Assembly: GCF_014696675.1 (NCBI RefSeq)
Contig: NZ_JACJQN010000002.1
Location: 372,001 to 436,000 of the forward strand
Reading direction: 5' to 3'
Origin: Phormidium tenue FACHB-1052
GTDB taxonomy: Bacteria; Cyanobacteriota; Cyanobacteriia; Phormidesmidales; Phormidesmidaceae
Length of the DNA: 64,000 nucleotides
Of the stretch, positions 1 to 64,000 are shown piece by piece (position 1 is the first letter of the stretch; each line of letters opens with the position of its first letter). The translations under genes and the position numbers were made by a program. Under the pieces are notes generated by a model. It ran no database searches, was not told the DNA's origin, and was given only the letters and a program-made list of their open reading frames with translations.

Positions 1-2
1 CC

Positions 3-653
3 GCCGAGGGGCGCGATGAGCTAGTCAAGCAGGTGCGAGCCAAAATCGACGAGCTGGGCATTCAATACATCTATTACCAGTTCATTTCCGTGACGGGGCG
101 CATTGTGGGTAAGGGCATCCCCGCCGACTATTGGGAGGTCACTGCCGAGAAAGGCTTTCAGCTGGTCTATGGGGCCACCGCTAACCTGGCAATGAATCGC
201 CACAGCCAGTACCTCGGCTACGGCCCCGAAGCGGCAGAGCTAGTCGTCATCCCCGACCCCGAAACTTTCTGCCAACTGCGGTGGGATCAGCGGGTGGCGC
301 GGGTCTACTGCGTCTGCTTCCGCAACCGCGAAGAGGAGGAAGACGCAGCGGCATTTTTGACGGGCGACTGTCGGGGCAACCTCAAGCGCATTCATGCCGA
401 GTTTCAGGCCAAACATGGGCTACAGCTACGCCACGGCTGCGAACCGGAGATGATGTGGCTCAAAAAGGGGCCAGACGGCAAGCCCGACGTGGGTGAAGCC
501 CTCGACTGTCTCGCCACCGACGAGGTGATTCAGTCAGCGCTGCCGGGAGAAATGTACCGCATCTTTGACCAGTACAAGCGCGACGAGTGGGAGCGGTTTT
601 TGGCCACCACCACTAACTGGGATATGGAGAACTATTTAGACTGCCTACCCTAG
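3..653 (+). pseudogene. glutamine synthetase-like protein, 5' partial and internally deleted
   Basis: The reading frame is open to the window edge, so the true N-terminus lies outside; an internal GTG at 33 is not a convincing start. The first ~160 visible residues match the N-terminal beta-grasp half of a glutamine-synthetase-like family (YIYYQFISVTGRIVGKGIP, then YGATANL and GCEPEMMWLK). The last ~45 residues match the extreme C-terminus of the same family (LPGEMYRIFDQYKRDEWERF). These two parts meet in frame near residue 160. The usual ~450-500 aa enzyme carries the ATP, metal and glutamate sites between them, and that central barrel is absent. I infer an in-frame deletion of roughly 250 codons that leaves no catalytic activity. 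A mis-assembly or a deliberately small paralogue are alternatives. No partner gene is visible. Confidence 0.7.
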
Positions 654-704
654 TACCGCTACACGGAGTGCAAAATGCAAAATTCAAAGGGAAAAATTCT
701 TAGG
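650..704 (+). repeat. interspersed short repeat, copy 1
   Basis: This stretch starts with CTAGTACCGCT and ends with AATTCAAAGGGAAAAAT followed by TCTTAGG. The same two blocks recur at 6394-6434, closer together. It overlaps the stop codon of the glutamine-synthetase-like gene. Function is unknown. Confidence 0.5.
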
Positions 705-986
705 GTAGAGGTGTTTCAAGCATGTTGAACAGTCAGGTCATTTTTGCTGCTGCGTACTAGTCGTTTCTGGCTTTCTAGGTTATGTGCAAAAGTGCCAATT
801 CCCCCATACTTTTCTCCACTGAAGAAAGCATGAGGGAACTGGTTAATCAGGGCTATGGACTTGCTTGGATTTGATTTTTGCCAGGGCTAATGTGAACGGG
901 CCTGGGCTGTAAGAGTGATCTAGGAGAGCGATCGCATCACCCTACCGCAAAGCACTCCTCTGGGTTCAAATTGCTGCCAAAAACGC
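654..986. other. intergenic region, no gene seen
   Basis: This 333-bp gap holds most of repeat copy 1 and a HIP1-like site near 930. I see no supported coding frame, RNA gene or clear terminator. It separates the glutamine-synthetase remnant from the convergent rhodanese-fold gene. Confidence 0.5.
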
Positions 987-1544
987 TTAATCCTTGAGCG
1001 GCGACGAAAAAGCGTAGACGCCTTCGGTGGGGCCACCAACGGCCTTCCATGCCGAAAGCCCACCCTGCAATACAGCTACACTGCCATAGCCCGCTTGACG
1101 GAGCTGGCTAGCGGCGTTGTCAGCGCTGTCGCCATAGATGTAGATATCACGCTTGTGCTCTAGGGCATTTTCAGCATTGCCTAGAAGCTGTTCAACGGGC
1201 ATGGGCACAGCGCCAGTAATCCGCTCGTTGTTAAAGTCTTCTCGGCTGCGCACGTCGATAATCGTCAGGGCTGGCTCGCCCCATTGCAGGCGCTTAAGCA
1301 GTTCTTCGGCAGGGGCTTGGTTAGCCGACATCGCGGGAGGCTTGGGCAAGGGCTTAGTTACTGTAGCCTTAGCCGATTCAACCTGATCAGAAACTTCATG
1401 GGACGCATCATCGGCTTTGCGCGCAAATTCTTCGGTTTTCTCAGGAACTTGGCCGACAGCGTTTCCTGCTTGCTCAGTCAGGCTTTGAGCTTGGTCGGCA
1501 GTCTGATTAGCAAAATTATCGGCTTGCTCAGAAAAATTAGTCAT
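987..1544 (-). CDS. rhodanese-fold protein without catalytic cysteine
   Basis: The 185-aa protein has two parts. Residues 1-62 are polar and Ala/Gln/Glu-rich with a heptad-like pattern (SEQADNFANQTADQAQSL), resembling stress or LEA-like helices. Residues 75-175 form a rhodanese domain with the entry motif IIDVRSREDF and the C-terminal GGLSAW. Active rhodaneses carry Cys at the start of the loop after the central strand; here the strand IYIY (134-137) is followed by Gly138, so sulfur transfer is unlikely. Such inactive domains often bind proteins or act as regulators. No signal peptide or membrane segment is seen, so a cytosolic location is likely. The gene stands alone, and the partner is unknown. 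Confidence 0.75.
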   Translation of the reverse strand: MTNFSEQADNFANQTADQAQSLTEQAGNAVGQVPEKTEEFARKADDASHEVSDQVESAKATVTKPLPKPPAMSANQAPAEELLKRLQWGEPALTIIDVRSREDFNNERITGAVPMPVEQLLGNAENALEHKRDIYIYGDSADNAASQLRQAGYGSVAVLQGGLSAWKAVGGPTEGVYAFSSPLKD

Positions 1545-2548
1545 AGATTACCTCTATCAGCATCAATGACTTCAAGCTACTGGGTGGGAATCAAAATCTC
1601 ATCCACCAGCGGGCATAATCCCCAAAAAAGCCGCTAACCGCCAACCGGCATATATTCTTTCTTGAACAAAAAAGTTATCAAGGTGGAGTTTCAGACAAGT
1701 CATCTCTTTCCAATTCGTTGCCAGGCAAGGCATTGTCGATATTCTTGCTGTCAACATAAATTCAAAAATATTTGTGCAGTTGTTTTAACTTTGATGGTTT
1801 TCTGAGTCAAATGGAGTAGAAAGCTTGCTGCAATATCTCGCTTGAGAAAGAGTTTTTAAGCATCAATGGTTAGTGATTTTAACTATGGTGAGGCTATTTT
1901 CTAAAGATGAGCAAATGGTATTGGGCGCTACCCGACTAACCTGCTGTTCGATTGGGTTAGCAGCTAAGAATCTATTTTCTCAGTGGGTTTGACACGAGCC
2001 AAGCCATCCTTTTAATGACTGACGCGTTGGCTGTAGGACTGGCTTGCTAAGGGCGCGATCGCCCCTCTACCCTTAATCCACTCAAGCGTAAACAATAGTG
2101 AATGAGGTGTTGAGGTCAGGCCTGGTAGGACGACAAACAAAATTGATTCTTGCCGGGAGTGCCGCGCGAACCGCTTCGCCCTACGCGATCGATTTTGGGC
2201 ACCGTGGAAGCCGATGACGAGCTGCGGCTGCTAGCGGCCCAGGAGCCCCCTACGATCGCTCCGGCAGGGCCGCCACCGCTGATAGCGCAGCTCAACACCT
2301 ATGGCTACTCATCCCAAACCGTTAGAGAGCAAAACCTGCTCCAAACCTAGGATCGTTAGAATTGCGTAGATTCCATGGAAAAACTTGCTTATTTTGCGAA
2401 CCGTTGCGAAGAATAAAGATTGGTGAATTCAGTTCACCAGTTTCCGGGGGGTTATCAAGTTTGCTGACCAGCCTGGGCTTAATATGGCTTTTAAATGTCT
2501 CTTTACGTCACGTCGTTCCAGTTTCCCTAACATTGTGGTTGTCTTCCT
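1545..2548. other. 1-kb intergenic region without supported gene
   Basis: The first half (about 1640-1930) is AT-rich, unlike the neighbours. A HIP1-centred GGGCGCGATCGCCC palindrome lies near 2051-2064. Open frames at 2150-2350 and 2362-2643 lack convincing starts, ribosome-binding sites or recognisable content. The region probably holds the promoters of the two flanking divergent genes, but I could not place them. Confidence 0.4.
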
Positions 2549-3571
2549 ATGGTGACAGACTGCTCGGTATCGACCAGCCTGAAAGTGGGCCGTCCAGAAA
2601 AAATTGGTGCTCTAGACAGGGCCGAAGTGCTTTCTCTGTCTGAAGTTTGGGCAAAGAAATATATCAAAGACCTGCATCGTCAAGATCAGGTGCTCCTGAG
2701 CTTAGATGAGTCCCAATCTAGACCGGATGTTGCCCAAAAGCTCGTCGATATCCTGCGCTCTATCAGCGCTCGAGCCTGGAATAAAACGGAAACGCTACTG
2801 TCCCACGAAGTTCGTCGGCACCAGATTAGCCCTAGCCTAATTGACCCCTGGATCATTTCCAAAGATGTGCATTCGGTCTACGAAGAAGCGCTGGCGGCCT
2901 ACGCCAAGGGGGTAACACCTCAACGGTTTTCGGTGGCGGCCTCCAAGCAGTTGGGCGCGATTCGCCAAACCCACACGGCGGTAGACCCGAGGGTGATTGG
3001 GTTTGTCAGCATGCAGTTTCACTACTGCGGTCAGATGCTCTCGGCGGAAGCCCCTGAGGCCGAGCAATCGACCCTGCAAAGCTACTTTAAGGTGGTTGAC
3101 GATCTGTTGTATATGCCGCTGCACCGGGCCTACGCCGCTGCCGCGAACTACGACTATGATGACCCACGGTTAGAGACGGTGCGGCTAGCCCTGCCAGCCA
3201 CCAACCGCATTGCTAAGAGCATTGTGAATCAAGTAATTGCGCTGTGCCCTGACTACACGAGCTACACAGGGCCACTCGGCGCGGCCACAGTGCGCACCTC
3301 CAGCGTTCGCGATGTGGAGATGTTTCAGATTTATCTGTGGACTTGCATGCTAGAGAACAACATCGCGGCGATCGCCCAGGAGCTATTCCCCCTCTGCGTC
3401 ATGCTGTACCCCACGCTCAAGGTGAACTGGGGCCTCGTGCGGCTGATGGTCAACCTGCTTGACCAAGAACTGTCGGCCTGCGTCGGCGAGAACCATGTCA
3501 AGCACTACGAACCACACTACACTGCCATGCTGAAGATGTTTTCGCCCTCTACGTTTCCGGAGCCCGTTTAG
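2549..3571 (+). CDS. conserved hypothetical protein, 340 aa
   Basis: I do not recognise a named domain. The protein is soluble and mainly helical by composition, with no signal peptide or membrane segment. The N-terminal ~45 residues are polar. The centre contains VSMQFHYCGQML and a stretch of Tyr/Asp (NYDYDDPRLETVRLALP). The C-terminal third is rich in Leu/Met/Cys (LWTCMLENNIAAIAQELFPL). Codon use and GC match the core genes around it, and the frame is uninterrupted, so it is a real gene. The ATG at 2549 is the first in-frame start; a later start around residue 20-25 is possible. It converges on gpsA with only 9 bp between the stops. Function is unknown. Confidence 0.75.
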   Translation: MVTDCSVSTSLKVGRPEKIGALDRAEVLSLSEVWAKKYIKDLHRQDQVLLSLDESQSRPDVAQKLVDILRSISARAWNKTETLLSHEVRRHQISPSLIDPWIISKDVHSVYEEALAAYAKGVTPQRFSVAASKQLGAIRQTHTAVDPRVIGFVSMQFHYCGQMLSAEAPEAEQSTLQSYFKVVDDLLYMPLHRAYAAAANYDYDDPRLETVRLALPATNRIAKSIVNQVIALCPDYTSYTGPLGAATVRTSSVRDVEMFQIYLWTCMLENNIAAIAQELFPLCVMLYPTLKVNWGLVRLMVNLLDQELSACVGENHVKHYEPHYTAMLKMFSPSTFPEPV

Positions 3572-3580
3572 AGAAACAAC

Positions 3581-4570
3581 TCAGTCGCACTGCAAGACCT
3601 CTTGATAGTCTTCGGCCTTGAGCTTGCGTTCCATCAGGGCGGCGACAGCTTCGGCGGCTGAGATGTCTCCCTTGAGCAGCAAATACACCTGCTGAGAAAT
3701 CGGCGCGGAAAGCTGCTCTCGCTGGGCAATATCGTGGAGCACGTAGGCAGTGTTGACGCCCTCGGCGGTGCTGCCCAATTCTTCTAGAATTTGTCCTAAA
3801 GATTTTCCCTGGGCGAGGCCGTAGCCCACCCGATAGTTGCGGCTGAGGGCGCTGGTGCAGGTGGCCAGCATATCCCCCAGACCCGAGAGGCCCAAGAAGG
3901 TTTCTGGCTGGCCGCCCAAGTGGGTGCCAATGCGCATAACCTCCGGCAGGGCGCGGGTGATCAGGGCCGATCGCGCGTTAGAACCCAGCTTGAGCCCTTC
4001 GCAGACCCCGACGGCGATCGCCACCACATTCTTGAGCGTGCCGCCCAGCTCGGCCCCCAGAGGGTCGGTGCTGGTGTAGGTGCGAAAGTGGTCAGAGGCA
4101 AACACGTGCTGCACGGCCTCGGCGGCGGTTTCGTTGGCGCAGGCAATCACCGTAGCAGCGGGCAGCCCGGCCTCGATTTCCTTAGAGAGGTTGGGGCCAG
4201 AGAGCACGGTCACTGCGTGGTGGGGAAACGCCTGCTGAAAAATGACCGAGGGCGTCAGGGTGGTCTCGGGGTCAAAGCCCTTGGTCGCCGTCATCAGCAC
4301 CGTGGTTTCAGGAATATCCAGCGCTTTGAGCTGGGTGACCAGATTCAGCACCCCTTTCATGGAGATGGCCGACAAAATTACCTCCGCCCCAGCGACGGCA
4401 TTTGCTAGAGAAACGCTGCCCGATCGCGACCACAGACGCACGGTGTGGTGGTTGGTAGCGGCAATGTGGGCCAAAGCACTGCCCCAGGCTCCAGATCCCA
4501 AAATGGCGAGGGTGATCGGGCGGTTTTTGTAGGTGGCGATGGTTTGCTGAGCGGCTGGGGCGACGGGCAT
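3581..4570 (-). CDS. gpsA: NAD(P)H-dependent glycerol-3-phosphate dehydrogenase
   Basis: The enzyme reduces dihydroxyacetone phosphate to sn-glycerol-3-phosphate, the backbone for glycerolipids, in the cytosol. At 329 aa it has the usual length. The Rossmann loop G25-S-G27-AW-G30 follows a first strand (ITLAILGSG). The family motifs VLSGPNLSKEI, LKNVVAIAVG (catalytic Lys) and the GLGDMLATC block are present in order. A ~17-residue lead precedes the first strand, which is slightly long; the ATG at 4570 is the only good start. It lies downstream of glpD on the same strand, but 110 bp with a large A/T hairpin separates them, so cotranscription is uncertain. Confidence 0.95.
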   Translation of the reverse strand: MPVAPAAQQTIATYKNRPITLAILGSGAWGSALAHIAATNHHTVRLWSRSGSVSLANAVAGAEVILSAISMKGVLNLVTQLKALDIPETTVLMTATKGFDPETTLTPSVIFQQAFPHHAVTVLSGPNLSKEIEAGLPAATVIACANETAAEAVQHVFASDHFRTYTSTDPLGAELGGTLKNVVAIAVGVCEGLKLGSNARSALITRALPEVMRIGTHLGGQPETFLGLSGLGDMLATCTSALSRNYRVGYGLAQGKSLGQILEELGSTAEGVNTAYVLHDIAQREQLSAPISQQVYLLLKGDISAAEAVAALMERKLKAEDYQEVLQCD

Positions 4571-4592
4571 GGGGGTGGGGGGTGTAGGGGGG

Positions 4593-4674
4593 AAGTTTTG
4601 AATTTTGAGTGTTTAGTTTTGAGTTTCTGTCCTGTGACGTTAATTCAAAACTTAAAATTCAAAACTCAAAACTT
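4593..4674. repeat. long imperfect inverted repeat between glpD and gpsA
   Basis: A left arm of the type AAGTTTTGAATTTTGAG (4593 on) faces a right arm ending CAAAACTCAAAACTT (to 4674). Together they form a long A/T-rich hairpin about 80 nt across. It lies just beyond the glpD stop and may end glpD transcription. Similar TTTTGAATTTTGAG tracts are common cyanobacterial intergenic repeats. Confidence 0.6.
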
Positions 4675-4680
4675 TCTTGA

Positions 4681-6348
4681 CTATGCGGTCTGCAACGACG
4701 CCCTCTCCTGCCCCAGCGCATAGTCGGGGATGCAGTTGGCGGCCATGAACTGGTGGTAGGCGCGGATGTTGCGATCGCACAGCTCTTCACTCCATCCACA
4801 ATACTCCTGTAGCACCTGGGCCACCACCGGTAATGCCTCGAAGCCGTAGTTGTGGTGCATGGCTACAGTGGTGCGGCGGCGCAGAATATCGACGAACGTA
4901 TGGGCCAGTTCGGTCTGCACCGCAAACACAATCTGGGCCTGGATGTCGGGGGCGTAGCCGACGATGGGCTGGGCCAGGGCCGGGTGGCGATCGACTAGCG
5001 CTAGCAGGTCGCCCGTGCGAGCGCCGTAGAGGTTGATCAGGTGGTCAAGGCTGGGAAGGTGGGGGTGGTAGCGATCGCGCCATTCGCCCACCCTGGGGTC
5101 GTCGAGCAGCAGGGCTCCGGGCAGGGGGCGATCGTGGGTGGGGCAGGCAGGCACCGCCTCACCGCGCTGGCGAAAGGCGGCATCCACCAGCTCTTCGCCC
5201 ACCTGACGATGGGTGGTGAGCTTGCCGCCAATCAGCGAGATCAGATTCTTGGCCCCCTCCTGACTGTGGTCGTGCAGAATGTGGGCGCGGGTAATGCTGC
5301 CGGTCTTTTTGCCCTCGGCGTAGGGTAAGGGCCGCACCCCGGCGTAGGTAAAGCGCACGTCCTCCCGAGTCAGGTGAGCGGCGGGCAGCACGGCGTTCGT
5401 TTCCTTGAGCAGGTAGTCGATCTCGGCATCGTCGGTCTTGACCTGATCCAGGGAGCCTGTGTAGCGTTCATCGGTGGTGCCAATTAGGTACTGGCCCAGC
5501 CAGGGCAAAATGAAAAAGGGCCGTCCGTCTGACTTGGCTTCGACATAGAGAGCGGAGTCGGGCGCACCGGGGAAGGCATCGACAATGATGTGGCTGCCCT
5601 TGGTGCCGCCAATCTTGCGGTTTTGGCTGACCGGCGACTGGCTGAGGCCGCACACCTCGTCCACCCAGGGGCCAGAGGTGTTGACGACTACGGTGCGATC
5701 GTGGGTCGTTACAGCAAAAGAGTCGCCGCTGAGCCCGTCGCGGCAGGTCAACCCGGTAATGCGCTGCTCGCTGAGGTGAATGTCTTCGACCTGGGCATAG
5801 TTGAGCACCGTGGCCCCGGCCTGCTGGGCATCGAGAATATTTTCTAAGCACAGCCGCTCGGCGTACTCGGCTTGGCCGTCGTAGTATTGGGCGGCCCCCG
5901 CCAGCCCATCGGCGTCGATGGCGCGAAATAGCTGCCGGGTGCTGCGGCGCGACAGCATGCGGTGGTTGGGTAGCGACTTGTCGTAGCTGAGCAGGTCGTA
6001 GAGCACCATGCCCGCTTGAACGATGCGGTAGCTGCGCGCGCCGCCGCGATAGATGGGAATCGTCAGCAGCAATGGTTTGACCAGATGGGGGGCATTGCGT
6101 AGCAGCACCTCGCGCTCGTGGAGCGACTCACGCACTAGGTCAAACTCAAAGTATTCCAAATATCGCAGCCCGCCGTGGATGAGGCGGCTCGACCAGCTGG
6201 TGGTGCCGCCACCAAAGTCACCCTTCTCAAGCAGAATGGTGCGTAATCCGCGCAGGGCCGCATCGCGTGCTGTGGCGGCACCGTTGATACCGCCGCCAAT
6301 CACAATCAAGTCGAAGGGCTGGCTGGTGAGGGCTTGCAGGTCGCGCAT
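4681..6348 (-). CDS. glpD: FAD-dependent glycerol-3-phosphate dehydrogenase
   Basis: The enzyme oxidises glycerol-3-phosphate to dihydroxyacetone phosphate and passes electrons to quinone at the membrane. The 555-aa protein has the FAD-binding fold G18-G-G20-IN-G23 after DLIVI, then the family block TTSWSSRLIHGGLRYLE, and later VVVNTSGPWVD and TKGSHIIVD. The C-terminal DAO_C-type domain (about 385-530) contains LYGARTGDLL. It works opposite to gpsA, so the pair could run a glycerol-3-phosphate shuttle or allow glycerol use. No glpK or glpF lies nearby. The ATG at 6348 places the FAD strand at the usual distance from the N-terminus. Confidence 0.95.
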   Translation of the reverse strand: MRDLQALTSQPFDLIVIGGGINGAATARDAALRGLRTILLEKGDFGGGTTSWSSRLIHGGLRYLEYFEFDLVRESLHEREVLLRNAPHLVKPLLLTIPIYRGGARSYRIVQAGMVLYDLLSYDKSLPNHRMLSRRSTRQLFRAIDADGLAGAAQYYDGQAEYAERLCLENILDAQQAGATVLNYAQVEDIHLSEQRITGLTCRDGLSGDSFAVTTHDRTVVVNTSGPWVDEVCGLSQSPVSQNRKIGGTKGSHIIVDAFPGAPDSALYVEAKSDGRPFFILPWLGQYLIGTTDERYTGSLDQVKTDDAEIDYLLKETNAVLPAAHLTREDVRFTYAGVRPLPYAEGKKTGSITRAHILHDHSQEGAKNLISLIGGKLTTHRQVGEELVDAAFRQRGEAVPACPTHDRPLPGALLLDDPRVGEWRDRYHPHLPSLDHLINLYGARTGDLLALVDRHPALAQPIVGYAPDIQAQIVFAVQTELAHTFVDILRRRTTVAMHHNYGFEALPVVAQVLQEYCGWSEELCDRNIRAYHQFMAANCIPDYALGQERASLQTA

Positions 6349-6815
6349 GAATTTTGAGGGGTCGGGGTTTGCGATCGCCAGTAAGACAGTTTTCTAGTAC
6401 CGCTGCGCTGAATTCAAAGGGAAAAATCCTCAGGCAGGGTTGCCACATTGGGGAAACAGTCGCTCAAGCGGGCTGTTTATGTACGTAGCCAGTCTAGATA
6501 TCTGGCCCTAGGCCAACAACTGCCCAGGGGCATAGGCCTATGCCTAGGGAGAGATGCAGGGCAAGATTCTATGATCTTTGTGAGTATTGCTGGGGCATTT
6601 GAAGGCGCTAATGGGCAAAGCAGTGGCGGTTTACGGCTAAAGCCATTGCTCAATTATTCCTTTAACCCGCACCAAACGGGGAATTGCGAGGTTCTGGCCT
6701 TGGCAAAATTTGAGCCACTGGGAAGCGCCGGTTCGATTTTTCGTTAAGCAGGGAGATACGCAGGAGAGAAGGGGCTTGGTAGTCTAGATCCACTACTGCC
6801 CCTAGCGTTGCGCCC
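6349..6815. other. intergenic region between glpD and ctaA
   Basis: This 467-bp region separates divergent genes and should hold both promoters. It contains repeat copy 2 (6394-6434). A 99-codon open frame at 6448-6747 has no recognisable content or ribosome-binding site and is not called. No metal-responsive operator could be identified by eye. Confidence 0.4.
6394..6434 (+). repeat. interspersed short repeat, copy 2
   Basis: The blocks CTAGTACCGCT and GAATTCAAAGGGAAAAAT, then CCTCAGG, match copy 1 at 650-704 with about 13 bases fewer between them. It lies in the glpD upstream region. Confidence 0.5.
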
Positions 6816-9197
6816 ATGCAAGTTCTTTCGCCTCAGACCACTGCTTCAGAAACAGAGCTAGAGCCATCTAGCCGCCAGACCGTGGTGCTCAACATCAGCG
6901 GCATGAAATGTGCCGGGTGCGTGCGGGCCGTCGAAAATCGCCTGGCCCAGGTGGCAGGGGTGCGATCGGCCACAGTCAACCTGGTGACCGAGGTGGCGGT
7001 GGTCGAGACCGAGGCTGGCGTGGTGAGCGCCGACCAGTTGGCCGACCAGGTAACTCAGGCGGGCTTTGCGGCAACGCCCAGAGCCACCGATGGCGACGGC
7101 GATGATCTGACAGCCTGGGTCGAAGCCAAGCGGGCCGAGCAGCAGCAGCAGGGGCAGCGGCTAGGGGTGGCGATCGCCCTGCTCATCCTCTCTACCATTG
7201 GCCACCTGAACCACTTCGGCTGGCTGACGATTCCTGTGCTCAGCGACCTGTGGTTCCACGCCATTTTGGCGACGGTGACGCTGGCGTTTCCGTCGCGGGA
7301 AATTTTGGTGGATGGCTGGGCCGGTATGCGGCGGCTGGCTCCCAACATGAATACGCTGGTGGCTCTGGGCAGCGTCAGCGCCTACCTGGCTAGCGTGGTG
7401 GCGCTGGTGTTCCCCGGGCTGGGCTGGGAGTGCTTTTTTGAAGAGCCGGTGATGCTGCTGGCGTTTATTTTGCTGGGTCGCACTCTGGAGCAGCGGGCGC
7501 GGTACCAGGCAGCAGATGCGCTGCGATCGCTGGTCGAACTCCAGCCCGCCGTGGCCCGGCTGATCTCAAACCCCGCCACCGCTGGGGTTGCCCAAACTGG
7601 CGTCGAGGTGCCCGCCCGCTGTGTACAGGTGGGCGAGTGGGTGCAGGTGCTGCCCGGTGAGAAAATTTCTGCCGATGGGACGGTGGTCTCTGGCCAGAGC
7701 ACTGTAGATGAGTCGATGCTGACCGGCGAGTCGATGCCCGTGCTGAAGCAGCCCGGCGATGGGGTGACGGCGGGGACTGTTAATCAAAGTGGGGCGATCG
7801 CCCTGCAAGTCACCGGCACCGGCCAAAACACCGTGCTGGCCCAGATGATTCGCTTGGTAGAAACGGCCCAGAGCCGCAAAGCCCCCATCCAGCGGCTGGC
7901 CGACCTGATCTCGGGCTACTTCACCTACGGGGTGATGTCTCTGGCCACACTCACCTTTCTGTTTTGGTACTTCATTGGCCTGCACCACTGGCCTCAGGTG
8001 ATGCACTCGGCCCTAGGCATGGCCCACATGGGTCACACCATGACCTACACCTCCTCGACCCTGCTGGTGAGTCTGAAGCTAGCGATCGCGGTGATGGTCG
8101 TCGCTTGCCCCTGTGCCCTGGGACTGGCCACCCCCACCGCCATTCTGGTTGGTTCTGGGCTGGGGGCCGAGCGCGGCCTGCTGATTCGTGGCGGCGACAG
8201 CCTCGAAACCATCCACCACCTCGACACGGTAGTCTTCGACAAAACCGGCACCCTCACCCTGGGTCAGCCCACCGTCACAGCCATCCACGTCCTTGCCGAG
8301 GGGCTGAGCGAGGCCGACATTGTGCAGCTCGCCGCCACGGTCGAAAGCGGCACCCGCCACCCCCTGGCCAAGGCCATTCACCAGGCGGCAACCGCGCGAG
8401 AACTCGACCTGGTGCAAGCCGACGAGTTTGATACTCACCCCGGCCTCGGCGTCGCCGCTCAAATCACCTGGCAAGACACCGTGCAGCCCTGCGCCCTGGG
8501 CAACCAGCAGTGGATGACCCAGCGAGAGATGGTGCTGGATGCCAATGTGCAAGACCGAGCGAAGGCGCTGGCGGAAGCGGGACAGACGGTGGTGTATGTG
8601 GCGTTAGGAGATGCTGTAGTGGGGCTGGTGGCGATCGCCGATCAACTGCGCCCCGACGCCGCCGCCGTTGTCAAAAACCTGCAAGATCAGGGACTCCAGG
8701 TGCGGGTGCTGACGGGCGATAGAAAGGAAGTGGCAGAGGCGATCGCGGCCCAACTCCACCTCAACCCCAGCCAGGTCACTGCCGAAGTTTCTCCCCAGGG
8801 CAAGGTTGACGCGATTCGCCAGCTCCAGGCCGAGGGGCACACCGTAGCGCTGATGGGCGACGGTATAAATGATGCGCCTGCGATCGCCCAGGCTGATGTC
8901 GGCATCAGCCTCCACTCCGGCACCGACATTGCCATGGAAACCGCCGATGTCATTCTCATGGGCGACCACCTCTCGGGCCTGCTCGAAACCCTCACCCTCA
9001 GCCGCGCCACCTTCAACAAAATTCGCCAAAATCTGGCCTGGGCGTTTGCCTACAACCTGGTGGCAATTCCCCTAGCCGCCGGGGTGCTGCTGCCCACTGC
9101 CGGAGTTAGCCTCAGCCCCGCAGCAGCAGGAGGCATGATGGCGTTTAGCTCAGTGGCAGTAGTGGTCAACTCCTTACTGCTGCGCCAAGGTTGCTAG
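6816..9197 (+). CDS. ctaA: copper-translocating P1B-type ATPase, CtaA-like
   Basis: This membrane pump moves Cu(I) using ATP. The 793-aa protein has an N-terminal heavy-metal-associated domain with C32-A-G-C35 in ISGMKCAGC. About eight membrane segments follow, including the metal-binding C431-P-C433 in [13 protein letters not shown]. The phosphorylation site is D475-KTGTLT, and the hinge GDGINDAPA is present. An extra-membrane loop before the CPC helix is rich in His and Met ([18 protein letters not shown]) and may collect copper. The GMKCAGC form resembles cyanobacterial CtaA (plasma membrane, toward plastocyanin and oxidase) more than thylakoid PacS, but I cannot exclude PacS or another P1B paralogue. 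No copper chaperone or CsoR-like gene is adjacent. Confidence 0.9.
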
Positions 9198-9368
9198 GAG
9201 GGCGTTTGAAAAGTCCCATAGGGTAGCCTGAACTACCTTGACCACCGAGGAACTACTACGAAGGAATGAGGGTTTTAAGGATCAAGGTTATCCGTACAGG
9301 TAACTTTTGTTGCTCAATCTGACCCTTTTAAAACATCCTCTAAAACGTTATAGCTGTGGTCATCTAGG

Positions 9369-9917
9369 TTAGGACGCAGCTTGCTTGAGGACGGCCTCAA
9401 TGGCAGCCCGCAAGCCATTTTCATGGGGGAGGGCTTTTCGAATCCGGCTTTTCAACCACCCCCAGCACTTTTCAATGCGGTTGAGGTCGGGGGAATAGGG
9501 GGGCAGGTAAACGACCTGACAGCCTGCGGCCTCAATCAACTGAACAATCCGACCGCCGTGGTGAAAGGTGGCATTATCGAGAATCACCCCATCCCCAGGC
9601 CGCAGGGTAGGAATCAAGCAGGTCTCGAGCCAGAGTTCAAATACCGTCCGGTTACACGCTCCTTCGATGGTAAACGGGGAAATCAGTTGATGCCCCCGAT
9701 ACCCGGCAATCATGTTCACCCGCCCTTGCCGCCGTCCCGACTTGAGGTCATAGCACCGCTCGCCTGCTGGCGAGTAGCCAAAGCCATACGTGTCCCGCTC
9801 ATCCATTCCAGACTCATCGACGTAGACCCAATGAGGCGCTTGGGGGTCAGAGACTTGAGCTAGAAACGCGCTCCGTTTTGTCTCATCGCGCTGGCGGTAG
9901 CCGTAGGTCTTTTTTTT
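9369..9917 (-). CDS. IS630 transposase, OrfB part (DDE catalytic domain)
   Basis: This part carries the DDE_3 catalytic domain. The first Asp lies in YVDESGMDERDTYG, read upstream of the first in-frame ATG. The second is in ILDNATFHHG and the Glu in SPDLNRIEKCWGWLK. The frame continues without a stop up to the A8 run at 9910-9917 and has no start of its own before the first catalytic Asp. It is therefore probably made only as a fusion by -1 frameshifting from OrfA. On an isolated ATG start at 9806 the first Asp would be lost. Confidence 0.85.
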   Translation of the reverse strand, partial: KKKTYGYRQRDETKRSAFLAQVSDPQAPHWVYVDESGMDERDTYGFGYSPAGERCYDLKSGRRQGRVNMIAGYRGHQLISPFTIEGACNRTVFELWLETCLIPTLRPGDGVILDNATFHHGGRIVQLIEAAGCQVVYLPPYSPDLNRIEKCWGWLKSRIRKALPHENGLRAAIEAVLKQAAS

Positions 9918-10246
9918 CGCGTAAAACCAATCCGCTTCAGCGCTCGTGAGATCGTCCGTCGGCTAACATCACTGGGCCAAAGCTCGGCCATCTCGGCCTG
10001 GGTTTTGGAGCGATGCTGCTCAGCAAAGGCTCGAAACGCCTCCCAGTTCTGGATCTTCCCCTGAACCGGAGACGCTACCCTGACGGTGGGCTCAAGGCAA
10101 CCTGTCGCGGCTTTGCGCTTCAGCCACAGGTCGATGGTGTTACGGCTGATCTGAAACAGCGCACTGGCTTCACGCTTCTTCAACCCATCGAGTTCGATGG
10201 CGTCGATCACCTTCTGACGCAAATCAAGGCTGTAGGGTTTGGCCAT
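9860..10246 (-). CDS. IS630 transposase, OrfA part (DNA-binding)
   Basis: The protein begins MAKPYSLDLRQKVIDAIE and contains a helix-turn-helix (KKREASALFQISRNTIDLWL) of the type that binds IS630 ends, then a second one (AEMAELWPSDVSRRTISRAL). The start at 10246 has a GGGAG ribosome-binding site a few bases upstream. Near its end the frame reads CGA AAA AAA AGA; slipping back one base over A_AAA_AAA gives AAG ACC TAC and enters the OrfB frame. OrfA alone ends 17 codons after the slip site. Confidence 0.85.
   Translation of the reverse strand: MAKPYSLDLRQKVIDAIELDGLKKREASALFQISRNTIDLWLKRKAATGCLEPTVRVASPVQGKIQNWEAFRAFAEQHRSKTQAEMAELWPSDVSRRTISRALKRIGFTRKKRPTATASAMRQNGARF
9910..9917 (-). promoter_or_regulatory. 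A8 slippery site for -1 ribosomal frameshift
   Basis: Eight consecutive A on the transposase strand allow A_AAA_AAA to re-pair as AAA_AAA. The overlap of the OrfA and OrfB frames and the direction of the shift (-1) fit known IS630 frameshifting. No stimulatory hairpin was identified. Confidence 0.75.
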
Positions 10247-10551
10247 CTTACTCCCACACAATGAGACTCTCTCGTTTAGTCTACGTCCTAATCTCTTTGG
10301 CCATAGCTATATCAATCGGGGAATAAATACTGTGCACAAAAAACATTGGATAAGGAGGAGATCGTGTTAAATTTTCTACATGATTAATTAAATAAACTTC
10401 TACCTAGTCTACTTGCAAGACATCAGACTGAACTATTACTTAATAATGATTTTTGCTGCTAAATCTTTAACGATAAAATAGGCATATTATCCCTAATTGC
10501 CAACTAAAATCAGTTCGTCAAAATAAAGATTTACTTTGCGGAGATTAGTAC

Positions 10552-11433
10552 ATGGCACCAGGCTTGTTCAAAAATTTTGATTTCAATCTTCTTGATTCGC
10601 CAGACTTTAAAGAAGACTCTGTGCGTGAAGAACTTATAACACCGTTGCTACATGCCTTGGGCTATCAAGTTCGTGGTGAATTTCAAATTTTGCGTAGCAA
10701 GTCACTGACACATCCATTTGTGATGATTGGCTCGAAAAGACATAAAATCAACATAGTTCCAGATTGCTTACTGCGAGTTAAAAATAATTTTGCTTGGGTT
10801 CTGGATGCAAAGCATCCAAATCAAAAGGTGGTCAATGACACTAATGTTGAGCAAGTCTACAGTTATGCTATTCATCCCGAAGTAAGAGTAAACTTATACG
10901 CTTTATGCAATGGATCTGAGTTGGCTGTGTTTCACATCGGTCACGTCGAACCAATCCTTCAAATCGATTTACGAGACATTGAGAGCAAGTGGCCAGAAGT
11001 TGAGAATCTATTATCTCCCTACACAGTTCTCAGCTACCGCCCTAAGCCCAAAAATCTATATCCTGACTATGGCTTGCATTTGTATAAACTAGGTTATACC
11101 GATCAAGAAGTTGATCACTTCTTTTACAATCTCCCGATTGATCACGTAGATCGAGTTACCGATGAAACACTTTCTATACTTATGAATTTAGCTCCTGATG
11201 GAGTCGAATTTGCGCTTTCCTTTGACTTCGGCTTTGAGAGATTGGCAGAACTTGTGCAGCTTGCGCCGGAAGGCCAGCGACTTAATATTTTAAACGGGTT
11301 AAGACGGCAGCCCTATAAAGTAGACATAGTTCCTCCTTTTCTTGTTAACATAGAAGCGCGTCTAGGTTCTGCAACTAAAACGGAAGTTGAGGACATAATG
11401 CCTATGATTGTGACAAAATTTCTCCCGGCTTAG
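10552..11433 (+). CDS. orphan HsdR_N-type PD-(D/E)XK nuclease-domain protein
   Basis: Residues ~15-145 match the N-terminal nuclease domain of type I restriction R subunits: EDSVREELITPLLHALGY, then Asp71 (IVPDCLL) and D85-A-K87 (AWVLDAKHP), then EQVYSYAIHPEV and LYALCNGSELAVF. These are the expected catalytic residues. The rest (~150-293) is not recognised and has no helicase motifs, so the protein is not an HsdR subunit. No hsdM or hsdS is nearby. The gene is markedly AT-rich against its neighbours and sits beside an insertion sequence, pointing to transfer. A GGAG sits 8 bases before the ATG. A role in defence or DNA processing is inferred. It may equally be a domesticated orphan. Confidence 0.75.
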   Translation: MAPGLFKNFDFNLLDSPDFKEDSVREELITPLLHALGYQVRGEFQILRSKSLTHPFVMIGSKRHKINIVPDCLLRVKNNFAWVLDAKHPNQKVVNDTNVEQVYSYAIHPEVRVNLYALCNGSELAVFHIGHVEPILQIDLRDIESKWPEVENLLSPYTVLSYRPKPKNLYPDYGLHLYKLGYTDQEVDHFFYNLPIDHVDRVTDETLSILMNLAPDGVEFALSFDFGFERLAELVQLAPEGQRLNILNGLRRQPYKVDIVPPFLVNIEARLGSATKTEVEDIMPMIVTKFLPA

Positions 11434-11598
11434 ATTGCGGGTCTGTTTGCAGTATTACAGTCTTAGCGCAGTAGTTTACTATTTGTTAGATGTGACTGTT
11501 GACTACTTATCTGGGTCGTGAATAATTGCGCTAAGAGTTTCCTAAGCTAGAAGATGAGGATATTCGTCAAGCTCTGATTTTTTCGTTGTCCAGGCTAT

Positions 11599-11838
11599 AT
11601 GAGATTTCTTAGCATGTCTGAACTGCTCGCTAGAATTACGGTTAACTCTAAGCAGTGCGGTGGACGTCCCTGCATTAGAGGTATGAGAATTCGAGTGTCA
11701 GATGTGCTTGACCTGTTTGCAGTGGGTTTGAGTGCAGAAGAGATATTAGAAGAAATGCCAAATCTGGAAGCAGATGATCTCAAAGCTGCCCTAATGTACG
11801 CATCGCGGAAGCTCAACCATCCGCTGCTAGTGGCATGA
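11599..11838 (+). CDS. DUF433 antitoxin-like protein
   Basis: The 79-aa product matches the DUF433 family by ITVNSKQCGGRPCIRGMRI, VSDVLDLFAVGLSAEEIL and DLKAALMYASR. The family has a winged-helix-like DNA-binding fold and is usually the antitoxin partner of a PIN-like DUF5615 toxin encoded directly downstream. A start at 11614 (MSELLA) is also possible. The stop overlaps the next ATG (ATGA), the normal arrangement for the pair, but the downstream frame is not the expected toxin beyond its first residues. Likely a lone antitoxin remnant in the same AT-rich island. Confidence 0.85.
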   Translation: MRFLSMSELLARITVNSKQCGGRPCIRGMRIRVSDVLDLFAVGLSAEEILEEMPNLEADDLKAALMYASRKLNHPLLVA

Positions 11839-11858
11839 CTATTTGGGTGGATAGAAAT

Positions 11859-12140
11859 ATGTCATCTCTTGACGAAGAGCTTTATCGCAGAACTGATGAA
11901 GTGCTGCACTACCTTTGGGATCCCGTCGGGGTAGCAGGCATTCCAGGGGCGCGGGATGAGTATGATGCGTACATTCCCCAAGTATTTAGCCTGCTCAAGG
12001 CTGGGGCCGGAGCCGACGAGATTGCAGACTACCTCACTGAAGTTGCGACCCAGTCGATGGGGTTGGGGCATAATCGGGAGCGCGATCGCCAGATAGCCGA
12101 CCTCTTGCTGGAGTGGAAAGCCAAAATTTTTGAAACCTGA
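11859..12140 (+). CDS. conserved small protein, unknown function
   Basis: The 93-aa product contains YRRTDEVLHYLWDPVGV, ARDEYDAYIPQVFSLLK and EIADYLTEVATQSMGL. I recognise this as a recurrent small bacterial family (DUF1871-like) without known function. I place the start at ATG 11859, not 11835. The upstream eight codons begin MTIWVD, which resembles the start of DUF5615 toxins and is probably left from a deleted partner of the DUF433 gene. Base composition rises to the genomic norm from here on, consistent with a junction at about 11840-11860. Confidence 0.65.
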   Translation: MSSLDEELYRRTDEVLHYLWDPVGVAGIPGARDEYDAYIPQVFSLLKAGAGADEIADYLTEVATQSMGLGHNRERDRQIADLLLEWKAKIFET

Positions 12141-12215
12141 AAGCTGGCTTACTACAAGCGATCGATTTTAGCCTTTTAAAAACAGCCTGTCGGGTCAGCA
12201 AGGATGCTCGACAGC

Positions 12216-13079
12216 TCACCGCAATAGCTGGTCGATCATGCGGTTGGCCTGCGATTCATAGCTGCCGCCAAACAGGGTGAAGTGGTTGAGGATGTGGTAG
12301 AGGTTGTAGAGCGTTTTGCGGGTCTGATAGCCTGCGTCGAGCGGGTAGGCGGTGTTGTAAGCGTCGTAGAAGGCGTTGGGGAAGCGGCCAAATAGCTCAG
12401 TCATGGCGATGTCTACCTCGCGATCGCCATAGTACGTTGCTGGATCCAAAATCACCGGCTCACCGTCTTTAGTCACCGCCGCATTGCCCGACCATAAGTC
12501 GCCGTGAACCAGACTAGGGGCCGGGTCGTGACCAGCCAGCAAATCGGGCAGCGCCATCAGCAGCTCGTGCTGACGCGGAAACCGTCCACCCCTGCGGCCT
12601 GCCAGGCGAAACTGATGCCGCAGTCGGTGCTCACGATAAAACTCCAGCCAGGTCGCCGTCCAGGGGTTGGGCTGGGGGGTGGCTCCGATCGTGTTGCCCT
12701 GATGCCAGCCAAACCCTTGCTCACTGGTGACTCGGTGCATGGCCGCCAATGCCTCACCCATGCGGCCCCAGGCGTCGCCGCCGCCGCTGCCCAGCTCTAG
12801 CCACTCCATAGCGATGTAGGCCGACCCGTCCACCGTGCCCCAGCAGATCGGCTTGGGTACGCGAATCGTCTGGCTGTCATACATATCCTTGAGGCCTAGG
12901 GCCTCGGCCTCAAACATCGCCACCTGCGACGCCTGGTTGAGCTTGAGAAAATAAGACTGGCTGCCGTCGCTGACCTGGTAGGCCTGGTTGATGCAGCCGC
13001 CCCCCACCGATCGCCGATCTTCAATAGCGAAAGCAGTGCCGGTTTTAGCGCCGATGTGCTGAGCGATCGCAGTCCACAT
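12216..13079 (-). CDS. fructosamine kinase family protein
   Basis: The 287-aa protein belongs to the fructosamine-3-kinase/aminoglycoside phosphotransferase-like fold. Visible motifs are VGGGCINQAYQV (nucleotide loop), SYFLKLNQ (ATP Lys), the catalytic HGDLWSGN (about 192-199), and DPATYYGDREVDIAM (metal-binding Asp). Family members phosphorylate sugar-amine adducts on proteins and so promote deglycation; bacterial members often prefer ribulosamines. The length is typical. The start is 11 bp after the M16 peptidase stop on the same strand, so the two are probably cotranscribed. Substrate is inferred from the family only. Confidence 0.9.
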   Translation of the reverse strand: MWTAIAQHIGAKTGTAFAIEDRRSVGGGCINQAYQVSDGSQSYFLKLNQASQVAMFEAEALGLKDMYDSQTIRVPKPICWGTVDGSAYIAMEWLELGSGGGDAWGRMGEALAAMHRVTSEQGFGWHQGNTIGATPQPNPWTATWLEFYREHRLRHQFRLAGRRGGRFPRQHELLMALPDLLAGHDPAPSLVHGDLWSGNAAVTKDGEPVILDPATYYGDREVDIAMTELFGRFPNAFYDAYNTAYPLDAGYQTRKTLYNLYHILNHFTLFGGSYESQANRMIDQLLR

Positions 13080-13090
13080 AGCCGCCCGTC

Positions 13091-14410
13091 CTAAGCTGCT
13101 GGCTGGAGGGCAACCACTCCATAGGCATCGCTGGAGAGATGGCGCTGGGCCGACTGCAATACATCCTTCACGCCCAGCTTTTGAATGTAGGCGGGGTAGT
13201 TAAGCCCTTCAGTGATGCCGCCCGTCAGGGTGTGATAGTAGCCGTAGAGCCCGGCGCGATCGCTCGGCGTTTCGTTGGCAAAAATAAACCGATTGGCCAC
13301 CTGGGTTTGCACCCGGCTCAGTTCTGCAAGACTGACAGGCTCCTCCATCACGGTGGCGATGTGTTGGGCGATCGCCCCCTCTACCTGGTCTAAGTTTTCG
13401 GCGGGCAGTTGAGCCGACACCATAAACGCTCCCTGGTGGGCCAAAGTCATATTGCTACAGCTAATGCTGGTCACCAGCTTGCGATCTTCTCGCAGGTCGC
13501 GCACCAGACGCGAGGTCAACCCCCGCCCCAAAATCGAGGCCAAGATATCGAGGCCGTAGGTGTCTTCGAGGTGGGTCACTCCTGGCACTCTCCAGGCCAT
13601 TACCAGCCGCGCCTGGGTCATAGCCGGATCGGTATGCGTCGCCCGCCGCACGTCCGTGAAGGGAGGCTCTAGGTCGTCGGGTAACAGCGGCTTGAACCGC
13701 TCAGTGGAATTGGCAATATCTGGTGGTGTGGGGCGCTGGGCCATAGCCTGCTCAAAGCCCTCGGCCACCGTGGCAATCAGAGTTTCTACTGGCAGGTTGC
13801 CCACCGCCACTGCCGTCATGCTCTGGGGCTGATACCAGGTGCTGTGAAACTCTCGCATTTGTGCCGGGGTGAGTCCCTCAACCACGGCGGTTGGCCCAAG
13901 AACGGGGCGGCGGTAGGGCAGCCGGTCAAACACCAGCTCCATAGTGCGCGAGTAGGTGCGGCGGCGGGGATTGTCGTCGGCGCGGCGAATTTCTTCTAAA
14001 ATCACCGGGCGCTCGCGCTCAAAGTCGTGGTCGCTGAGGCGCGGAGCCATCACCATCTGAATTTGCAGCGGGGCCAGGGCAGCAAAGTCTTGGGGCGCTG
14101 CGGTGATGTAGTACTTGGTGTAGTCTTGGCTGGTAGCGGCATTGGTCAAGGCCCCGCGCTCTTCCACCTGGCGCTCAAACTCACCGCATTGCAGCTCTTG
14201 GGTGCCCTTAAAAATCATGTGCTCTAGAAAGTGGGCCATGCCGTTGATGGCGTCGCTTTCTACCGCTGAGCCTACCCGCAGCCACAGGCTGAGGTTGACC
14301 ACCTCTAGGGGCATTTGCTCAGCGATGACCGTAAGGCCGTTAGGTAGGCGACGAATGGTGGGAGAGACCAGGCGCGAGGGCAAATCTGCGGTTGCTGAGA
14401 GCAAAGCCAT
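13091..14410 (-). CDS. M16 family zinc metallopeptidase
   Basis: The 439-aa protein has the inverted zinc motif H60-F-L-E63-H64 (MAHFLEHMIFKG) with a downstream acidic ligand about 75 residues later, and the second-domain block PAQMREFHSTWYQPQSM. This is an active-type subunit of the mitochondrial-processing-peptidase-like group. Such proteins degrade or process peptides; cyanobacterial members are usually paired as active plus inactive subunits, but no partner lies next to it. No signal peptide is visible. It precedes the fructosamine-kinase-like gene in a likely two-gene unit. Confidence 0.9.
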   Translation of the reverse strand: MALLSATADLPSRLVSPTIRRLPNGLTVIAEQMPLEVVNLSLWLRVGSAVESDAINGMAHFLEHMIFKGTQELQCGEFERQVEERGALTNAATSQDYTKYYITAAPQDFAALAPLQIQMVMAPRLSDHDFERERPVILEEIRRADDNPRRRTYSRTMELVFDRLPYRRPVLGPTAVVEGLTPAQMREFHSTWYQPQSMTAVAVGNLPVETLIATVAEGFEQAMAQRPTPPDIANSTERFKPLLPDDLEPPFTDVRRATHTDPAMTQARLVMAWRVPGVTHLEDTYGLDILASILGRGLTSRLVRDLREDRKLVTSISCSNMTLAHQGAFMVSAQLPAENLDQVEGAIAQHIATVMEEPVSLAELSRVQTQVANRFIFANETPSDRAGLYGYYHTLTGGITEGLNYPAYIQKLGVKDVLQSAQRHLSSDAYGVVALQPAA

Positions 14411-14823
14411 AGAGACAACAAGCCACCAGAAAAAACACTAAGCTCAAAGGTACTAAGCTTTGAATATCTTAACGACTGAATCGTCTGCCTGGGAGAAACG
14501 TTCCGCTGGGTTTGTCAGGGTGTGTTGGCTCAGCCTTGCCCAGGGCAAATCGCCACCTCAGCTTGGGGTAGATAAAAAATGCTGCTGAGTCGGCGGGGTC
14601 AGGGGTTGAAACGTTGGTTAGGGGCGAACTTTTAGATACCGAACTAAACCGCTAGGGCATAGCTTCTACCGATCGCACCCCCGGTCTAGAGCAATTGCCA
14701 GGCTAGAGGGGTTAAATCATGTCACGCAGTGGGCAGAATGGTAGCACTTGGTCAAAACTCAATGGCCCATTCTTCCGAAAGTATTGTAAATTCCTGCTAT
14801 GCGGACTGCTCCGGGGAGGTCAA
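14411..14823. other. intergenic region before lysozyme-like gene
   Basis: This 413-bp stretch contains the upstream part of an open frame that continues into the lysozyme-like gene (from 14719), but the good ribosome-binding site lies at 14813-14820, so I treat it as leader. No RNA gene or clear promoter was identified. Confidence 0.4.
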
Positions 14824-15543
14824 ATGGGAACCTGGATTAAAGAAACAGACATTGCAATCTACCTGATGCAGGGAGGCTACTGGATCTCTCGCATCACCAA
14901 ATATCCGTCGAGTAAAAACCCGAAGGAGCAGGTGGTCAATATTGGCAGCATCAAGACATGGTTTCAGCGGGATGATTACCCCCGTGCCATGACGGTGTCG
15001 ATCGGTGCCGGAGGGCCAGAACCCCAGCCCATGCCGCCAGCGCCGCCCCCGCCACCCCCACCGCTACCGGGCAGCGCCATCAACGCGGCGGGTCTAGCCA
15101 TTGTTAAGGGGTTTGAGGGTCTCAGCCTCAGCGCCTACCCCGATCCCGGCACGGGGGGCGAACCCTGGACGATTGGCTACGGTCATACTTCCTCGGCGGG
15201 GGCACCGCAGGTCTACAAGGGGCTCACCATTACCCGAGCCGAGGCCGAGGAGATTCTCAAGCGCGACCTCAAAAAGTATGAAAAGGCCGTCTCCGATGCC
15301 GTGACTCGGACGCTGACCAGCGATCAGTTTTCGGCACTGGTGTCGTTTACGTTTAACGTCGGCCCCGGCAATTTGCAGTCCTCTACCCTGCTCAAGAAGC
15401 TCAATGCCGGAGACGTAGCCGGGGCATCGGAGGAGTTTGCCAAGTGGATCTACGCTGGGGGCAACATCATGCCTGGCCTGGAGCGCCGCCGCAAGGCTGA
15501 GCGCGCCCTGTTTCGTAGTGAAAACTGGCAGCAGTTTCTCTAG
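14824..15543 (+). CDS. GH24 phage-type lysozyme with novel N-terminal domain
   Basis: I place the start at 14824 because GGGGAGGT sits four bases upstream; the 239-aa product begins MGTWIKETDIAIYLMQ. Residues 1-60 form an unrecognised compact domain. Residues 64-84 are a Pro-rich linker (PMPPAPPPPPPPLPG). Residues ~88-235 are a T4/P21-type muramidase with likely catalytic Glu98 (KGFEGLSLSAYPDP), Asp107 and Thr116 (WTIGYGHT), and the family blocks FSALVSFTFNVGPGN and PGLERRRKAE. No signal peptide or holin gene is visible and no other phage gene is near. It may be domesticated, acting on the cell's own peptidoglycan or on a rival's. Confidence 0.85.
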   Translation: MGTWIKETDIAIYLMQGGYWISRITKYPSSKNPKEQVVNIGSIKTWFQRDDYPRAMTVSIGAGGPEPQPMPPAPPPPPPPLPGSAINAAGLAIVKGFEGLSLSAYPDPGTGGEPWTIGYGHTSSAGAPQVYKGLTITRAEAEEILKRDLKKYEKAVSDAVTRTLTSDQFSALVSFTFNVGPGNLQSSTLLKKLNAGDVAGASEEFAKWIYAGGNIMPGLERRRKAERALFRSENWQQFL

Positions 15544-15591
15544 CCTGCGCCTGGGCGGCCTGCCCCAGCCATTGGTAAAGATATTGGGATT

Positions 15592-15623
15592 GTGGCCCTG
15601 GGTGCGATCGCACCCAGGGCCAC
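15592..15623. repeat. perfect 32-bp palindrome centred on HIP1
   Basis: The two 16-base halves are exact reverse complements; the centre is TGCGATCGCA. It lies 48 bp after the lysozyme-like stop. RNA from either strand would form a 14-bp or longer hairpin, but no T-run follows, so it is not a standard intrinsic terminator. The following bases repeat the CCCAGGGTT theme. Confidence 0.85.
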
Positions 15624-15807
15624 TCTATGCTGGCGATCGCCCAACCCTGGCAGCCACCAGAGTCACCCAGGGTTAGCTACCATAGAATCATTAAGACCTA
15701 TGAACGATTACCCCAGTAAACGGTTGCGGGGTGGGAAAAATGAGCTGGGAATGCCTCTGGTTTGCGTAGCCCTGACGGGCTGCTTTCGCCCCTAAACACG
15801 TCTTGTA

Positions 15808-18800
15808 ATGACCGATGCTTGCCCTGTGCCTGACCCCAATCCCCTAGCGGGTGACCCCGATGCCCGATCAGGGGATGGCCAGGTCGACGATCTACAGGCA
15901 TCAGAGCAGCATTTTCAGGCGGTGATCAAAACCATGGCCCTGGCGAGGGTTGTGCTGCGCTACGTGCGCCACCCAGATGGAGCCGACGACATCACCCACG
16001 TCAGCCTCGGCTGTGTTGACCTGTGGGAGCTAGAGCCCCATCAGCTGTGCGGCCAACCGCAGCGGCTGTGGTTGACCATTCATCCCGACGATCGCAGCAC
16101 CGTGCAGGGGCTGCTTCAGCATTCTGGCGCTACCCTGACTCCCTGGGTTGGCGAGTGGCGTCTGCTCGCTCCCTCGGGGCGACAGGCCTGGCTCCAGGGC
16201 ATGGGCCACCCCGAACGTCTGGCCAACGGCGACACTGCTTGGGATATTGTCGTGCTCGATATCAGCGAAAGGGCGCGGCTTGACGTCGAACATCAGCAAA
16301 CCGAGCAGGCACTGGTCAGCGCTAACCAGCAGATGCAGGCCTTTATCGACAATTCTCCGGTTTTGGTCAGCATTTTCGACGCCACTGGGCACTATCGGCG
16401 GGTCAATCAGGCCACGGCGGCCCAATTTGGCCTGCGTCCTGAGGATATGGTGGGGCGTTCCTTTGCCGATGTGCTGTCGCCCTCGGTGCTGAGCGTTTTT
16501 ATGGAGCGGGTACAGCACATCGTCACCACTCAAACTCCCCTAACGGTAGAAGATACGCTGCACCTTGAGGGGGAGCAACGGGTATTTAGCTCGGTACTGT
16601 TCCCCGTCAGTGTAGAGGCCGATGGCACCCCCATTCTGGGGGCCGTGGCCACCGACATTACGCTTCTAGCCCAAGCTCAGGAGGCGCAGCGCCGCCAGGC
16701 TGAAGAAGAGCGTCTAATTCGCACGATTACCCAGCACATTCACCAATCGCTGGAGGTCGAGCAGATCTTGCAGACTACAGTCACCGAAGTGCGGCAGTTT
16801 TTGCAGACCGACCGAGTGCTCATCTATCGCTTCAATCCTGACCTCAGCGGCACGATGGTGGTCGAGGCGGTGCTGCCCCCTTGGGTTGAAACCCTAGGCA
16901 TCACCGTCGAAGACACTTGCTTTTTGACTAAGCCAGGCTTGGCTCACCGCTACCGCCGAGGCCGCACCCACTACATCGACAATGTGGCTAAGGCCAATAT
17001 TGACCCCTGCTATCGTGCCCTGCTGACCCGCTTTCAAGTGCAGGCCAATCTAGTGGTGCCCATCAACTGTGGCAGCAATCTGTGGGGGTTGCTGTGCGTG
17101 CATCATTGCCGAGGGCCCCGCGATTGGCAACCTAAGGAGCGCGCCCTGCTGGCGCAGCTAGCTGACCAGGTGGCGATCGCCCTCCAGCAAAGTCATCTGC
17201 TGGCTCAGACCAGCACCCTGGCCCAACAGGAAACGTTGCTCAACAACATCATCAGCGCTATCAGCGACAGTCTAGAGCTAGAGACACTGCTCCAGCGGGC
17301 GGCGACTGAAATGCTGCACACTTTTGCCGCTAGTCGCGGCCTGGTGATTCTCTGTCAGGCGACCGACCCGGTGTTGGTGCACACCAACACGGCCAGCATG
17401 CCCGGTTTCGATAGTTTGCAGGGGCAGGTGATTCCCATTGAGGGCAACCCCCATGCCCAGCGGGTGCTGGCTGAGGAGCTGCCGGTGGTCGTAGACGATG
17501 TCAGGGCTGAATCGATGCTGCTGCCCAACCTGGCCCTGGCTCAAGAGCTGAAAATCGGGGCAATTCTGGCCGTCTCCATTCGCTATCGGGGGGTGGTCAA
17601 GGGCATTTTGAGCGTGCACCAGTGCCCTGGCCCCCGCCGCTGGAGCGAGGCCGAAATCAAGCTGATCAAGCGGTTGGCCGATCATTTGGCGATCGCCATT
17701 CACCAGGCCGAGCTCTATGCCCAGGCTCAGGTCGAGCTGGCCGAGCGCAAGCGCCTGGAAGCCCAGCTGCGCTACGATGCCTCCCACGATCGCCTCACCG
17801 GGCTGCCCAACCGCACGCTGTTCCTAGAACGGTTATCCGAGGCGCTCGATCAGCTACACGACCACTGCGAGAACCACACGCCCCTGGCTCCCCCCACGCC
17901 CACGCGGCAGTCCGATCGCTGCTGCGACTGCCAGTTTGCCCTGTTGTTTCTCGACCTCGACCGCTTCAAAGTGATCAACGACAGCCTGGGCCACGCCATG
18001 GGCGATCGGCTGCTTCAGGTGGTGGCCCAGCGATTGCAAACCTGCCTGCGTCCAGCCGATGTGGCCGCCCGCCTGGGAGGCGACGAATTTGTGGTGCTGC
18101 TCTCTAACCTCAGCGATGCTGCCGTTGCCGTCACTATGGCCCAGCGCATTCACGCCATTCTCGAAAGCCCAGTGCTGCTCGAAGGGCACGAAGTCTTTAT
18201 CCACGCCAGCATCGGCATCGCCCTGAGCGCCACCACCTACACCGACCCCAACCAAGTGCTACGCGATGCCGATATCGCTATGTACAAAGCTAAGGGCAGC
18301 AACCGCGAGTACGCCATCTTTGACGCCCCCATGCACACCCTGGTGGTGCAGCAGATGGAGCTTGAAAACGACCTGCGCCGCGCCCTAGAGCGGTGTGAAC
18401 TGCGACTTTACTACCAGCCCATCATCAATTTGGCCACCGGCACCCTGCAGGGGTTTGAGGCGCTGGTGCGGTGGCAGCATCCTCGCCGGGGGCTGGTGCC
18501 TCCCCTCGACTTCATCCCCATCGCCGAAAACACCGGGCTGATTACTACCCTTGACCTGTGGACTCTAAACGAGGCCTGCCGTCAACTGAGCTACTGGCAT
18601 CAGGAGCTTCCCCACAGTTCCCCCCTCACCATCAGCGTCAATCTCTCCGGTAAGCAATTTGTGCGTCCTGACCTAATTCAGCAAATTGATGCCGCCCTGA
18701 GCCGCCATCACCTACAGGGGCAGCATCTGAAGGTCGAAATCACCGAAAGCGTGCTGATTCAAAATGCTCAGATGGCCATTGACTTGCTCAAGCAGCTACG

Positions 18801-19197
18801 CCAGCGCCACATCCAAATCTGTATGGATGACTTTGGCACCGGCTATTCATCCCTCAGCTATCTGCATCGGTTTCCCATTGATGTGCTCAAAATCGACAAG
18901 TCGTTTATTACCAACCTGCATCGCTCTGGCCCCAGCACAGGCGACTACGAAATTGTCAAAGCCATCATCAGCCTGGCCACCAACCTCAATTTGACGGTGG
19001 TGGCTGAGGGCATTGAAACTGCCGAGCAGGCGGTTTACCTTCAAGCCCACCAGTGTCAGGGGGGGCAGGGCTATTACTTCTCGTCGCCCCTCCCGGTGGA
19101 GGATGCGACGGCGTTCATTGCCGAACTGCCTGATTCCAGCCCTGGCTCCGCTAAAACGGAAACGGCTTGTAGGGAATCCACTGGGCCCACAGCTTAG
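15808..19197 (+). CDS. PAS-PAS-GAF-GAF-GGDEF-EAL cyclic-di-GMP signalling protein
   Basis: The 1129-aa protein has, in order, a PAS-like region (~40-155), a PAS domain (~175-290, IDNSPVLVSIFDATGHYRR), GAF1 (~310-465), GAF2 (~475-640), GGDEF (~665-840) and EAL (~855-1105). The cyclase signature G757-GDEF-761 and the phosphodiesterase E884-A-L plus DDFGTGYSSLSYL and KIDKSFI are intact, so both activities are possible. GAF1 resembles phytochrome-type and cyanobacteriochrome GAF domains and has Cys401 in the region of the bilin-binding Cys, but followed by Tyr (DPCYRALL) where bilin binders have His. No membrane segments are seen. It probably integrates signals into c-di-GMP control of motility or attachment. 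Convergent overlap of 47 bp with the next gene. Confidence 0.93.
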   Translation: MTDACPVPDPNPLAGDPDARSGDGQVDDLQASEQHFQAVIKTMALARVVLRYVRHPDGADDITHVSLGCVDLWELEPHQLCGQPQRLWLTIHPDDRSTVQGLLQHSGATLTPWVGEWRLLAPSGRQAWLQGMGHPERLANGDTAWDIVVLDISERARLDVEHQQTEQALVSANQQMQAFIDNSPVLVSIFDATGHYRRVNQATAAQFGLRPEDMVGRSFADVLSPSVLSVFMERVQHIVTTQTPLTVEDTLHLEGEQRVFSSVLFPVSVEADGTPILGAVATDITLLAQAQEAQRRQAEEERLIRTITQHIHQSLEVEQILQTTVTEVRQFLQTDRVLIYRFNPDLSGTMVVEAVLPPWVETLGITVEDTCFLTKPGLAHRYRRGRTHYIDNVAKANIDPCYRALLTRFQVQANLVVPINCGSNLWGLLCVHHCRGPRDWQPKERALLAQLADQVAIALQQSHLLAQTSTLAQQETLLNNIISAISDSLELETLLQRAATEMLHTFAASRGLVILCQATDPVLVHTNTASMPGFDSLQGQVIPIEGNPHAQRVLAEELPVVVDDVRAESMLLPNLALAQELKIGAILAVSIRYRGVVKGILSVHQCPGPRRWSEAEIKLIKRLADHLAIAIHQAELYAQAQVELAERKRLEAQLRYDASHDRLTGLPNRTLFLERLSEALDQLHDHCENHTPLAPPTPTRQSDRCCDCQFALLFLDLDRFKVINDSLGHAMGDRLLQVVAQRLQTCLRPADVAARLGGDEFVVLLSNLSDAAVAVTMAQRIHAILESPVLLEGHEVFIHASIGIALSATTYTDPNQVLRDADIAMYKAKGSNREYAIFDAPMHTLVVQQMELENDLRRALERCELRLYYQPIINLATGTLQGFEALVRWQHPRRGLVPPLDFIPIAENTGLITTLDLWTLNEACRQLSYWHQELPHSSPLTISVNLSGKQFVRPDLIQQIDAALSRHHLQGQHLKVEITESVLIQNAQMAIDLLKQLRQRHIQICMDDFGTGYSSLSYLHRFPIDVLKIDKSFITNLHRSGPSTGDYEIVKAIISLATNLNLTVVAEGIETAEQAVYLQAHQCQGGQGYYFSSPLPVEDATAFIAELPDSSPGSAKTETACRESTGPTA

Positions 19198-19864
19198 CCA
19201 GGGTGCCGTTCATAATCAGCTGATTGATGGCTTGGTTGAGGGCCTCCAGCAGTTCTCGGTTGCCCGGCAATACACCAATGCCAAAGGGGTGCTGGGTGGG
19301 GATTTGAAAAGCTACGCGCAGACTAGTGGTGTCGGCCTCGGCGGTAAGCAGCAGCAGGGCATCGCCCACCAGGGCATCGATCGCGCCCTGGCCCAGGGCC
19401 GTCAGCAGGGTAGGCCGGGTATGGTCGGCCCCTTCGAACGGCACCCATTCTAGGTCGGGCAGCGCCTCAGTGAGAATCAGGGGACTGCTGCCCGCCAAGG
19501 AGCCGAGCCGCTTGCCCGCTAGGTCTTCCAGCGTATGGATGGGGCTGTCTTCGCGCACCAGCACGGCCTCGTCGAAGCGACCATAGGGACGGGTAAAATC
19601 GGCCCAGGCGCGGCGATCTTGGGTAATAGCCTGGCTAAACCACACCACGTCGTAATCACCAGTGCTAAGGGTGGGGTAAAACGCTTCGGGTGGGCAGTCA
19701 AACCACACCGGCACCAGCCCCAGCGCCTCGCTCACCGCCCGCGCCACAGCCGGTTCGTAGCCCTGGCGATCGCCGTCTTGCACAAAGCTCATCGGACGGG
19801 CATCGAAATCGTTAGCAATGATGGAAAGCTGCCCAGGGCGAACGGTGGTAAAGTCCATGACCAT
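19151..19864 (-). CDS. solute-binding-protein-like protein without signal peptide
   Basis: The product (237 aa from ATG 19864) matches the family 3 extracellular solute-binding fold: NDFDARPMSFVQDG, GYEPAVARAVSEAL, FYPTLSTGDYDVVW, LEDLAGKRLGSLAGSS and a C-terminal NQLIMNGTLAKLW. Transport-type homologues carry a secretion signal; none is visible here or in the open frame upstream to 19933. It may act in the cytosol or as a sensor, or an upstream exon-like start has been missed. No permease or ATPase gene is adjacent. Its last 47 bp overlap the 3' end of the c-di-GMP gene tail to tail. No strong ribosome-binding site precedes 19864; ATG 19858 is an alternative. Confidence 0.75.
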   Translation of the reverse strand: MVMDFTTVRPGQLSIIANDFDARPMSFVQDGDRQGYEPAVARAVSEALGLVPVWFDCPPEAFYPTLSTGDYDVVWFSQAITQDRRAWADFTRPYGRFDEAVLVREDSPIHTLEDLAGKRLGSLAGSSPLILTEALPDLEWVPFEGADHTRPTLLTALGQGAIDALVGDALLLLTAEADTTSLRVAFQIPTQHPFGIGVLPGNRELLEALNQAINQLIMNGTLAKLWAQWIPYKPFPF

Positions 19865-20003
19865 GTAAAAGGAACGTAGGGCTATTGTGACACCAAACCC
19901 AGTCACCCCATGGGGGCGATCGCCCCTCAGCACCGGGCGGCTTGAAATCGCTCTCTATTCGTGGAATGGTGAAGGGAGTACTGCACGCCTGCGCGAGAGT
20001 TAC

Positions 20004-20441
20004 ATGACTGTTGGTAATCCTGCTTCTGATCCAGCCTTTGAATCCCTGCGCCAGTTTCGACCGCTGCTGCTGAAGGCCCACAAAATTTTGATGGATGCTG
20101 AGAAAGACCGCTACGAGGCCAACCACGGGGCGATCGCTAACAAGGGCGACTACCTGCGTCTGGTGCTCAACCACGAGCAATTTAGCTGGCTGCGGCCCAT
20201 CTCTCAGCTGATTGTGCAGATCGACGAGGTGCTGATGTCAAAGCAGCCTCAGCCCCTAGAGCGTGCTCCCGAACTCCTTAACCAGGCCCGCCACCTGCTC
20301 TACGACACCGAAATTGGCCAGGCGTTTCAAGACCGCACCCAATCGGTCGCCCGCCGTGACCCCGAAATGGCCGCCATGGCCCAGCGCCTAGATGAAATCA
20401 TGCAGCCCTACGGCTCTCAGCCAGGGAATAGCTCGACCTAA
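20004..20441 (+). CDS. conserved hypothetical protein, 145 aa
   Basis: I place the start at ATG 20004 (MTVGNPASDPAFESLRQF); the upstream frame reads like non-coding leader. The product is soluble and helical, with FRPLLLKAHKILMDAEKDRYE, DYLRLVLNHEQFSWLRPIS and LIVQIDEVLM. I recognise this as a widespread bacterial family of unknown function, seen in cyanobacteria and proteobacteria. No catalytic motif is evident. It diverges from the solute-binding-like gene and precedes ftrV on the same strand, with 117 bp between. Confidence 0.75.
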   Translation: MTVGNPASDPAFESLRQFRPLLLKAHKILMDAEKDRYEANHGAIANKGDYLRLVLNHEQFSWLRPISQLIVQIDEVLMSKQPQPLERAPELLNQARHLLYDTEIGQAFQDRTQSVARRDPEMAAMAQRLDEIMQPYGSQPGNSST

Positions 20442-20558
20442 TCGGCAGCAGCCACGTGCAAGCGCCCATCCTGTGCAAAGATAATAAGGCTACAAAAAAG
20501 CAAGTTCCCACCTGGTTACCAGGCGCTAGGGAGGATTGAGTAAGAGCGAGTGTGTGCT

Positions 20559-20795
20559 ATGAATGTTGGCGAACGCGTCCGAATCAAAGAATCGGTTATT
20601 TTTTATCACCACCCGCTGCACCGCAACGAAGCCTTCGATGCCAAAGGTCTGGAGGGAGTCGTTGTGACTATTCTCACCGACTACAAAGGCCGTCCCATCA
20701 GCCCCAACTTTCCAGTTCAGGTGGAGTTTGAGGTCGAGGGGGCCAAGCGGCCCATGCGCGCCCACCTCAAGCAAGATGAGCTAGAAACGCTCTAG
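20559..20795 (+). CDS. ftrV: ferredoxin-thioredoxin reductase, variable chain
   Basis: The variable chain supports the catalytic 4Fe-4S subunit of ferredoxin-thioredoxin reductase, which passes photosynthetic electrons to thioredoxin for light regulation of enzymes. The 78-aa product begins MNVGERVRIKESVIFYHHP, then GLEGVVVTILTDYKGRPIS and ends AHLKQDELETL, the usual SH3-like beta-barrel of this chain. ATG 20559 is preferred to an upstream GTG at 20550. The catalytic chain gene ftrC is not in this window, which is normal in cyanobacteria. Confidence 0.93.
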   Translation: MNVGERVRIKESVIFYHHPLHRNEAFDAKGLEGVVVTILTDYKGRPISPNFPVQVEFEVEGAKRPMRAHLKQDELETL

Positions 20796-20863
20796 TCCTG
20801 GGTGCAAATCACTCAAAAATTTATTTGGTGTCGGCTCTGCTGCTTTCCTAGCCTGTCGTTCTC

Positions 20864-21091
20864 CTAAACGGGGCGGCGGCTAAACCAGGTCAGGAGGTTT
20901 GCCTCCGATCGCATCTGCTCCAGATCGCGCCGATTCTCGGCGGCAACCTGGTCATACCACTGGTAGTAGGCTTCCAGCTTGACCCGGTGCTCGACCTCTA
21001 GGCGAAAATCTTGGGCGGCTTGCTGGAGTTCCAGGTACTCAATAACCTCCTGGGGCGTAGCCAGCGATCGCGGCGATAGGTATTCAAACAT
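20864..21091 (-). CDS. small hypothetical protein, 75 aa
   Basis: The product begins MFEYLSPRSLATPQEVIEYLEL, preferred over an ATG six codons upstream. It is rich in Gln, Glu and Arg and almost wholly helical (QQAAQDFRLEVEHRVKLEAYYQWYDQVAAE), possibly a short coiled coil. No named family is recognised. Codon use matches the core. It converges with ftrV, 68 bp apart. Confidence 0.6.
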   Translation of the reverse strand: MFEYLSPRSLATPQEVIEYLELQQAAQDFRLEVEHRVKLEAYYQWYDQVAAENRRDLEQMRSEANLLTWFSRRPV

Positions 21092-21129
21092 AGCGGCCCG
21101 GCGTGACACAGGGTTATCATAGCCTGCCC

Positions 21130-21206
21130 GCCTGGGTAAGGGGGTGGATGAGTAAGGGGTAGGGGGTGAGGGGGTAAGAGTCTCCCCCCTTCACTCCCTA
21201 CCCTTC
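21130..21206. repeat. G-rich/C-rich imperfect inverted repeat
   Basis: A purine tract with many GGGG runs (about 21138-21177) is followed by TCTCCCCCC and CACTCCCTACCC. The arms can pair and the G runs could form a quadruplex. It lies at the 3' end of the DUF423 gene and reaches its last codons, so it may act in termination. Confidence 0.4.
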
Positions 21207-21590
21207 ACCTGTTCCCAGCAGCCCGGCTATGGCCAAGCAGGCCCAGCCCGCCATTAGAGCCGCGCCGCCAATCGGGGCCACAGCCCCCAGCATGCTTTGA
21301 TTGGTCAGTGCCAGGGCATAGAGGCTGCCCGAAAACACGACCGTACCGGCTATCAAGGCCCACGCTGAGGCGGCAAGCCATCCTGGTGGCCCTAGCCCTT
21401 GGTGCCGCACTAGGGCCACCAGCAGCAGGGCTAGGGCGTGGTACATCTGGTAGCGGGCTGCGGTTTCAAACACGGTCAGCAGCCGATCGCTGAGCTGAGG
21501 TTTAAGGGCATGGGTGGCAAAGGCTCCAGCAGCTACAGCGGTGCCGCCCAGCACTGCTGCGATCGCAATCCATAGCCGCTCTACAATCAT
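21198..21590 (-). CDS. DUF423 family membrane protein
   Basis: The 130-aa product has four predicted membrane segments and the DUF423 signature near the N-terminus: AVLGGTAVAAGAFATHALK, then ARYQMYHALALL and FSGSLYALALTNQ, ending with APIGGAALMAGW. The family is widespread in bacteria and of unknown function. The gene lies 27 bp downstream of chlM on the same strand and may be cotranscribed with it. Confidence 0.9.
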   Translation of the reverse strand: MIVERLWIAIAAVLGGTAVAAGAFATHALKPQLSDRLLTVFETAARYQMYHALALLLVALVRHQGLGPPGWLAASAWALIAGTVVFSGSLYALALTNQSMLGAVAPIGGAALMAGWACLAIAGLLGTGEG

Positions 21591-21617
21591 GGTCTCGTTC
21601 CCGCCTATAGCGGGCTT

Positions 21618-22304
21618 CTAGTCTTTGACGGCTTCTAGCATGCGCGAAAAGTAAAACTGGGTCTTGGTCAACGTGCGCCGCTCAATCCGCCAACCGTCGG
21701 CCTCCAGCGCCTTCACAATGTCGGCTTCCCGGTGTAGGTAGGCGCGGGTAGTTTTGCTCGGCCCCGGAAAAAATTCACCCACCTTCTTAAGCGCGCTATA
21801 GAACAGCGTCTTGGGCGCAAAACTCATGATCAGCCGCGACTCGGCTAGAGAGCCGAGATGGTTAATCATGCCCTGTACTTTGTCCTGGGGATAGTGAATC
21901 AAGACGTCTAAGCAAATCACTGTGTGGTAGCGACCGGCCAATTCCTCTAGGTCTTTGACCTCAAAGGTAGGCAAATTTTTGCCCTCTAGGGCGACCTCAG
22001 CCCGCTGACGGGCCTCCTCGACCATTTTGGCGGAGATGTCGCTGGCATAGACCTGAGCGCCCGCCTGAGCCAAAGGAATCGTCAGGCTGCCGACGCCGCA
22101 GCCCGCATCGCAGCAAGTGAGCCCAGCCAGGTTGCCGTCGGCCTCTAGCCAACCCATCAGCGTGTCTACCGTGCGCTGGTGACCTTTGCGAATGTCGAGC
22201 TGCACCTTGTTGACCTCGCCATCGCCGTAGATGCGCTGCCAGCGGTCAAAGCCAGTGGCATTGAAGTATTCACGAACTACGGTTTTATCGTCAGTGGCAG
22301 TCAT
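21618..22304 (-). CDS. chlM: magnesium-protoporphyrin IX methyltransferase
   Basis: The enzyme transfers methyl from S-adenosylmethionine to the C13 propionate of Mg-protoporphyrin IX, a committed step of chlorophyll synthesis. The 228-aa form starting at ATG 22304 (MTATDDKTVVREYFNATGF) has the usual length; the longer open frame upstream is discarded. FDRWQRIYGDGEVNKVQLDI is the family signature, LTCCDAGCGVGSLTIPLA is the SAM site, and YHTVICLDVLIHYP is motif II. The upstream region is shared with divergent purE. Confidence 0.95.
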   Translation of the reverse strand: MTATDDKTVVREYFNATGFDRWQRIYGDGEVNKVQLDIRKGHQRTVDTLMGWLEADGNLAGLTCCDAGCGVGSLTIPLAQAGAQVYASDISAKMVEEARQRAEVALEGKNLPTFEVKDLEELAGRYHTVICLDVLIHYPQDKVQGMINHLGSLAESRLIMSFAPKTLFYSALKKVGEFFPGPSKTTRAYLHREADIVKALEADGWRIERRTLTKTQFYFSRMLEAVKD

Positions 22305-22467
22305 GGGGAAGACTTCGGGGTTTGCTAATTTCTGTAAAATTCTATGATGTTTTGCTGCGCCAAAACGACCCGCAACGAAACTCAACCTTCCCCACTGCCT
22401 CTGGGGTCATCGCCTAAAACCCTCCGGTGGCATGATGGGTAGGCACTTTTCGACGGCAGCAAAGGCG

Positions 22468-23025
22468 ATGACTATTCCTGAGATTGGCTCTGAAATTAGC
22501 CCTGACAACAGCCCTGAAATTGGCATCATTATGGGCAGCGACTCAGACTTGCCCACCATGGCCGCCGCCATTGAGATTTGTGCTGAGTTTGGAGTCGCCT
22601 ACGAAGTAGCCATTGTGTCGGCCCACCGCACCCCCGAGCGCATGGTTACCTATGCTCAGACTGCCCGCGATCGCGGCCTCAAGGTGATCATCGCCGGGGC
22701 CGGAGGGGCCGCCCACCTGCCCGGTATGGTGGCCGCCCTCACCCCGCTACCGGTGATTGGCGTCCCCGTGGTCAGCCGCACTATGCAGGGGCTTGATTCG
22801 CTCTACTCGATTGTGCAGATGCCAGCGGGCATTCCGGTGGCCACAGTCGCCATCGGCAACGCCACGAATGCTGGGCTGCTGGCAGTGCAGATTTTGGCCA
22901 CCGATCGCCCAGCCCTACTCGATCAAGTCGCCCACTATCGCCGCGCTCTTGAAACTTCGGTGCTCGCCAAACAGCAAAAACTCGACCAGCTTGGCCCTCA
23001 AAGCTACTTAGCGAATCAGGTTTAG
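22468..23025 (+). CDS. purE: N5-carboxyaminoimidazole ribonucleotide mutase
   Basis: PurE converts N5-CAIR to CAIR in purine synthesis, working with PurK. The 185-aa form from ATG 22468 has a short lead, then [24 protein letters not shown] (catalytic His), [16 protein letters not shown] and [17 protein letters not shown], all in the family order. An upstream start at 22432 cannot be excluded. It is divergent from chlM. Confidence 0.95.
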
Positions 23026-23460
23026 AAGATACCGGCACCTTTTTTGACTGTAATGTTCCTTAAAACGTCTTTGACAACAATGAATTTGTACTTAATTAAG
23101 CCTATGTTTTAGGGACTACCTGAGGAATGTAGCCGCCTTATGGGGTGTTGTGTATCGCTTGATACAGATTGCTTGCCTCAGAATTGATGGAATCAACTTG
23201 TTCTATTTACGCGCAAATTCCTCTGCCTGTAAGGTCAAAAATGTCTAGGCAGATCGGTGTGGGTTTCTAAAGGTGTTTTTCGGTTGACGTAGCTGCCGTT
23301 AGAAACTTGCAACTTTTGTATGTGGTTCGCAGAATGCATCTATTCTGTGGGCCTTAGCTCCCATGCGGATTTGTCTCAGCGCCATGCGACTGAGAGCACA
23401 GATCCGAAAAGCGGTAGGCCGTGTTCACTGTCTGATTGTGTTGAAGGAACGTCTGTTGAG
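23026..23460 (+). promoter_or_regulatory. structured leader region of amt
   Basis: This 435-bp gap before amt contains two inverted repeats: CTGCCT/AGGCAG (about 23222-23250) and GTTTCTAA/TTAGAAAC (about 23263-23308). Within the second, GTA-N8-TAG at 23289-23302 resembles the NtcA site GTAN8TAC with one mismatch, but no good -10 box lies at the expected distance. Nitrogen control is expected for amt; the site itself is uncertain. Confidence 0.4.
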
Positions 23461-24960
23461 ATGTCTAATTTAGTGTTGCGTAATCGTTCTAAGTTCCGGA
23501 GGCGGTCTAAACCCAGCTTTTGGAACGCCAATGTGCCGCCCTTTGACCAGGTGTTTAAGCGTCTGTTCGCCCGAGTTGGCGGCTGGGCTTGGGTAGCCTG
23601 TATTCCGTTGGCGTTGATCATTTTGGCCACCTGGGGAGTAGCGGCTCACGCTCAAGAGGAGCTAACGGCTGCCGATGTGCAAGTCACCCTCAACAATATT
23701 TGGGTGTTGGTCTGTGCCTTCTTGGTCATTTTCATGAATGCTGGCTTCGCCATGGTGGAGACTGGCTTTTGTCGGCAAAAGAATGCCGTCAACGTGTTGA
23801 CCAAAAACCTGATTGTGTTTGCTCTAGCTACCCTAGCCTTTTGGTTCATTGGCTTTTCGCTGATGTTTGGTGCCAACGGCAATGGCTGGGTAGGCTGGGG
23901 GAGCTTCTTCCTCGGCGGTGCCCCTGAGCTATACGGTTTAGGGCCTGATGGCATAAACCTCACCAAGGATACGTTCTTCCTGTTTCAGGTTGCCTTTGCC
24001 GGTACTGCTGCCACCATTGTGTCGGGGGCTGTGGCCGAGCGCATCAAGTTTGTTGACTTTCTCATCTTCAGCGTGTTGTTGACCGCTGTTGCTTACCCCA
24101 TCACAGGCCACTGGCTCTGGGGTGGTGGCTGGCTCGCTCAGCTTGGCTTCCACGACTTTGCTGGGTCTACGATCGTGCACTCTGTGGGCGGTTGGGCAGC
24201 TCTTATGGGGGCGGCTTTTCTGGGCCCCCGCATGGGTAAGTACAACGCCGATGGCCGGGTAAATGCTCTGCCGGGTCACAACCTGAGCATTGCAACTCTG
24301 GGCTGCATGATTCTTTGGCTAGGCTGGTTTGGCTTTAACCCCGGTTCTCAGCTAGCAGCTGATCCGGCGGCGGCTTATATTGCGGTTACTACCAACCTGG
24401 GAGCTGCTGCCGGTGGCGTAGCCGCTACCCTGGTCTCCTGGGTGATGAGCGGCAAGCCCGACCTGTCTATGACCATCAACGGTATTTTGGCTGGTCTGGT
24501 ATCGGTCACGGCTGGCTGCTTTGTCTTTGGTTATGCAGGGGCTTTCTTTGCCGGTTTGATTGGCGGCATCCTGGTGGTGTTTGCCGTCGGCTTCTTTGAC
24601 AGCATCAAAATTGACGACCCCGTGGGTGCAACCTCTGTACACCTGGTCTGCGGTGTCTGGGGCACCCTAGCTGTGGGTCTGTTTGCCAACCCTAACAACT
24701 TCACCCAAGGGGGCGAGGGTATTGCTGGTCTGTTCTACGGTGGCGGCCTAGGTCAGCTAGGGATTCAAATCCTGGGCATTTTGACCGTTGGTTTGTTTAC
24801 AGTAGTGCTGTCCACCATATTCTGGCTGGTGGTTAAGTCTGTTCTGGGCTTGCGGGTCAGCGCCGAAGAAGAGATGAAAGGGCTCGACATTGGCGAGCAC
24901 GGCATGGAAGCTTACAGTGGCTTTCTCAAGGACACCAGCGATATGACTGGTGTGATGTAG
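23461..24960 (+). CDS. amt: ammonium transporter
   Basis: The 499-aa form starts [20 protein letters not shown] at 23461. A basic lead and a hydrophobic signal ([21 protein letters not shown]) precede the mature protein, as in many cyanobacterial Amt proteins. About eleven membrane helices follow, with [37 protein letters not shown] (pore His), and [20 protein letters not shown] (second pore His). It takes up ammonium at low concentration. No glnB is adjacent. An intrinsic terminator follows 50 bp after the stop. Confidence 0.95.
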
Positions 24961-25011
24961 CCTTCTCCAAGGCAAAAGCTAACGCCTTGGTTTAGAGCCA
25001 TAGTGTTGTAG

Positions 25012-25042
25012 GCACCCGTGCGGTACGTGCGGGTGCTTTTTA
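25012..25042 (+). terminator. intrinsic terminator of amt
   Basis: The arms GCACCCG (25012-25018) and CGGGTGC (25030-25036) form a stem, directly followed by TTTTT. It lies 51 bp beyond the amt stop. Confidence 0.85.
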
Positions 25043-25244
25043 GTCGCCGATCGGGCTACTTGGAACAAGGATTTTGCGCGAACAAGGGCTGATTTTGGCA
25101 AATGGTTACAATATGTCTCTTGGGAAAGGGGGCAACTGGTAGTCTAGGTGGGAGTAACTGCTGCCGATGCGACCGGGTCTGCTGGGGGTTCTTTAGAGAG
25201 CGCCAGGCCAGAACCCTTGAATCGACGGCTCCCCAAACTGAACC

Positions 25245-27269
25245 ATGAGCCATTCCACCTCTGTAGTGGAAGAATTGCTGACCGCAATTCCCCAGCTAAG
25301 ACCTAGCCTCTACTTTAAAACCTCTCTAACCGCGTTGTCCCACGCGATGGAAGATCACGTGCTGGCGGGGACGGCGAAGTTTTTGGTAATCGCTAGCTTT
25401 CAGCAGGAGCGGTTTTATTTGCAGGAAGCCAATCGCTACCTGCGCATTGCTGAGCTGACCGATCAGGTCTATGTGCTGTCGGCTCTGGGTACTAGTTTTG
25501 TCAGCCGATCTGAGAACTACGAAACCATTGCCTTTGAACCCGACGATACCCTGACCCAGGAGTGGCATCTAGTGGTGGTGGGAGCTGACTACAGCGCCTG
25601 CTTGATCTGTCGAGAGCGATCGCCGGTTCCGGCCATAGATGGGCCCCACCTTGACCAAACCCGCCGGTTTGAGGGAATTTGGACTCAGGATCGCTACGTC
25701 AGTCAGCGGGCAGCGGCCATGCTGCTCGATCGCATTGCCGCCTACCGCCCTGATTTGGCCGACAAAGTTGCGATCGCCCGCCAGCGCTACATCGACCCAT
25801 CTCTAACCCCCACCGAGCGCCTCGACGGCAGCGGCGGCCCCGACCCCTTCACCCAGCGACTGGTCACCTACCTCCAAGCGGGGCAGTACAAGCTGCTCAA
25901 GGCCTACAAGGCCATCACCGCCCAAGAGCGGCGCGAGCGCTTGGTCAACTCCATTACCTCGGTGGTGCGGCAATCTCTCAACGCCGACGAAATTTTTGCC
26001 AAAGCCGCCCGCGAACTGGGCCAGGCGCTGCATGTCTGCCGCTGCTTGATCTATCCCTGTAGCGCCACCGATGCCACGGTGGTGATTGCCCACCAGCACC
26101 TCAACAGCAACGTTGAGTCGCTGCTGGGCGAGACTTGGCCCCTGGCCACCAATCCCCTATTTGACTACATTCAAGACACCAAAGAAATTGTCGCGATCGC
26201 CGACACCCAGGATCGCGAATCGCCCTTTAGCTATGAGCTAGAGGCCATTCAGCCCCTGATCGAGCGGTGGCAGATTCAGTCGTGGCTGATTGTGCCCCTC
26301 ACCTATCAGGGTCGCCTGGTGGGCCTGATCGAGCTGCACCACTGTCAACCCCAGCCCTACGAGTGGAGTGAAGACGATACGGCCCTGGTGGATGCGATCG
26401 CCACCCAGCTCAGCGTCGCCATCATTCAGGCTGAGGCCTACGCCAACCTGCAAGATCTAAACCAGCAGCTCGAAGCCCTCGATCGCACTCGCGCCAACCT
26501 AATTGCCATCACCGGCCACGAGCTGCGCACCCCCCTCTCGACGATTCAGGTCTGCCTCGAAAGCCTGGCCACCGAACCCGACATGCCCAACGAGCTGCGC
26601 CAGATCATGCTGCAATCGGCCCTCGAAGACGCCGAACGCATGCGCAAGCTGGTGCAAGACTTTCTCACCCTGTCGCGGCTCGAAAGCGGTCGCGTCGAGT
26701 GGAATCTGGAGTCGCTCTCCATTCAAGAGTGCGTCGATTTGGCCCTCAGCAGCATCCACGGCAGCCAGGACAGCGCCCCCACCCCCTCCATCAAAGTCAA
26801 AATTCCCAAACAGGTGCCCCTGGTGCGGGCCGACGGGGAATGGCTGGTCGAGGTGCTGGCTAAACTGCTCGACAACGCCCAAAAATTTACCCCAGCCACC
26901 GGCAAAATCACCATTCAGGTGACCCGCTCTAGCCCTACCCACCTGCAAGTGACCGTCGCCGACACCGGGCGCGGCATTGAGCCCAGCCGCCTGCATGTGG
27001 TGTTCGATCGCTTCTATCAAGAAGAAGGCGCACTGCGGCGGACTACCGGCGGTACGGGGCTGGGGCTGGCCATGTGCCGTCAAATTGTCGAGGGGCTAGG
27101 GGGCACGATCTGGGCCGAATCGGAGGGCAAAAACAAGGGCAGCCAGTTTCACTTCACGGTGCCCATTGCCCAGGGCAAACTCGACAGTCGCAGCAACCGC
27201 TCTACCGGAACGACCAAAAAGCAGCCTGCCACCCTGCCGGGCAATCCCTCCGTGCTGCTTGACGACTAG
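25245..27269 (+). CDS. DICT-GAF sensor histidine kinase
   Basis: The 674-aa protein has an N-terminal DICT domain (~10-190), a GAF domain (~235-395), a short coiled coil (NLQDLNQQLEALDRTRANL), HisKA with the phospho-acceptor H425 (ITGHELRTPLSTI) and HATPase_c (LLDNAQKFT, VADTGRGIE, GGTGLGLAMCRQIVEGLGG). The DICT domain is found with c-di-GMP and light or redox sensors and its ligand is not known. No membrane segment is seen. No response regulator is adjacent. It starts 200 bp after the amt terminator and may be unrelated to it. Confidence 0.93.
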   Translation: MSHSTSVVEELLTAIPQLRPSLYFKTSLTALSHAMEDHVLAGTAKFLVIASFQQERFYLQEANRYLRIAELTDQVYVLSALGTSFVSRSENYETIAFEPDDTLTQEWHLVVVGADYSACLICRERSPVPAIDGPHLDQTRRFEGIWTQDRYVSQRAAAMLLDRIAAYRPDLADKVAIARQRYIDPSLTPTERLDGSGGPDPFTQRLVTYLQAGQYKLLKAYKAITAQERRERLVNSITSVVRQSLNADEIFAKAARELGQALHVCRCLIYPCSATDATVVIAHQHLNSNVESLLGETWPLATNPLFDYIQDTKEIVAIADTQDRESPFSYELEAIQPLIERWQIQSWLIVPLTYQGRLVGLIELHHCQPQPYEWSEDDTALVDAIATQLSVAIIQAEAYANLQDLNQQLEALDRTRANLIAITGHELRTPLSTIQVCLESLATEPDMPNELRQIMLQSALEDAERMRKLVQDFLTLSRLESGRVEWNLESLSIQECVDLALSSIHGSQDSAPTPSIKVKIPKQVPLVRADGEWLVEVLAKLLDNAQKFTPATGKITIQVTRSSPTHLQVTVADTGRGIEPSRLHVVFDRFYQEEGALRRTTGGTGLGLAMCRQIVEGLGGTIWAESEGKNKGSQFHFTVPIAQGKLDSRSNRSTGTTKKQPATLPGNPSVLLDD

Positions 27270-27350
27270 GTCTGAGGGGTATCTCGGTGCCCTGGCGAGC
27301 CAAGGCGTGGCATGATGGCCGTATCTGATCAGCAGAATTAGAGGCTGGGT

Positions 27351-28655
27351 ATGGGCGACTCTCCACAACCTAATCCCTCCAATGACAGCTCGTCGTGGGC
27401 CTCTCCAGTGCTAGAGGCCTGGCAACTGCTGCGCGATCGCATTGGCCAACTCCGGCCTGACCAGCAGCTCAGCCGCTGGTTCAATATCGACGATGACAAA
27501 GTGGTCGAAATTCTAGCAGCGGTGCGTGAGCAATTGCCCACCACCGAAGCCCTGCTGATTGGCAAACCCCAGGCGGGTAAAAGCTCCATTGTGCGAGGCC
27601 TGACCGGGGTTTCAGCCGATATTATTGGTCAGGGTTTCAAACCCCACACCCAACACACCCAGCGCTACGCCTACCCCTCTGAAGATCTGCCCCTGCTGAT
27701 CTTTACCGATACCGTAGGGCTAGGGGATGTGACCCAGGCCACCGAGGCCATCATTACTGAACTGGTCAACGACCTCAACAGTGAAACCCGGACGGCCCGC
27801 ATTTTAGTTCTGACGGTCAAAATCAACGATTTTGCCACCGACACCCTGCGCCAGATCGCCATTCGTCTGCGTCAGCAGTTTCCCACCGTGCCCTGCCTGC
27901 TGGTGGTCACCTCCAGCCACGAGGTCTATCCTCCAGACCAGGATAACCATCCGCCCTACCCGCCCGAGCTAGAGGCCGTGCAGCGTCCCTTTCAAGCCGT
28001 GCAAGCCAATTTTGAGGGCTTGGCCGATCGCACCGTGCTGATCGACTTCACCCTTGACGAAGACGGCTTTGACCCGGTGTTCTACGGCCTTGACGCGATG
28101 CGCGACGCCTTAGCTGACCTGCTCCCCGAGGCCGAGGCCCAGGCTCTCTACAAGCTATTGGACGAGCAGGCCGAGGCCGCTAACCAGCTAGGAAATCTCT
28201 ACCGTGACGTGGGACGGCACTACATTTCTGCTTTTGCGGTGATCGCGGCCACCCTGGGGGCGGTGCCCCTCCCCTTTGCCACCATGCCGGTGCTCACTGC
28301 ACTTCAGGTATCGATGGTGGGGCTGTTGGGCAAGCTCTACGGCCAAACCCTAAGTCCTTCTCAAGCTGGAGGGCTAATTAGCGCGATCGCAGGTGGCTTT
28401 TTTGCCCAGGCCGTCGGGCGCGAGCTGATCAAATTTATCCCCGGCTTTGGCAGCGTGGTAGCGGCCTCCTGGGCAGCGGCCTACACCTGGGCTTTAGGCG
28501 AAGGAGCCTGCGTCTACTTCGGCGACCTGATGGGGGGCAAAAAACCCGACCCTAAAAAGATCCAGGCTGCCATGAAAGAAGCCTTTACCGCCGCCAAAGA
28601 TCGCTTCAAAGGCAATGCTTTAGAAGCTGGCCCCTCTGACCCCAAGGAAGTTTAG
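27351..28655 (+). CDS. GTPase with C-terminal DUF697 membrane domain
   Basis: The 434-aa protein has a G domain with the P-loop G71-KPQAGKSS, switch block DTVGLGDV and a G4-like VVTSSHE in place of NKxD. The C-terminal third (from about residue 280) is a DUF697-type region with hydrophobic helices (AFAVIAATLGAVPLPFATM, AGGLISAIAGGFFAQAVG), followed by a Lys-rich tail. Relatives of this YcjF/Era-like group are linked to envelope stress and membranes. The function in cyanobacteria is not established. It is 81 bp downstream of the DICT kinase on the same strand and converges with the PTPA-CTERM gene, 8 bp apart. Confidence 0.85.
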   Translation: MGDSPQPNPSNDSSSWASPVLEAWQLLRDRIGQLRPDQQLSRWFNIDDDKVVEILAAVREQLPTTEALLIGKPQAGKSSIVRGLTGVSADIIGQGFKPHTQHTQRYAYPSEDLPLLIFTDTVGLGDVTQATEAIITELVNDLNSETRTARILVLTVKINDFATDTLRQIAIRLRQQFPTVPCLLVVTSSHEVYPPDQDNHPPYPPELEAVQRPFQAVQANFEGLADRTVLIDFTLDEDGFDPVFYGLDAMRDALADLLPEAEAQALYKLLDEQAEAANQLGNLYRDVGRHYISAFAVIAATLGAVPLPFATMPVLTALQVSMVGLLGKLYGQTLSPSQAGGLISAIAGGFFAQAVGRELIKFIPGFGSVVAASWAAAYTWALGEGACVYFGDLMGGKKPDPKKIQAAMKEAFTAAKDRFKGNALEAGPSDPKEV

Positions 28656-28663
28656 CGCTGGGT

Positions 28664-29296
28664 TTAATCTGATTGATCGTCCTCACGTCGCTGGCGCAAA
28701 ATTGCTAGACCCATGCCAACTAGCCCAGGCAGCAGCGCCGGAGTCGGTACAGGGGTTGGCTCAGGAGTTGGTTCTACCGTCAAATCGATTTTGAAACCCA
28801 GCTTTCCAGGAATCTGGGTCAGATCGGTCACGTTATCTGGAGCAAAGCCCAATGGAAAAACCACATCAATCCAATTGTTTGCCACCTGCGTAATCATCGG
28901 GGCTTTACCAAAAACCAAGCTGCCGAGGAGAGGCGTGACCGTAAAGCCAGTCACGCTTTTCTGGCCTGGCAGACCAAAGTCGGGTGCCTTAAATCTATAG
29001 ATGTCTTGCCCGGAAGCGACATTGCTAAATCGAGAATTTAGGACAAACAAGATTGAGTTGTCACCTAGATCAATATCCCAAATGCCGCCAAACTGCTCCA
29101 GCTCTACCTCTGAGCCAACAACGGCAACATCGGTTGGCCCTTGGAAAATTTCAGGGTCTAGGTCATCTTTATCGAGCAGGTTTGTAACCGTGACGGTTTT
29201 ACCTAGCGAGAATGCCTGAGCTGAGTCAGCCCAAACTATACACAGCATCAGGGCAGTACCCACGATCAGGCCAATGCCTGTGAGTCTCTCCTTCAT
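28664..29296 (-). CDS. PTPA-CTERM sorting-domain secreted protein
   Basis: The start is ATG 29296 (MKERLTGIGLIVG), with TGGAG six to seven bases upstream. A signal peptide ends near DSAQAF. The ~140-residue central part is beta-rich and not assigned. The C-terminus has a Pro/Thr spacer (PTPEPTPVPTPALLPGLVG), one short hydrophobic helix and the basic tail RQRRED, which is the PTPA-CTERM form of the PEP-CTERM exosortase signal found in Leptolyngbya-like cyanobacteria. The mature protein is probably exported and tied to the outer surface or exopolysaccharide. No exosortase gene is in the window. Confidence 0.85.
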   Translation of the reverse strand: MKERLTGIGLIVGTALMLCIVWADSAQAFSLGKTVTVTNLLDKDDLDPEIFQGPTDVAVVGSEVELEQFGGIWDIDLGDNSILFVLNSRFSNVASGQDIYRFKAPDFGLPGQKSVTGFTVTPLLGSLVFGKAPMITQVANNWIDVVFPLGFAPDNVTDLTQIPGKLGFKIDLTVEPTPEPTPVPTPALLPGLVGMGLAILRQRREDDQSD

Positions 29297-29516
29297 CTGC
29301 TTCTCCAGAACGGGGGCTGTCAATAACTACGAGAGGCAGATGCACAATCCGGGTGACTCGCGGGCAAACCTGCGCCTTTAGCGCGGTTCATACTCCGCTC
29401 ACGTTCTAACAAAAAACACGGAGATGGGCCTCAGATCAAGTCAGAAAGTTTACCGAGTGTTGACAAACCTGTCAGTATTTCGCGGCGATCGCCCTTAAGG
29501 TGCAATCCAGGCAGTG

Positions 29517-29541
29517 AACCAAACTTTTCGAAAATTTGGTT
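29517..29541. promoter_or_regulatory. palindromic candidate operator
   Basis: AACCAAAC-TTTTCG is mirrored by CGAAAA-TTTGGTT with a one-base offset. It lies between divergent genes (the PTPA-CTERM gene and the GAF-LuxR gene), about 100 bp before the regulator's start, and could be an operator for either. Confidence 0.45.
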
Positions 29542-29548
29542 GGACAAT

Positions 29549-29576
29549 TTGACACAAAAGCTCTTAGGCGTGTCAA
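29549..29576. promoter_or_regulatory. TTGACAC/GTGTCAA inverted repeat
   Basis: Perfect 7-bp arms (29549-29555 and 29570-29576) are separated by 14 bases. TTGACA could also be a -35 box. It lies 65 bp upstream of the GAF-LuxR gene and may bind that regulator. Confidence 0.4.
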
Positions 29577-29641
29577 CCGATACAGTGTATCAGCCGAGTT
29601 CAATTCAACCTATAGACAGAACATGTCAGAAAGGCTCGTGA

Positions 29642-31087
29642 GTGCTGCTCCCGCAGGTGTCGGAAAGCCCTAGCGTTGATTTGCCCAACCAAACTCGGCT
29701 GCTGCTCGATCTGCAGCGGGTCAATAAGATTGCCCAGCGGCTGTCAGGATGCCTTGATGTCGAGACCATTGCCCGGTTCATCACCAATGGGTTGGTCGAT
29801 CAGTTTGGCTGCGCGTTTGCTCGCATCTGGGTCGTAGAACCGGAGCAAACAACCCTCCGACTGGTGGCCTCTTCAGGGTTATATACCCACACCAACGGCT
29901 TCTTTGCGCGGGTGCCCATGGGAGCCTACAAGGTCGGTAAGATTGCCCAAAACCGAGTCCCCTTTCTCAGCAATCGCCTGGCCGAAGAGTCCTGGGTCAA
30001 GGATCGAGACTGGGCGATCGCCAACAACATTCAGGGGTTTGCGGGCTACCCGCTAATGACCGGCGATCGCGTCATTGGCGTGCTGGCCACCTTTAGCCGC
30101 AGCCCCATGGCAGCGGAGTTTTTAGAGGTGTTGCAGGTGCTCTGCATGACCGCGACTATCGCCCTTGATGCGGCGCTGAGCGTTGAGACCAAACCCATGA
30201 ACCCAGCGGTCGTCTCGGCCCAGCGATCGACCCTATCTGACCAGCTAGCGACAATTTTGAAGACCACCACCATGGCATTGGTGGGTACCGAAACAGCGCT
30301 GCCGGTTTCTATTAGCCACGTCTTTGTTCAGTTAGCTGAGCTACTGGACGAGTTTAACTGTGACTATGCTCGGCTGGTCTACGGGGCAACCGATGTAGTG
30401 CTAGAAGCGCTCGTGGCGAGCCCGCCCTTCGATGGTGCCCAAACTGCTGCTGACGCAGCGGCCCAGTGGCGATCGCGCTGTCACCAACTGCGGTTTATGG
30501 CTACCTGTCTGGGGGGCAGCCTGCAAACCCAGCCCGGCCCCCAGCAGCAGATGGTGCAAATTACTTTGCAAGCCCCCTACACCAGTGGGCGACTAGGAGC
30601 CAAGGTCAGCATTCAGTGCTCCACAGCCCTGGTGCAAGTAGCCCTCACCTGCATGGCCTACAAAGCCCGGTTGACGGTATGCGATCCCTTTGATCCAGAG
30701 GCCGTCGTCATTACCGATAGCGAACCTACTGCCCAGGAGGCGACCTGCACGATTTGGGTACGAGTTAAGGCGTTGCCCCCACCGTCGGTCAAGGCCGTGA
30801 TCGATTGGACAATAAATGTTGAGCAACTGCGACAGGTTGTCCAGCGGGTGAGCCAGGGGCAACCAGTAGAAGCAACCGCCAGTGACCCCAGCTACCCGCG
30901 TCCGTCTGAGCGGGAGCGAGAGATTATGGCGCTGCTGGCCCAGGGGCTGCGCGATCGCGACATTGCCAACCGCCTCTACATCAGCGAGAGCACGGTAAAG
31001 TTCCACATCAACAACAGCCTCACTAAGCTACAGGCAAAAAACCGCTATCAGGCCGTCTACCAGGCCGCCATCCAAGGGTGGATCTAA
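29642..31087 (+). CDS. GAF-domain LuxR-type transcriptional regulator
   Basis: The 481-aa protein has an N-terminal GAF domain (~25-175; VNKIAQRLSGCLDVETIARF, FARIWVV), a middle region (~200-400) of unknown type, and a C-terminal LuxR HTH (~420-475; PSEREREIMALLAQGLRDRDIANRLYI... split as SERERE and STVKFHINNSLTKL). No receiver domain is present, so control is probably by ligand or partner binding at GAF. I choose GTG 29642 because AGAAAGG lies seven bases upstream. It diverges from the PTPA-CTERM gene, and the inverted repeats between them are possible self-binding sites. Confidence 0.88.
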   Translation: MLLPQVSESPSVDLPNQTRLLLDLQRVNKIAQRLSGCLDVETIARFITNGLVDQFGCAFARIWVVEPEQTTLRLVASSGLYTHTNGFFARVPMGAYKVGKIAQNRVPFLSNRLAEESWVKDRDWAIANNIQGFAGYPLMTGDRVIGVLATFSRSPMAAEFLEVLQVLCMTATIALDAALSVETKPMNPAVVSAQRSTLSDQLATILKTTTMALVGTETALPVSISHVFVQLAELLDEFNCDYARLVYGATDVVLEALVASPPFDGAQTAADAAAQWRSRCHQLRFMATCLGGSLQTQPGPQQQMVQITLQAPYTSGRLGAKVSIQCSTALVQVALTCMAYKARLTVCDPFDPEAVVITDSEPTAQEATCTIWVRVKALPPPSVKAVIDWTINVEQLRQVVQRVSQGQPVEATASDPSYPRPSEREREIMALLAQGLRDRDIANRLYISESTVKFHINNSLTKLQAKNRYQAVYQAAIQGWI

Positions 31088-31193
31088 TCTCGAATGGCTC
31101 TAAAGCCCACGTCCCAAGGATTTCGGCGGCTGCGAAATGGGTACAGTAACTCTACACGTGAGCCAGATTCCTAGCTTTAGGAGCACAACCCCG

Positions 31194-31496
31194 ATGGATG
31201 ATCTAATTAGCCTTCTCGTTCAAGTTCTGATTGCCTTGGCCTGCGCTTTCACAGCCAATGTCCTAGTGCCTAGACAAGTGCCGGGCAAGCTATTGGGCCT
31301 GGTGCTGATTGGTCTAATCGGCGTATTTGTCGGGCAGTGGGTCGCCGACTACCTGCTGCAACAATACAGCTTTAGCCTGCCCTGGCTGACCTGGAGCTTT
31401 CAGGGGGTGCCGCTGGTACCATCGATTATCGGTTCAACCATTGTGCTCTACATCGTCACAGCGTTTTTAAGCTGGGGCCGCTATGGCAATCGGTAG
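31194..31496 (+). CDS. GlsB/YeaQ/YmgE-like small membrane protein
   Basis: The 100-aa product begins MDDLISLLVQVLIALACAF; AGGAG lies about ten bases upstream, so I prefer 31194 over 31137. It has three membrane segments with small-residue spacing (GKLLGLVLIGLIGVFVGQW and the IIGSTIVLYIVTAF helix), the transglycosylase-associated-protein-like pattern. The family is stress-associated but its role is unclear. It converges with the sulfite-oxidase-like gene, 2 bp apart. Confidence 0.75.
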   Translation: MDDLISLLVQVLIALACAFTANVLVPRQVPGKLLGLVLIGLIGVFVGQWVADYLLQQYSFSLPWLTWSFQGVPLVPSIIGSTIVLYIVTAFLSWGRYGNR

Positions 31497-31498
31497 GG

Positions 31499-32095
31499 CT
31501 AGCGATCGCTGTAGCGCTCCTCCGCCCAGGGTTCGCCCCGCTCGTGGTAGCCATTGCGCTCCCAAAAACCCAGGGCCGGGGCACCCAGAAACTCTACGCC
31601 ATTAATCCATTTGGCGCTTTTCCAGGCGTAGAGATGGGGCACCACTAGGCGCATGGGGCCACCGTGCTCGGCGGGCAGAGGCTCACCTTCTAAGGTGTGG
31701 GCAAAAAAGTTTTCGGGTCGAACCAAGTCGGCCAGGGTGAGGTTGGTGGTGTAGCCGCCGTAGCAGTGCAGCATGACGTGGGTGGCCTCGGGATCCACCA
31801 CTAGCTGCGCCATCAAGTCGGTGACGCGCACGCCCCGCCAGGTGACATCCAGTTTTGACCAGGTGGTGACACAGTGAAAATCGGCGGTGATTTCCACCTG
31901 GGGCAGCGCCATCATCTCGTCCCAGGTAAAGGTTTTTGCCTGAGCTAGACCCATGATGCTCAAGGTCCAGTCAGCCTGAGCAATGTGGGGGGTCTCGCCG
32001 TAGGTGAGCACCGGAAAACCCTTAGCCAAATGCTGACCGGGGGGAACGCGATCAGCTAACTCCGCGCCTGGTTTGTGGAAAAACTTGCCGGCCAT
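31499..32095 (-). CDS. molybdopterin-dependent oxidoreductase, YedY/sulfite-oxidase-like
   Basis: The 198-aa form from ATG 32095 contains a single Oxidored_molyb domain. The Mo-ligand Cys is in ADFHCVTTWSKLDVTWRGV, followed by HCYGGYTTNL, AEHGGPMRLVVPHLYAWKSAKW and NGVEF, which are family signatures. No Tat signal is seen, so it is likely cytosolic, unlike exported YedY. No haem or dimerisation domain is attached. The natural substrate is unknown. The next gene upstream, a tiny zinc-ribbon protein, is on the same strand with 48 bp between. Confidence 0.9.
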   Translation of the reverse strand: MAGKFFHKPGAELADRVPPGQHLAKGFPVLTYGETPHIAQADWTLSIMGLAQAKTFTWDEMMALPQVEITADFHCVTTWSKLDVTWRGVRVTDLMAQLVVDPEATHVMLHCYGGYTTNLTLADLVRPENFFAHTLEGEPLPAEHGGPMRLVVPHLYAWKSAKWINGVEFLGAPALGFWERNGYHERGEPWAEERYSDR

Positions 32096-32143
32096 GGTGC
32101 CTCGCAAATTAGGGCACCTCTATTGTTACCCAGATCTGAGTTC

Positions 32144-32296
32144 CTAGGCAGCGCGATCGCGAATTAGGCGCTTCAGCCAGTGGCGCGATCGCACATCAAC
32201 GTAAGCTTTACAGCTTGAGCACTGGCGAATACCGCGCACCCCAATGCGCAGTAGTTGGCGATTGTTGCAGTGAGGACAGGGGTGTTGCTGAGCCAT
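32144..32296 (-). CDS. 50-aa zinc-ribbon protein
   Basis: This short frame codes for MAQQHPCPHCNNRQLLRIG, then RGIRQCSSCKAYVDV, and ends RLIRDRAA. The spacing CPHC...CSSC is a classic four-Cys zinc ribbon. The C-terminus is basic and could bind nucleic acid. The start is ATG 32296; no strong ribosome-binding site is seen. It is short, but the paired Cys motif and codon use support a real gene. It is upstream of the molybdopterin oxidoreductase on the same strand. Confidence 0.65.
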   Translation of the reverse strand: MAQQHPCPHCNNRQLLRIGVRGIRQCSSCKAYVDVRSRHWLKRLIRDRAA

Positions 32297-32554
32297 AACT
32301 TATTTAGGAAGAACTGCACCAAAGTTGGTTTGTTGGGTCACTAACGTTGGCTAAGAGAGGTGCGCTGGTCACAGACCGGCCCGATCCGCCCTATCGTTAT
32401 TGTGATGGTTTGCCCTTGTCTGTCAGAGTGCCCAGAGACAGAGCCTAAATTGTCTATGGGTCTACCTTTACAACCGCATTGCCCCAAACAAACACTGCAC
32501 CCCAGTCATAAGACCAGGGTGCAGCGGCTAATTGACTCACCAACTCATTCGGGT

Positions 32555-34165
32555 CTAGTCGATTTGGGAGGACATAACAGTGGGCAGTTCAGCCACTGTC
32601 ACCTGAGGCGCAACTAGCACATGGGCGTAGAGCGGCGAAGTTGGGGCAGATGCTAGCAGGGTATGCTGCACACGGCTAGCCACCTCAACGGTCTTAGCAT
32701 CATAAACCTGAGTGGCAAGCTTGGGGTAGAGACCAATCCCAATGATCGGCACCAGCAGACAGGCCGCCACAAAGGCTTCGCGGGGGCGAATGTCGATGAT
32801 GTTGGGTACCTTAGCCACCACCTTACCCGCGTCACCGTAGAAAATGCGGCGCAGCATCGAGAGCAGGTAAATGGGCGACAGCACCACACCCACGGCAGCA
32901 CCGATAATAATCACGGTCTTAAAGGTGGTGCTGTAGACATCACTGGTGGCCATACCGAGGAACACCGCGATCTCGCTGACAAACCCGCTCATGCCGGGCA
33001 GGGCTAGCGAGGCCATCGAAGCAGCGGTAAAGAAGGCGAAGCTGGTGGGCATCTTGCGAGCGATGCCACCCATCTCATCCATGTCGAGGGTGTGGGTGCG
33101 CTCGTAGGTCACCCCAGACAAAAAGAACATCACCGCTGCAATCAGCCCGTGGGAGATCATTTGCAGCATAGCGCCACTCATACCCAGGGTAGTGAAAGCC
33201 GAGCAGCCAATCAGCACAAAGCCCATGTGGGCCACCGATGAGTAGGCCATGCGGCGCTTGAGGTTGTCTTGGCCAAAGGCAGTCATCGACGCATAAATCA
33301 CGTTGACCACGCCGAGAATAGCTAGGAAAGGCGCAAAGTAGAGATGGGCATCGGGCAGCATCTCAATGTTCATGCGAATCAGGCCATAGCCCGCCATCTT
33401 GAGCAGTACCCCAGCCAAGATCATCGAGACGGCAGCGGGGGCTTCACTGTGGGCATCGGGCAGCCAGGTGTGCAGTGGGAAAATCGGTAATTTAACCGCA
33501 AAGGCTACTAGGAAAGCTGCGTAGACCAGGAGTTGGAAGGTCAAGCTGTAGTCTTTTTGGGCCAGCTCCGTCAGGTTAAATGTAACGGTATCGCCGTAGA
33601 AAGCCATGGCCAAGGCTGCCACCAAAATGAAGACAGAACCAATGGCGGTGTAGAGAATAAATTTAGTTGCGGCATAGAGGCGTTTTTTGCCGCCCCAAAT
33701 GGAAATTAGCAGGTAAACCGGCACCAGCTCTAATTCCCACATCAAAAAGAACATCACCAGATCCTGGGCCAAAAAGACCCCAACCTGGGCGCTGTACATC
33801 ACCAGCAGCAGGCTGAAGTAGAGGCGAGGACGGTGGGTGATATTCCACGAAGCCAAAATAGCCAGGGTCGTTACCAGACCACTCAGCACCACCAGCGGCA
33901 TAGCTAGGCCATCGGCCCCAAGTGACCAGGTGATGCCCACCTGAGGCACCCAGTCATAGCTTTCTACCAGCTGTAGACCGGGCTGGTTGAGATTGTAGAA
34001 GTTAATAAACGTGTAGAGAATTAGCGAAAACTCGATGAAGCCAATGCCCAGGGCGTACCAGCGTAGAGTTTGCCCATTGCGATTGGGCAGCACCGGTATC
34101 GGCAAAATCGCCAGTAAAGGCAATAAAACTAGGGTCGTTAGCCACGGAAATTGCTCGGTTAGCAT
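32555..34165 (-). CDS. ndhD: NAD(P)H-quinone oxidoreductase subunit 4
   Basis: NdhD is a proton-pumping membrane subunit of the NDH-1 complex, which serves respiration, cyclic electron flow and, with other NdhD/F isoforms, CO2 uptake. The 536-aa protein has about 14 membrane segments. Diagnostic blocks are [33 protein letters not shown] (Glu in the proton path), [19 protein letters not shown] and [16 protein letters not shown]. The sequence looks more like NdhD1/D2 (respiratory) than D3/D4, but this is inference. No ndhF lies next to it. ATG 34165 is the first good start. Confidence 0.95.
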
Positions 34166-34742
34166 GACAATTCGCGTGAGTAGTACTACAGAAACAGCCA
34201 GCGCATTCAGATTCCGGTTTTAGTGTCTGATTCGAGGCGGACACACACCCTTGGGCGTAGTCATCTAGATAAGACGAGCTACAAATGCTGTTCGCGGCGG
34301 CCTACCCTAGGCAGGAGGTCGGAGGACTTCAGCGAGCGAGCCGTAGCCTAAAAGGCACGACGAAGTAACAAACCGGACTGCAAGATCGATAGAGAGATAT
34401 ACCTATCTTCGCGCCCGTCCCTAGTATAGGAAACTTAATAAACATTTGATAAGTAATTTCCGCCCAAAATCGCAAAATATTGATGTCTTAGGGGCTGCTG
34501 TGAAGGCTGTGCAAGCATTTTAGGCGCTTTTTACCTTTGAATTAATTGAAGCAAACACTCACATTTAGATACGTCAATACCTAAAACGTTACATTTGCCC
34601 GCGCTCATCTAGACCACAGGCGGAACGTCGTGGCCTGATGGTCGGGATTCGTGTGGCCTTAAGAAGTCTTGATTTACTGAGCTGTCATTCGGAACACAGC
34701 CCCAACACTTTGCGATCTGTGGGGACTGGCGGTTCAGTGTGG
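34166..34742. other. 577-bp intergenic region upstream of ndhD
   Basis: It contains the ndhD promoter region. A stretch at about 34295-34375 (GAGCGAGCCGTAGCC ... GACGAAGTAAC) resembles short repeated intergenic elements of cyanobacteria. The part at 34430-34580 is AT-rich. No ORF, tRNA or clear terminator was found. Confidence 0.4.
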
Positions 34743-35681
34743 CTAGACCGGGCTTACCTGGGCTCCAGTGGTTTCTAGGCTGAGCACATGGGTTGTGGTT
34801 GACTGCCCAGCATTGGCCCAGGCCGCGGCCATGGCGTCGCCCACGGCGGCGCTTTGGGCGACAGGTGTGAGGGCTAGCAGCGTGGGGCCAGCACCACTAA
34901 TGACGAGGCCATAGGCTCCGGCCTCGGCGGCGGCGGCGGCGACAGCCTCATAGCCGGGAATCAGAGACTGTCGGTAGGGCTGGTGAATGCGATCGCCTAG
35001 AGCCACCCGCAGCCAGTCACCCCGACCGCTCTCTAACCCTCGCAGCAGTAGCCCGAGGTGAGCGGTGTTGAAAATGGCGTCGGCCCGGCTGTAGCTGGTG
35101 GGTAAGACCTGGCGGGCGGCGGCGGTGGAAAGCTCAAAGTCAGGCACAATCACCACCGGCACAATGTCGGAGTGCCAAGGAATCGGGCATAGGGTAGCGG
35201 TGCTGTCAGCATTGCTAACCGCTAGCTGGCAGCCCCCCACCAGGGCGGGCACGACGTTGTCGGGGTGGCCCTCTAGGGCGATCGCCATCTCCACTACAGC
35301 CGACTGATCAAGGGGTGTTTCGCACAGCGCATTGGCCCCCAACAGCCCGCCCACGATCGCAGTAGACGAGCTACCCAGCCCGCGCGCCAGGGGCACGGCC
35401 AGATCAATTTCAATTTCGACCGCTGGCACCGCCAGCCCCTGCTGCTGGTAGAAGTAAGTAAAGGCTTTGTAGACCAGGTTAGAACTGTCTGTCGCCACGC
35501 GGTCGGCCTCTAGTCCGCTTACCGCGATCGCAACTGTTCCCGCTGCCTGATCAAGGGCCGTAAAGCGAAAGCGGTTGTAGAGCGTTAGCGCTGCCCCCAG
35601 ACAGTCGAAGCCGGGGCCAATGTTGGCGGTGGTGGCAGGTACAGTAACAGAGATCGGTGTTGACACCACAAAAGCCTCCAA
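34743..35681 (-). CDS. thrB: homoserine kinase
   Basis: ThrB phosphorylates homoserine with ATP on the path to threonine. The 312-aa GHMP kinase has VPATTANIGPGFDCLGAAL near the N-terminus, the ATP loop PLARGLGSSSTAIVGG and the C-terminal GAYGLVISGAGPTLLAL. All three GHMP motifs are in order. thrC is not adjacent. It is divergent from the SLH-domain gene. Confidence 0.96.
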   Translation of the reverse strand: MEAFVVSTPISVTVPATTANIGPGFDCLGAALTLYNRFRFTALDQAAGTVAIAVSGLEADRVATDSSNLVYKAFTYFYQQQGLAVPAVEIEIDLAVPLARGLGSSSTAIVGGLLGANALCETPLDQSAVVEMAIALEGHPDNVVPALVGGCQLAVSNADSTATLCPIPWHSDIVPVVIVPDFELSTAAARQVLPTSYSRADAIFNTAHLGLLLRGLESGRGDWLRVALGDRIHQPYRQSLIPGYEAVAAAAAEAGAYGLVISGAGPTLLALTPVAQSAAVGDAMAAAWANAGQSTTTHVLSLETTGAQVSPV

Positions 35682-35798
35682 CAGGCGCGGAACATTTAGG
35701 CAAAGGATAGTATCACTTTTTGGGAAGCCTCTGGCAGACTGGGAGTTAAGGCCAGGGGATGAATCGGTCGGGAGTATTGGGGAACGAGGATCTTTGTG

Positions 35799-36236
35799 AT
35801 GAATGCAAACTCAGTCGTTAAAAGTGGCGCAGTGGCTCTAGGGCTCAGTATTGGAGTTTTAGCGGCGATCGCCCCCGTCCAAGCAGAACCCGCTGTGGAT
35901 AAAGTTGTTGAGCCCGTTGCCCAAGGCACTGAACAACAGCTAGTTTTACCCTTTACCGACGTATCGCCCGACCACTGGGCCTACGAGGCGCTGCTGAATC
36001 TGGCTGGGGTCTATGGCTGCGTCAGCGGCTACCCCGACGGCACCTTTCGGGGCGAAGACACCGTCACCCGCTACGAGTTTGCCGCCGGGATGGACTCCTG
36101 CCTGAGCGTGCTGACCAATCTGGCGCAGCAACAGCAGCAGACCCGCAACCAAGAGGTGCGATCGCTGATCGACGCGATGGAGCAATCGCTCAGCGACCTG
36201 CGCGAACTTGAGTCTGACTTGCCCGAAGCTCCCTAA
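35799..36236 (+). CDS. short secreted SLH-domain protein
   Basis: The 145-aa product starts at ATG 35799 (a GTG directly precedes it), with GGAACGAGGA just upstream. A signal peptide (ALGLSIGVLAAIAPVQA) is followed by one S-layer-homology domain (~50-105; FTDVSPDHWAYEALLNLA, then GYPDGTFRGEDTVTRYEFA) and a short coiled coil (LAQQQQQTRNQEVRSLIDAM) to the end. Cyanobacterial SomA/B-type porins begin this way but continue into a beta-barrel; here the protein stops after the coiled coil. It may sit in the periplasm bound to pectic cell-wall polymers. Only 4 bp separate it from convergent thrS. Confidence 0.85.
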   Translation: MNANSVVKSGAVALGLSIGVLAAIAPVQAEPAVDKVVEPVAQGTEQQLVLPFTDVSPDHWAYEALLNLAGVYGCVSGYPDGTFRGEDTVTRYEFAAGMDSCLSVLTNLAQQQQQTRNQEVRSLIDAMEQSLSDLRELESDLPEAP

Positions 36237-36240
36237 GGGG

Positions 36241-38064
36241 TTAGAAATCTTCGCGGGCAGCGATCGCCCCTGCGACCCGCTCCACCACCTCAGCCACGGG
36301 CAGAGCGCCTAGCTCGCCCTGGGCGCGGGTGCGAATATTGAGGGCGTTGGCCTCCAGCTCCTTCGCGCCGACAACGGCCATGATTGGTATCTTGGCCTTT
36401 TCGGCGTTGCGCACCATCTTGCCGAGGCGATCGCCGCTGGCATCGACCTCTACCCGCACGCCCCTAGCTAACAGCTGATCGGCAACGGATTGAGCAAAAC
36501 CCAGCTGTTCCTCGGTGACGGGCAGCAGGCGCATCTGCACCGGAGCCAGCCAGAGAGGGAAATCACCCGCATATTCCTCAATCAAAATGCCGATCAGGCG
36601 CTCTAGCGAACCGAAGGGAGCGCGGTGAATCATCACCGGACGCTGGCGCGAGCCGTCTTCTGCTACATACTCCAGATCAAAGCGCTCGGGTAGGTTGTAA
36701 TCAACCTGCACCGTTCCCAACTGCCACTCCCGCTCCAGAGCATCTCGAAAGATAAAGTCGAGCTTAGGGCCGTAAAAAGCTGCTTCTCCTGGAGCCTCGA
36801 AATAGTCCATCCCAAGGGTCTGCACAGCGCGGCGAATCGCGTTTTGAGAAGTTTCCCACACCTCGTCGCCACCAATGTATTTGGTTGACTCAGGGTCACG
36901 AAAGCTGAGACGCGCCTTGAAGTTCTTCAGTTTCAGGCTGCGAAACACCGAGAGAATCAGATCCACCACCTTGAGAAACTCGTCATCGAGTTGCTCAGGG
37001 CGCACAAACAGGTGAGAATCATCTACCGTAAAGCCCCGCACGCGAGTAAGCCCGCCCAGTTCTCCCGACTGCTCATAGCGATACACCGTGCCAAACTCCG
37101 CCAGGCGCAGGGGCAGCTCTCGGTACGACCTGAGCTCACTCTTATAGATCTGAATATGGAAGGGGCAGTTCATCGGCTTCATCACAAAGCCTTCCTCCGC
37201 CAGGCGAGCCGCATCATCGTCCGCCATCAGCGGAAACATGTCTTCCCGGTAGTTCTGCCAGTGCCCCGACGTTTTAAACAGGTCTACTCGGGCAATATGG
37301 GGGGTAACTACGCCCAGATATCCCCGCTTGGTTTGCTCTTCCTTAAGGAAAGTTTCTAGCGTAGAGCGCAACACCGTGCCCTTGGGTGTCCACAGGGGCA
37401 GGCCTGGCCCAACCTCATCAGCAAAAATAAACAGCCCTAGCTCTTTGCCCAGTTTGCGGTGGTCGCGGCGCTTGGCCTCTTCCCGGCGGCGCTTGTACTC
37501 TTGCAGCTGCTCAGGGGTTTCCCAAGCGGTGCCATAGATGCGCTGGAGCTGGGCTCGGTTTTCATCGCCGCGCCAGTAGGCCCCCGCCACACTTTCCAAC
37601 TCAAAGGCTTTGGGGTTCAGGTCGGTGGTGCTAGCCACGTGGGGTCCCGCGCAGAGATCCCACCACTGGTCACCCAGATGGTAAAGCGTAATTGGATCTT
37701 TTAGATCTTGTAGAATTTCGAGCTTGTAGGGTTCACCTAGAGCCTCAATGCGGCGCTGGGCTTCTTGGCGGGTGACGGTTTCCTGAGTGACCGGCAGGCC
37801 CTTATTGATGATCTTGATCATCTCTTTTTTAATTGCCTTCAGATCTTGATCGGTGAAGGGCTCAGGGCTATCAAAGTCGTAGTAAAAGCCGTAATCGATC
37901 GAGGGGCCAATGGTCACCTGCGTCTTGGGAAACAACGTCTGTACCGCCATGGCCATAACGTGGGAGAAAGTGTGGCGAATGCGCTGAAGCGCCTCTGACT
38001 CGCTGGTGCGGGGCAGAAGCATAGGTACAGTAGACTCGGGTGCAGACAAATCAGTTTGAGCCAT
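36241..38064 (-). CDS. thrS: threonyl-tRNA synthetase
   Basis: ThrRS attaches Thr to tRNA-Thr. The 607-aa protein starts almost at the editing domain (RHTFSHVMAMAVQTLFP, H-x3-H), then the editing motif DLCAGPHV, and the class II core: motif 1 region (FKTSGHWQNYREDMF), motif 2 (VMKPMNCPFHIQIYK, YRELPLRLAEFGTVYRYE) and motif 3 (VMIHRAPFGSLERL), ending with the anticodon domain. The ~60-residue TGS domain of the E. coli enzyme is absent, as in many cyanobacterial homologues. ATG 38064 is the first start. Confidence 0.97.
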   Translation of the reverse strand: MAQTDLSAPESTVPMLLPRTSESEALQRIRHTFSHVMAMAVQTLFPKTQVTIGPSIDYGFYYDFDSPEPFTDQDLKAIKKEMIKIINKGLPVTQETVTRQEAQRRIEALGEPYKLEILQDLKDPITLYHLGDQWWDLCAGPHVASTTDLNPKAFELESVAGAYWRGDENRAQLQRIYGTAWETPEQLQEYKRRREEAKRRDHRKLGKELGLFIFADEVGPGLPLWTPKGTVLRSTLETFLKEEQTKRGYLGVVTPHIARVDLFKTSGHWQNYREDMFPLMADDDAARLAEEGFVMKPMNCPFHIQIYKSELRSYRELPLRLAEFGTVYRYEQSGELGGLTRVRGFTVDDSHLFVRPEQLDDEFLKVVDLILSVFRSLKLKNFKARLSFRDPESTKYIGGDEVWETSQNAIRRAVQTLGMDYFEAPGEAAFYGPKLDFIFRDALEREWQLGTVQVDYNLPERFDLEYVAEDGSRQRPVMIHRAPFGSLERLIGILIEEYAGDFPLWLAPVQMRLLPVTEEQLGFAQSVADQLLARGVRVEVDASGDRLGKMVRNAEKAKIPIMAVVGAKELEANALNIRTRAQGELGALPVAEVVERVAGAIAAREDF

Positions 38065-38280
38065 TGGTCAACGCTGAAGGCAAAAAGAATGTAGCCTCTA
38101 GTTTAGCGACTATTGGGTAAACCCAAGGCTATGTCGCTGAGGTACGGTTATTTCACCCCAACGGAAGACTATCTAGCTTCGCAATCAATCTGCTTGGGGT
38201 TTATGATGGGGTGAAAGGACACCGCTCTGGGGCGTGGGCAAGGCTCACTGCCACCTTAGAGAGATTAAGCATAGACGAAA

Positions 38281-38308
38281 TTGCGTTCTTGCAATCTTGT
38301 GTTATGCT
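38281..38308 (+). promoter_or_regulatory. candidate promoter of the small gene at 38403
   Basis: TTGCGT (38281-38286) is followed after 16 bases by the extended -10 element TG-T-TATGCT (TATGCT at 38303-38308). It lies about 95 bp before the ATG of the downstream gene. Confidence 0.4.
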
Positions 38309-38402
38309 GTGTTCCTGAATCACGGGTTAATGCCTGCGCAAGTTTCAAGGGTGTGCAGATTTTCCCGGTTCAACGTTCTGAAGAGCTTTTTAAATCGAAA
38401 AT

Positions 38403-38639
38403 ATGACTGAAGCAATTGCCGACTTAGTTGTCGCTCACCCGATGGTGAAATTTCAGCGCCAAGTTGAGTCTTTAGTTAAAAAGTCCAAGGTTGTGCGCCC
38501 CAGCGATCCGATTTGGAAAATCGCTTTCTTATTTGGGGATGACTGGGCCCATTGGAAGCAAGAACTAGAAGAATTCGACTTCTCTACCCAAGATCCGATT
38601 GAGGATTTGCTGTCGGTGCAATCTTGGGAAGAGGACTAA
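38403..38639 (+). CDS. small DUF4327-like cyanobacterial protein
   Basis: The 78-aa product starts MTEAIADLVVAHPMVKFQR. The second half, DPIWKIAFLFGDDWAHWKQ then ELEEFDFSTQDPIEDLLSV, follows the pattern of the DUF4327 family (preceded in that family by a VSRQQPIY-like segment). It is acidic at the C-terminus and soluble. The function is unknown and the family match is moderate. A reasonable promoter lies 95 bp upstream. Confidence 0.65.
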   Translation: MTEAIADLVVAHPMVKFQRQVESLVKKSKVVRPSDPIWKIAFLFGDDWAHWKQELEEFDFSTQDPIEDLLSVQSWEED

Positions 38640-38667
38640 ATGAAATAGGTAGTCGATGAGGAGTTGG

Positions 38668-40515
38668 TTAATTCGTCATCGACAGCATGTCGGGCTGTAG
38701 CTTAAGACGCACAAGGATGGTCGTGATGTTGTCATGGCCATTCTTTTCGTTGGCTAAGTCGATGAGCTGGGTGGCGCCACTCTCTAAATTGGTTCTTGAG
38801 CTCAACAGGCTAGCAACATGGGTATCGACATGGCGCTCCAGTAGGTCATTGTCGCTGAGCCCATCGGAGCACAGGATCAGCAGCGTGTCTTCTGTCAGCT
38901 CATGGTAGGCAATGCCGGGGACGAGGTCTTCTTTGCCCCTAGGCCCCAGAGCCTGAGTTAGTTGGTAGGCGTCAGGGCGGGCATAGGCTATAGCTGGTTC
39001 TACACCGCGATTGATTTCGCGTTGACCGACCTCATGGTCGAGGGTGAGCTGTCGCAGTCCCAGGCGTTTGTTGTAGCTATACAGCCGACTGTCGCCCACG
39101 TGAACAACGGCGATGTCGAGGTTGTGCAGCAGCACCATGATGAGGGTGGTGCCCATGCGCCCTACCCCAGATGTGGCGTTGGCTTGGTTGATGTCGAAGA
39201 TAGTCTGGTTGGCGGTGATCACGGCCTGCGCCAAGGTGCTTTGGTCGGGCAGGCGATCGCTGCTCCAGTGCTGAGTCAAATAATCGCGTAGGGTGCGCAC
39301 GGCTAGCTGACTCGCCACTTCGCCTGAGGCGTGCCCGCCCATGCCGTCACAGAGAATGTAGAGCCCTTTAGACCGTAAAATTGTGCCCTGCGGCCCACTG
39401 ACCTTCTGTAACTGTGTCTGGGTAAAGAACCAGTCTTCGTTATGGTGGCGCTGCTGGCCGACGTGGCTTTGTCCAGCATCGTCGAGGTGAGCCAGCTTCA
39501 TAGGTAAGACCATGGTTGGCGTTTCTATGAGGCCGCTGCCCTCGTCGGCATCGGACAGTTCTTGGGTGTCGAAAATGGCGTCGATATCAGGGTCAAACCC
39601 GGCGGCGGATAGCTCAATGTCGGGTTCTAAATTGGAAACTGTAGTCGCTTCGTCAGGCTCTGGCCTGGAGGGAGGGGAAACCTCAACCGGCGGCGAATAG
39701 GCTTGGGCCGCTTCACCCAGAGCGGTTTGCACCTGATCGAGGTCATCTACCAGCCCCTCGGCCAGATTGCTGATTAAAGACTGTACCTGAGGTGGTAGAC
39801 AACACGGGCCGCTGTCGAGCATAGATTGCCACATTTGACCTAGCGCTGTTAGGGGCAAGGCAGACCGGTTGGGCATCTGATCGACCTGCGTCAGGCAAAG
39901 CAGGTTATTTTCGTTGAGGGCAAGCCGTTGGGGGGTCATGAGGGTGGCCTGCCCCTGCCAAGGTTCTAAGGCCGCCCACAGCAGCGTAGTTTCAAACAAC
40001 CATTGGAGGTGCTGAAGCGGGTCATCTATGACCGCCCAGCCGGCGGATAGAGACAGCCAAGTGCTACGGTCTTCGATGAGTAAAAGGGTTCGGTGAGGCG
40101 TTTGCCAAGCGTGGTGCAGCTCGGGAACGGACGGGAAATAGTCGGCCTGGAGGGCTAGGTAGGGGTAGGCCTCGGGGGGAACTGGGATAGCTAGGGGATG
40201 CTCTGCGGGATTGAGGGTGGGGGTTTCGAGCCAGTCTACTTGGAGTGCTTGCAGGGGCGAATCAGCCTCGGGCTGGCAGTCGATAACCACTAGAGGGTTA
40301 GTGCCAAACGATGCCCGACTGTCTGAGGGAGCCATGAGCCGATAGCGGCGATCGCAGTCGAGATAGCCATCTAGGTCAAGATCGCTCGGGGCGATCGCCG
40401 CTGCCCCCGCCTGGGGAATATCAATCACCCGCCACCGCTGGAGTGGCTGGCCACACCGTTTGCAGGATCGCTGTGAATTGGTATTGTCAAACTCACAAAA
40501 GGGGCAAATTAGCAT
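38668..40515 (-). CDS. PP2C-type protein phosphatase with N-terminal zinc ribbon
   Basis: The 615-aa protein begins with a zinc ribbon (C4-PF-C7 ... C18-KR-C21). A middle part (~25-330) of unknown type follows. The C-terminal PP2C domain (~345-610) has the metal-site motifs CDGMGGHASGEVAS, GMGTTLIMVLL, VHVGDSRLYSY, CSDGLSDND and GHDNITTILV, so it should be active on phospho-Ser/Thr. Such enzymes oppose the Ser/Thr kinases common in cyanobacteria. No kinase is adjacent, but a TPR pseudokinase lies 17 kb away. No signal peptide. Confidence 0.9.
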   Translation of the reverse strand: MLICPFCEFDNTNSQRSCKRCGQPLQRWRVIDIPQAGAAAIAPSDLDLDGYLDCDRRYRLMAPSDSRASFGTNPLVVIDCQPEADSPLQALQVDWLETPTLNPAEHPLAIPVPPEAYPYLALQADYFPSVPELHHAWQTPHRTLLLIEDRSTWLSLSAGWAVIDDPLQHLQWLFETTLLWAALEPWQGQATLMTPQRLALNENNLLCLTQVDQMPNRSALPLTALGQMWQSMLDSGPCCLPPQVQSLISNLAEGLVDDLDQVQTALGEAAQAYSPPVEVSPPSRPEPDEATTVSNLEPDIELSAAGFDPDIDAIFDTQELSDADEGSGLIETPTMVLPMKLAHLDDAGQSHVGQQRHHNEDWFFTQTQLQKVSGPQGTILRSKGLYILCDGMGGHASGEVASQLAVRTLRDYLTQHWSSDRLPDQSTLAQAVITANQTIFDINQANATSGVGRMGTTLIMVLLHNLDIAVVHVGDSRLYSYNKRLGLRQLTLDHEVGQREINRGVEPAIAYARPDAYQLTQALGPRGKEDLVPGIAYHELTEDTLLILCSDGLSDNDLLERHVDTHVASLLSSRTNLESGATQLIDLANEKNGHDNITTILVRLKLQPDMLSMTN

Positions 40516-40813
40516 CCTAGCGATGATCCAAAGTTAGGCTAGCCAGCGAGTAGGGCATCCCCATCGCTAGACGTTTAAACGGTGCGCGGTCTTGGGGAAA
40601 TCAGCAAATTCTCAGCGACTGATCAACACACCCTCGAAGTAAAACGGCCTTACCATTGCACCTTAAGTATCGCACGGGTCACCTCCAGGTCGCCCATCGC
40701 CAGCTCATGGTAATTTAACGCCCTGGCCCTGGCCTGTCTGATCCATCGATTTTTGACCTAGCCTCGGCTACGTTGCTCAGGGTGGACATTTGCTAAAGAC
40801 TATTGCTTAAAGA

Positions 40814-41410
40814 CTAAATGTCTAGCAGCCCTCGCTGCTCGTCAGGGGTGGCATGTCGCCACTGGCCAGGCTGTAGATTGCCTAGATGGAGGTGGGCGAT
40901 CGCCTGGCGCACCAGCCTCAGGGTGGGATGACCTACAGCGGCGGTCATGCGGCGTACCTGACGGTTTTTACCCTCCTGTAGGGTCATGGCTAGCCAGGCG
41001 GTGGGGATGCTCTGGCGATAGCGAATGGGCGGATCTCGTTCAGGCAAGAGCGGTTCGCTCATGAGCAATTCAACCTGGCAGGGCTGGGTGCGGTAGCCCT
41101 TGATAGTGACCCCCTGCCGGAGCTGAGCGAGGGCATTTGCAGAAGGCACCTGTTCGACCTGCACCCAATAGGTGCGAGGGTGGCCAAAGCGGGGCTCACT
41201 GAGCCGATGCTGGACGCGACCGTGGTTAGTCAGCAACATCAGCCCTTCGCTGTCGCGATCGAGCCGACCAACAGGGTAGACATCGGCAACGGAAATAAAG
41301 TCTTTGAGCGTCAGGCGGTGGGCCGAGTCAGAGTCGGGCGGGGTGCTCCCCGGGCTGAACTGACTGAGCACGTTGTAGGGCTTATAAAACAGAATGTACT
41401 GATACCCCAT
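40814..41410 (-). CDS. 23S rRNA pseudouridine synthase, RluE/RsuA family
   Basis: The 198-aa enzyme isomerises uridine to pseudouridine in rRNA. It has the short form without an S4 domain, typical of RluE. Motifs are YILFYKPYNVLSQFSP, VYPVGRLDRDSEGLMLLTN (catalytic Asp), and EGKNRQVRRMTAAVGHPTLRL. RluE targets U2457 of 23S rRNA in E. coli; the exact target here is inferred. It stands alone, divergent from the small membrane protein gene. Confidence 0.92.
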   Translation of the reverse strand: MGYQYILFYKPYNVLSQFSPGSTPPDSDSAHRLTLKDFISVADVYPVGRLDRDSEGLMLLTNHGRVQHRLSEPRFGHPRTYWVQVEQVPSANALAQLRQGVTIKGYRTQPCQVELLMSEPLLPERDPPIRYRQSIPTAWLAMTLQEGKNRQVRRMTAAVGHPTLRLVRQAIAHLHLGNLQPGQWRHATPDEQRGLLDI

Positions 41411-41543
41411 GGCCCCGCTTATATCTATGTAATGGGCTGCAACATTTCATTGCAACTCTTGTGGAAATGTTGAGAAACTACAGCGGCCTAGGCGAGGCCG
41501 ATATGCTGAACTCTAATAGGACTGATTCTGGCAGGACAACACC

Positions 41544-41858
41544 ATGGATACCGGCAATAAGTATCGCTTCGCTTGCACGCTTACCTTTGGAGATATTTAC
41601 GGGCAAGTTATCGCCTGGCTGGTGATTTTGTTCGTGAGCCTGGCGGCCTCCCTAGCACTGATGGGGGCGCGTCAGCCCATTTTTGCGCTGGCTACCGTAG
41701 GGCTAATTTTGGTGTTGTCGCTGCCATTCTTGCTGTTTGCCTTTGTGACTACGCTGCTCAATCACATCGAGTTTGAGCCCGTAGATGCCAGTGCAGCCGC
41801 CTCAAGCCGTCCCGATCGTGGGGTTGCCTCTTCCACTCCGGCTAGGGCGATGAGCTAG
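41544..41858 (+). CDS. small two-helix membrane protein
   Basis: The 104-aa product begins MDTGNKYRFACTLTFGDIYG. Two hydrophobic segments (VIAWLVILFVSLAASLALM and ALATVGLILVLSLPFLLFAFV) are followed by a soluble tail rich in Ser/Ala. No named family is recognised. Its stop overlaps the stop of the convergent TPR gene by 4 bp. The frame and codon use support a real gene. Confidence 0.7.
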   Translation: MDTGNKYRFACTLTFGDIYGQVIAWLVILFVSLAASLALMGARQPIFALATVGLILVLSLPFLLFAFVTTLLNHIEFEPVDASAAASSRPDRGVASSTPARAMS

Positions 41859-42730
41859 GGCGTTTCGGCGGGTGCAGGCGCAGGGGGAGCAGGCTCAACC
41901 ATGCTACCGCTAGCCTCCGGTGCTGTCTGCTCCTGGGTCGCCATCTGACCAATTTGGTCTTTGAACTGCGCTGGAGCAAGAGTGGTGGCCTGGGCAAATA
42001 GAGCCTGGGCCGTTTCGGTGTCGCCCTGCTCCCGCAGCACCAAAGCCTTAGCTAAGACCGGGCGAAAGTCTTCGGGGGCAGCAGCAATGGTTTCGTCGTA
42101 GAGGGCGATCGCTTGGTCTGGGCTGTTGTTCTCAACGTGCACCTGGGCCAGCAACAGTTTCACCGATGTCGCGTCGAAACTGGCTGCGCCGCCCTCTGCC
42201 TGCAGCTGGTCAGCGGTTTTAAGCGTATCTTGCAGCAGCCCGATCGCGGCCTGGGGTCGCTCTTGCTGCACTAAGAGCACCGTTAGCCCTTGCAGGGCGT
42301 TCATGTTGCCGGGCTGCTGGTCGAGCACCTGGCGATAGATCTGGGCCGCGCCCTCTAGATCGCCCATCTGCTGCTTGGTTTGGGCCAGGAGCACCGCATA
42401 GTCGGGCACATCGGGGTTGAGTTCGACCAGCTTTTCGAGGGGGCCAACCACTCCATTGATATCACCGAGCTGAATGCGGGCGTCAACTAGCCCCTGAAGC
42501 GCAGTTTGATTGTCGGGCTCGCGCTCTAGCACCAGTTCATAGCCTTTTGCCTGGGCCTCCAGCTCGGTCTGCATAGCCACGGGGTCAGCAGCAGGATTAG
42601 CATCGGGGGTGCTGCTAGCTCTCCGACCGCTGTTACTGCCCAAAATTGGCAGCAGCGACAGCGACAAAAAGGCCGCTAATGCCAGGGTTAAGACAGTGCC
42701 AACGAGCCAACGGTTGCGGTTTGCGGTCAC
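41855..42730 (-). CDS. membrane-anchored TPR protein
   Basis: The 291-aa protein has one N-terminal membrane anchor (WLVGTVLTLALAAFLSLSLL), then about four to five TPR units (~55-255; YELVLEREPDNQTALQGLVDA, AAQIYRQVLDQQPGNMNALQG, AIALYDETIAAAPEDFRPVLA) and a Pro/Ala-rich tail. TPR repeats bind other proteins; cyanobacterial relatives often assist photosystem or envelope assembly, but no specific role can be given. Four bp of tail-to-tail overlap with the small membrane protein gene. Confidence 0.85.
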   Translation of the reverse strand: MTANRNRWLVGTVLTLALAAFLSLSLLPILGSNSGRRASSTPDANPAADPVAMQTELEAQAKGYELVLEREPDNQTALQGLVDARIQLGDINGVVGPLEKLVELNPDVPDYAVLLAQTKQQMGDLEGAAQIYRQVLDQQPGNMNALQGLTVLLVQQERPQAAIGLLQDTLKTADQLQAEGGAASFDATSVKLLLAQVHVENNSPDQAIALYDETIAAAPEDFRPVLAKALVLREQGDTETAQALFAQATTLAPAQFKDQIGQMATQEQTAPEASGSMVEPAPPAPAPAETP

Positions 42731-43183
42731 AGGTGTACCTCATCAAGGGAGCGGCGCGATCGCGGTCAAAGTGCGATCGCAAACAATCGGTCAAGTCAAT
42801 GATCTTAGCGCTTTAACCTAGGGCTGAATTTGCGTTCTAACCCGACCAAAGCCATAAACAGGGCTACAGTAGCAAAGAAGTTGTCAAAAAGCTCAGAAAC
42901 AATACGGATTGCTAACCGTCATCGATGGAAACTTAAGAGAGCTACTCAGTTGAGGCCACAGCAGCGGCAGTGCAGGCTGCCTTAGGGCTAGAGAATCACC
43001 GTAAAGGTGGCTTTCTGACTCGTTTGTAAAGCCTTGTGCAAATTGCGTTAACCGCTTAAATATTTGCCCTGGCAATGCACATTAAAGGGTGAATGTTACG
43101 CTAGGCTTACAGGCTAAGTCATGCGCAGATTTACTGTTGCGCCGGGTGGCTAGTTTTTGTTGAGAGGGAGATCGGTGGGTGTT
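42731..43183. other. intergenic region between two divergent genes
   Basis: This 453-bp stretch contains HIP1 sites near 42760-42780 and moderate AT content near 43030-43090. No gene, RNA or terminator was recognised. Confidence 0.4.
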
Positions 43184-44281
43184 ATGGGTTCTGCAGAGCA
43201 AGACGCTTCTAATAAGAGCGACATTAACGCTAAAGATAGTCACGACCAAAGAACGACGCCCGCTGCGGATCGTCCTTCGCTCATGTCGCCTCCCCAGCGC
43301 CCGGTGCGTCCGGTGCGCCCCGCCGCTGCTCCCGAGGCTTCGGTGGCTGTCAAGCCGCTGGCAAAGGCGGCTGACACCGTTGTGGTGATGCCCAAAGCGA
43401 CGGTAGCAGAAAAGGTACCAGAGCCCCCCGTGCCTGAACCTGACCCCGCCGCCTATCGCTATCAGCCCATTGCTCCCCCCAGCGAACCCATGCAGTACCG
43501 GGCGATCGGCTTAGTGCGGGGCACCTACGAACCCAGCGAAGCCGACCAGCTCAACCGAGGCAACCTGACCACCGAAGATGGTCACGTGATTGATTCGGTG
43601 CTGCTGGGGCGCATCACCAGCCTAGTGAAGAAACATATTGATTTAACCGTTCCCCACCTTTGGGTTGTCTATCCCCGCACCCGGCGCGAGTTAGACAACG
43701 ATGACCAAGACCTACACTTGCAGATCGTGGGGATTTGGGAGCCAGAAACCCTTGGCTTACCAGGGGAATCCCCCGCAGGCGAAGACGAGGACGGCACTGA
43801 TGAAGCTGCCTCTGAAAAACCAGATTTGACTGACCTGCCGCCGGTTGACGATAACTTTTTCTCGATTCGCGGTGAGGTCATCAAATACACGCCCGAAGAC
43901 AAGTGCATTGCCGTCAAGATTTTGCAGGGGGCAAAGCGCACTCCTGGCACGTCTAAACCGTTTAAGCTGCTGCTCCACGGCACGATTGAGGGCCGCACTG
44001 TGGGCTATTTCTGGGACTTTAAAGTCAAGCGCGAAGCCAAGGTATTAGTGCTGAGTGAAGCCTCTCCCGTGGGCATTGTGCCGCCTAAGAAGCGGGCCAA
44101 GGGCAGCGGTGGGGTAGCTCCCCGCCGCAGTAAGCCAGGCATGCGCAGCGGGCCAGGGGGCAGCCGTCCGCCCATGCCCAGTCGCCGTCCCATCGGCGTT
44201 AAGGACAGCGATGCTGGCACGGAGCGCCCGGCGAGTCGCCCCAAGAAGCGAGACGACAATCCTGAAAGCAGCGCTGAATAG
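43184..44281 (+). CDS. conserved cyanobacterial protein with disordered ends
   Basis: The start is uncertain: ATG 43184 (MGSAEQDASNKSD) or GTG 43175; GAGAGGGAG ends at 43170, giving spacings of 13 and 4 bases. Residues 1-110 are Pro/Ala-rich and probably disordered. The conserved core (~115-310) includes AIGLVRGTYEPSEADQLNRG, DSVLLGRITSLVKKHIDL and PHLWVVYPRTRREL, then FFSIRGEVIKYTPEDKCI and an end part FWDFKVKREAKVLVL. The tail is Lys/Arg/Gly-rich. I recognise it as a conserved cyanobacterial hypothetical; the basic tail suggests nucleic-acid or surface binding, which is inference. Confidence 0.75.
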   Translation: MGSAEQDASNKSDINAKDSHDQRTTPAADRPSLMSPPQRPVRPVRPAAAPEASVAVKPLAKAADTVVVMPKATVAEKVPEPPVPEPDPAAYRYQPIAPPSEPMQYRAIGLVRGTYEPSEADQLNRGNLTTEDGHVIDSVLLGRITSLVKKHIDLTVPHLWVVYPRTRRELDNDDQDLHLQIVGIWEPETLGLPGESPAGEDEDGTDEAASEKPDLTDLPPVDDNFFSIRGEVIKYTPEDKCIAVKILQGAKRTPGTSKPFKLLLHGTIEGRTVGYFWDFKVKREAKVLVLSEASPVGIVPPKKRAKGSGGVAPRRSKPGMRSGPGGSRPPMPSRRPIGVKDSDAGTERPASRPKKRDDNPESSAE

Positions 44282-44287
44282 ACCTGA

Positions 44288-45475
44288 TTAGCTGCTTACA
44301 TCCTGGGGCAAAAAGGCCCGATCTTGGGGCAGAGAGGCGACCGGAGAGGTTAGTTCAAACTGCCCGGCTTCAATCCAGCCTTTCAACTCGTTGGCAACCT
44401 GGCGAGCCATGTAAATGCTGGCTAGCGGTGCCGTACGCACCGGTTGACCTTCGATGGTAATGCTGCCCGACTTGAGCTGGGCATAGCTAACCAACCCAAA
44501 CGTGGGCCGCACCCGACGGGGAATCGAAAAATCCATCACAGGAGCGACAATGTCGGCGTCCTGAATAGCGCAGTGGGCCGCCACCTGTTCGTTGAGGATA
44601 GGGATCGGCACTCCGACTCCAAGCATCAGCGAAGGGCCGTAGCCCTTGAAATAGCAGCCCCGCACCCAGTGGGGCTGCATTTGCTTGGCGTCGCCGATTA
44701 GGGCCATGGTGGCAGCGGGGCCGATGGGGGTGCGGTTGGGCAGCCGCCGCTGGAGCGGAAAGTGCTGGGTACCCTCCCAGGCGAGGTAGCCAATACCGCC
44801 GCCGAAAAAGATACGCGTGCCGATACCAATGGCCTCCAGGTCAGGGTCATTCAGCAAGGGCGATAGCGCCCCTGAGTTGGCGTACACCGCATTGCCGAGG
44901 CGGGGTTGAAGCGGCCCCAGGTAGGTGGAGAGGGTGCGATCGCCCCCATTCACCCCCACAATAAAATTTTGGTACAACCCCCTGGGACTAAACAGGTAGA
45001 ACTGATTGATGCTGTCGCGGGTAATGGTGGTTTCAAGGGAGGTGCGGGGGTAGCAGTCGGTGCCGTGGCCCGTGGCTTGAAGCGGCACACTCCGTCCGGC
45101 GATTAAATCGGCAATCACATGGCCGCCGCCGTGCTCCCGCACAGTTTCAGTATCGCCCAGGTCTGCCCCTCGCCCAGCCACGGCTGGCTGGCTGGCTCCC
45201 AGGCAGACATCCACAGCCCCAAAGCCTGCGTAGGCGGGCACCCCATCCAGGTAGCACTCTAGCAGCTTGATGGGTGGATCCGTGTGGCCCAGGTTGAGCA
45301 TGGCACCCGACGACTCCATCGGCTCAAAGGTGCCAGCGACCACTACATCCACCGCTTTAGCGGCGGCGGCAATGCCCTGCTCCTTGGCCTGCACCTTGAA
45401 GGCTTCGGCGGTTTGCACCACCACCTGTCCGGCGCGAATTTTAGCGTTGATGCTGTCGATGGTGCGCATGGGCAA
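44288..45475 (-). CDS. homocysteine biosynthesis protein, DUF39 family
   Basis: The 395-aa protein matches the COG1900/DUF39 family by TIDSINAKIRAGQVVVQTAE, FEPMESSGAMLNLGHTDPP, GFGAVDVCLGASQ (conserved Cys), HGGGHVIADLIAG and FFGGGIGYLAWEGTQH. In methanogens the homologue works with a ferredoxin-like partner to make homocysteine from aspartate semialdehyde and sulfide. Cyanobacterial members lack that fused partner, and none is adjacent here. It probably feeds methionine synthesis, but this is inferred. The small gene upstream is 2 bp away on the same strand. Confidence 0.88.
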   Translation of the reverse strand: MPMRTIDSINAKIRAGQVVVQTAEAFKVQAKEQGIAAAAKAVDVVVAGTFEPMESSGAMLNLGHTDPPIKLLECYLDGVPAYAGFGAVDVCLGASQPAVAGRGADLGDTETVREHGGGHVIADLIAGRSVPLQATGHGTDCYPRTSLETTITRDSINQFYLFSPRGLYQNFIVGVNGGDRTLSTYLGPLQPRLGNAVYANSGALSPLLNDPDLEAIGIGTRIFFGGGIGYLAWEGTQHFPLQRRLPNRTPIGPAATMALIGDAKQMQPHWVRGCYFKGYGPSLMLGVGVPIPILNEQVAAHCAIQDADIVAPVMDFSIPRRVRPTFGLVSYAQLKSGSITIEGQPVRTAPLASIYMARQVANELKGWIEAGQFELTSPVASLPQDRAFLPQDVSS

Positions 45476-45477
45476 GC

Positions 45478-45684
45478 CTAGGAGTTGGAGCTACGCCGCA
45501 GCCAGAAAAGGCCACCCATCAGCGCTGAGGGAGCCAATAGCAGCGCTACGACTAGGCCTAGGGTGGGCTCTTGAACCACCTGAGACCCCGCTAGCATCAT
45601 AGGCAATCCGTACTTAATCAGGGCGCTCAGGGCTGCTGAGAGCCCGATCACTTTAGCCACAAAGCTGAAATTGGAACGATTCAT
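45478..45684 (-). CDS. small two-helix membrane protein, 68 aa
   Basis: The product MNRSNFSFVAKVIGLSAALS has a first hydrophobic segment and then LGLVVALLLAPSALMGGLFW, and ends in a short basic tail. No family is recognised. It lies between prmA and the DUF39 gene (4 and 2 bp spacing), so all three are probably one operon. Confidence 0.7.
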   Translation of the reverse strand: MNRSNFSFVAKVIGLSAALSALIKYGLPMMLAGSQVVQEPTLGLVVALLLAPSALMGGLFWLRRSSNS

Positions 45685-45688
45685 GGGT

Positions 45689-46591
45689 TCAGGCGGGCGA
45701 TCGCCGCACGTTGAGACAGCACCACTCCTGTCGCCGCCAGAGGGTAGCCACGACCCAGCCGTGCTGCTCCAAGGTATCGGCCACTAGTTTGGACTGATCG
45801 AGCAAAATGCCGCTGAGAATGCCCCAGCCATCAGGGGTAACAATGGTGTGCATCTGGGGGATGAGGTCCATGATCACCTCCGCTAAAATATTGCAGACGA
45901 TACCGTCTACGGGGGCATCAATGGTTTGGGCAATGGTGTCCAAACTGCCATGCAGCAGCGGTAGCTGCTGCTCCGTCAGCCCGTTCAGAGTGCGGTTGCC
46001 GACAGCCGAATGAATAGCTAAGTCGTCGGTGTCAGCGGCATAGGCGCGCCTAGCCCCTAACAGCAACGCCCCAATCGAGAGAATGCCCGACCCGCAGCCA
46101 ATATCGGCAATGGTAACGTCGGTTTTTTCGTAGGTCAGCCGCATTTCAAGCGACTCTAGACAGAGCTGGGTGGTGGGGTGGTTGCCAGTACCAAAGGCCA
46201 CGCCGGGGTCGAGGCGCAGCACCAGCCGCTGGTTGTCAGCCGGAGGCTCTAGCCAGGCGGGGGTGATCAAGAAGCGATCGCCAATCGGTTCTGGTTTCCA
46301 GTGATCCTTCCAGCTCTTAGACCAGTCTTCTTCGTCGATCAGCTGCCAGCTAATGCGGGGCAGCACCAGATCGTTGCAAAGAGCATCTTGCTTAATCAAC
46401 AGGGCCATGGCCGATAGATCGAGCAATTCAAGCCGATGCTGCGGGAAGTAGGCCTGCACTACGCAAGACGAACCCCGCTGCTGGGTTGATGTCCCCTGGC
46501 TGCCAAAGCTGTCAAACCGCCAGAAAACCGTGTCCTCCAGGGATGGATCGCACAGTACCTTTACTTCCCACCAGGTGTTAACCACGGCCAT
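45689..46591 (-). CDS. prmA: ribosomal protein L11 methyltransferase
   Basis: PrmA trimethylates ribosomal protein L11. I use ATG 46591 ([20 protein letters not shown]), giving the usual ~300 aa; the open frame reaches 46690 but the extra part looks non-coding and includes an interspersed repeat. Motifs are [38 protein letters not shown] (SAM binding) and [13 protein letters not shown] (NxLA). Likely first gene of an operon with the 68-aa membrane protein and DUF39. Confidence 0.94.
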
Positions 46592-46657
46592 TCTAGGGGC
46601 TGCCTCGCAACTATCAAACTTGGAGCTAACGCTCTCCTTATAGCCCTGGGTTCCTAA

Positions 46658-46760
46658 CCGTGAACCTGTAGGGTGAGCACCGCCCACCACCTACTTTCTG
46701 ACCAGGCTAAGAGCCGTTGCCCTTGCCCATCCTACAGGGCTTCTCAAGCTACAGGTTCAC
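46658..46760 (-). terminator. alternative hairpins at the serA 3' end
   Basis: The end of serA (46749-46760, CTACAGGTTCAC on the plus strand) is repeated inverted at 46660-46671. Between them GCCCATCCTACAGG (46725-46738) is an inverted match of CCTGTAGGGTGAGC (46665-46678), 12 of 14. The CCTGTAG at 46665-46671 can therefore pair with either copy, but not both. No T-run follows. It may end serA transcription or stabilise the 3' end. Confidence 0.55.
46668..46690 (+). repeat. GTAGGGTGgGC-type interspersed palindrome, copy 1
   Basis: GTAGGGTGAGCACCGCCCACC is close to the element at 48519-48539. The right half can pair with the left half. It is a common intergenic repeat type in cyanobacteria. 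Confidence 0.55.
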
Positions 46761-48329
46761 CGTGTAGGCATCGCGAATGCCTGGCACTTTGAGAATCTCT
46801 TCCAGAATGCCCTCAGGCAGAGGGTCATCTAGGCTGAGAGCCATGACCGCGTCGCCGCGCACAATTTTGCGGCCCACCTGCATACTGGCGATGTTGACGT
46901 TAAAGCTGCCCAGCAGCGAGCCAATTTTGCCGATAATGCCCGGCATATCGCGGTGCAGGGTAAACAGCATGTGCTGAGTCGGCGGCACGTTAATGGGGAA
47001 CTCGTCGATATCGGTGACGCGAATTTCGCTGCCCCCCAGCAGCACGCCAGTAACAGAGTGCTCGCCCAGGCTGCCCTTGGCCGACAGATTTAACGAGCCT
47101 GTGTAGTCGCGAATGTCGGCATCGCGGGTTTCAATCACGTGAATGCCGCGCTCCTTCGCTTCGATGGAGGCGTTGACGTAGTTGACCCGCTCTTGAAGCG
47201 CGTGGGACAGCAACCCCTTGAGCGCCGCCACCATAATCGGCTGGGTATCGCCCCCGGCAATGTCGCCCTGGAGGCGTACCGTTAGTTCTTGAACCCGGCC
47301 CCCAGCCAATTGCCCCACCAGGTTGCCCAAGGTTTCAGCCAGTTGCAGATAGGGGCGCAGCTTTTGCATCACCTCAGGGCGCAGGCCGGGGATATTCACC
47401 GCCGATCGCGCCGGTAGCCCCAGCAGCACGTCGCGAATCTGCTCGGCTACATCGATCGCCACATTCACCTGGGCCTCTTCGGTGGAGGCTCCCAGGTGGG
47501 GGGTGAGAATAATGGCTTTGTCCAGCTCTCGCAGCTCTGAATCGCCCAGAGGCTCAGATTCGTAGACATCCAGAGCGGCCCCGCCGATGGTGCCTTCACG
47601 CAGGGCCTTGGCCAGAGCAGCCTCGTCGATGATGCCACCCCGAGCGCAGTTGATGATGCGCACCGTGGACTTCATGGTCGCCAGGGCTTTCTCATCCACT
47701 AGGTGGGTGGTCTCGGGGGTCTTGGGCAGGTGCAGGGTGATGTAGTCGGCCTCGCGGAACAGCAGATCTAGCTCCACCAGGCGGCAGCCGAGTTGCTCTG
47801 CCCGTTCCGCCGAAATAAACGGGTCGTAGGCCAGCAGCTTCATGCCCATGGCCCGCGCTACCGTGGCCACGTGGGAGCCAATTTTGCCCAGGCCCACTAC
47901 CCCCAGGGTTTTCTTATAGATCTCAACCCCGGTAAAGTCTTTGCGCTTCCATTCGCCCGATTTAACGGAGCGATCGGCGCTGGGAATATAGCGCGACATC
48001 GACATCATCATGGCCAGGGCGTGCTCTGCCGCTGCAATGGTATTTCCCTCAGGAGAGTTGACCACCACAATGCCCCGCCGGGTAGCCTCAGGCACATCGA
48101 CGTTATCGACCCCAACCCCAGCTCGCCCAATGATTTTTAGGTTCTGGCCTGCGTCAATGACGGCCTTGGTCACTTTGGTGCCCGAGCGAATCATCAGCGC
48201 ATCGTAGTCGCCGATGGCGGCCACCAGTTCCTCAGGGGAAAGGCTGGTGTTGACATCCACCTGAGCAACTTGGGAAAGAATATCGAGGCCCGCCTGGTCA
48301 ACGGGGTCGGAAACTAGAACCTTGGGCAT
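46749..48329 (-). CDS. serA: D-3-phosphoglycerate dehydrogenase
   Basis: SerA oxidises 3-phosphoglycerate in the first step of the phosphorylated serine pathway. The 526-aa protein is the long type: substrate and NAD domains (~1-310; MPKVLVSDPVDQAGLDIL, LGVVGLGKIGSHVA, INCARGGIIDEAAL, LTPHLGASTEEAQ), an ASB/intervening domain (~320-450) and a C-terminal ACT domain (~455-526; TQHMLFTLHRDMPGIIGKIG). The ACT domain suggests allosteric serine control. The ATG at 48329 fits the family start. Confidence 0.97.
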   Translation of the reverse strand: MPKVLVSDPVDQAGLDILSQVAQVDVNTSLSPEELVAAIGDYDALMIRSGTKVTKAVIDAGQNLKIIGRAGVGVDNVDVPEATRRGIVVVNSPEGNTIAAAEHALAMMMSMSRYIPSADRSVKSGEWKRKDFTGVEIYKKTLGVVGLGKIGSHVATVARAMGMKLLAYDPFISAERAEQLGCRLVELDLLFREADYITLHLPKTPETTHLVDEKALATMKSTVRIINCARGGIIDEAALAKALREGTIGGAALDVYESEPLGDSELRELDKAIILTPHLGASTEEAQVNVAIDVAEQIRDVLLGLPARSAVNIPGLRPEVMQKLRPYLQLAETLGNLVGQLAGGRVQELTVRLQGDIAGGDTQPIMVAALKGLLSHALQERVNYVNASIEAKERGIHVIETRDADIRDYTGSLNLSAKGSLGEHSVTGVLLGGSEIRVTDIDEFPINVPPTQHMLFTLHRDMPGIIGKIGSLLGSFNVNIASMQVGRKIVRGDAVMALSLDDPLPEGILEEILKVPGIRDAYTVNL

Positions 48330-48652
48330 GGGTCGGCCATAAAAATGTCACAGGGATCTACTTTACTGCAAAGGCGGAGCGGGGCATTAGTGTGTGGGGT
48401 TACTTTTAGCGGTAGGTGAGTGGATGGGTAGGCGGGTGGATGGGTGAGGAGATGGGGATGTAGGGTGAATTCGCAGAGCGATGCACCATTTTAAGGAGAT
48501 TAATCTTGCAAGCTCCAGGTAGGGTGGGCATTGCCCACTAGCTCTAATCAGCGCCACGCAGCATGGATTACAGCTAAGCAATGTATCCTTTCAAGGCAGC
48601 TGTATCTGCGATTTATGAGCAGCGTTAAAAGGCGAAATCTGCGACACAAGCA
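48330..48652. other. intergenic region between serA and hemW
   Basis: This 323-bp gap holds the GTAGGGTGGGC palindrome at 48519-48539 and a G-rich tract of repeated GGATGGGT-like units near 48417-48462. No gene was recognised. Confidence 0.45.
48519..48539 (+). repeat. GTAGGGTGGGC palindrome, copy 2
   Basis: GTAGGGTGGGCATTGCCCAC has self-complementary GTGGGCA/TGCCCAC arms. It is the same element type as at 46668-46690. Confidence 0.6.
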
Positions 48653-49864
48653 TTAGATTTCCTGCAAGTCTTCGATCGCCCGAAAGCAGTCAGAGAGCAC
48701 AACATTAGAGAACAAAAAACCGTCGGGATCGCTGAGGCGCAGACGCTGCAGGGTGTCCCAGGCGTCGCCTTCTAAAATGACCCAGCCTTGGGCAATGTGG
48801 GGATGGAGGGCGGCAATAAGGGTATCCCAGGTGGCGGAGTCGCAGAGCGATCGCACCTCATCCCCACCGATCCCCGCCTTTAATCGCAAGCCCAACATCA
48901 GTCGATCCAGCAGTTGTTCCATTGGCGGTGTCGGAGGTTCACGGTGGGTTCCTTCAGCCGCCTGAAACTCGTTTACCCACTCGCTATAGGTTGCCAAGGT
49001 GCGGGGACGACTGACCCGCTGGAGCTGGGTGTAGCTGGTCGCCCCGAGGCCAAAGCCGTAATAGGGCTGATTGCGCCAGTAGGTCAAATTATGCTGACAT
49101 TGATGCCCCGGCTGGGCGTAGTTAGAGACTTCGTAGTGCTCGTAGCCCTGGGCGGTGAGAAAGGCTTGGGCAAGCCGATACATTGCCGCCGTTTGCTCAT
49201 CCGTCGGCAGCGGCCCGTCGCCCGGTTGGTAGCGCTTGGCGAACACCGTCTGAGGCTCCACCGTGAGATCGTAGATCGACAGGTGATGGGGGTAGAGGGC
49301 TACCGCCTTAGACAAGCTAGTTTCCCAGTCCGTTAGGGTCTGGTGCGGCAGTCCCGAAATCAAATCTAGGCTCCAGTTGGGCATGGCAACTTGGTGTAGC
49401 CAGTCCACAGCGCGATAGACATCGACAACGCGGTGGTAACGGCCACAGCTCTCTAGCGTTGTGTCATCCAGCGCTTGCACACCGAGGCTGATGCGGGTGA
49501 TGCCTGCGGCCAGGTAGCCCTGAAGATGCTCTAAATCAAAGGTGCCGGGGTCCATTTCCATGGAGATCTCGGCGGCGGGATCAATGCCGAAGTGCTGGTC
49601 AAGCTGGGTGAGGATTTGTGCAAGCTGGGGGATGGAGAGCAAAGAAGGGGTGCCGCCGCCAAAGAATACGGTTTGTAATGGGGGCTCGTTGAGCTTCGGA
49701 GTTACCGCAATTTCATCACAGAGCAGCGCCACGTAACCTTCCACGGTTCCTGATGTCTCGCCCCGCTGGTGGTTGCCCAGCACTGAGATGGGGAAGTCGC
49801 AGTAAAAGCAGCGACGGCGGCAAAAGGGAATGTGAACGTAGGCAGAGGCCGGGTTGGCAATCAT
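48653..49864 (-). CDS. hemW: radical SAM protein HemW
   Basis: HemW is a HemN-like radical SAM protein that binds haem and acts as a haem chaperone; it is often mis-named coproporphyrinogen oxidase. The 403-aa protein has the 4Fe-4S motif C15-RRR-C19-FY-C22 after AYVHIPF. Further motifs are VFFGGGTPSLL, EISMEMDPGTFDLEHL, GITRISLGVQALDD, SLDLISGLPHQTLTDW and HYEVSNYAQPGHQCQHNLTY (split: HYEVSNYA, CQHNLTYW). HemN's extra C-terminal and N-terminal features are absent, so HemW is preferred. Confidence 0.9.
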   Translation of the reverse strand: MIANPASAYVHIPFCRRRCFYCDFPISVLGNHQRGETSGTVEGYVALLCDEIAVTPKLNEPPLQTVFFGGGTPSLLSIPQLAQILTQLDQHFGIDPAAEISMEMDPGTFDLEHLQGYLAAGITRISLGVQALDDTTLESCGRYHRVVDVYRAVDWLHQVAMPNWSLDLISGLPHQTLTDWETSLSKAVALYPHHLSIYDLTVEPQTVFAKRYQPGDGPLPTDEQTAAMYRLAQAFLTAQGYEHYEVSNYAQPGHQCQHNLTYWRNQPYYGFGLGATSYTQLQRVSRPRTLATYSEWVNEFQAAEGTHREPPTPPMEQLLDRLMLGLRLKAGIGGDEVRSLCDSATWDTLIAALHPHIAQGWVILEGDAWDTLQRLRLSDPDGFLFSNVVLSDCFRAIEDLQEI

Positions 49865-50006
49865 GGCAATGGCTATCCCTGGGAAACGTTGAGCAAGGGA
49901 CGCCGCTTAAATCACGCTAACACTATCCCCAAACGATCGATGCGGGCGAAGATGGTAGGTCATGGCTGAAGGTTAGTAGGCGGTTGAATTGAGCAATGCA
50001 GCCTAC

Positions 50007-50065
50007 AAAAAAACCGGAACCCTGGGCTGGCCTCAATAAGCGGCGATGGCCCAGAATTCCGGTTT
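50007..50065 (-). terminator. intrinsic terminator of the small gene at 50089
   Basis: On the minus strand a 17-bp stem (arms 50049-50065 and 50011-50027, two G-U pairs) with the core AAACCGGAA...TTCCGGTTT is followed by seven T (50007-50013). It lies 24 bp after the stop of the 67-aa gene. Confidence 0.85.
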
Positions 50066-50088
50066 GACGATGGCTCTAAAAGAGTTCT

Positions 50089-50292
50089 CTAGAAGCCCTG
50101 GCGGGAGACGAATTTCTCGATATCGGCCTGGGTTTGGTGCAGCAGGTGGTGGCGGCTATCGCCGGTATTGCTGAGGGAGGGCACCAGGTTGCGAGCCTGG
50201 AGCGTCATGTGGAGCTGGAGATGGGCGACGTATTCGGAAAAGTCTTCGCGGGTTTCGGTCAGGGCTGGAGCAAAGTTTTCTGACAGGGCCAC
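50089..50292 (-). CDS. small hypothetical protein, 67 aa
   Basis: I choose GTG 50292 (product MALSENFAPALTETREDF) because AGAGAGG lies eight bases upstream; an in-frame ATG at 50319 has no such site. The product is soluble, with YVAHLQLHMTLQARNLVPSL and a Gln/His-rich segment before the end KFVSRQGF. No family is recognised. It is followed by a strong intrinsic terminator and diverges from mutS, which together support a real gene. Confidence 0.7.
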   Translation of the reverse strand: MALSENFAPALTETREDFSEYVAHLQLHMTLQARNLVPSLSNTGDSRHHLLHQTQADIEKFVSRQGF

Positions 50293-50416
50293 GGGAACAA
50301 CCTCTCTTCTATTAAACATCGATAAAATATGCAACGATATCGAAACTAACATAGGCGCTGTACCCCTCACAGGCCGTGCAACGAAGCTTAACGGTGCGTA
50401 ACATCTGACACAATCC

Positions 50417-53101
50417 ATGCCCGGTTCATCCCCCTCCGCCGATAGCCAACCGCCCATTCCCGAGCGGTTGGCCAAGCACACGGTGCGCTACGCCGACCAC
50501 CACTCGGTAAATTGGGATGACCTGACGCCAATGATGCGCCACTACGTGGAGATGAAGGAGCAGTATCCCCACGCCCTGGTGCTATATCGGGTGGGCGACT
50601 TCTTTGAAACGTTTTTTCAAGATGCGATCGCGATCGCCCGCGAGCTAGAGTTGGTGCTCACTAGCAAAGAGGCAGGTAAGGCTATTGGCCGAGTGCCCCT
50701 GGCGGGCATTCCCCACCACGCCCTCGATCGCTACTGCATGCTGCTGGTGGAAAGGGGCTATGCGATCGCCATCTGCGACCAGGTAGAAGACCCCGCCGTG
50801 GCCCAGGGCTTGGTCAAACGCGAAGTTACTCGCGTCATCACCCCCGGCACCGTGATCGAAGAGGGCATGCTAAGCGCCAGCCAAAACAACTTTTTGGCCT
50901 CGGTGGTAGTGGCCGGTCACCACTGGGGGCTGGCCCACGCCGATGTCTCCACCGGAGAATTCTTGACGACCCAAGGGGAAGACCTGGATCAGCTCTGTCA
51001 GGAGCTGCTCAGGCTCCAGCCCGCTGAGGTGCTGTTTCCGGTGGATGCGCCCAATCTGGGGGCGATGCTCAGGCCGGGAGATCAGTCTGACCAATTGCCG
51101 GACTGTTTGCCGCGTCAGTTTTGCTACACTCTGCGGCCCCAGGGCCCCTACAGCCAGAGTGAGGCGAGGCAGCGATTGTTGCAACGGTTTCGGCTGCGGT
51201 CGCTGGAAGGGTTGGGCTGCGACCATCTGCCCCTGGCGGTGAGGGCAGCGGGTGGCCTGCTGCACTACGTCGAAGAAACCCAGAAGACTGTGCAGGCTCC
51301 GCTCCAGCCCCTCTGCACCTATACCCTGTCTGCCTACCTGGTGATCGATCACCAGACCCGCCGCAATTTAGAAATTACCCAGACGGCGCGCGACGGCACT
51401 TACAACGGTTCGCTTCTGTGGGCGCTCGATCGCACCGTTACGGCCATGGGCGGTCGCACCCTGCGCCGCTGGCTGCTGCAACCGCTGTTGGATGTCAAGG
51501 GCATTCAACAGCGACAGTCCACCATTGTGGAACTGTTGCAAGACGGCAATCTGCGGCAGATGCTCCAGCACAAACTGAAGCAGATCTATGACCTAGAGCG
51601 GCTGGCGGGTCGGGCCGGGTCTGGCACCGCCAATGCTAGGGATCTCGTCGCCCTAGCGGATTCGTTTTTGCGCCTGCCGGATTTGGCTGCTTTGGCAGAA
51701 CAGGCCCAGTCGCCTTATCTAAAGGCGCTACAGTACGTGCCGCCGGAGCTAGAGCAGCTGGGGCAGACGCTGCGATCGCACCTAGTCGAAACCCCGCCCC
51801 TCTACCTCACCGAAGGCCACCTGATTCGCGATGGCGTCAACGCCCAACTCGACGACCTGCGTCAGCAGGCGGTGGACGACCAAAAGTGGATCGCCGAACT
51901 GGAGCCCGCCGAACGCAAACGCACCGGCATCTCCACGCTCAAAGTCGGCTTCAACAAAGCTTTTGGCTACTACATCAGCATCTCCCGCGCCCGCGCCGAC
52001 CAAGCCCCCGACGACTACATCCGCAAGCAGACCCTCACCAACGAAGAGCGCTATATCACCCCCGAACTCAAGGAGCGGGAAACGCGGGTCTTTAACATTG
52101 AGTCTGAAATCAACGCCCTGGAGTATGAGATCTTTAACCAGCTGCGGGAGAAAGTGGGCGAGCAGGTCGAACTGATCCGCAAAGTCGCCGCCGCTGTTGC
52201 CGCTGCCGATGTGCTCTGTGGGCTGGCTGAAGTGGCGATCTTTCAGGGCTACTGCTGTCCCGAGATGGATGAGTCAAGGGCGATCGCCGTCACCGAAGGC
52301 CGCCACCCAGTTGTCGAGCAATTGCTCCCCGCCGGGTTCTTTGTGCCCAACTCCAACTACATGGGGACGATTCCAAGCGATCGCGATGCCGCCCATGCCC
52401 AAGATCTAATTATTCTCACCGGCCCCAACGCCAGCGGCAAGAGCTGCTACCTACGCCAGGTGGGCCTGATTCAGCTAATGGCGCAGATGGGGAGTTTCGT
52501 TCCAGCGAAAACCGCAAGGCTGGGGGTGTGCGATCGCATCTTCACCCGCGTCGGGGCCGTTGACGACCTGGCTAGCGGCCAATCCACCTTCATGGTTGAG
52601 ATGAACGAGACGGCGAATATTTTGAACCACGCTACGCCTAGATCCCTGGTGCTGCTGGATGAAATTGGCCGAGGCACCGCCACCTTCGACGGCCTCTCCA
52701 TCGCCTGGGCGGTAGCCGAGCACCTCGCGGTTGAGATCGAGGCCCGCACTATCTTCGCTACCCACTACCATGAGCTGAATGAGCTAGCGGCGCTAATTCC
52801 CAACGTGGCCAACTACCAGGTCACAGTCAAAGAAATGCCCGACCAGATTATCTTCCTCCACCAGGTGCAGCCCGGCGGGGCCGACAAATCCTACGGCATT
52901 GAGGCAGGGCGGCTGGCAGGGCTACCCACCTCTGTCATTCAACGCGCCCGCGACGTAATGCGCGAGATCGAGCGCAACAGCACGATCGCCGTGGGTCTGC
53001 GTGGGGAGGTGTCTAAACTGAGTAAGCCTCGCCGCCGAGCGAAAGATGTGACCGGCACTTACGATCCTTCAGAACAGCTCGACCTGTTTGGTAAATCTTG
53101 A
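50417..53101 (+). CDS. mutS: DNA mismatch repair protein MutS
   Basis: MutS binds mismatches and starts repair. The 894-aa protein has the mismatch-recognition domain with [15 protein letters not shown] (Phe-x-Glu), connector and lever domains, the clamp, and the ATPase with Walker A GPNASGKS (669-676), ST-loop region [15 protein letters not shown], Walker [18 protein letters not shown] and [10 protein letters not shown]. The usual length for MutS1. A ~35-residue lead before the mismatch domain is somewhat long. mutL is not adjacent. Confidence 0.97.
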
Positions 53102-53175
53102 AACATCCCTAAAGGCGTGGCTAAAACCCTGGAGCCAGGCTACGAACGTAAGAGCTGGTTAACGAGGCGTTGCAG

Positions 53176-53253
53176 TTAACAAAGCGGGCCAACCGCCCAG
53201 TGTGAGCCAGAGCCCTTACGTGACCGCTTTGCAGCTGAACTTCGGTGTTATGT
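53176..53253 (+). repeat. attC-like recombination-site candidate
   Basis: The element begins TTAACAAAGCGG and ends GTTATGT, with an internal inverted pair CAAAGCGG (53180-53187) / CCGCTTTG (53224-53231). This size and the outer TAACAA...GTTATG boxes resemble integron attC sites. The internal arms are shorter than in typical attC. It lies just upstream of the nucleotidyltransferase gene. Confidence 0.4.
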
Positions 53254-53284
53254 CGCCCAAACCTTTAAGTGAGGCAACGTGCTG

Positions 53285-54121
53285 ATGGAGACAATGGTTT
53301 CACCCCTTACTGCTCGCGTGGCAACGCAGTACAGCCTTTCACTGCAAGTCGAGGCCGTCGCGCTAGCGGGCTCCCATACAAATTCTGCGTCAGATGCACA
53401 CTCTGATATCGACCTCTATGTTTACCTTTCAGCAGATCTGCCGGTGAGCGATCGCAGGGCTGTTGCCTCAAAATTCACTCGGCGTGCGGAAGTTGATAAC
53501 AATTTCTGGGAGCCAAGTGACGCTTGGATCGACGAGCATACCAGTATCCGTGTGGATGTTATGTTTCGCCGCACTGACTGGATTGAAGCACAACTCACCC
53601 GGGTTCTTGACGAACATCAGGCTTCAGTAGGTTACTCCACCTGCTTCTGGCATAACCTACTCTCCTCCCAAATACTCTTTGATCGGCGGGGATGGTTGAG
53701 GGCGCTACAGGCGACAGCGCAGAGACCTTATCCTGAAGAGCTGCGACAGGCTGTCGTCGCCAAGAACTTTCCCATCCTGCGCCACACCCTCTCGGCCTAT
53801 ACTCGTGAACTTGAGCACAGCGTAAGGCGGGGCGACCGAGTTAGCACTAACCACCGCGTGGCGGCGCTTTTGGCCAGCTACTTCGATGTGGTATTTGCCA
53901 TAAATAGCGTGCCACACCCTGGCGAGAAGCGATTAGTGCAGCTTGCAGAGGCCCGTTGCGATCGCCTACCCGACAAAATGAGTGAGCAGGTAGATAACCT
54001 AATTAGCGCAGTATCTATGTCCGGCGACGAGGTGTGCAAGTGTGCGCACCTGCTCATTGATGGGTTAGAAGTCCTGCTGCGTGCAGAAGGATTACTCGAT
54101 TCGAGAGGCGAGGTTGTCTAA
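53285..54121 (+). CDS. nucleotidyltransferase-domain protein, cassette-like
   Basis: The 278-aa protein (ATG 53285; an upstream GTG at 53279 is possible) has a nucleotidyltransferase fold: AVALAGSHTNSASDAHSDID with G-S-x and D-x-D for metal. A helical C-terminal part (SAYTRELEHSVRRGD, NHRVAALLASYFDVVFAIN) follows, similar to DUF4037-type proteins. Aminoglycoside nucleotidyltransferases share the fold, but the substrate is unknown. Its stop codon forms part of TAACAACGGCATTCACCC, similar to the first half of an integron attC, and an attC-like element precedes it. I infer that it came as a gene cassette. Confidence 0.7.
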   Translation: METMVSPLTARVATQYSLSLQVEAVALAGSHTNSASDAHSDIDLYVYLSADLPVSDRRAVASKFTRRAEVDNNFWEPSDAWIDEHTSIRVDVMFRRTDWIEAQLTRVLDEHQASVGYSTCFWHNLLSSQILFDRRGWLRALQATAQRPYPEELRQAVVAKNFPILRHTLSAYTRELEHSVRRGDRVSTNHRVAALLASYFDVVFAINSVPHPGEKRLVQLAEARCDRLPDKMSEQVDNLISAVSMSGDEVCKCAHLLIDGLEVLLRAEGLLDSRGEVV

Positions 54122-54142
54122 CAACGGCATTCACCCAACGCC
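54119..54142 (+). repeat. attC-like half site at the gene end
   Basis: TAACAACGGCATTCACCCAACGCC starts on the stop codon, as in integron cassettes. The expected complementary second half (GTTRRRY after an inverted arm) was not found in the next 150 bp, so only a half site is left. Confidence 0.4.
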
Positions 54143-54214
54143 CCGATTGCACGCTTCTCATGCATCTACAGCTCTGCTGTGCAGCGGCAGTGGCAGGCCG
54201 ATGTCACTGGTAGC

Positions 54215-55375
54215 CTACCCCATTGGCCCGGCCAAAATCACCTTAGCCAAGGCGTTGATTACGGACTCGGGCGGCTCTTGCTTGAGGTCGCTGTACCACT
54301 GCTCGGTGGCCTCGGGCACGTAGCCGTAGATCAGGCTGGTGCGCTTGCGGGCTTTGAGCACTAGCTCGGCAGTGCGGTCTTTGCGGGCCGCCTCATAGCG
54401 CTTGAGAGCGTCGGCTACGCCAATGTTAGTGGTATGCAGGTAGCGGGTCAGTACCTCGGCATCTTCGATCGCCTGACAGCCGCCCTGACCCAGAGTGGGA
54501 GTAGTGGCGTGGGCTGAGTCGCCCAGTAGGGCAATGCGACCTTTCACCAGGTGCTCCAGCGGGTCGATGTCGCCAATCTCCAGGCGATTGGTCTGCTCTG
54601 GGTCAAGGGCTTGAATGAGTTTTTGCACCGGCTCGGGCCAGCCCTGAAAGATTTTGGCCAATTCTTCCTGGCGGTAGGTGGGCTCGACGTGGGTGCCTTC
54701 AACCATCGGTGCCCCAAAGAAAAAGTAAAAGCGATCGCCTCCCACCGGCATCATTGAGGCGCGCTTGCTATCGCCCACGTAGAGCACCCACAGATTGGGG
54801 TCGCACAGTTCAGGGTCAGCCTTGACCAGGCCATTCCAGTTGACGTAGCGGGCGTAGCGGCGCTCGACCTGCCCCACCACACAGGCGCGCACTGCGGAAT
54901 GAATGCCGTCAGCTCCCACTACCAAGTCACCGCTGATTCGCTCCCCGTTTTCAAAGATGGCAGTGGCGCTGTGCTCGTCTTGCTCCACGCCGACGCAGTT
55001 CATGCCTAGGTGCACATCCTCAGGCCCAAAAGCTTCGAACAGCATGGTTTGCAGGTCAGTGCGGGCTACGGGGTAGGGGCGCTGGCCCACTTGCTCAAAC
55101 AGGGGGCGCAGGTCGACGTAGCTGAGAGATTCATCGGTGTGGCTGCGATACTCCATGGCGTTCATCTCACCGCCAATGGCAGCCAGCTTTTCCCCCAGTC
55201 CCAGATGGTTGAGCACCTTAACTCCGTTCGACCAGAGCGAGATACCGGCACCAGCGGGCCGCAGCTCTTGAGCGCGATCGTAGATCTCGACTTGGTACCC
55301 CGCCTGCCGCATGGCAATGCCCGTGGTTAATCCGCCAATTCCAGCTCCAATAATCACTACCTTCAGGTTGTACAT
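54215..55375 (-). CDS. hpxO: FAD-dependent urate hydroxylase, HpxO-like
   Basis: HpxO converts urate to 5-hydroxyisourate with NADH and O2, an alternative to uricase. The 386-aa protein has the FAD loop G10-A-G-I-G-G15 and the group A monooxygenase motif ALLGDSAHATTPTLGQGGC. Much stronger similarity to Klebsiella HpxO is seen in ARYVNWNGLV, KR205ASMMPVGGDRFYFFF, VQKLIQALDPEQTNRLEI and the C-terminal LVLKARKR and ILAGPMG. The Arg205/Tyr217 pair fits the reported urate-site Arg204/Tyr216. No other ureide genes are adjacent, so purine use is inferred. Zeaxanthin-epoxidase-like or other hydroxylase roles are less likely. Confidence 0.8.
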   Translation of the reverse strand: MYNLKVVIIGAGIGGLTTGIAMRQAGYQVEIYDRAQELRPAGAGISLWSNGVKVLNHLGLGEKLAAIGGEMNAMEYRSHTDESLSYVDLRPLFEQVGQRPYPVARTDLQTMLFEAFGPEDVHLGMNCVGVEQDEHSATAIFENGERISGDLVVGADGIHSAVRACVVGQVERRYARYVNWNGLVKADPELCDPNLWVLYVGDSKRASMMPVGGDRFYFFFGAPMVEGTHVEPTYRQEELAKIFQGWPEPVQKLIQALDPEQTNRLEIGDIDPLEHLVKGRIALLGDSAHATTPTLGQGGCQAIEDAEVLTRYLHTTNIGVADALKRYEAARKDRTAELVLKARKRTSLIYGYVPEATEQWYSDLKQEPPESVINALAKVILAGPMG

Positions 55376-55703
55376 GGCTCGCTCCTAACTGCTGTGATGG
55401 GTAGGGCATGGTTGTGACGAGGGCGTATGGCCAAAGCTATTGAACGCTGGTTCAAAGCCTAAGGTGTCGTCATCAATAGTTTCACAACGAAGAAAATTTT
55501 GTATACAGCGCACAGTTGTCGGCGGCTAGGTTAGCAGTGGCACCTAGAGGCGTCAACCGTAAAAGTTGGCTAGGCAGTATTTGTACTCAATCTTTAAGAA
55601 CCTGCCAAATTGTTCACCAATTTGTTATCGCCGCTACATCAGAAATAGCTGGATTTTTTTCGGCCACAGAGAAAAGGTAACTGTCCAGATTTGGAATACC
55701 ATC
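55376..55703. other. intergenic region between hpxO and the small peptide gene
   Basis: This 328-bp AT-rich stretch separates divergent genes and should contain both promoters. An open frame runs from 55566 into the peptide gene, but its upstream part lacks a ribosome-binding site. No operator was recognised. Confidence 0.45.
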
Positions 55704-55913
55704 ATGTGGCATCGTTTCTCTGTAATGTTGGCTGCTGTTTTAGTCGGTGGCGTGGGTGGTCTGAGCTATGTGGCCCTGTCTCCGCAGACGGCTGCTGCCC
55801 CGTTATCTCCTGGCGTTGAAGACGTTGAGGTTAACGCGGAGACAGTTGCTAGCAGCTATGTTCAAGGTAAAAAACGCTCGGGCAGCGGGCGGCGTGGCAT
55901 GCGCGGCAGCTAG
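55704..55913 (+). CDS. small secreted PatX-like peptide precursor
   Basis: The 69-aa product (ATG 55704, GGAAT about 9 bases upstream) has a signal peptide (MWHRFSVMLAAVLVGGVGGL ... SPQTAAA), a short acidic middle and a basic Gly/Arg tail GKKRSGSGRRGMRGS. PatX proteins of filamentous cyanobacteria share this plan, with an N-terminal signal and a C-terminal RGSGR peptide that controls HetR. Here the motif reads R-SGSGR-R, one residue from RGSGR. I infer a PatX-like signalling peptide, but a generic small secreted basic protein cannot be excluded. Its stop overlaps the convergent TPR pseudokinase by 4 bp. Confidence 0.6.
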   Translation: MWHRFSVMLAAVLVGGVGGLSYVALSPQTAAAPLSPGVEDVEVNAETVASSYVQGKKRSGSGRRGMRGS

Positions 55914-57886
55914 AGTTCCGTTGTTTGGGCGGCCCGGAGCTTTTCTAGCTGATATTTGGCGTCGTCAAAGCAGCCTAGGCGGCTGACATCAAGGCAGGCG
56001 CTGGCCACGGTTTCTAAATCGGCGATCGCGCTCTCAATATCCCCCAGCTCCGCATGGAGCAACCCCCGGTCGTAATAGGCAAAGGGATGGTTGGGATTGA
56101 GCTCTATCGTTTGATTGAAGTCGGCCATGGCCCCGGCGTAGTCGCCCAGATCTTGGCGGGTCAAGCCGCGATTGTAGTAAGGCTCCGGGCTGCCCGCATT
56201 GATCTGAATGGCGATCGTAAAGTCTTGGATCGCCCCCTGAAAATCGTTGAGTCGTCGCTTGACTAGCCCTCGATTTTCGTAGGCCAGGCTGTTGTTGGGG
56301 CGCAGGTTGACGGCCTCGGTGCAGTCGTTGAGGGCGGCGGCGTGATCTGCCAAGTTCGAGCGCGATAGGCAGCGATTCAGGTAGGCGTCGGCCTTGCTTT
56401 CCGGATCCTCGGCCAGGTTGATGGCGGCGGTGTAGTCTTGCAGGGCTCCCTCTTCATCCCCTAGCTCGGCTCGGGCGTTGCCCCGGTTGATGTGGGCGTC
56501 AACGTAGGTGGTTTCGCGCTCTAGGGCATCGCTGTAGTCAGCGATCGCCCCCTGCAAATCGCCCAGGCGAAAGCGCAAGTTGCCCCGCTGAAAGTACCAG
56601 GTGGCCATGCTGGGGTCGTTCTGAATGGCGTTGGTCAGGTCTTGCAGAGCCTCCTCCGACTGCCCATTTTCCCACAGCAGGGTCGAGCGCTGGGCCAGGG
56701 CCTTGCCGTGGTCAGGCTTTAAATCTATAGCCTGGTTGAGGTAGTTGAGCGAGTCATTCTTTTGCCCCACCTGCCTAGCGGCTTCGGCCTGCTGAAGTAG
56801 GCCATTGACTGTCATGCGTTGGGGAACGCGCAGCAAAAACACTCCCGCCACCGTCAGCAGGGCGATCGCGACCCCTGCACCCAACCAAACCTTAGAGCGA
56901 CGGTTGAGACGGGCGGCACGGGGGGCCGTGGAAGGCGTGGATGACAACTGTTCTGGCTCCATATCACCGTTCTCCGGGGGCGGGGGGCTGGCGGGCTGGG
57001 CTGAAGCCGCCGGGGCAGGGGGGCCAACCCGCTCAGCCAGGGCCAGCAAAATGTCTTTGGCCTGGTGATACTGCGCCTCGGGCTGGGGCGACACCATTTT
57101 GATCAAAATGTCTTTGAGAGGGTTACCCAGGGTTGAGCATTCGTCGAGTTGGAGCTTAATCTGAGCCAAAAAATCGTCCTGGTTTAGGCGGGGAATTGCC
57201 TCATTTGACAGGCCTGTAGCCATCTGCATCGCAATCATGCCCAGGGCAAAGTGGTCAGCGGCAAAGCGGGTGTACTGGCGGTGCTTGACTTGGGGCAGGT
57301 AGGCCGACTCGGCGGTAGGAGTTGTGGGGTTGCCGTTAGTCTCTAAGCTCGGCTCCGGGGTGCCCGTGTCTTGAATCAGGCCGAAATCTACCAGCACCAG
57401 GTGGCCGCGATCGCGGTGCCGAATCAGATTGTTGGGGTGCAGGTTTTGGTGGGCAATGCCGTGGCGCTGAATCAGGTCTAAAATGCCCAGGCTTTCGACT
57501 AAAAAGCGCAGTACCTCGGCCTCCTGTCTGGGTTTGCCCTCAGCCAGTTCAGCCATGAGGGAATGGCCAGCAACGTAGTCGCGCACCCAGTAAAAGTCTT
57601 GCCCCTCCTGCACTGTAGAGAGGTTTTTGGCGATCGCCTCTTGGTCGCCCATGCGCTTGAGCAGGTTAACCCGCTTGGCCAGCAAATCGTTGAGAAATTT
57701 TAGGGTAATGGTGTTGTGGGAGGGCAGCTGCAAATGCTTAACAATGCACTTGGCCTTTGCCGGATCGCCATGATCGGTCATCAGGTAGGTCTTGGTGTAG
57801 GCCTTAGTACTGACAACTCGAATGAACTGAAACCGTCCATCGATCAGTCTTTTCACAACCATTAGTTTTTGCTGAGGTAAATGCAC
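55910..57886 (-). CDS. TPR protein with pseudokinase-like Ser/Thr kinase domain
   Basis: The 658-aa protein starts with a kinase fold (~10-280). The ATP Lys is probably K50 (CIVK) and D167-F-G is kept, but the catalytic loop reads H146-QN-LHPNN, with Asn148 instead of the catalytic Asp, and the Gly-rich loop is lost (RVVSTKAYTKTYL). It is therefore probably a pseudokinase. A Pro-rich linker leads to a membrane helix (~332-352; WLGAGVAIALLTVAGVFLL). About seven TPR units follow (~355-640; e.g. ALAQRSTLLWENGQSEEALQ). ATG 57862 is an alternative start. It probably acts as a membrane-anchored scaffold. It converges with the PatX-like gene. Confidence 0.85.
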   Translation of the reverse strand: MHLPQQKLMVVKRLIDGRFQFIRVVSTKAYTKTYLMTDHGDPAKAKCIVKHLQLPSHNTITLKFLNDLLAKRVNLLKRMGDQEAIAKNLSTVQEGQDFYWVRDYVAGHSLMAELAEGKPRQEAEVLRFLVESLGILDLIQRHGIAHQNLHPNNLIRHRDRGHLVLVDFGLIQDTGTPEPSLETNGNPTTPTAESAYLPQVKHRQYTRFAADHFALGMIAMQMATGLSNEAIPRLNQDDFLAQIKLQLDECSTLGNPLKDILIKMVSPQPEAQYHQAKDILLALAERVGPPAPAASAQPASPPPPENGDMEPEQLSSTPSTAPRAARLNRRSKVWLGAGVAIALLTVAGVFLLRVPQRMTVNGLLQQAEAARQVGQKNDSLNYLNQAIDLKPDHGKALAQRSTLLWENGQSEEALQDLTNAIQNDPSMATWYFQRGNLRFRLGDLQGAIADYSDALERETTYVDAHINRGNARAELGDEEGALQDYTAAINLAEDPESKADAYLNRCLSRSNLADHAAALNDCTEAVNLRPNNSLAYENRGLVKRRLNDFQGAIQDFTIAIQINAGSPEPYYNRGLTRQDLGDYAGAMADFNQTIELNPNHPFAYYDRGLLHAELGDIESAIADLETVASACLDVSRLGCFDDAKYQLEKLRAAQTTEL

Positions 57887-58138
57887 CGGCTAGGGCGTTG
57901 CCCGCAACCCTAGGCCGTGGGTCATGCGTTAGCGTGCTGCCCGATCCCATCGGTGCTCTGAAGTGGATACCTCAGAGAGCTTAAACCCCTACTTGGGGTC
58001 AGCGGCTATCCCAAAAAGACAAGGCAAATGTAGCGTCGATTTCAGGAAGAAAGCAATGCGGGCTAATCTACCCCACAGCTGAAACTCAATCAGCGGATGG
58101 CTAAGATGATAAGGCGACCCATCAGCAGCAATACTACT

Positions 58139-58549
58139 ATGTACTGTGTGATTTATGACGGTAACTGTAACCTCTGCGTCAGTCTAGTGCAGCTATTGGA
58201 GTCGCTCGATCGCGGCACCCAGTTTCAGTACGTGCCCATGCAAGACGAAGCCACCCTGGCTCGCTACAGCATTAGTTCTCAAGACTGCGAGGCCGGCATG
58301 ATCGTGATTGACATGCAGGCCCCCGATCGCCGCTGGCAGGGCAGTGACGCCGCCGAAGAAATTGGTCGGCTGCTGCCTCTGGGCAACCCCTTTATCCAGG
58401 CCTATCGAGCGCTGCCTGGGGCTAAGGCGGTGGGCGACTCAATCTACGCGGTGGTGCGCGATCGCCGCTACGAGCTATTTGGCAAGCGATCCCAGCGCTA
58501 CGACTCGGCCTACCCCCTCTGCGACGGAGATGGGTGTATTCACAGATGA
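58139..58549 (+). CDS. DCC-family (DUF393) thiol-disulfide oxidoreductase-like protein
   Basis: The 136-aa form from ATG 58139 starts MYCVIYDGNCNLC, the YDGxCxxC motif that defines the family, at the very N-terminus; a start at 58097 would add an unlikely basic lead. FQYVPMQDEATLARY and GSDAAEEIGRLLPLGNPFI follow the family pattern. The C-terminus has two more Cys (PLCDGDGCIHR). The fold is thioredoxin-like, but redox activity in this family is seldom proven. It is soluble and stands 90 bp before the secreted repeat protein. Confidence 0.88.
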   Translation: MYCVIYDGNCNLCVSLVQLLESLDRGTQFQYVPMQDEATLARYSISSQDCEAGMIVIDMQAPDRRWQGSDAAEEIGRLLPLGNPFIQAYRALPGAKAVGDSIYAVVRDRRYELFGKRSQRYDSAYPLCDGDGCIHR

Positions 58550-58639
58550 GGGGTTTAACCCCCTATAGCTACCTTGGAGACATCAAGGCAGCGGCTCACG
58601 CAGAATTGGGCAAGCTGCTCCATCGTTGTTGACCCAAGG

Positions 58640-59029
58640 ATGACCGTCATGAGCCTGCGATCGCAACTTGCCCTAGCCACCCTCAGCATTTTGGCCACCG
58701 CCGCCCTGGCCGCCACCGCCGCAGACGCCCGCCCTGGTCAAGGGCATCGCCCCCAGTCCAGCGCCCCCGCAGTGCAAGAAGTCGTGCCCCAGGTCGAAGC
58801 TCCCACCGCTACGGTAGAGACCCCGGAGGTCACGCTCGAAACCACTGACGCCGTTGTCGTCGAGGTTCCCGACACAGAGACTTCTGTAGTCGGCGAATCC
58901 GCAGCGGAGTACGAAAACCTACCTCCTGGTCTGCAACGCCGAGTCGATAGCGATCGCGGTCTGCCCCCCGGCCTACAGCGCCAGGCGGAGAGCGAGCGTG
59001 GCTTACCTTCTGGTCTCCGCAACCGGTAA
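58640..59029 (+). CDS. secreted protein with LPPGL repeats
   Basis: The 129-aa product starts MTVMSLRSQLALATLSILAT and has a signal peptide ending near AADA. The middle is rich in Val, Thr, Pro and Glu (~35-90). The C-terminus has three repeats of about 14 residues: LPPGLQRRVDSDRG, LPPGLQRQAESERG and LPSGLRNR. Such LPPGL motifs occur in exported bacterial proteins of unknown role. A long hairpin with a T-run follows the stop. Start ATG 58640 gives the signal its proper position. Confidence 0.75.
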   Translation: MTVMSLRSQLALATLSILATAALAATAADARPGQGHRPQSSAPAVQEVVPQVEAPTATVETPEVTLETTDAVVVEVPDTETSVVGESAAEYENLPPGLQRRVDSDRGLPPGLQRQAESERGLPSGLRNR

Positions 59030-59047
59030 TCGCTCAATCGCTTTACC

Positions 59048-59112
59048 AGAGACCGGATGCCTATCTGTCTGTCCATTGCGCTGTGGGTAGATAGCAGGCA
59101 CCCGGTCTCTTT
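59048..59112 (+). terminator. long-stem intrinsic terminator
   Basis: GAGACCGGATGCCTATCT pairs with AGATAGCAGGCACCCGGTCTC (mismatch and two-base bulge), and TTTT follows. It lies 18 bp after the secreted repeat protein. As the following gene is convergent, the hairpin may end both. Confidence 0.75.
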
Positions 59113-59124
59113 TGCGATTGCCCT

Positions 59125-61416
59125 CTACTCCGGGTTTACCCGCACCCGAGCAAACTTGAGGCCGCTGACCCCTTGGAGCGGTTCGACCGTTCCCTGCTCG
59201 ATGTCGCCCGCCACAATGCCCTCGCGGTATAGGTAGCGCAGATAGCGCTCATACTCCTGCCACTCTTCGCTGGTCGAATAGACCACCGTCAGCATGCCGG
59301 GCTGGGTAATGCGATCGCCCTTTTCCGCATCGCGGGCCTTATCAATGCGCTTTTTGACGATTTCGTAGCGGGTGTCGCGGGTGCCCCGCACGTCAAACAG
59401 GCGCTCAGTAGATTCGTCGTGGACGATATCTACCGTGTAGCCCTGCACCAGCACCAGGTGGGTGATGGTCATGTCGGTGTCGTAGGCAGCCTTGAGCGAA
59501 AACCCCTTGCGAGCACAGTCGCACACCGCCCGGAGCTGCTCGTAGCGCAGCGACTTGAGCTGAAACTCGGTGAAGTTGGGATCAATGGCCTGCCCGGCGT
59601 AGATCATGTGGTCAATGCCGTCGGTGGCCTCCAGGTCGCAGTAGTGGGGGGTGATCGCCTGCATCGACTGCTGCCACTGGGTCCAGGTATCGCGCAGCAG
59701 CCCGTTGATGTGGCCAATGGTGTCGTCATACAGAGCGCGGGCGGCATAGACGCAGCCGTGGTTGGCATCAATGGCGGCTTTGTACTGGGCGATCGCGGCC
59801 TCGGCCTCGGGGCTGTGCTGGGCAAAGTAGGTAAAATGCACCTCCACTTCCCCTTGCAAGTAGCGCAGCAGCGTCACCTCAGAATCGACCGTCACCCCTT
59901 TCTCCAGCACGGCAATATGATCAGCCAGATCGAGGGCCAGCTGCCCTACCAGGGCGTTGTTGTCGGCCCGGCCCGCCGCTGCCACCACGGCCAGGGCGAG
60001 GCGAAACTGGGTGAGCAAATCCTGCTGAATCGTGCGGTTGCGCTCGTCAGATGAACCACGAATGTCAGAGATGCCGTAGAGCGGGTAGACGTTCTCAAAA
60101 ACGATTTGGGCGGGGGGCAGCCCCAGGCTGAGGCGTTCAGCCTCTTGCTCAAACCGCCAGCGCACCGAGGGGTGAATGTTGTTGAAGCGGTCTTGGACGC
60201 TGTGGCGCATAGCCGCCGTCAGCGCCGGAATCAGCGTTGTGGCACGGCTGCAATCGGCCTGGTCAAAGGCATAGGGTCTCGGGCTAGTGAGGCCGACGAG
60301 GCCCACCATCTGAGCCGTGCTGTCGCCCAGCCGCGCCGTGCGCATCACTAGCGGGATCAGCAGCAGCGATCGCACCCCCTGATTCAGCATCGCGGCCTCG
60401 CAGGCCGTCGCGCAGTCGAGGCTGAGGTCGGGCACGTTGACCACCTCGCGGCGCTCGGTAGCCCGCAAAAAAGCCGACCCCTGTAGGGCTTCAATGGTGT
60501 AGTTGGCCGTTTGCCACTCGGGCTGGTTGAGCTGGGTAAAGAGCTGGGCCTGGCTGTTTTCAGCGCTCAGTAAAAAGCTATCGGCGGCGTTAAACAGCTG
60601 CTTCATCAGCCCGTTCGCCTGCTCAAAGCGGCGGGTGCCGAGCACCGATTCGTGACCTACCAGCAGCTCAATCAGCGCCCTGGAAGTCTCTCGCTCGGTG
60701 ACGTCGATGCCCTCAATTAAAATCTGACCGCTGGCGCTATAGTTGCCGGGCCTCAGGGCTGCAACCAATTGATTAAAGGCAGGTTCTCGGCTCAGTAGCT
60801 GGGTGGTTACCTGCTCGCGGCTGGGGGCCACGGGCCAGCAGTCGGTCAGGCTAGCCTGGAGTTCGGGGGCGATCGCCGTCACCTGCAATCCCGCCGTCGC
60901 CGTGCGCAGCCGCAGCTCAATCTGACGCATCTCGCCAGTTTCAGAGTCGGCCAACGACACGACCAGCGGCTCGTGGAGCAGCCGCTGCGAAACCAGGTCG
61001 TCTGCCCCGTAGGCATAGCGAAGCACCGCACTCAAAAAATGCCGCCGAAACCGCTCTTGCAGACCCTTTTGATCCGCCGCTGAAAGCTGATCAAAAAAGC
61101 TCAGGTCGAGGTGCCCCCCCTCAGCACGAATGCCCGTCAGCCGACAAAAGTAGCGGTTGGCAAACAGCACCGGATGGGCTTGGGTAGGGCTGCTGATCGC
61201 CGTCGCCACATCCACCACCGCCATCACCAGGTGGCTGTAGTGCTGAATCAGCTCTAGCCAGGGCAAAGTCGGTCGAGCGATCGCTTGATCAGGGGTCTCA
61301 CCCTCCTGGCTAGAGTCAGGGCGATCGCCCAAACTATACGAAATATCTATTAATAGTCCCCCCTCAGGGGCAGCTATTCGATCGGTGTCGATGCAGCGAG
61401 ACGATTCGTTTGCCAT
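59125..61416 (-). CDS. PAS/GAF sensor protein with novel C-terminal region
   Basis: The 763-aa form from ATG 61416 (MANESSRCIDTDRIAAPEGG) has a PAS-like region (~50-190; PVLFANRYFCRLTGI), a GAF-type domain (~270-420; MKQLFNAADSFLLSAENSQA, RSLLLIPLVMRTARLG) and ~330 C-terminal residues not assigned. That last part includes LHYCDLEATDGIDHMIYAG-like and YDTDMTITHLVLVQGYTVDI patterns and ends with a Val/Arg-rich stretch. No kinase, GGDEF or HTH output is visible. The output is therefore unknown, perhaps by protein contact. The region upstream is shared with ffh. Confidence 0.75.
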   Translation of the reverse strand: MANESSRCIDTDRIAAPEGGLLIDISYSLGDRPDSSQEGETPDQAIARPTLPWLELIQHYSHLVMAVVDVATAISSPTQAHPVLFANRYFCRLTGIRAEGGHLDLSFFDQLSAADQKGLQERFRRHFLSAVLRYAYGADDLVSQRLLHEPLVVSLADSETGEMRQIELRLRTATAGLQVTAIAPELQASLTDCWPVAPSREQVTTQLLSREPAFNQLVAALRPGNYSASGQILIEGIDVTERETSRALIELLVGHESVLGTRRFEQANGLMKQLFNAADSFLLSAENSQAQLFTQLNQPEWQTANYTIEALQGSAFLRATERREVVNVPDLSLDCATACEAAMLNQGVRSLLLIPLVMRTARLGDSTAQMVGLVGLTSPRPYAFDQADCSRATTLIPALTAAMRHSVQDRFNNIHPSVRWRFEQEAERLSLGLPPAQIVFENVYPLYGISDIRGSSDERNRTIQQDLLTQFRLALAVVAAAGRADNNALVGQLALDLADHIAVLEKGVTVDSEVTLLRYLQGEVEVHFTYFAQHSPEAEAAIAQYKAAIDANHGCVYAARALYDDTIGHINGLLRDTWTQWQQSMQAITPHYCDLEATDGIDHMIYAGQAIDPNFTEFQLKSLRYEQLRAVCDCARKGFSLKAAYDTDMTITHLVLVQGYTVDIVHDESTERLFDVRGTRDTRYEIVKKRIDKARDAEKGDRITQPGMLTVVYSTSEEWQEYERYLRYLYREGIVAGDIEQGTVEPLQGVSGLKFARVRVNPE

Positions 61417-61712
61417 AGTTGCTCTAGATGTGCCCTTCACTAAAGTCTTACAAAGCAACCCAGTGAAATTCCGCAGTGGCTCTCATATCTTTGCGGAATC
61501 GTAGGAGTTTTTAGAGATGGGGTAAATCCTATCTCTGCGGCGCAACCTCAATTGATGAGCTGTGTCAGCCCACCTGGGGCCGATTTTTTCGTTTATGTCT
61601 ATCGTACTCAATCGCGGGGTGTCGTTGCCAGCCACGCCCCCTGCGCTTCTGGTTAGGGCCTTCACCCTTTAGAATGGAATTTCCGCCCCAGGATTATTCT
61701 CTCCGTTAAACC
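61417..61712. other. intergenic region between sensor gene and ffh
   Basis: This 296-bp gap between divergent genes includes a hairpin AGAGAT...ATCTCT at about 61514-61537 and a T-rich stretch near 61585. No SRP RNA was seen despite the ffh neighbour. Confidence 0.45.
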
Positions 61713-63185
61713 ATGTTTGAAGCCCTGTCCGATCGCCTTGAGTCTGCCTGGAAAAGCCTGCGTGGCCAGGACAAAATCAGCGAGTCTAACATCGACAGCG
61801 CCCTGCGCGAGGTGCGTCGCGCCCTGCTAGAGGCCGACGTCAACCTCCAGGTAATCAAAGACTTTATCGCCCAGGTCAAAGAAAACGCCCTGGGCATTGA
61901 GGTGGTCAAAGGGGTGAGCCCCGACCAGCAGTTCATCAAGGTGGTGAACGACGAGCTGATTCGCCTCATGGGCGACACCAACGCTCCCCTGGCTGACTCG
62001 CCGACCAAGCCCACCGTGGTGCTGATGGCAGGCCTTCAAGGGACGGGTAAAACCACCGCCACCGCCAAGCTGGCCCTGCACCTGCGCAAAGAAAACCGCA
62101 GCACTTTGCTGGTGGCCACCGATGTGTACCGTCCAGCGGCGATCGATCAGCTAGTCACCCTCGGTAAGCAGATCGATGTGCCCGTGTTTGAGCTAGGCAC
62201 CGACGCCAACCCGGTGGGAATCGCCCGTCAGGGCATTGAAAAAGCCAAGGCCGACGGCATTGATACCGTCATTGTCGACACCGCAGGCCGTTTGCAGATC
62301 GACCCCAAGATGATGGCCGAGCTGGCCGATATTAAAACCGCTATTGACCCCGACGAAGTGCTGCTGGTGGTCGATGCCATGACCGGCCAGGAAGCCGCCA
62401 ACCTCACCCGCACCTTCCACGACCAGATCGGCATTACCGGGGCCATTCTCACCAAAATGGATGGCGATGCGCGCGGTGGGGCGGCCCTGTCGGTGCGGCA
62501 GATTTCGGGCCAGCCCATCAAGTTCATCGGCGTGGGCGAAAAGGTAGAGGCGCTGCAACCCTTCTACCCCGATCGCATGGCCTCGCGCATTCTCGGCATG
62601 GGCGACGTGCTCACCCTGGTCGAAAAAGCTCAGGAAGCGGTCGATCTGGGCGACGCTGAAAAGCTGACGCAAAAAATTCTCGAAGCCGAGTTCGACTTTG
62701 ACGATTTTCTCAAGCAGATGCGCTTCATGAAGAGCATGGGCTCGCTAGGCGGCATCATGAAATTGATCCCCGGCATGGGCAAGCAGATCACAGGCGACAT
62801 GCTGGAACAGGGCGAGGCCCAGCTCAAGCGCTGCGAAGCCATGATCAACTCCATGACTACCCAGGAGCGCAAGCAGCCCAACCTGCTCTCTAGCTCCCCC
62901 AGCCGCCGCCGCCGCATCGCCAAAGGCTCAGGCCACCAAGAAAAAGACGTGGGCAAGCTGGTCAGCGACTTCACCAAAATGCGTACCATGATGCAGCAGA
63001 TGGGTCGGGGCGGCGGCTTCCCCGGTATGGGTGGTATGCCCGGCATGGGTGGCGGCATGCCCGGTATGGGCGGCGGTATGCCAGGGCTACCGGGCATGGG
63101 CGGCGGGCCTCAACCCGGCTTTCGCCCCCCCAGCAACAAAAAGCAGAAAAGCCAGAAGAAAAAGAAGGGCTTTGGTCAGCTTTAG
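61713..63185 (+). CDS. ffh: signal recognition particle protein Ffh
   Basis: Ffh binds signal sequences at the ribosome and, with SRP RNA and FtsY, targets proteins to the membrane. The 490-aa protein has the N domain (~1-90), the G domain (~100-295; AGLQGTGKTTATAKLA, VIVDTAGRLQID, TKMDGDARGGAALS) and the Met-rich M domain (~325-435; RFMKSMGSLGGIMKLIPGMG). The tail has Gly/Met/Pro repeats (GMGGMPGMGGG) and a Lys-rich end (KKQKSQKKKKGFGQL), as in many cyanobacteria. ATG 61713 is the family start. Confidence 0.97.
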   Translation: MFEALSDRLESAWKSLRGQDKISESNIDSALREVRRALLEADVNLQVIKDFIAQVKENALGIEVVKGVSPDQQFIKVVNDELIRLMGDTNAPLADSPTKPTVVLMAGLQGTGKTTATAKLALHLRKENRSTLLVATDVYRPAAIDQLVTLGKQIDVPVFELGTDANPVGIARQGIEKAKADGIDTVIVDTAGRLQIDPKMMAELADIKTAIDPDEVLLVVDAMTGQEAANLTRTFHDQIGITGAILTKMDGDARGGAALSVRQISGQPIKFIGVGEKVEALQPFYPDRMASRILGMGDVLTLVEKAQEAVDLGDAEKLTQKILEAEFDFDDFLKQMRFMKSMGSLGGIMKLIPGMGKQITGDMLEQGEAQLKRCEAMINSMTTQERKQPNLLSSSPSRRRRIAKGSGHQEKDVGKLVSDFTKMRTMMQQMGRGGGFPGMGGMPGMGGGMPGMGGGMPGLPGMGGGPQPGFRPPSNKKQKSQKKKKGFGQL

Positions 63186-63272
63186 GCTGGTTTAGGACGC
63201 TTGCGATCGCGGCCAAAAATTTAGCTCTGGCCTACCACCCCAGTCGGAGGGCTAGCCCCTATCAACGGCAGC

Positions 63273-63923
63273 TCAATAGATCGTTTCGTACTCCCCATTT
63301 TCGGCAATGTGGAGTTTCCAGTACTCTTCGGCGATGCGATCGCTGCTGTACTTGGGGTCGTTGCCGTTGACTGTGCCGCAGATGGTGACAGTACCGACTT
63401 TGATCGGCGAATCCTTCAGGGCTGCGTGGAGCGTACTAGCTAGCACGCGAATTCCCGCTTTGCCTAGGGAAAGAGACACAAAGTTGGGGTCGGGGTAGAG
63501 GGCGAACCCGCCACCCGTGAACAGCAGCGTGCCTTTTTGCTCAGCCTGCATAGCGGGAAGGATGGACTCAACGCAGGCGATCGCCCCTGCTACATTGGCC
63601 TTGAAGTCGTTGACCAAGGTGTCGTAGCTGGTCTGCAATACGCTTTCCATGCGGGGCACGGCGGCATTGTAGATCAGCACCTCCGGCGTGCCTAACTGCG
63701 CTTGAATCGCTGCAAACGCCGCTGTTAGCGCGGCCTCATCCCCCGCATCGGCTAAGAAATAGTGGGCGGTGATACCCTCGGTTTCTAGGGTGGCTTGATA
63801 GCCCTTCAACTTGTCTTCGTTACGGGCAACCATCACGATCGCAAATCCTTCGCTGGCAAATCTGCGGGCGATCGCCATGCCGTTGCCTTCACCCATACCG
63901 ACAATGACGCACAACTCTGCCAT
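63273..63923 (-). CDS. SDR-fold protein lacking catalytic Tyr
   Basis: The 216-aa protein has a Rossmann NAD(P) loop (VGMGEGNGMAIARRF, residues 8-22), the LADAGDEAAL block and a YNAA variant of the NAG motif. The usual YxxxK is read as L151-SLG-K155, so catalytic Tyr is replaced by Leu; the Ser of the triad is replaced by Gly (TGGG). Ordinary SDR chemistry is therefore unlikely. Several atypical SDRs bind nucleotide but serve regulatory or binding roles. It begins at ATG 63923. The neighbour beyond the window end is not visible. Confidence 0.8.
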   Translation of the reverse strand: MAELCVIVGMGEGNGMAIARRFASEGFAIVMVARNEDKLKGYQATLETEGITAHYFLADAGDEAALTAAFAAIQAQLGTPEVLIYNAAVPRMESVLQTSYDTLVNDFKANVAGAIACVESILPAMQAEQKGTLLFTGGGFALYPDPNFVSLSLGKAGIRVLASTLHAALKDSPIKVGTVTICGTVNGNDPKYSSDRIAEEYWKLHIAENGEYETIY

Positions 63924-64000
63924 AACTTTTCTCCTTGTTTGGGTGGGTAACTAAAGCTGGGGATACCAACCAGCTAGTAGCTTGGTTAGCCTAGGCATGA

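Follow-up and report, generated by a model that had tools for sequence, protein, structure and literature searches.

A diverged second PatX lineage with an altered RGSGR signature beside a TPR pseudokinase gene in Nodosilinea

HetR regulates multicellularity in cyanobacteria, and PatX is an ancient peptide that inhibits it; the role of the two in filaments without heterocysts calls for explanation, and the series of related genes described here bears on it. The locus in question lies in a stretch of 64,000 nucleotides (the window) from a genome of the non-heterocystous genus Nodosilinea, to which most of the named relatives with homologues also belong. A sequence-only reading had proposed that a small open reading frame in the window encodes a secreted, HetR-linked PatX peptide with an SGSGR variant of RGSGR, possibly of different specificity. 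Is this frame a gene, does it descend from patX, and what might the change in its motif mean? The features on which the answer turns are as follows.

55704-55913, + strand: PatX2-lineage peptide precursor of 69 residues (open reading frame, homologues, purifying selection, non-circular profile match)
55704-55799, + strand: signal-peptide-like N terminus (basic n-region, hydrophobic core, c-region of small residues ending TAAA)
55875-55895, + strand: R58-S-G-S-G-R-R64, the altered RGSGR signature (genus alignment and PatX2 of other families)
55648-55653, + strand: GCTGGA, degenerate DIF1 position at -56 from the ATG (matched in the alignment with the TCCGGA of PatX2 promoters from within the family)
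55910-57886, - strand: convergent TPR pseudokinase gene with a kinase-like domain, a predicted transmembrane segment and a TPR domain of about 300 residues (Pfam, lost HRD Asp, hydropathy)
54215-55375, - strand: divergent FAD monooxygenase-like gene, PF01494 (Pfam; kept beside the peptide gene in the genus)
55500-55514, no strand assigned: TGTATACAGCGCACA, a conserved intergenic element (alignment of intergenic regions of the genus)

The frame runs from the ATG at 55704 to the TAG at 55911-55913 and translates to MWHRFSVMLAAVLVGGVGGLSYVALSPQTAAAPLSPGVEDVEVNAETVASSYVQGKKRSGSGRRGMRGS. The translation bears out the layout that had been read from it, with an N terminus that is basic and then hydrophobic, an acidic middle (VEDVEVNAE) and a basic C terminus, KKRSGSGRRGMRGS. 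The N-terminal pattern is kept in relatives, the cleavage site being placed by eye from the sequence, and no Pfam or NCBIfam domain matched the protein. The frame is open from 55566, and an upstream start was ruled out by a 1-bp deletion or a stop in that region in relatives. A profile search found homologues in 19 of the 26 genomes of the genus, and synteny added three more diverged ones in the same place (G005, G018, and G024), which brings the total to 22. Pairwise dN/dS for the gene ranged from 0.11 to 0.45 over ten pairs and, as a ratio of means, was 0.39 for the whole gene and 0.21 for its C-terminal part, values that point to purifying selection, strongest at the C terminus. Four residues of the motif (G60, G62, R63, and R64) are invariant in a 15-row alignment of the genus, and their codons vary at third positions only. 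Given that homologues are found in most genomes of the genus and that synonymous changes exceed non-synonymous ones, we regard the frame as a genuine gene and not as a chance open reading frame.

The variant motif singled out by the earlier reading is kept across the genus, though the full conserved pattern is R-x-G-S-G-R-R, with S, P or F at x, and not SGSGR alone. The window peptide itself has RSGSGRR and lacks the RG(S/T)GR pentapeptide of PatX, which is absent from 17 of the 22 members; the other five carry RGTGRR. An Arg stands directly before x in every RxGSGRR form, and most of the RGTGRR sequences, when aligned, are one codon short. A tree built from the C-terminal part of the neighboring kinase has R-x-G-[S/A/G]-G-[R/H]-R on every deep Nodosilinea branch, with RGTGRR nested on two (G025/G006 and G003/G011); RGTGRR is also the form in G016, where the contig breaks off at the peptide.

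Downstream, the peptide gene meets the pseudokinase gene tail to tail, and their stop codons share the four bases CTAG, an overlap that recurs in relatives and in other families. The label of TPR pseudokinase was rightly given, since the HRD Asp is not conserved (the sequence reads HQNLHPNN) and is absent from all seven aligned relatives. Hydropathy places a hydrophobic segment near residue 333, followed by some 300 residues of acidic TPR; with a cytoplasmic kinase-like domain, the TPR part would come to lie outside the cytoplasm. The two genes are kept together in 21 Nodosilinea genomes and are both absent from G002, G014, and G021, a count that leaves out G016, in which the kinase is out of reach, and G013. 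The idea that the TPR domain is more acidic in kinases paired with the peptide was rejected, charge showing no difference between the paired and unpaired groups.

Several other families have a peptide gene of this kind with canonical RG(S/T)GRR, and in three of them it is convergent with an orthologous TPR pseudokinase gene, mostly with the same four-base stop overlap. We name this lineage PatX2. Its kinase-linked canonical members include VYRGSGRREILAF in G083, G059, and G115 (VYRGSGRREIL), SYRGSGRREIVAF in G225 (SYRGSGRREIV), and SYRGSGRRAVLAL in G305 (SYRGSGRRAVL); in G084, VHRGSGRRQIL lies about 200 nt from the pseudokinase gene. Both G083 and G225 additionally carry a hetR-linked PatX. 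A profile built from the kinase-linked PatX and the window peptide retrieved further PatX genes away from hetR, which adjoin another common neighbor, with an RPRGGG...YPLRAL-like sequence, in further genera of the window's family as well as in a single genus of family f24. These read YRGTGRRQI, DRGTGRREI, and YRGTGRRE(V/L), and the first Arg is lost in TGGTGRREI and LGGTGRREI. It is likewise lost in the kinase-linked PatX2 of G029 (IGGTGRRQI), and GGTGRR is also the form in G033 and G046, again from other genera of the family.

Since this first profile included the window peptide, a control profile was made from 19 PatX2 proteins from outside Nodosilinea and run against the window peptide together with 349 other small open reading frames of the window and 300 shuffled sequences as decoys. 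The window peptide ranked above all of these decoys at 12.2 bits (E = 0.006), which supports the PatX homology proposed for it earlier. Other Nodosilinea members reached up to 28 bits, and one (L017) fell among the shuffles. The match is modest for a single sequence and consistent across the set. Judged by these comparisons, the window peptide is homologous to PatX proteins from outside its own genus and family.

The promoters add to this picture. Outside Nodosilinea, 18 PatX2 genes have an upstream region that can be read, and every one has a DIF1-type TCC[G/T]GA at -53 to -66 from the ATG, though these promoters are not independent of each other, and TCCTGA lies at -58 to -64 in eight of eight hetR-linked patX genes. 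Across families, hetR-linked patX uses TCCTGA and PatX2 mostly TCCGGA, at an equal distance of about 60 nt upstream. In Anabaena, DIF1 elements drive patX through HetZ (PMC7377430). TCC[GT]GA is absent from -85 to -40 in all eight Nodosilinea PatX2 genes checked; in the window the alignment puts GCTGGA at the corresponding position, with a spacing to a GA-rich, -10-like block similar to that of TCCGGA in relatives. Expression of the window peptide gene probably no longer belongs to the HetZ/DIF1 circuit.

Synteny, profile and colinear promoter together show the window gene, at the level of sequence comparison, to descend from PatX2, a second PatX lineage that coexists with the hetR-linked one. 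What holds of the proposed PatX membership is therefore the descent, seen in the profile match and in a locus where other families have YRGSGRRE(I/V); by the strict pentapeptide and the DIF1 hexamer the gene falls outside PatX, and for that reason we file it as a diverged second lineage. By the same comparisons, both the pentapeptide (RGSGRR to RxGSGRR) and the hexamer (TCCGGA to GCTGGA) changed in the Nodosilinea stem. Because the deep branches have the R-x-G form and the outgroup families are canonical, the first Arg was shifted out of its place by the base of Nodosilinea at the latest, with canonical RGTGRR apparently regained twice; this history is one of parsimony over 36 tips, and other histories are possible.

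The proposed link to HetR calls for a similar division. A search for hetR succeeded, with two copies in the source genome and two or three in each of the 26 genomes of the genus, as expected for PatX; the window gene itself is not hetR-linked. The main PatX of the source genome lies beside and upstream of hetR on contig C9 (L003:3985-4302) and has three tandem RGSGR copies. As this canonical gene precedes hetR there, the window gene represents a further PatX-like gene, distinct from it, and most of the Nodosilinea genomes studied have two PatX-type genes. In Nodosilinea as in further genera of the family, hetR-linked PatX (L003:3985-4302, L072-L096) has two to five tandem RG(S/T)GR copies, resembling a multi-copy peptide precursor. 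A DNA-pattern search for RGSGR across the genus was swamped by chance matches.

In the PatS6-HetR structure, both peptide Arg residues make key contacts to E253, D270, and D278 (PMC4649674). These residues, and R223 among the PatS6 contacts, are kept in all Nodosilinea HetR copies read. HetR2 has E254V in 19 of 19 copies read (L002, L097-L100, L239-L253), and HetR3 (L254-L258) combines E254T and D256G/E in the peptide pocket, its E253, D270, and D278 staying in place; three HetR genes occur in G014. It is possible that HetR2 and HetR3 are paralogues that differ in peptide preference. HetR2 as a dedicated receptor of PatX2 is not supported, since it is also present in genomes from which PatX2 is absent.

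Set beside known systems, the window peptide resembles PatX of Nostoc/Anabaena PCC 7120 (Asl2332, an RGTGR form) in being a short secreted precursor with a Sec-type signal, in its basic G(S/T)GR peptide and in its hetR-bearing genome; its signal-like hydrophobic N terminus, seen in sequence and alignment, is as expected of PatX. It differs from Asl2332 in having RxGSGRR for RG(S/T)GR and GCTGGA for the DIF1 hexamer and in adjoining a TPR pseudokinase gene. With the hetR-linked PatX of its own genome it shares the signal-like N terminus, the HetR-peptide motif and a promoter element about 60 nt upstream, whereas that protein has its tandem RGSGR copies without a second Arg, a TCCTGA element and a position upstream of hetR. 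Closest in arrangement are the pseudokinase-linked PatX2 genes of other families (L196, L215, and L217), which match it in position, orientation, four-base stop sharing, a length of about 70 residues and GSGRR, but keep R1 (YRGSGRREIL, YRGSGRREIV, and YRGSGRRAVL) and have an exact TCCGGA at -60 to -62. RGSGR is also present in PatS and HetN, the HetR inhibitors of heterocyst-forming species; PatS is a very short peptide that ends in RGSGR, and HetN a larger, reductase-like protein with an internal RGSGR. The window frame, at 69 residues, signal-bearing and free of Pfam and NCBIfam domains, fits neither. The precursors of PatS and HetN are considered cytoplasmic in both synthesis and cleavage, which sets them apart from exported PatX (PMC12756182).

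In Anabaena, HetR is restrained by PatX (PMC7761841), and in Nostoc, PatX is exported and cut by PatP, and HRGTGR binds HetR (PMC12756182). The reading that we prefer, with about an even chance of being right, is that the window peptide is a secreted precursor of PatX2 origin that fine-tunes a HetR-family protein with altered affinity. Sec would export the precursor, and a peptidase of the PatP type would trim it once it is outside the cytoplasm; the resulting (K)RSGSGR(R) would re-enter cells of the filament and bind the Hood domain of a HetR-family protein, either more weakly than RGSGR or with a preference for another paralogue. In such a heterocyst-free filament, the tandem-repeat PatX beside hetR would provide the main inhibition and the window peptide the fine-tuning. 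In favor of this reading are the hetR copies in every genome of the genus and the intact PatS6 contacts of HetR; moreover, with R-x-G-S-G-R-R basal in the genus and RGTGRR, a form known to bind HetR, nested on two branches, the two forms seem interchangeable. A HetR paralogue with altered affinity is the most likely receptor, and a receptor other than HetR is possible; an altered cell-to-cell message, as the sequence-only reading had suggested, is plausible. Three points weigh against the HetR model. As both Arg residues are key in the PatS6-HetR complex, loss of the first should cost much affinity; its loss in G029, G033, and G046 suggests that selection is perhaps not on HetR binding; and in Leptolyngbya BL0902, a close relative, the effects of patX on gene expression are largely independent of hetR (PMC11298460).

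It is unlikely, if less so than what follows, that the gene is an ordinary, fully active PatX whose R-S-G-S-G-R matches RGSGR approximately in HetR binding, with R58 replacing R1 and the change being neutral. The Arg before x in every RxGSGRR form, the recurrence of RGTGRR on two branches, mostly without one codon, and the unchanged HetR pocket would fit. The PatS6 site is, however, fitted to R-G-S-G-R (PMC4649674), and the hetR-linked PatX copies of the genus keep an exact RG(S/T)GR. That PatX2 became redundant once the hetR-linked PatX had gained its tandem RGSGR, and now drifts as a relic without peptide function, we think improbable: the genus-wide change of both DIF1 hexamer and R1, the disappearance of the gene from three genomes and the tandem copies throughout the genus are set against a dN/dS that is far under 1 and reaches its minimum at the C terminus, a G-x-G-R-R that is nearly invariant while the linker diverges, and retention in 22 of 26 genomes.

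We give a similarly low probability to the idea that PatX2 in the window's family has been freed from HetR and signals to another receptor, for example the neighboring membrane pseudokinase, whose TPR domain should face the side of the membrane on which the peptide is set free. The convergent junction conserved across families, the joint presence in 21 genomes and joint absence in three, the predicted transmembrane segment followed by an acidic TPR domain and the hetR-independent effects in BL0902 all argue for it; yet several genera of the family have the kinase with PatX2 elsewhere or with no PatX2 beside it, TPR charge is alike in both groups, the joint absence may be one event, and convergent genes need not cooperate. 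The narrower version, in which the extracytoplasmic TPR domain of the convergent pseudokinase senses PatX2 as its own receptor in place of HetR, is more doubtful still; if true, it would mean a second line of peptide signaling in filamentous cyanobacteria, split off from the HetR circuit.

Returning to the lineage as a whole, PatX2 offers a natural series within one gene lineage, from canonical RGSGRR with DIF1 in other families, through R-x-GSGRR or GGTGRR, some with DIF1 and some lacking it, in the window's family, to nested RGTGRR, and this would allow the roles of the first Arg and of DIF1 to be tested on naturally occurring variants. Two PatX lineages can also be told apart: the hetR-linked one, with tandem RGSGR in the window's family, and another that has a promoter and a locus of its own. 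Looking for RGSGR next to hetR would lump these lineages together or overlook one. In one published survey, patX is missing from some genomes that have patP and hetR, such as Leptolyngbya cf. ectocarpi (PMC12756182).

Two minor observations concern the surroundings of the gene. A TGTATACAGTGCACA-like element (55500-55514), some 200 nt upstream of the peptide gene, occurs in most of the genus and is missing in a few members; it may belong to the promoter of the divergent monooxygenase gene. The gene at 58574-59029 (+ strand) encodes a protein that looks secreted, has LPPGLQR repeats in its C-terminal part and matches the CigR family model weakly, with a score under the cut-off.
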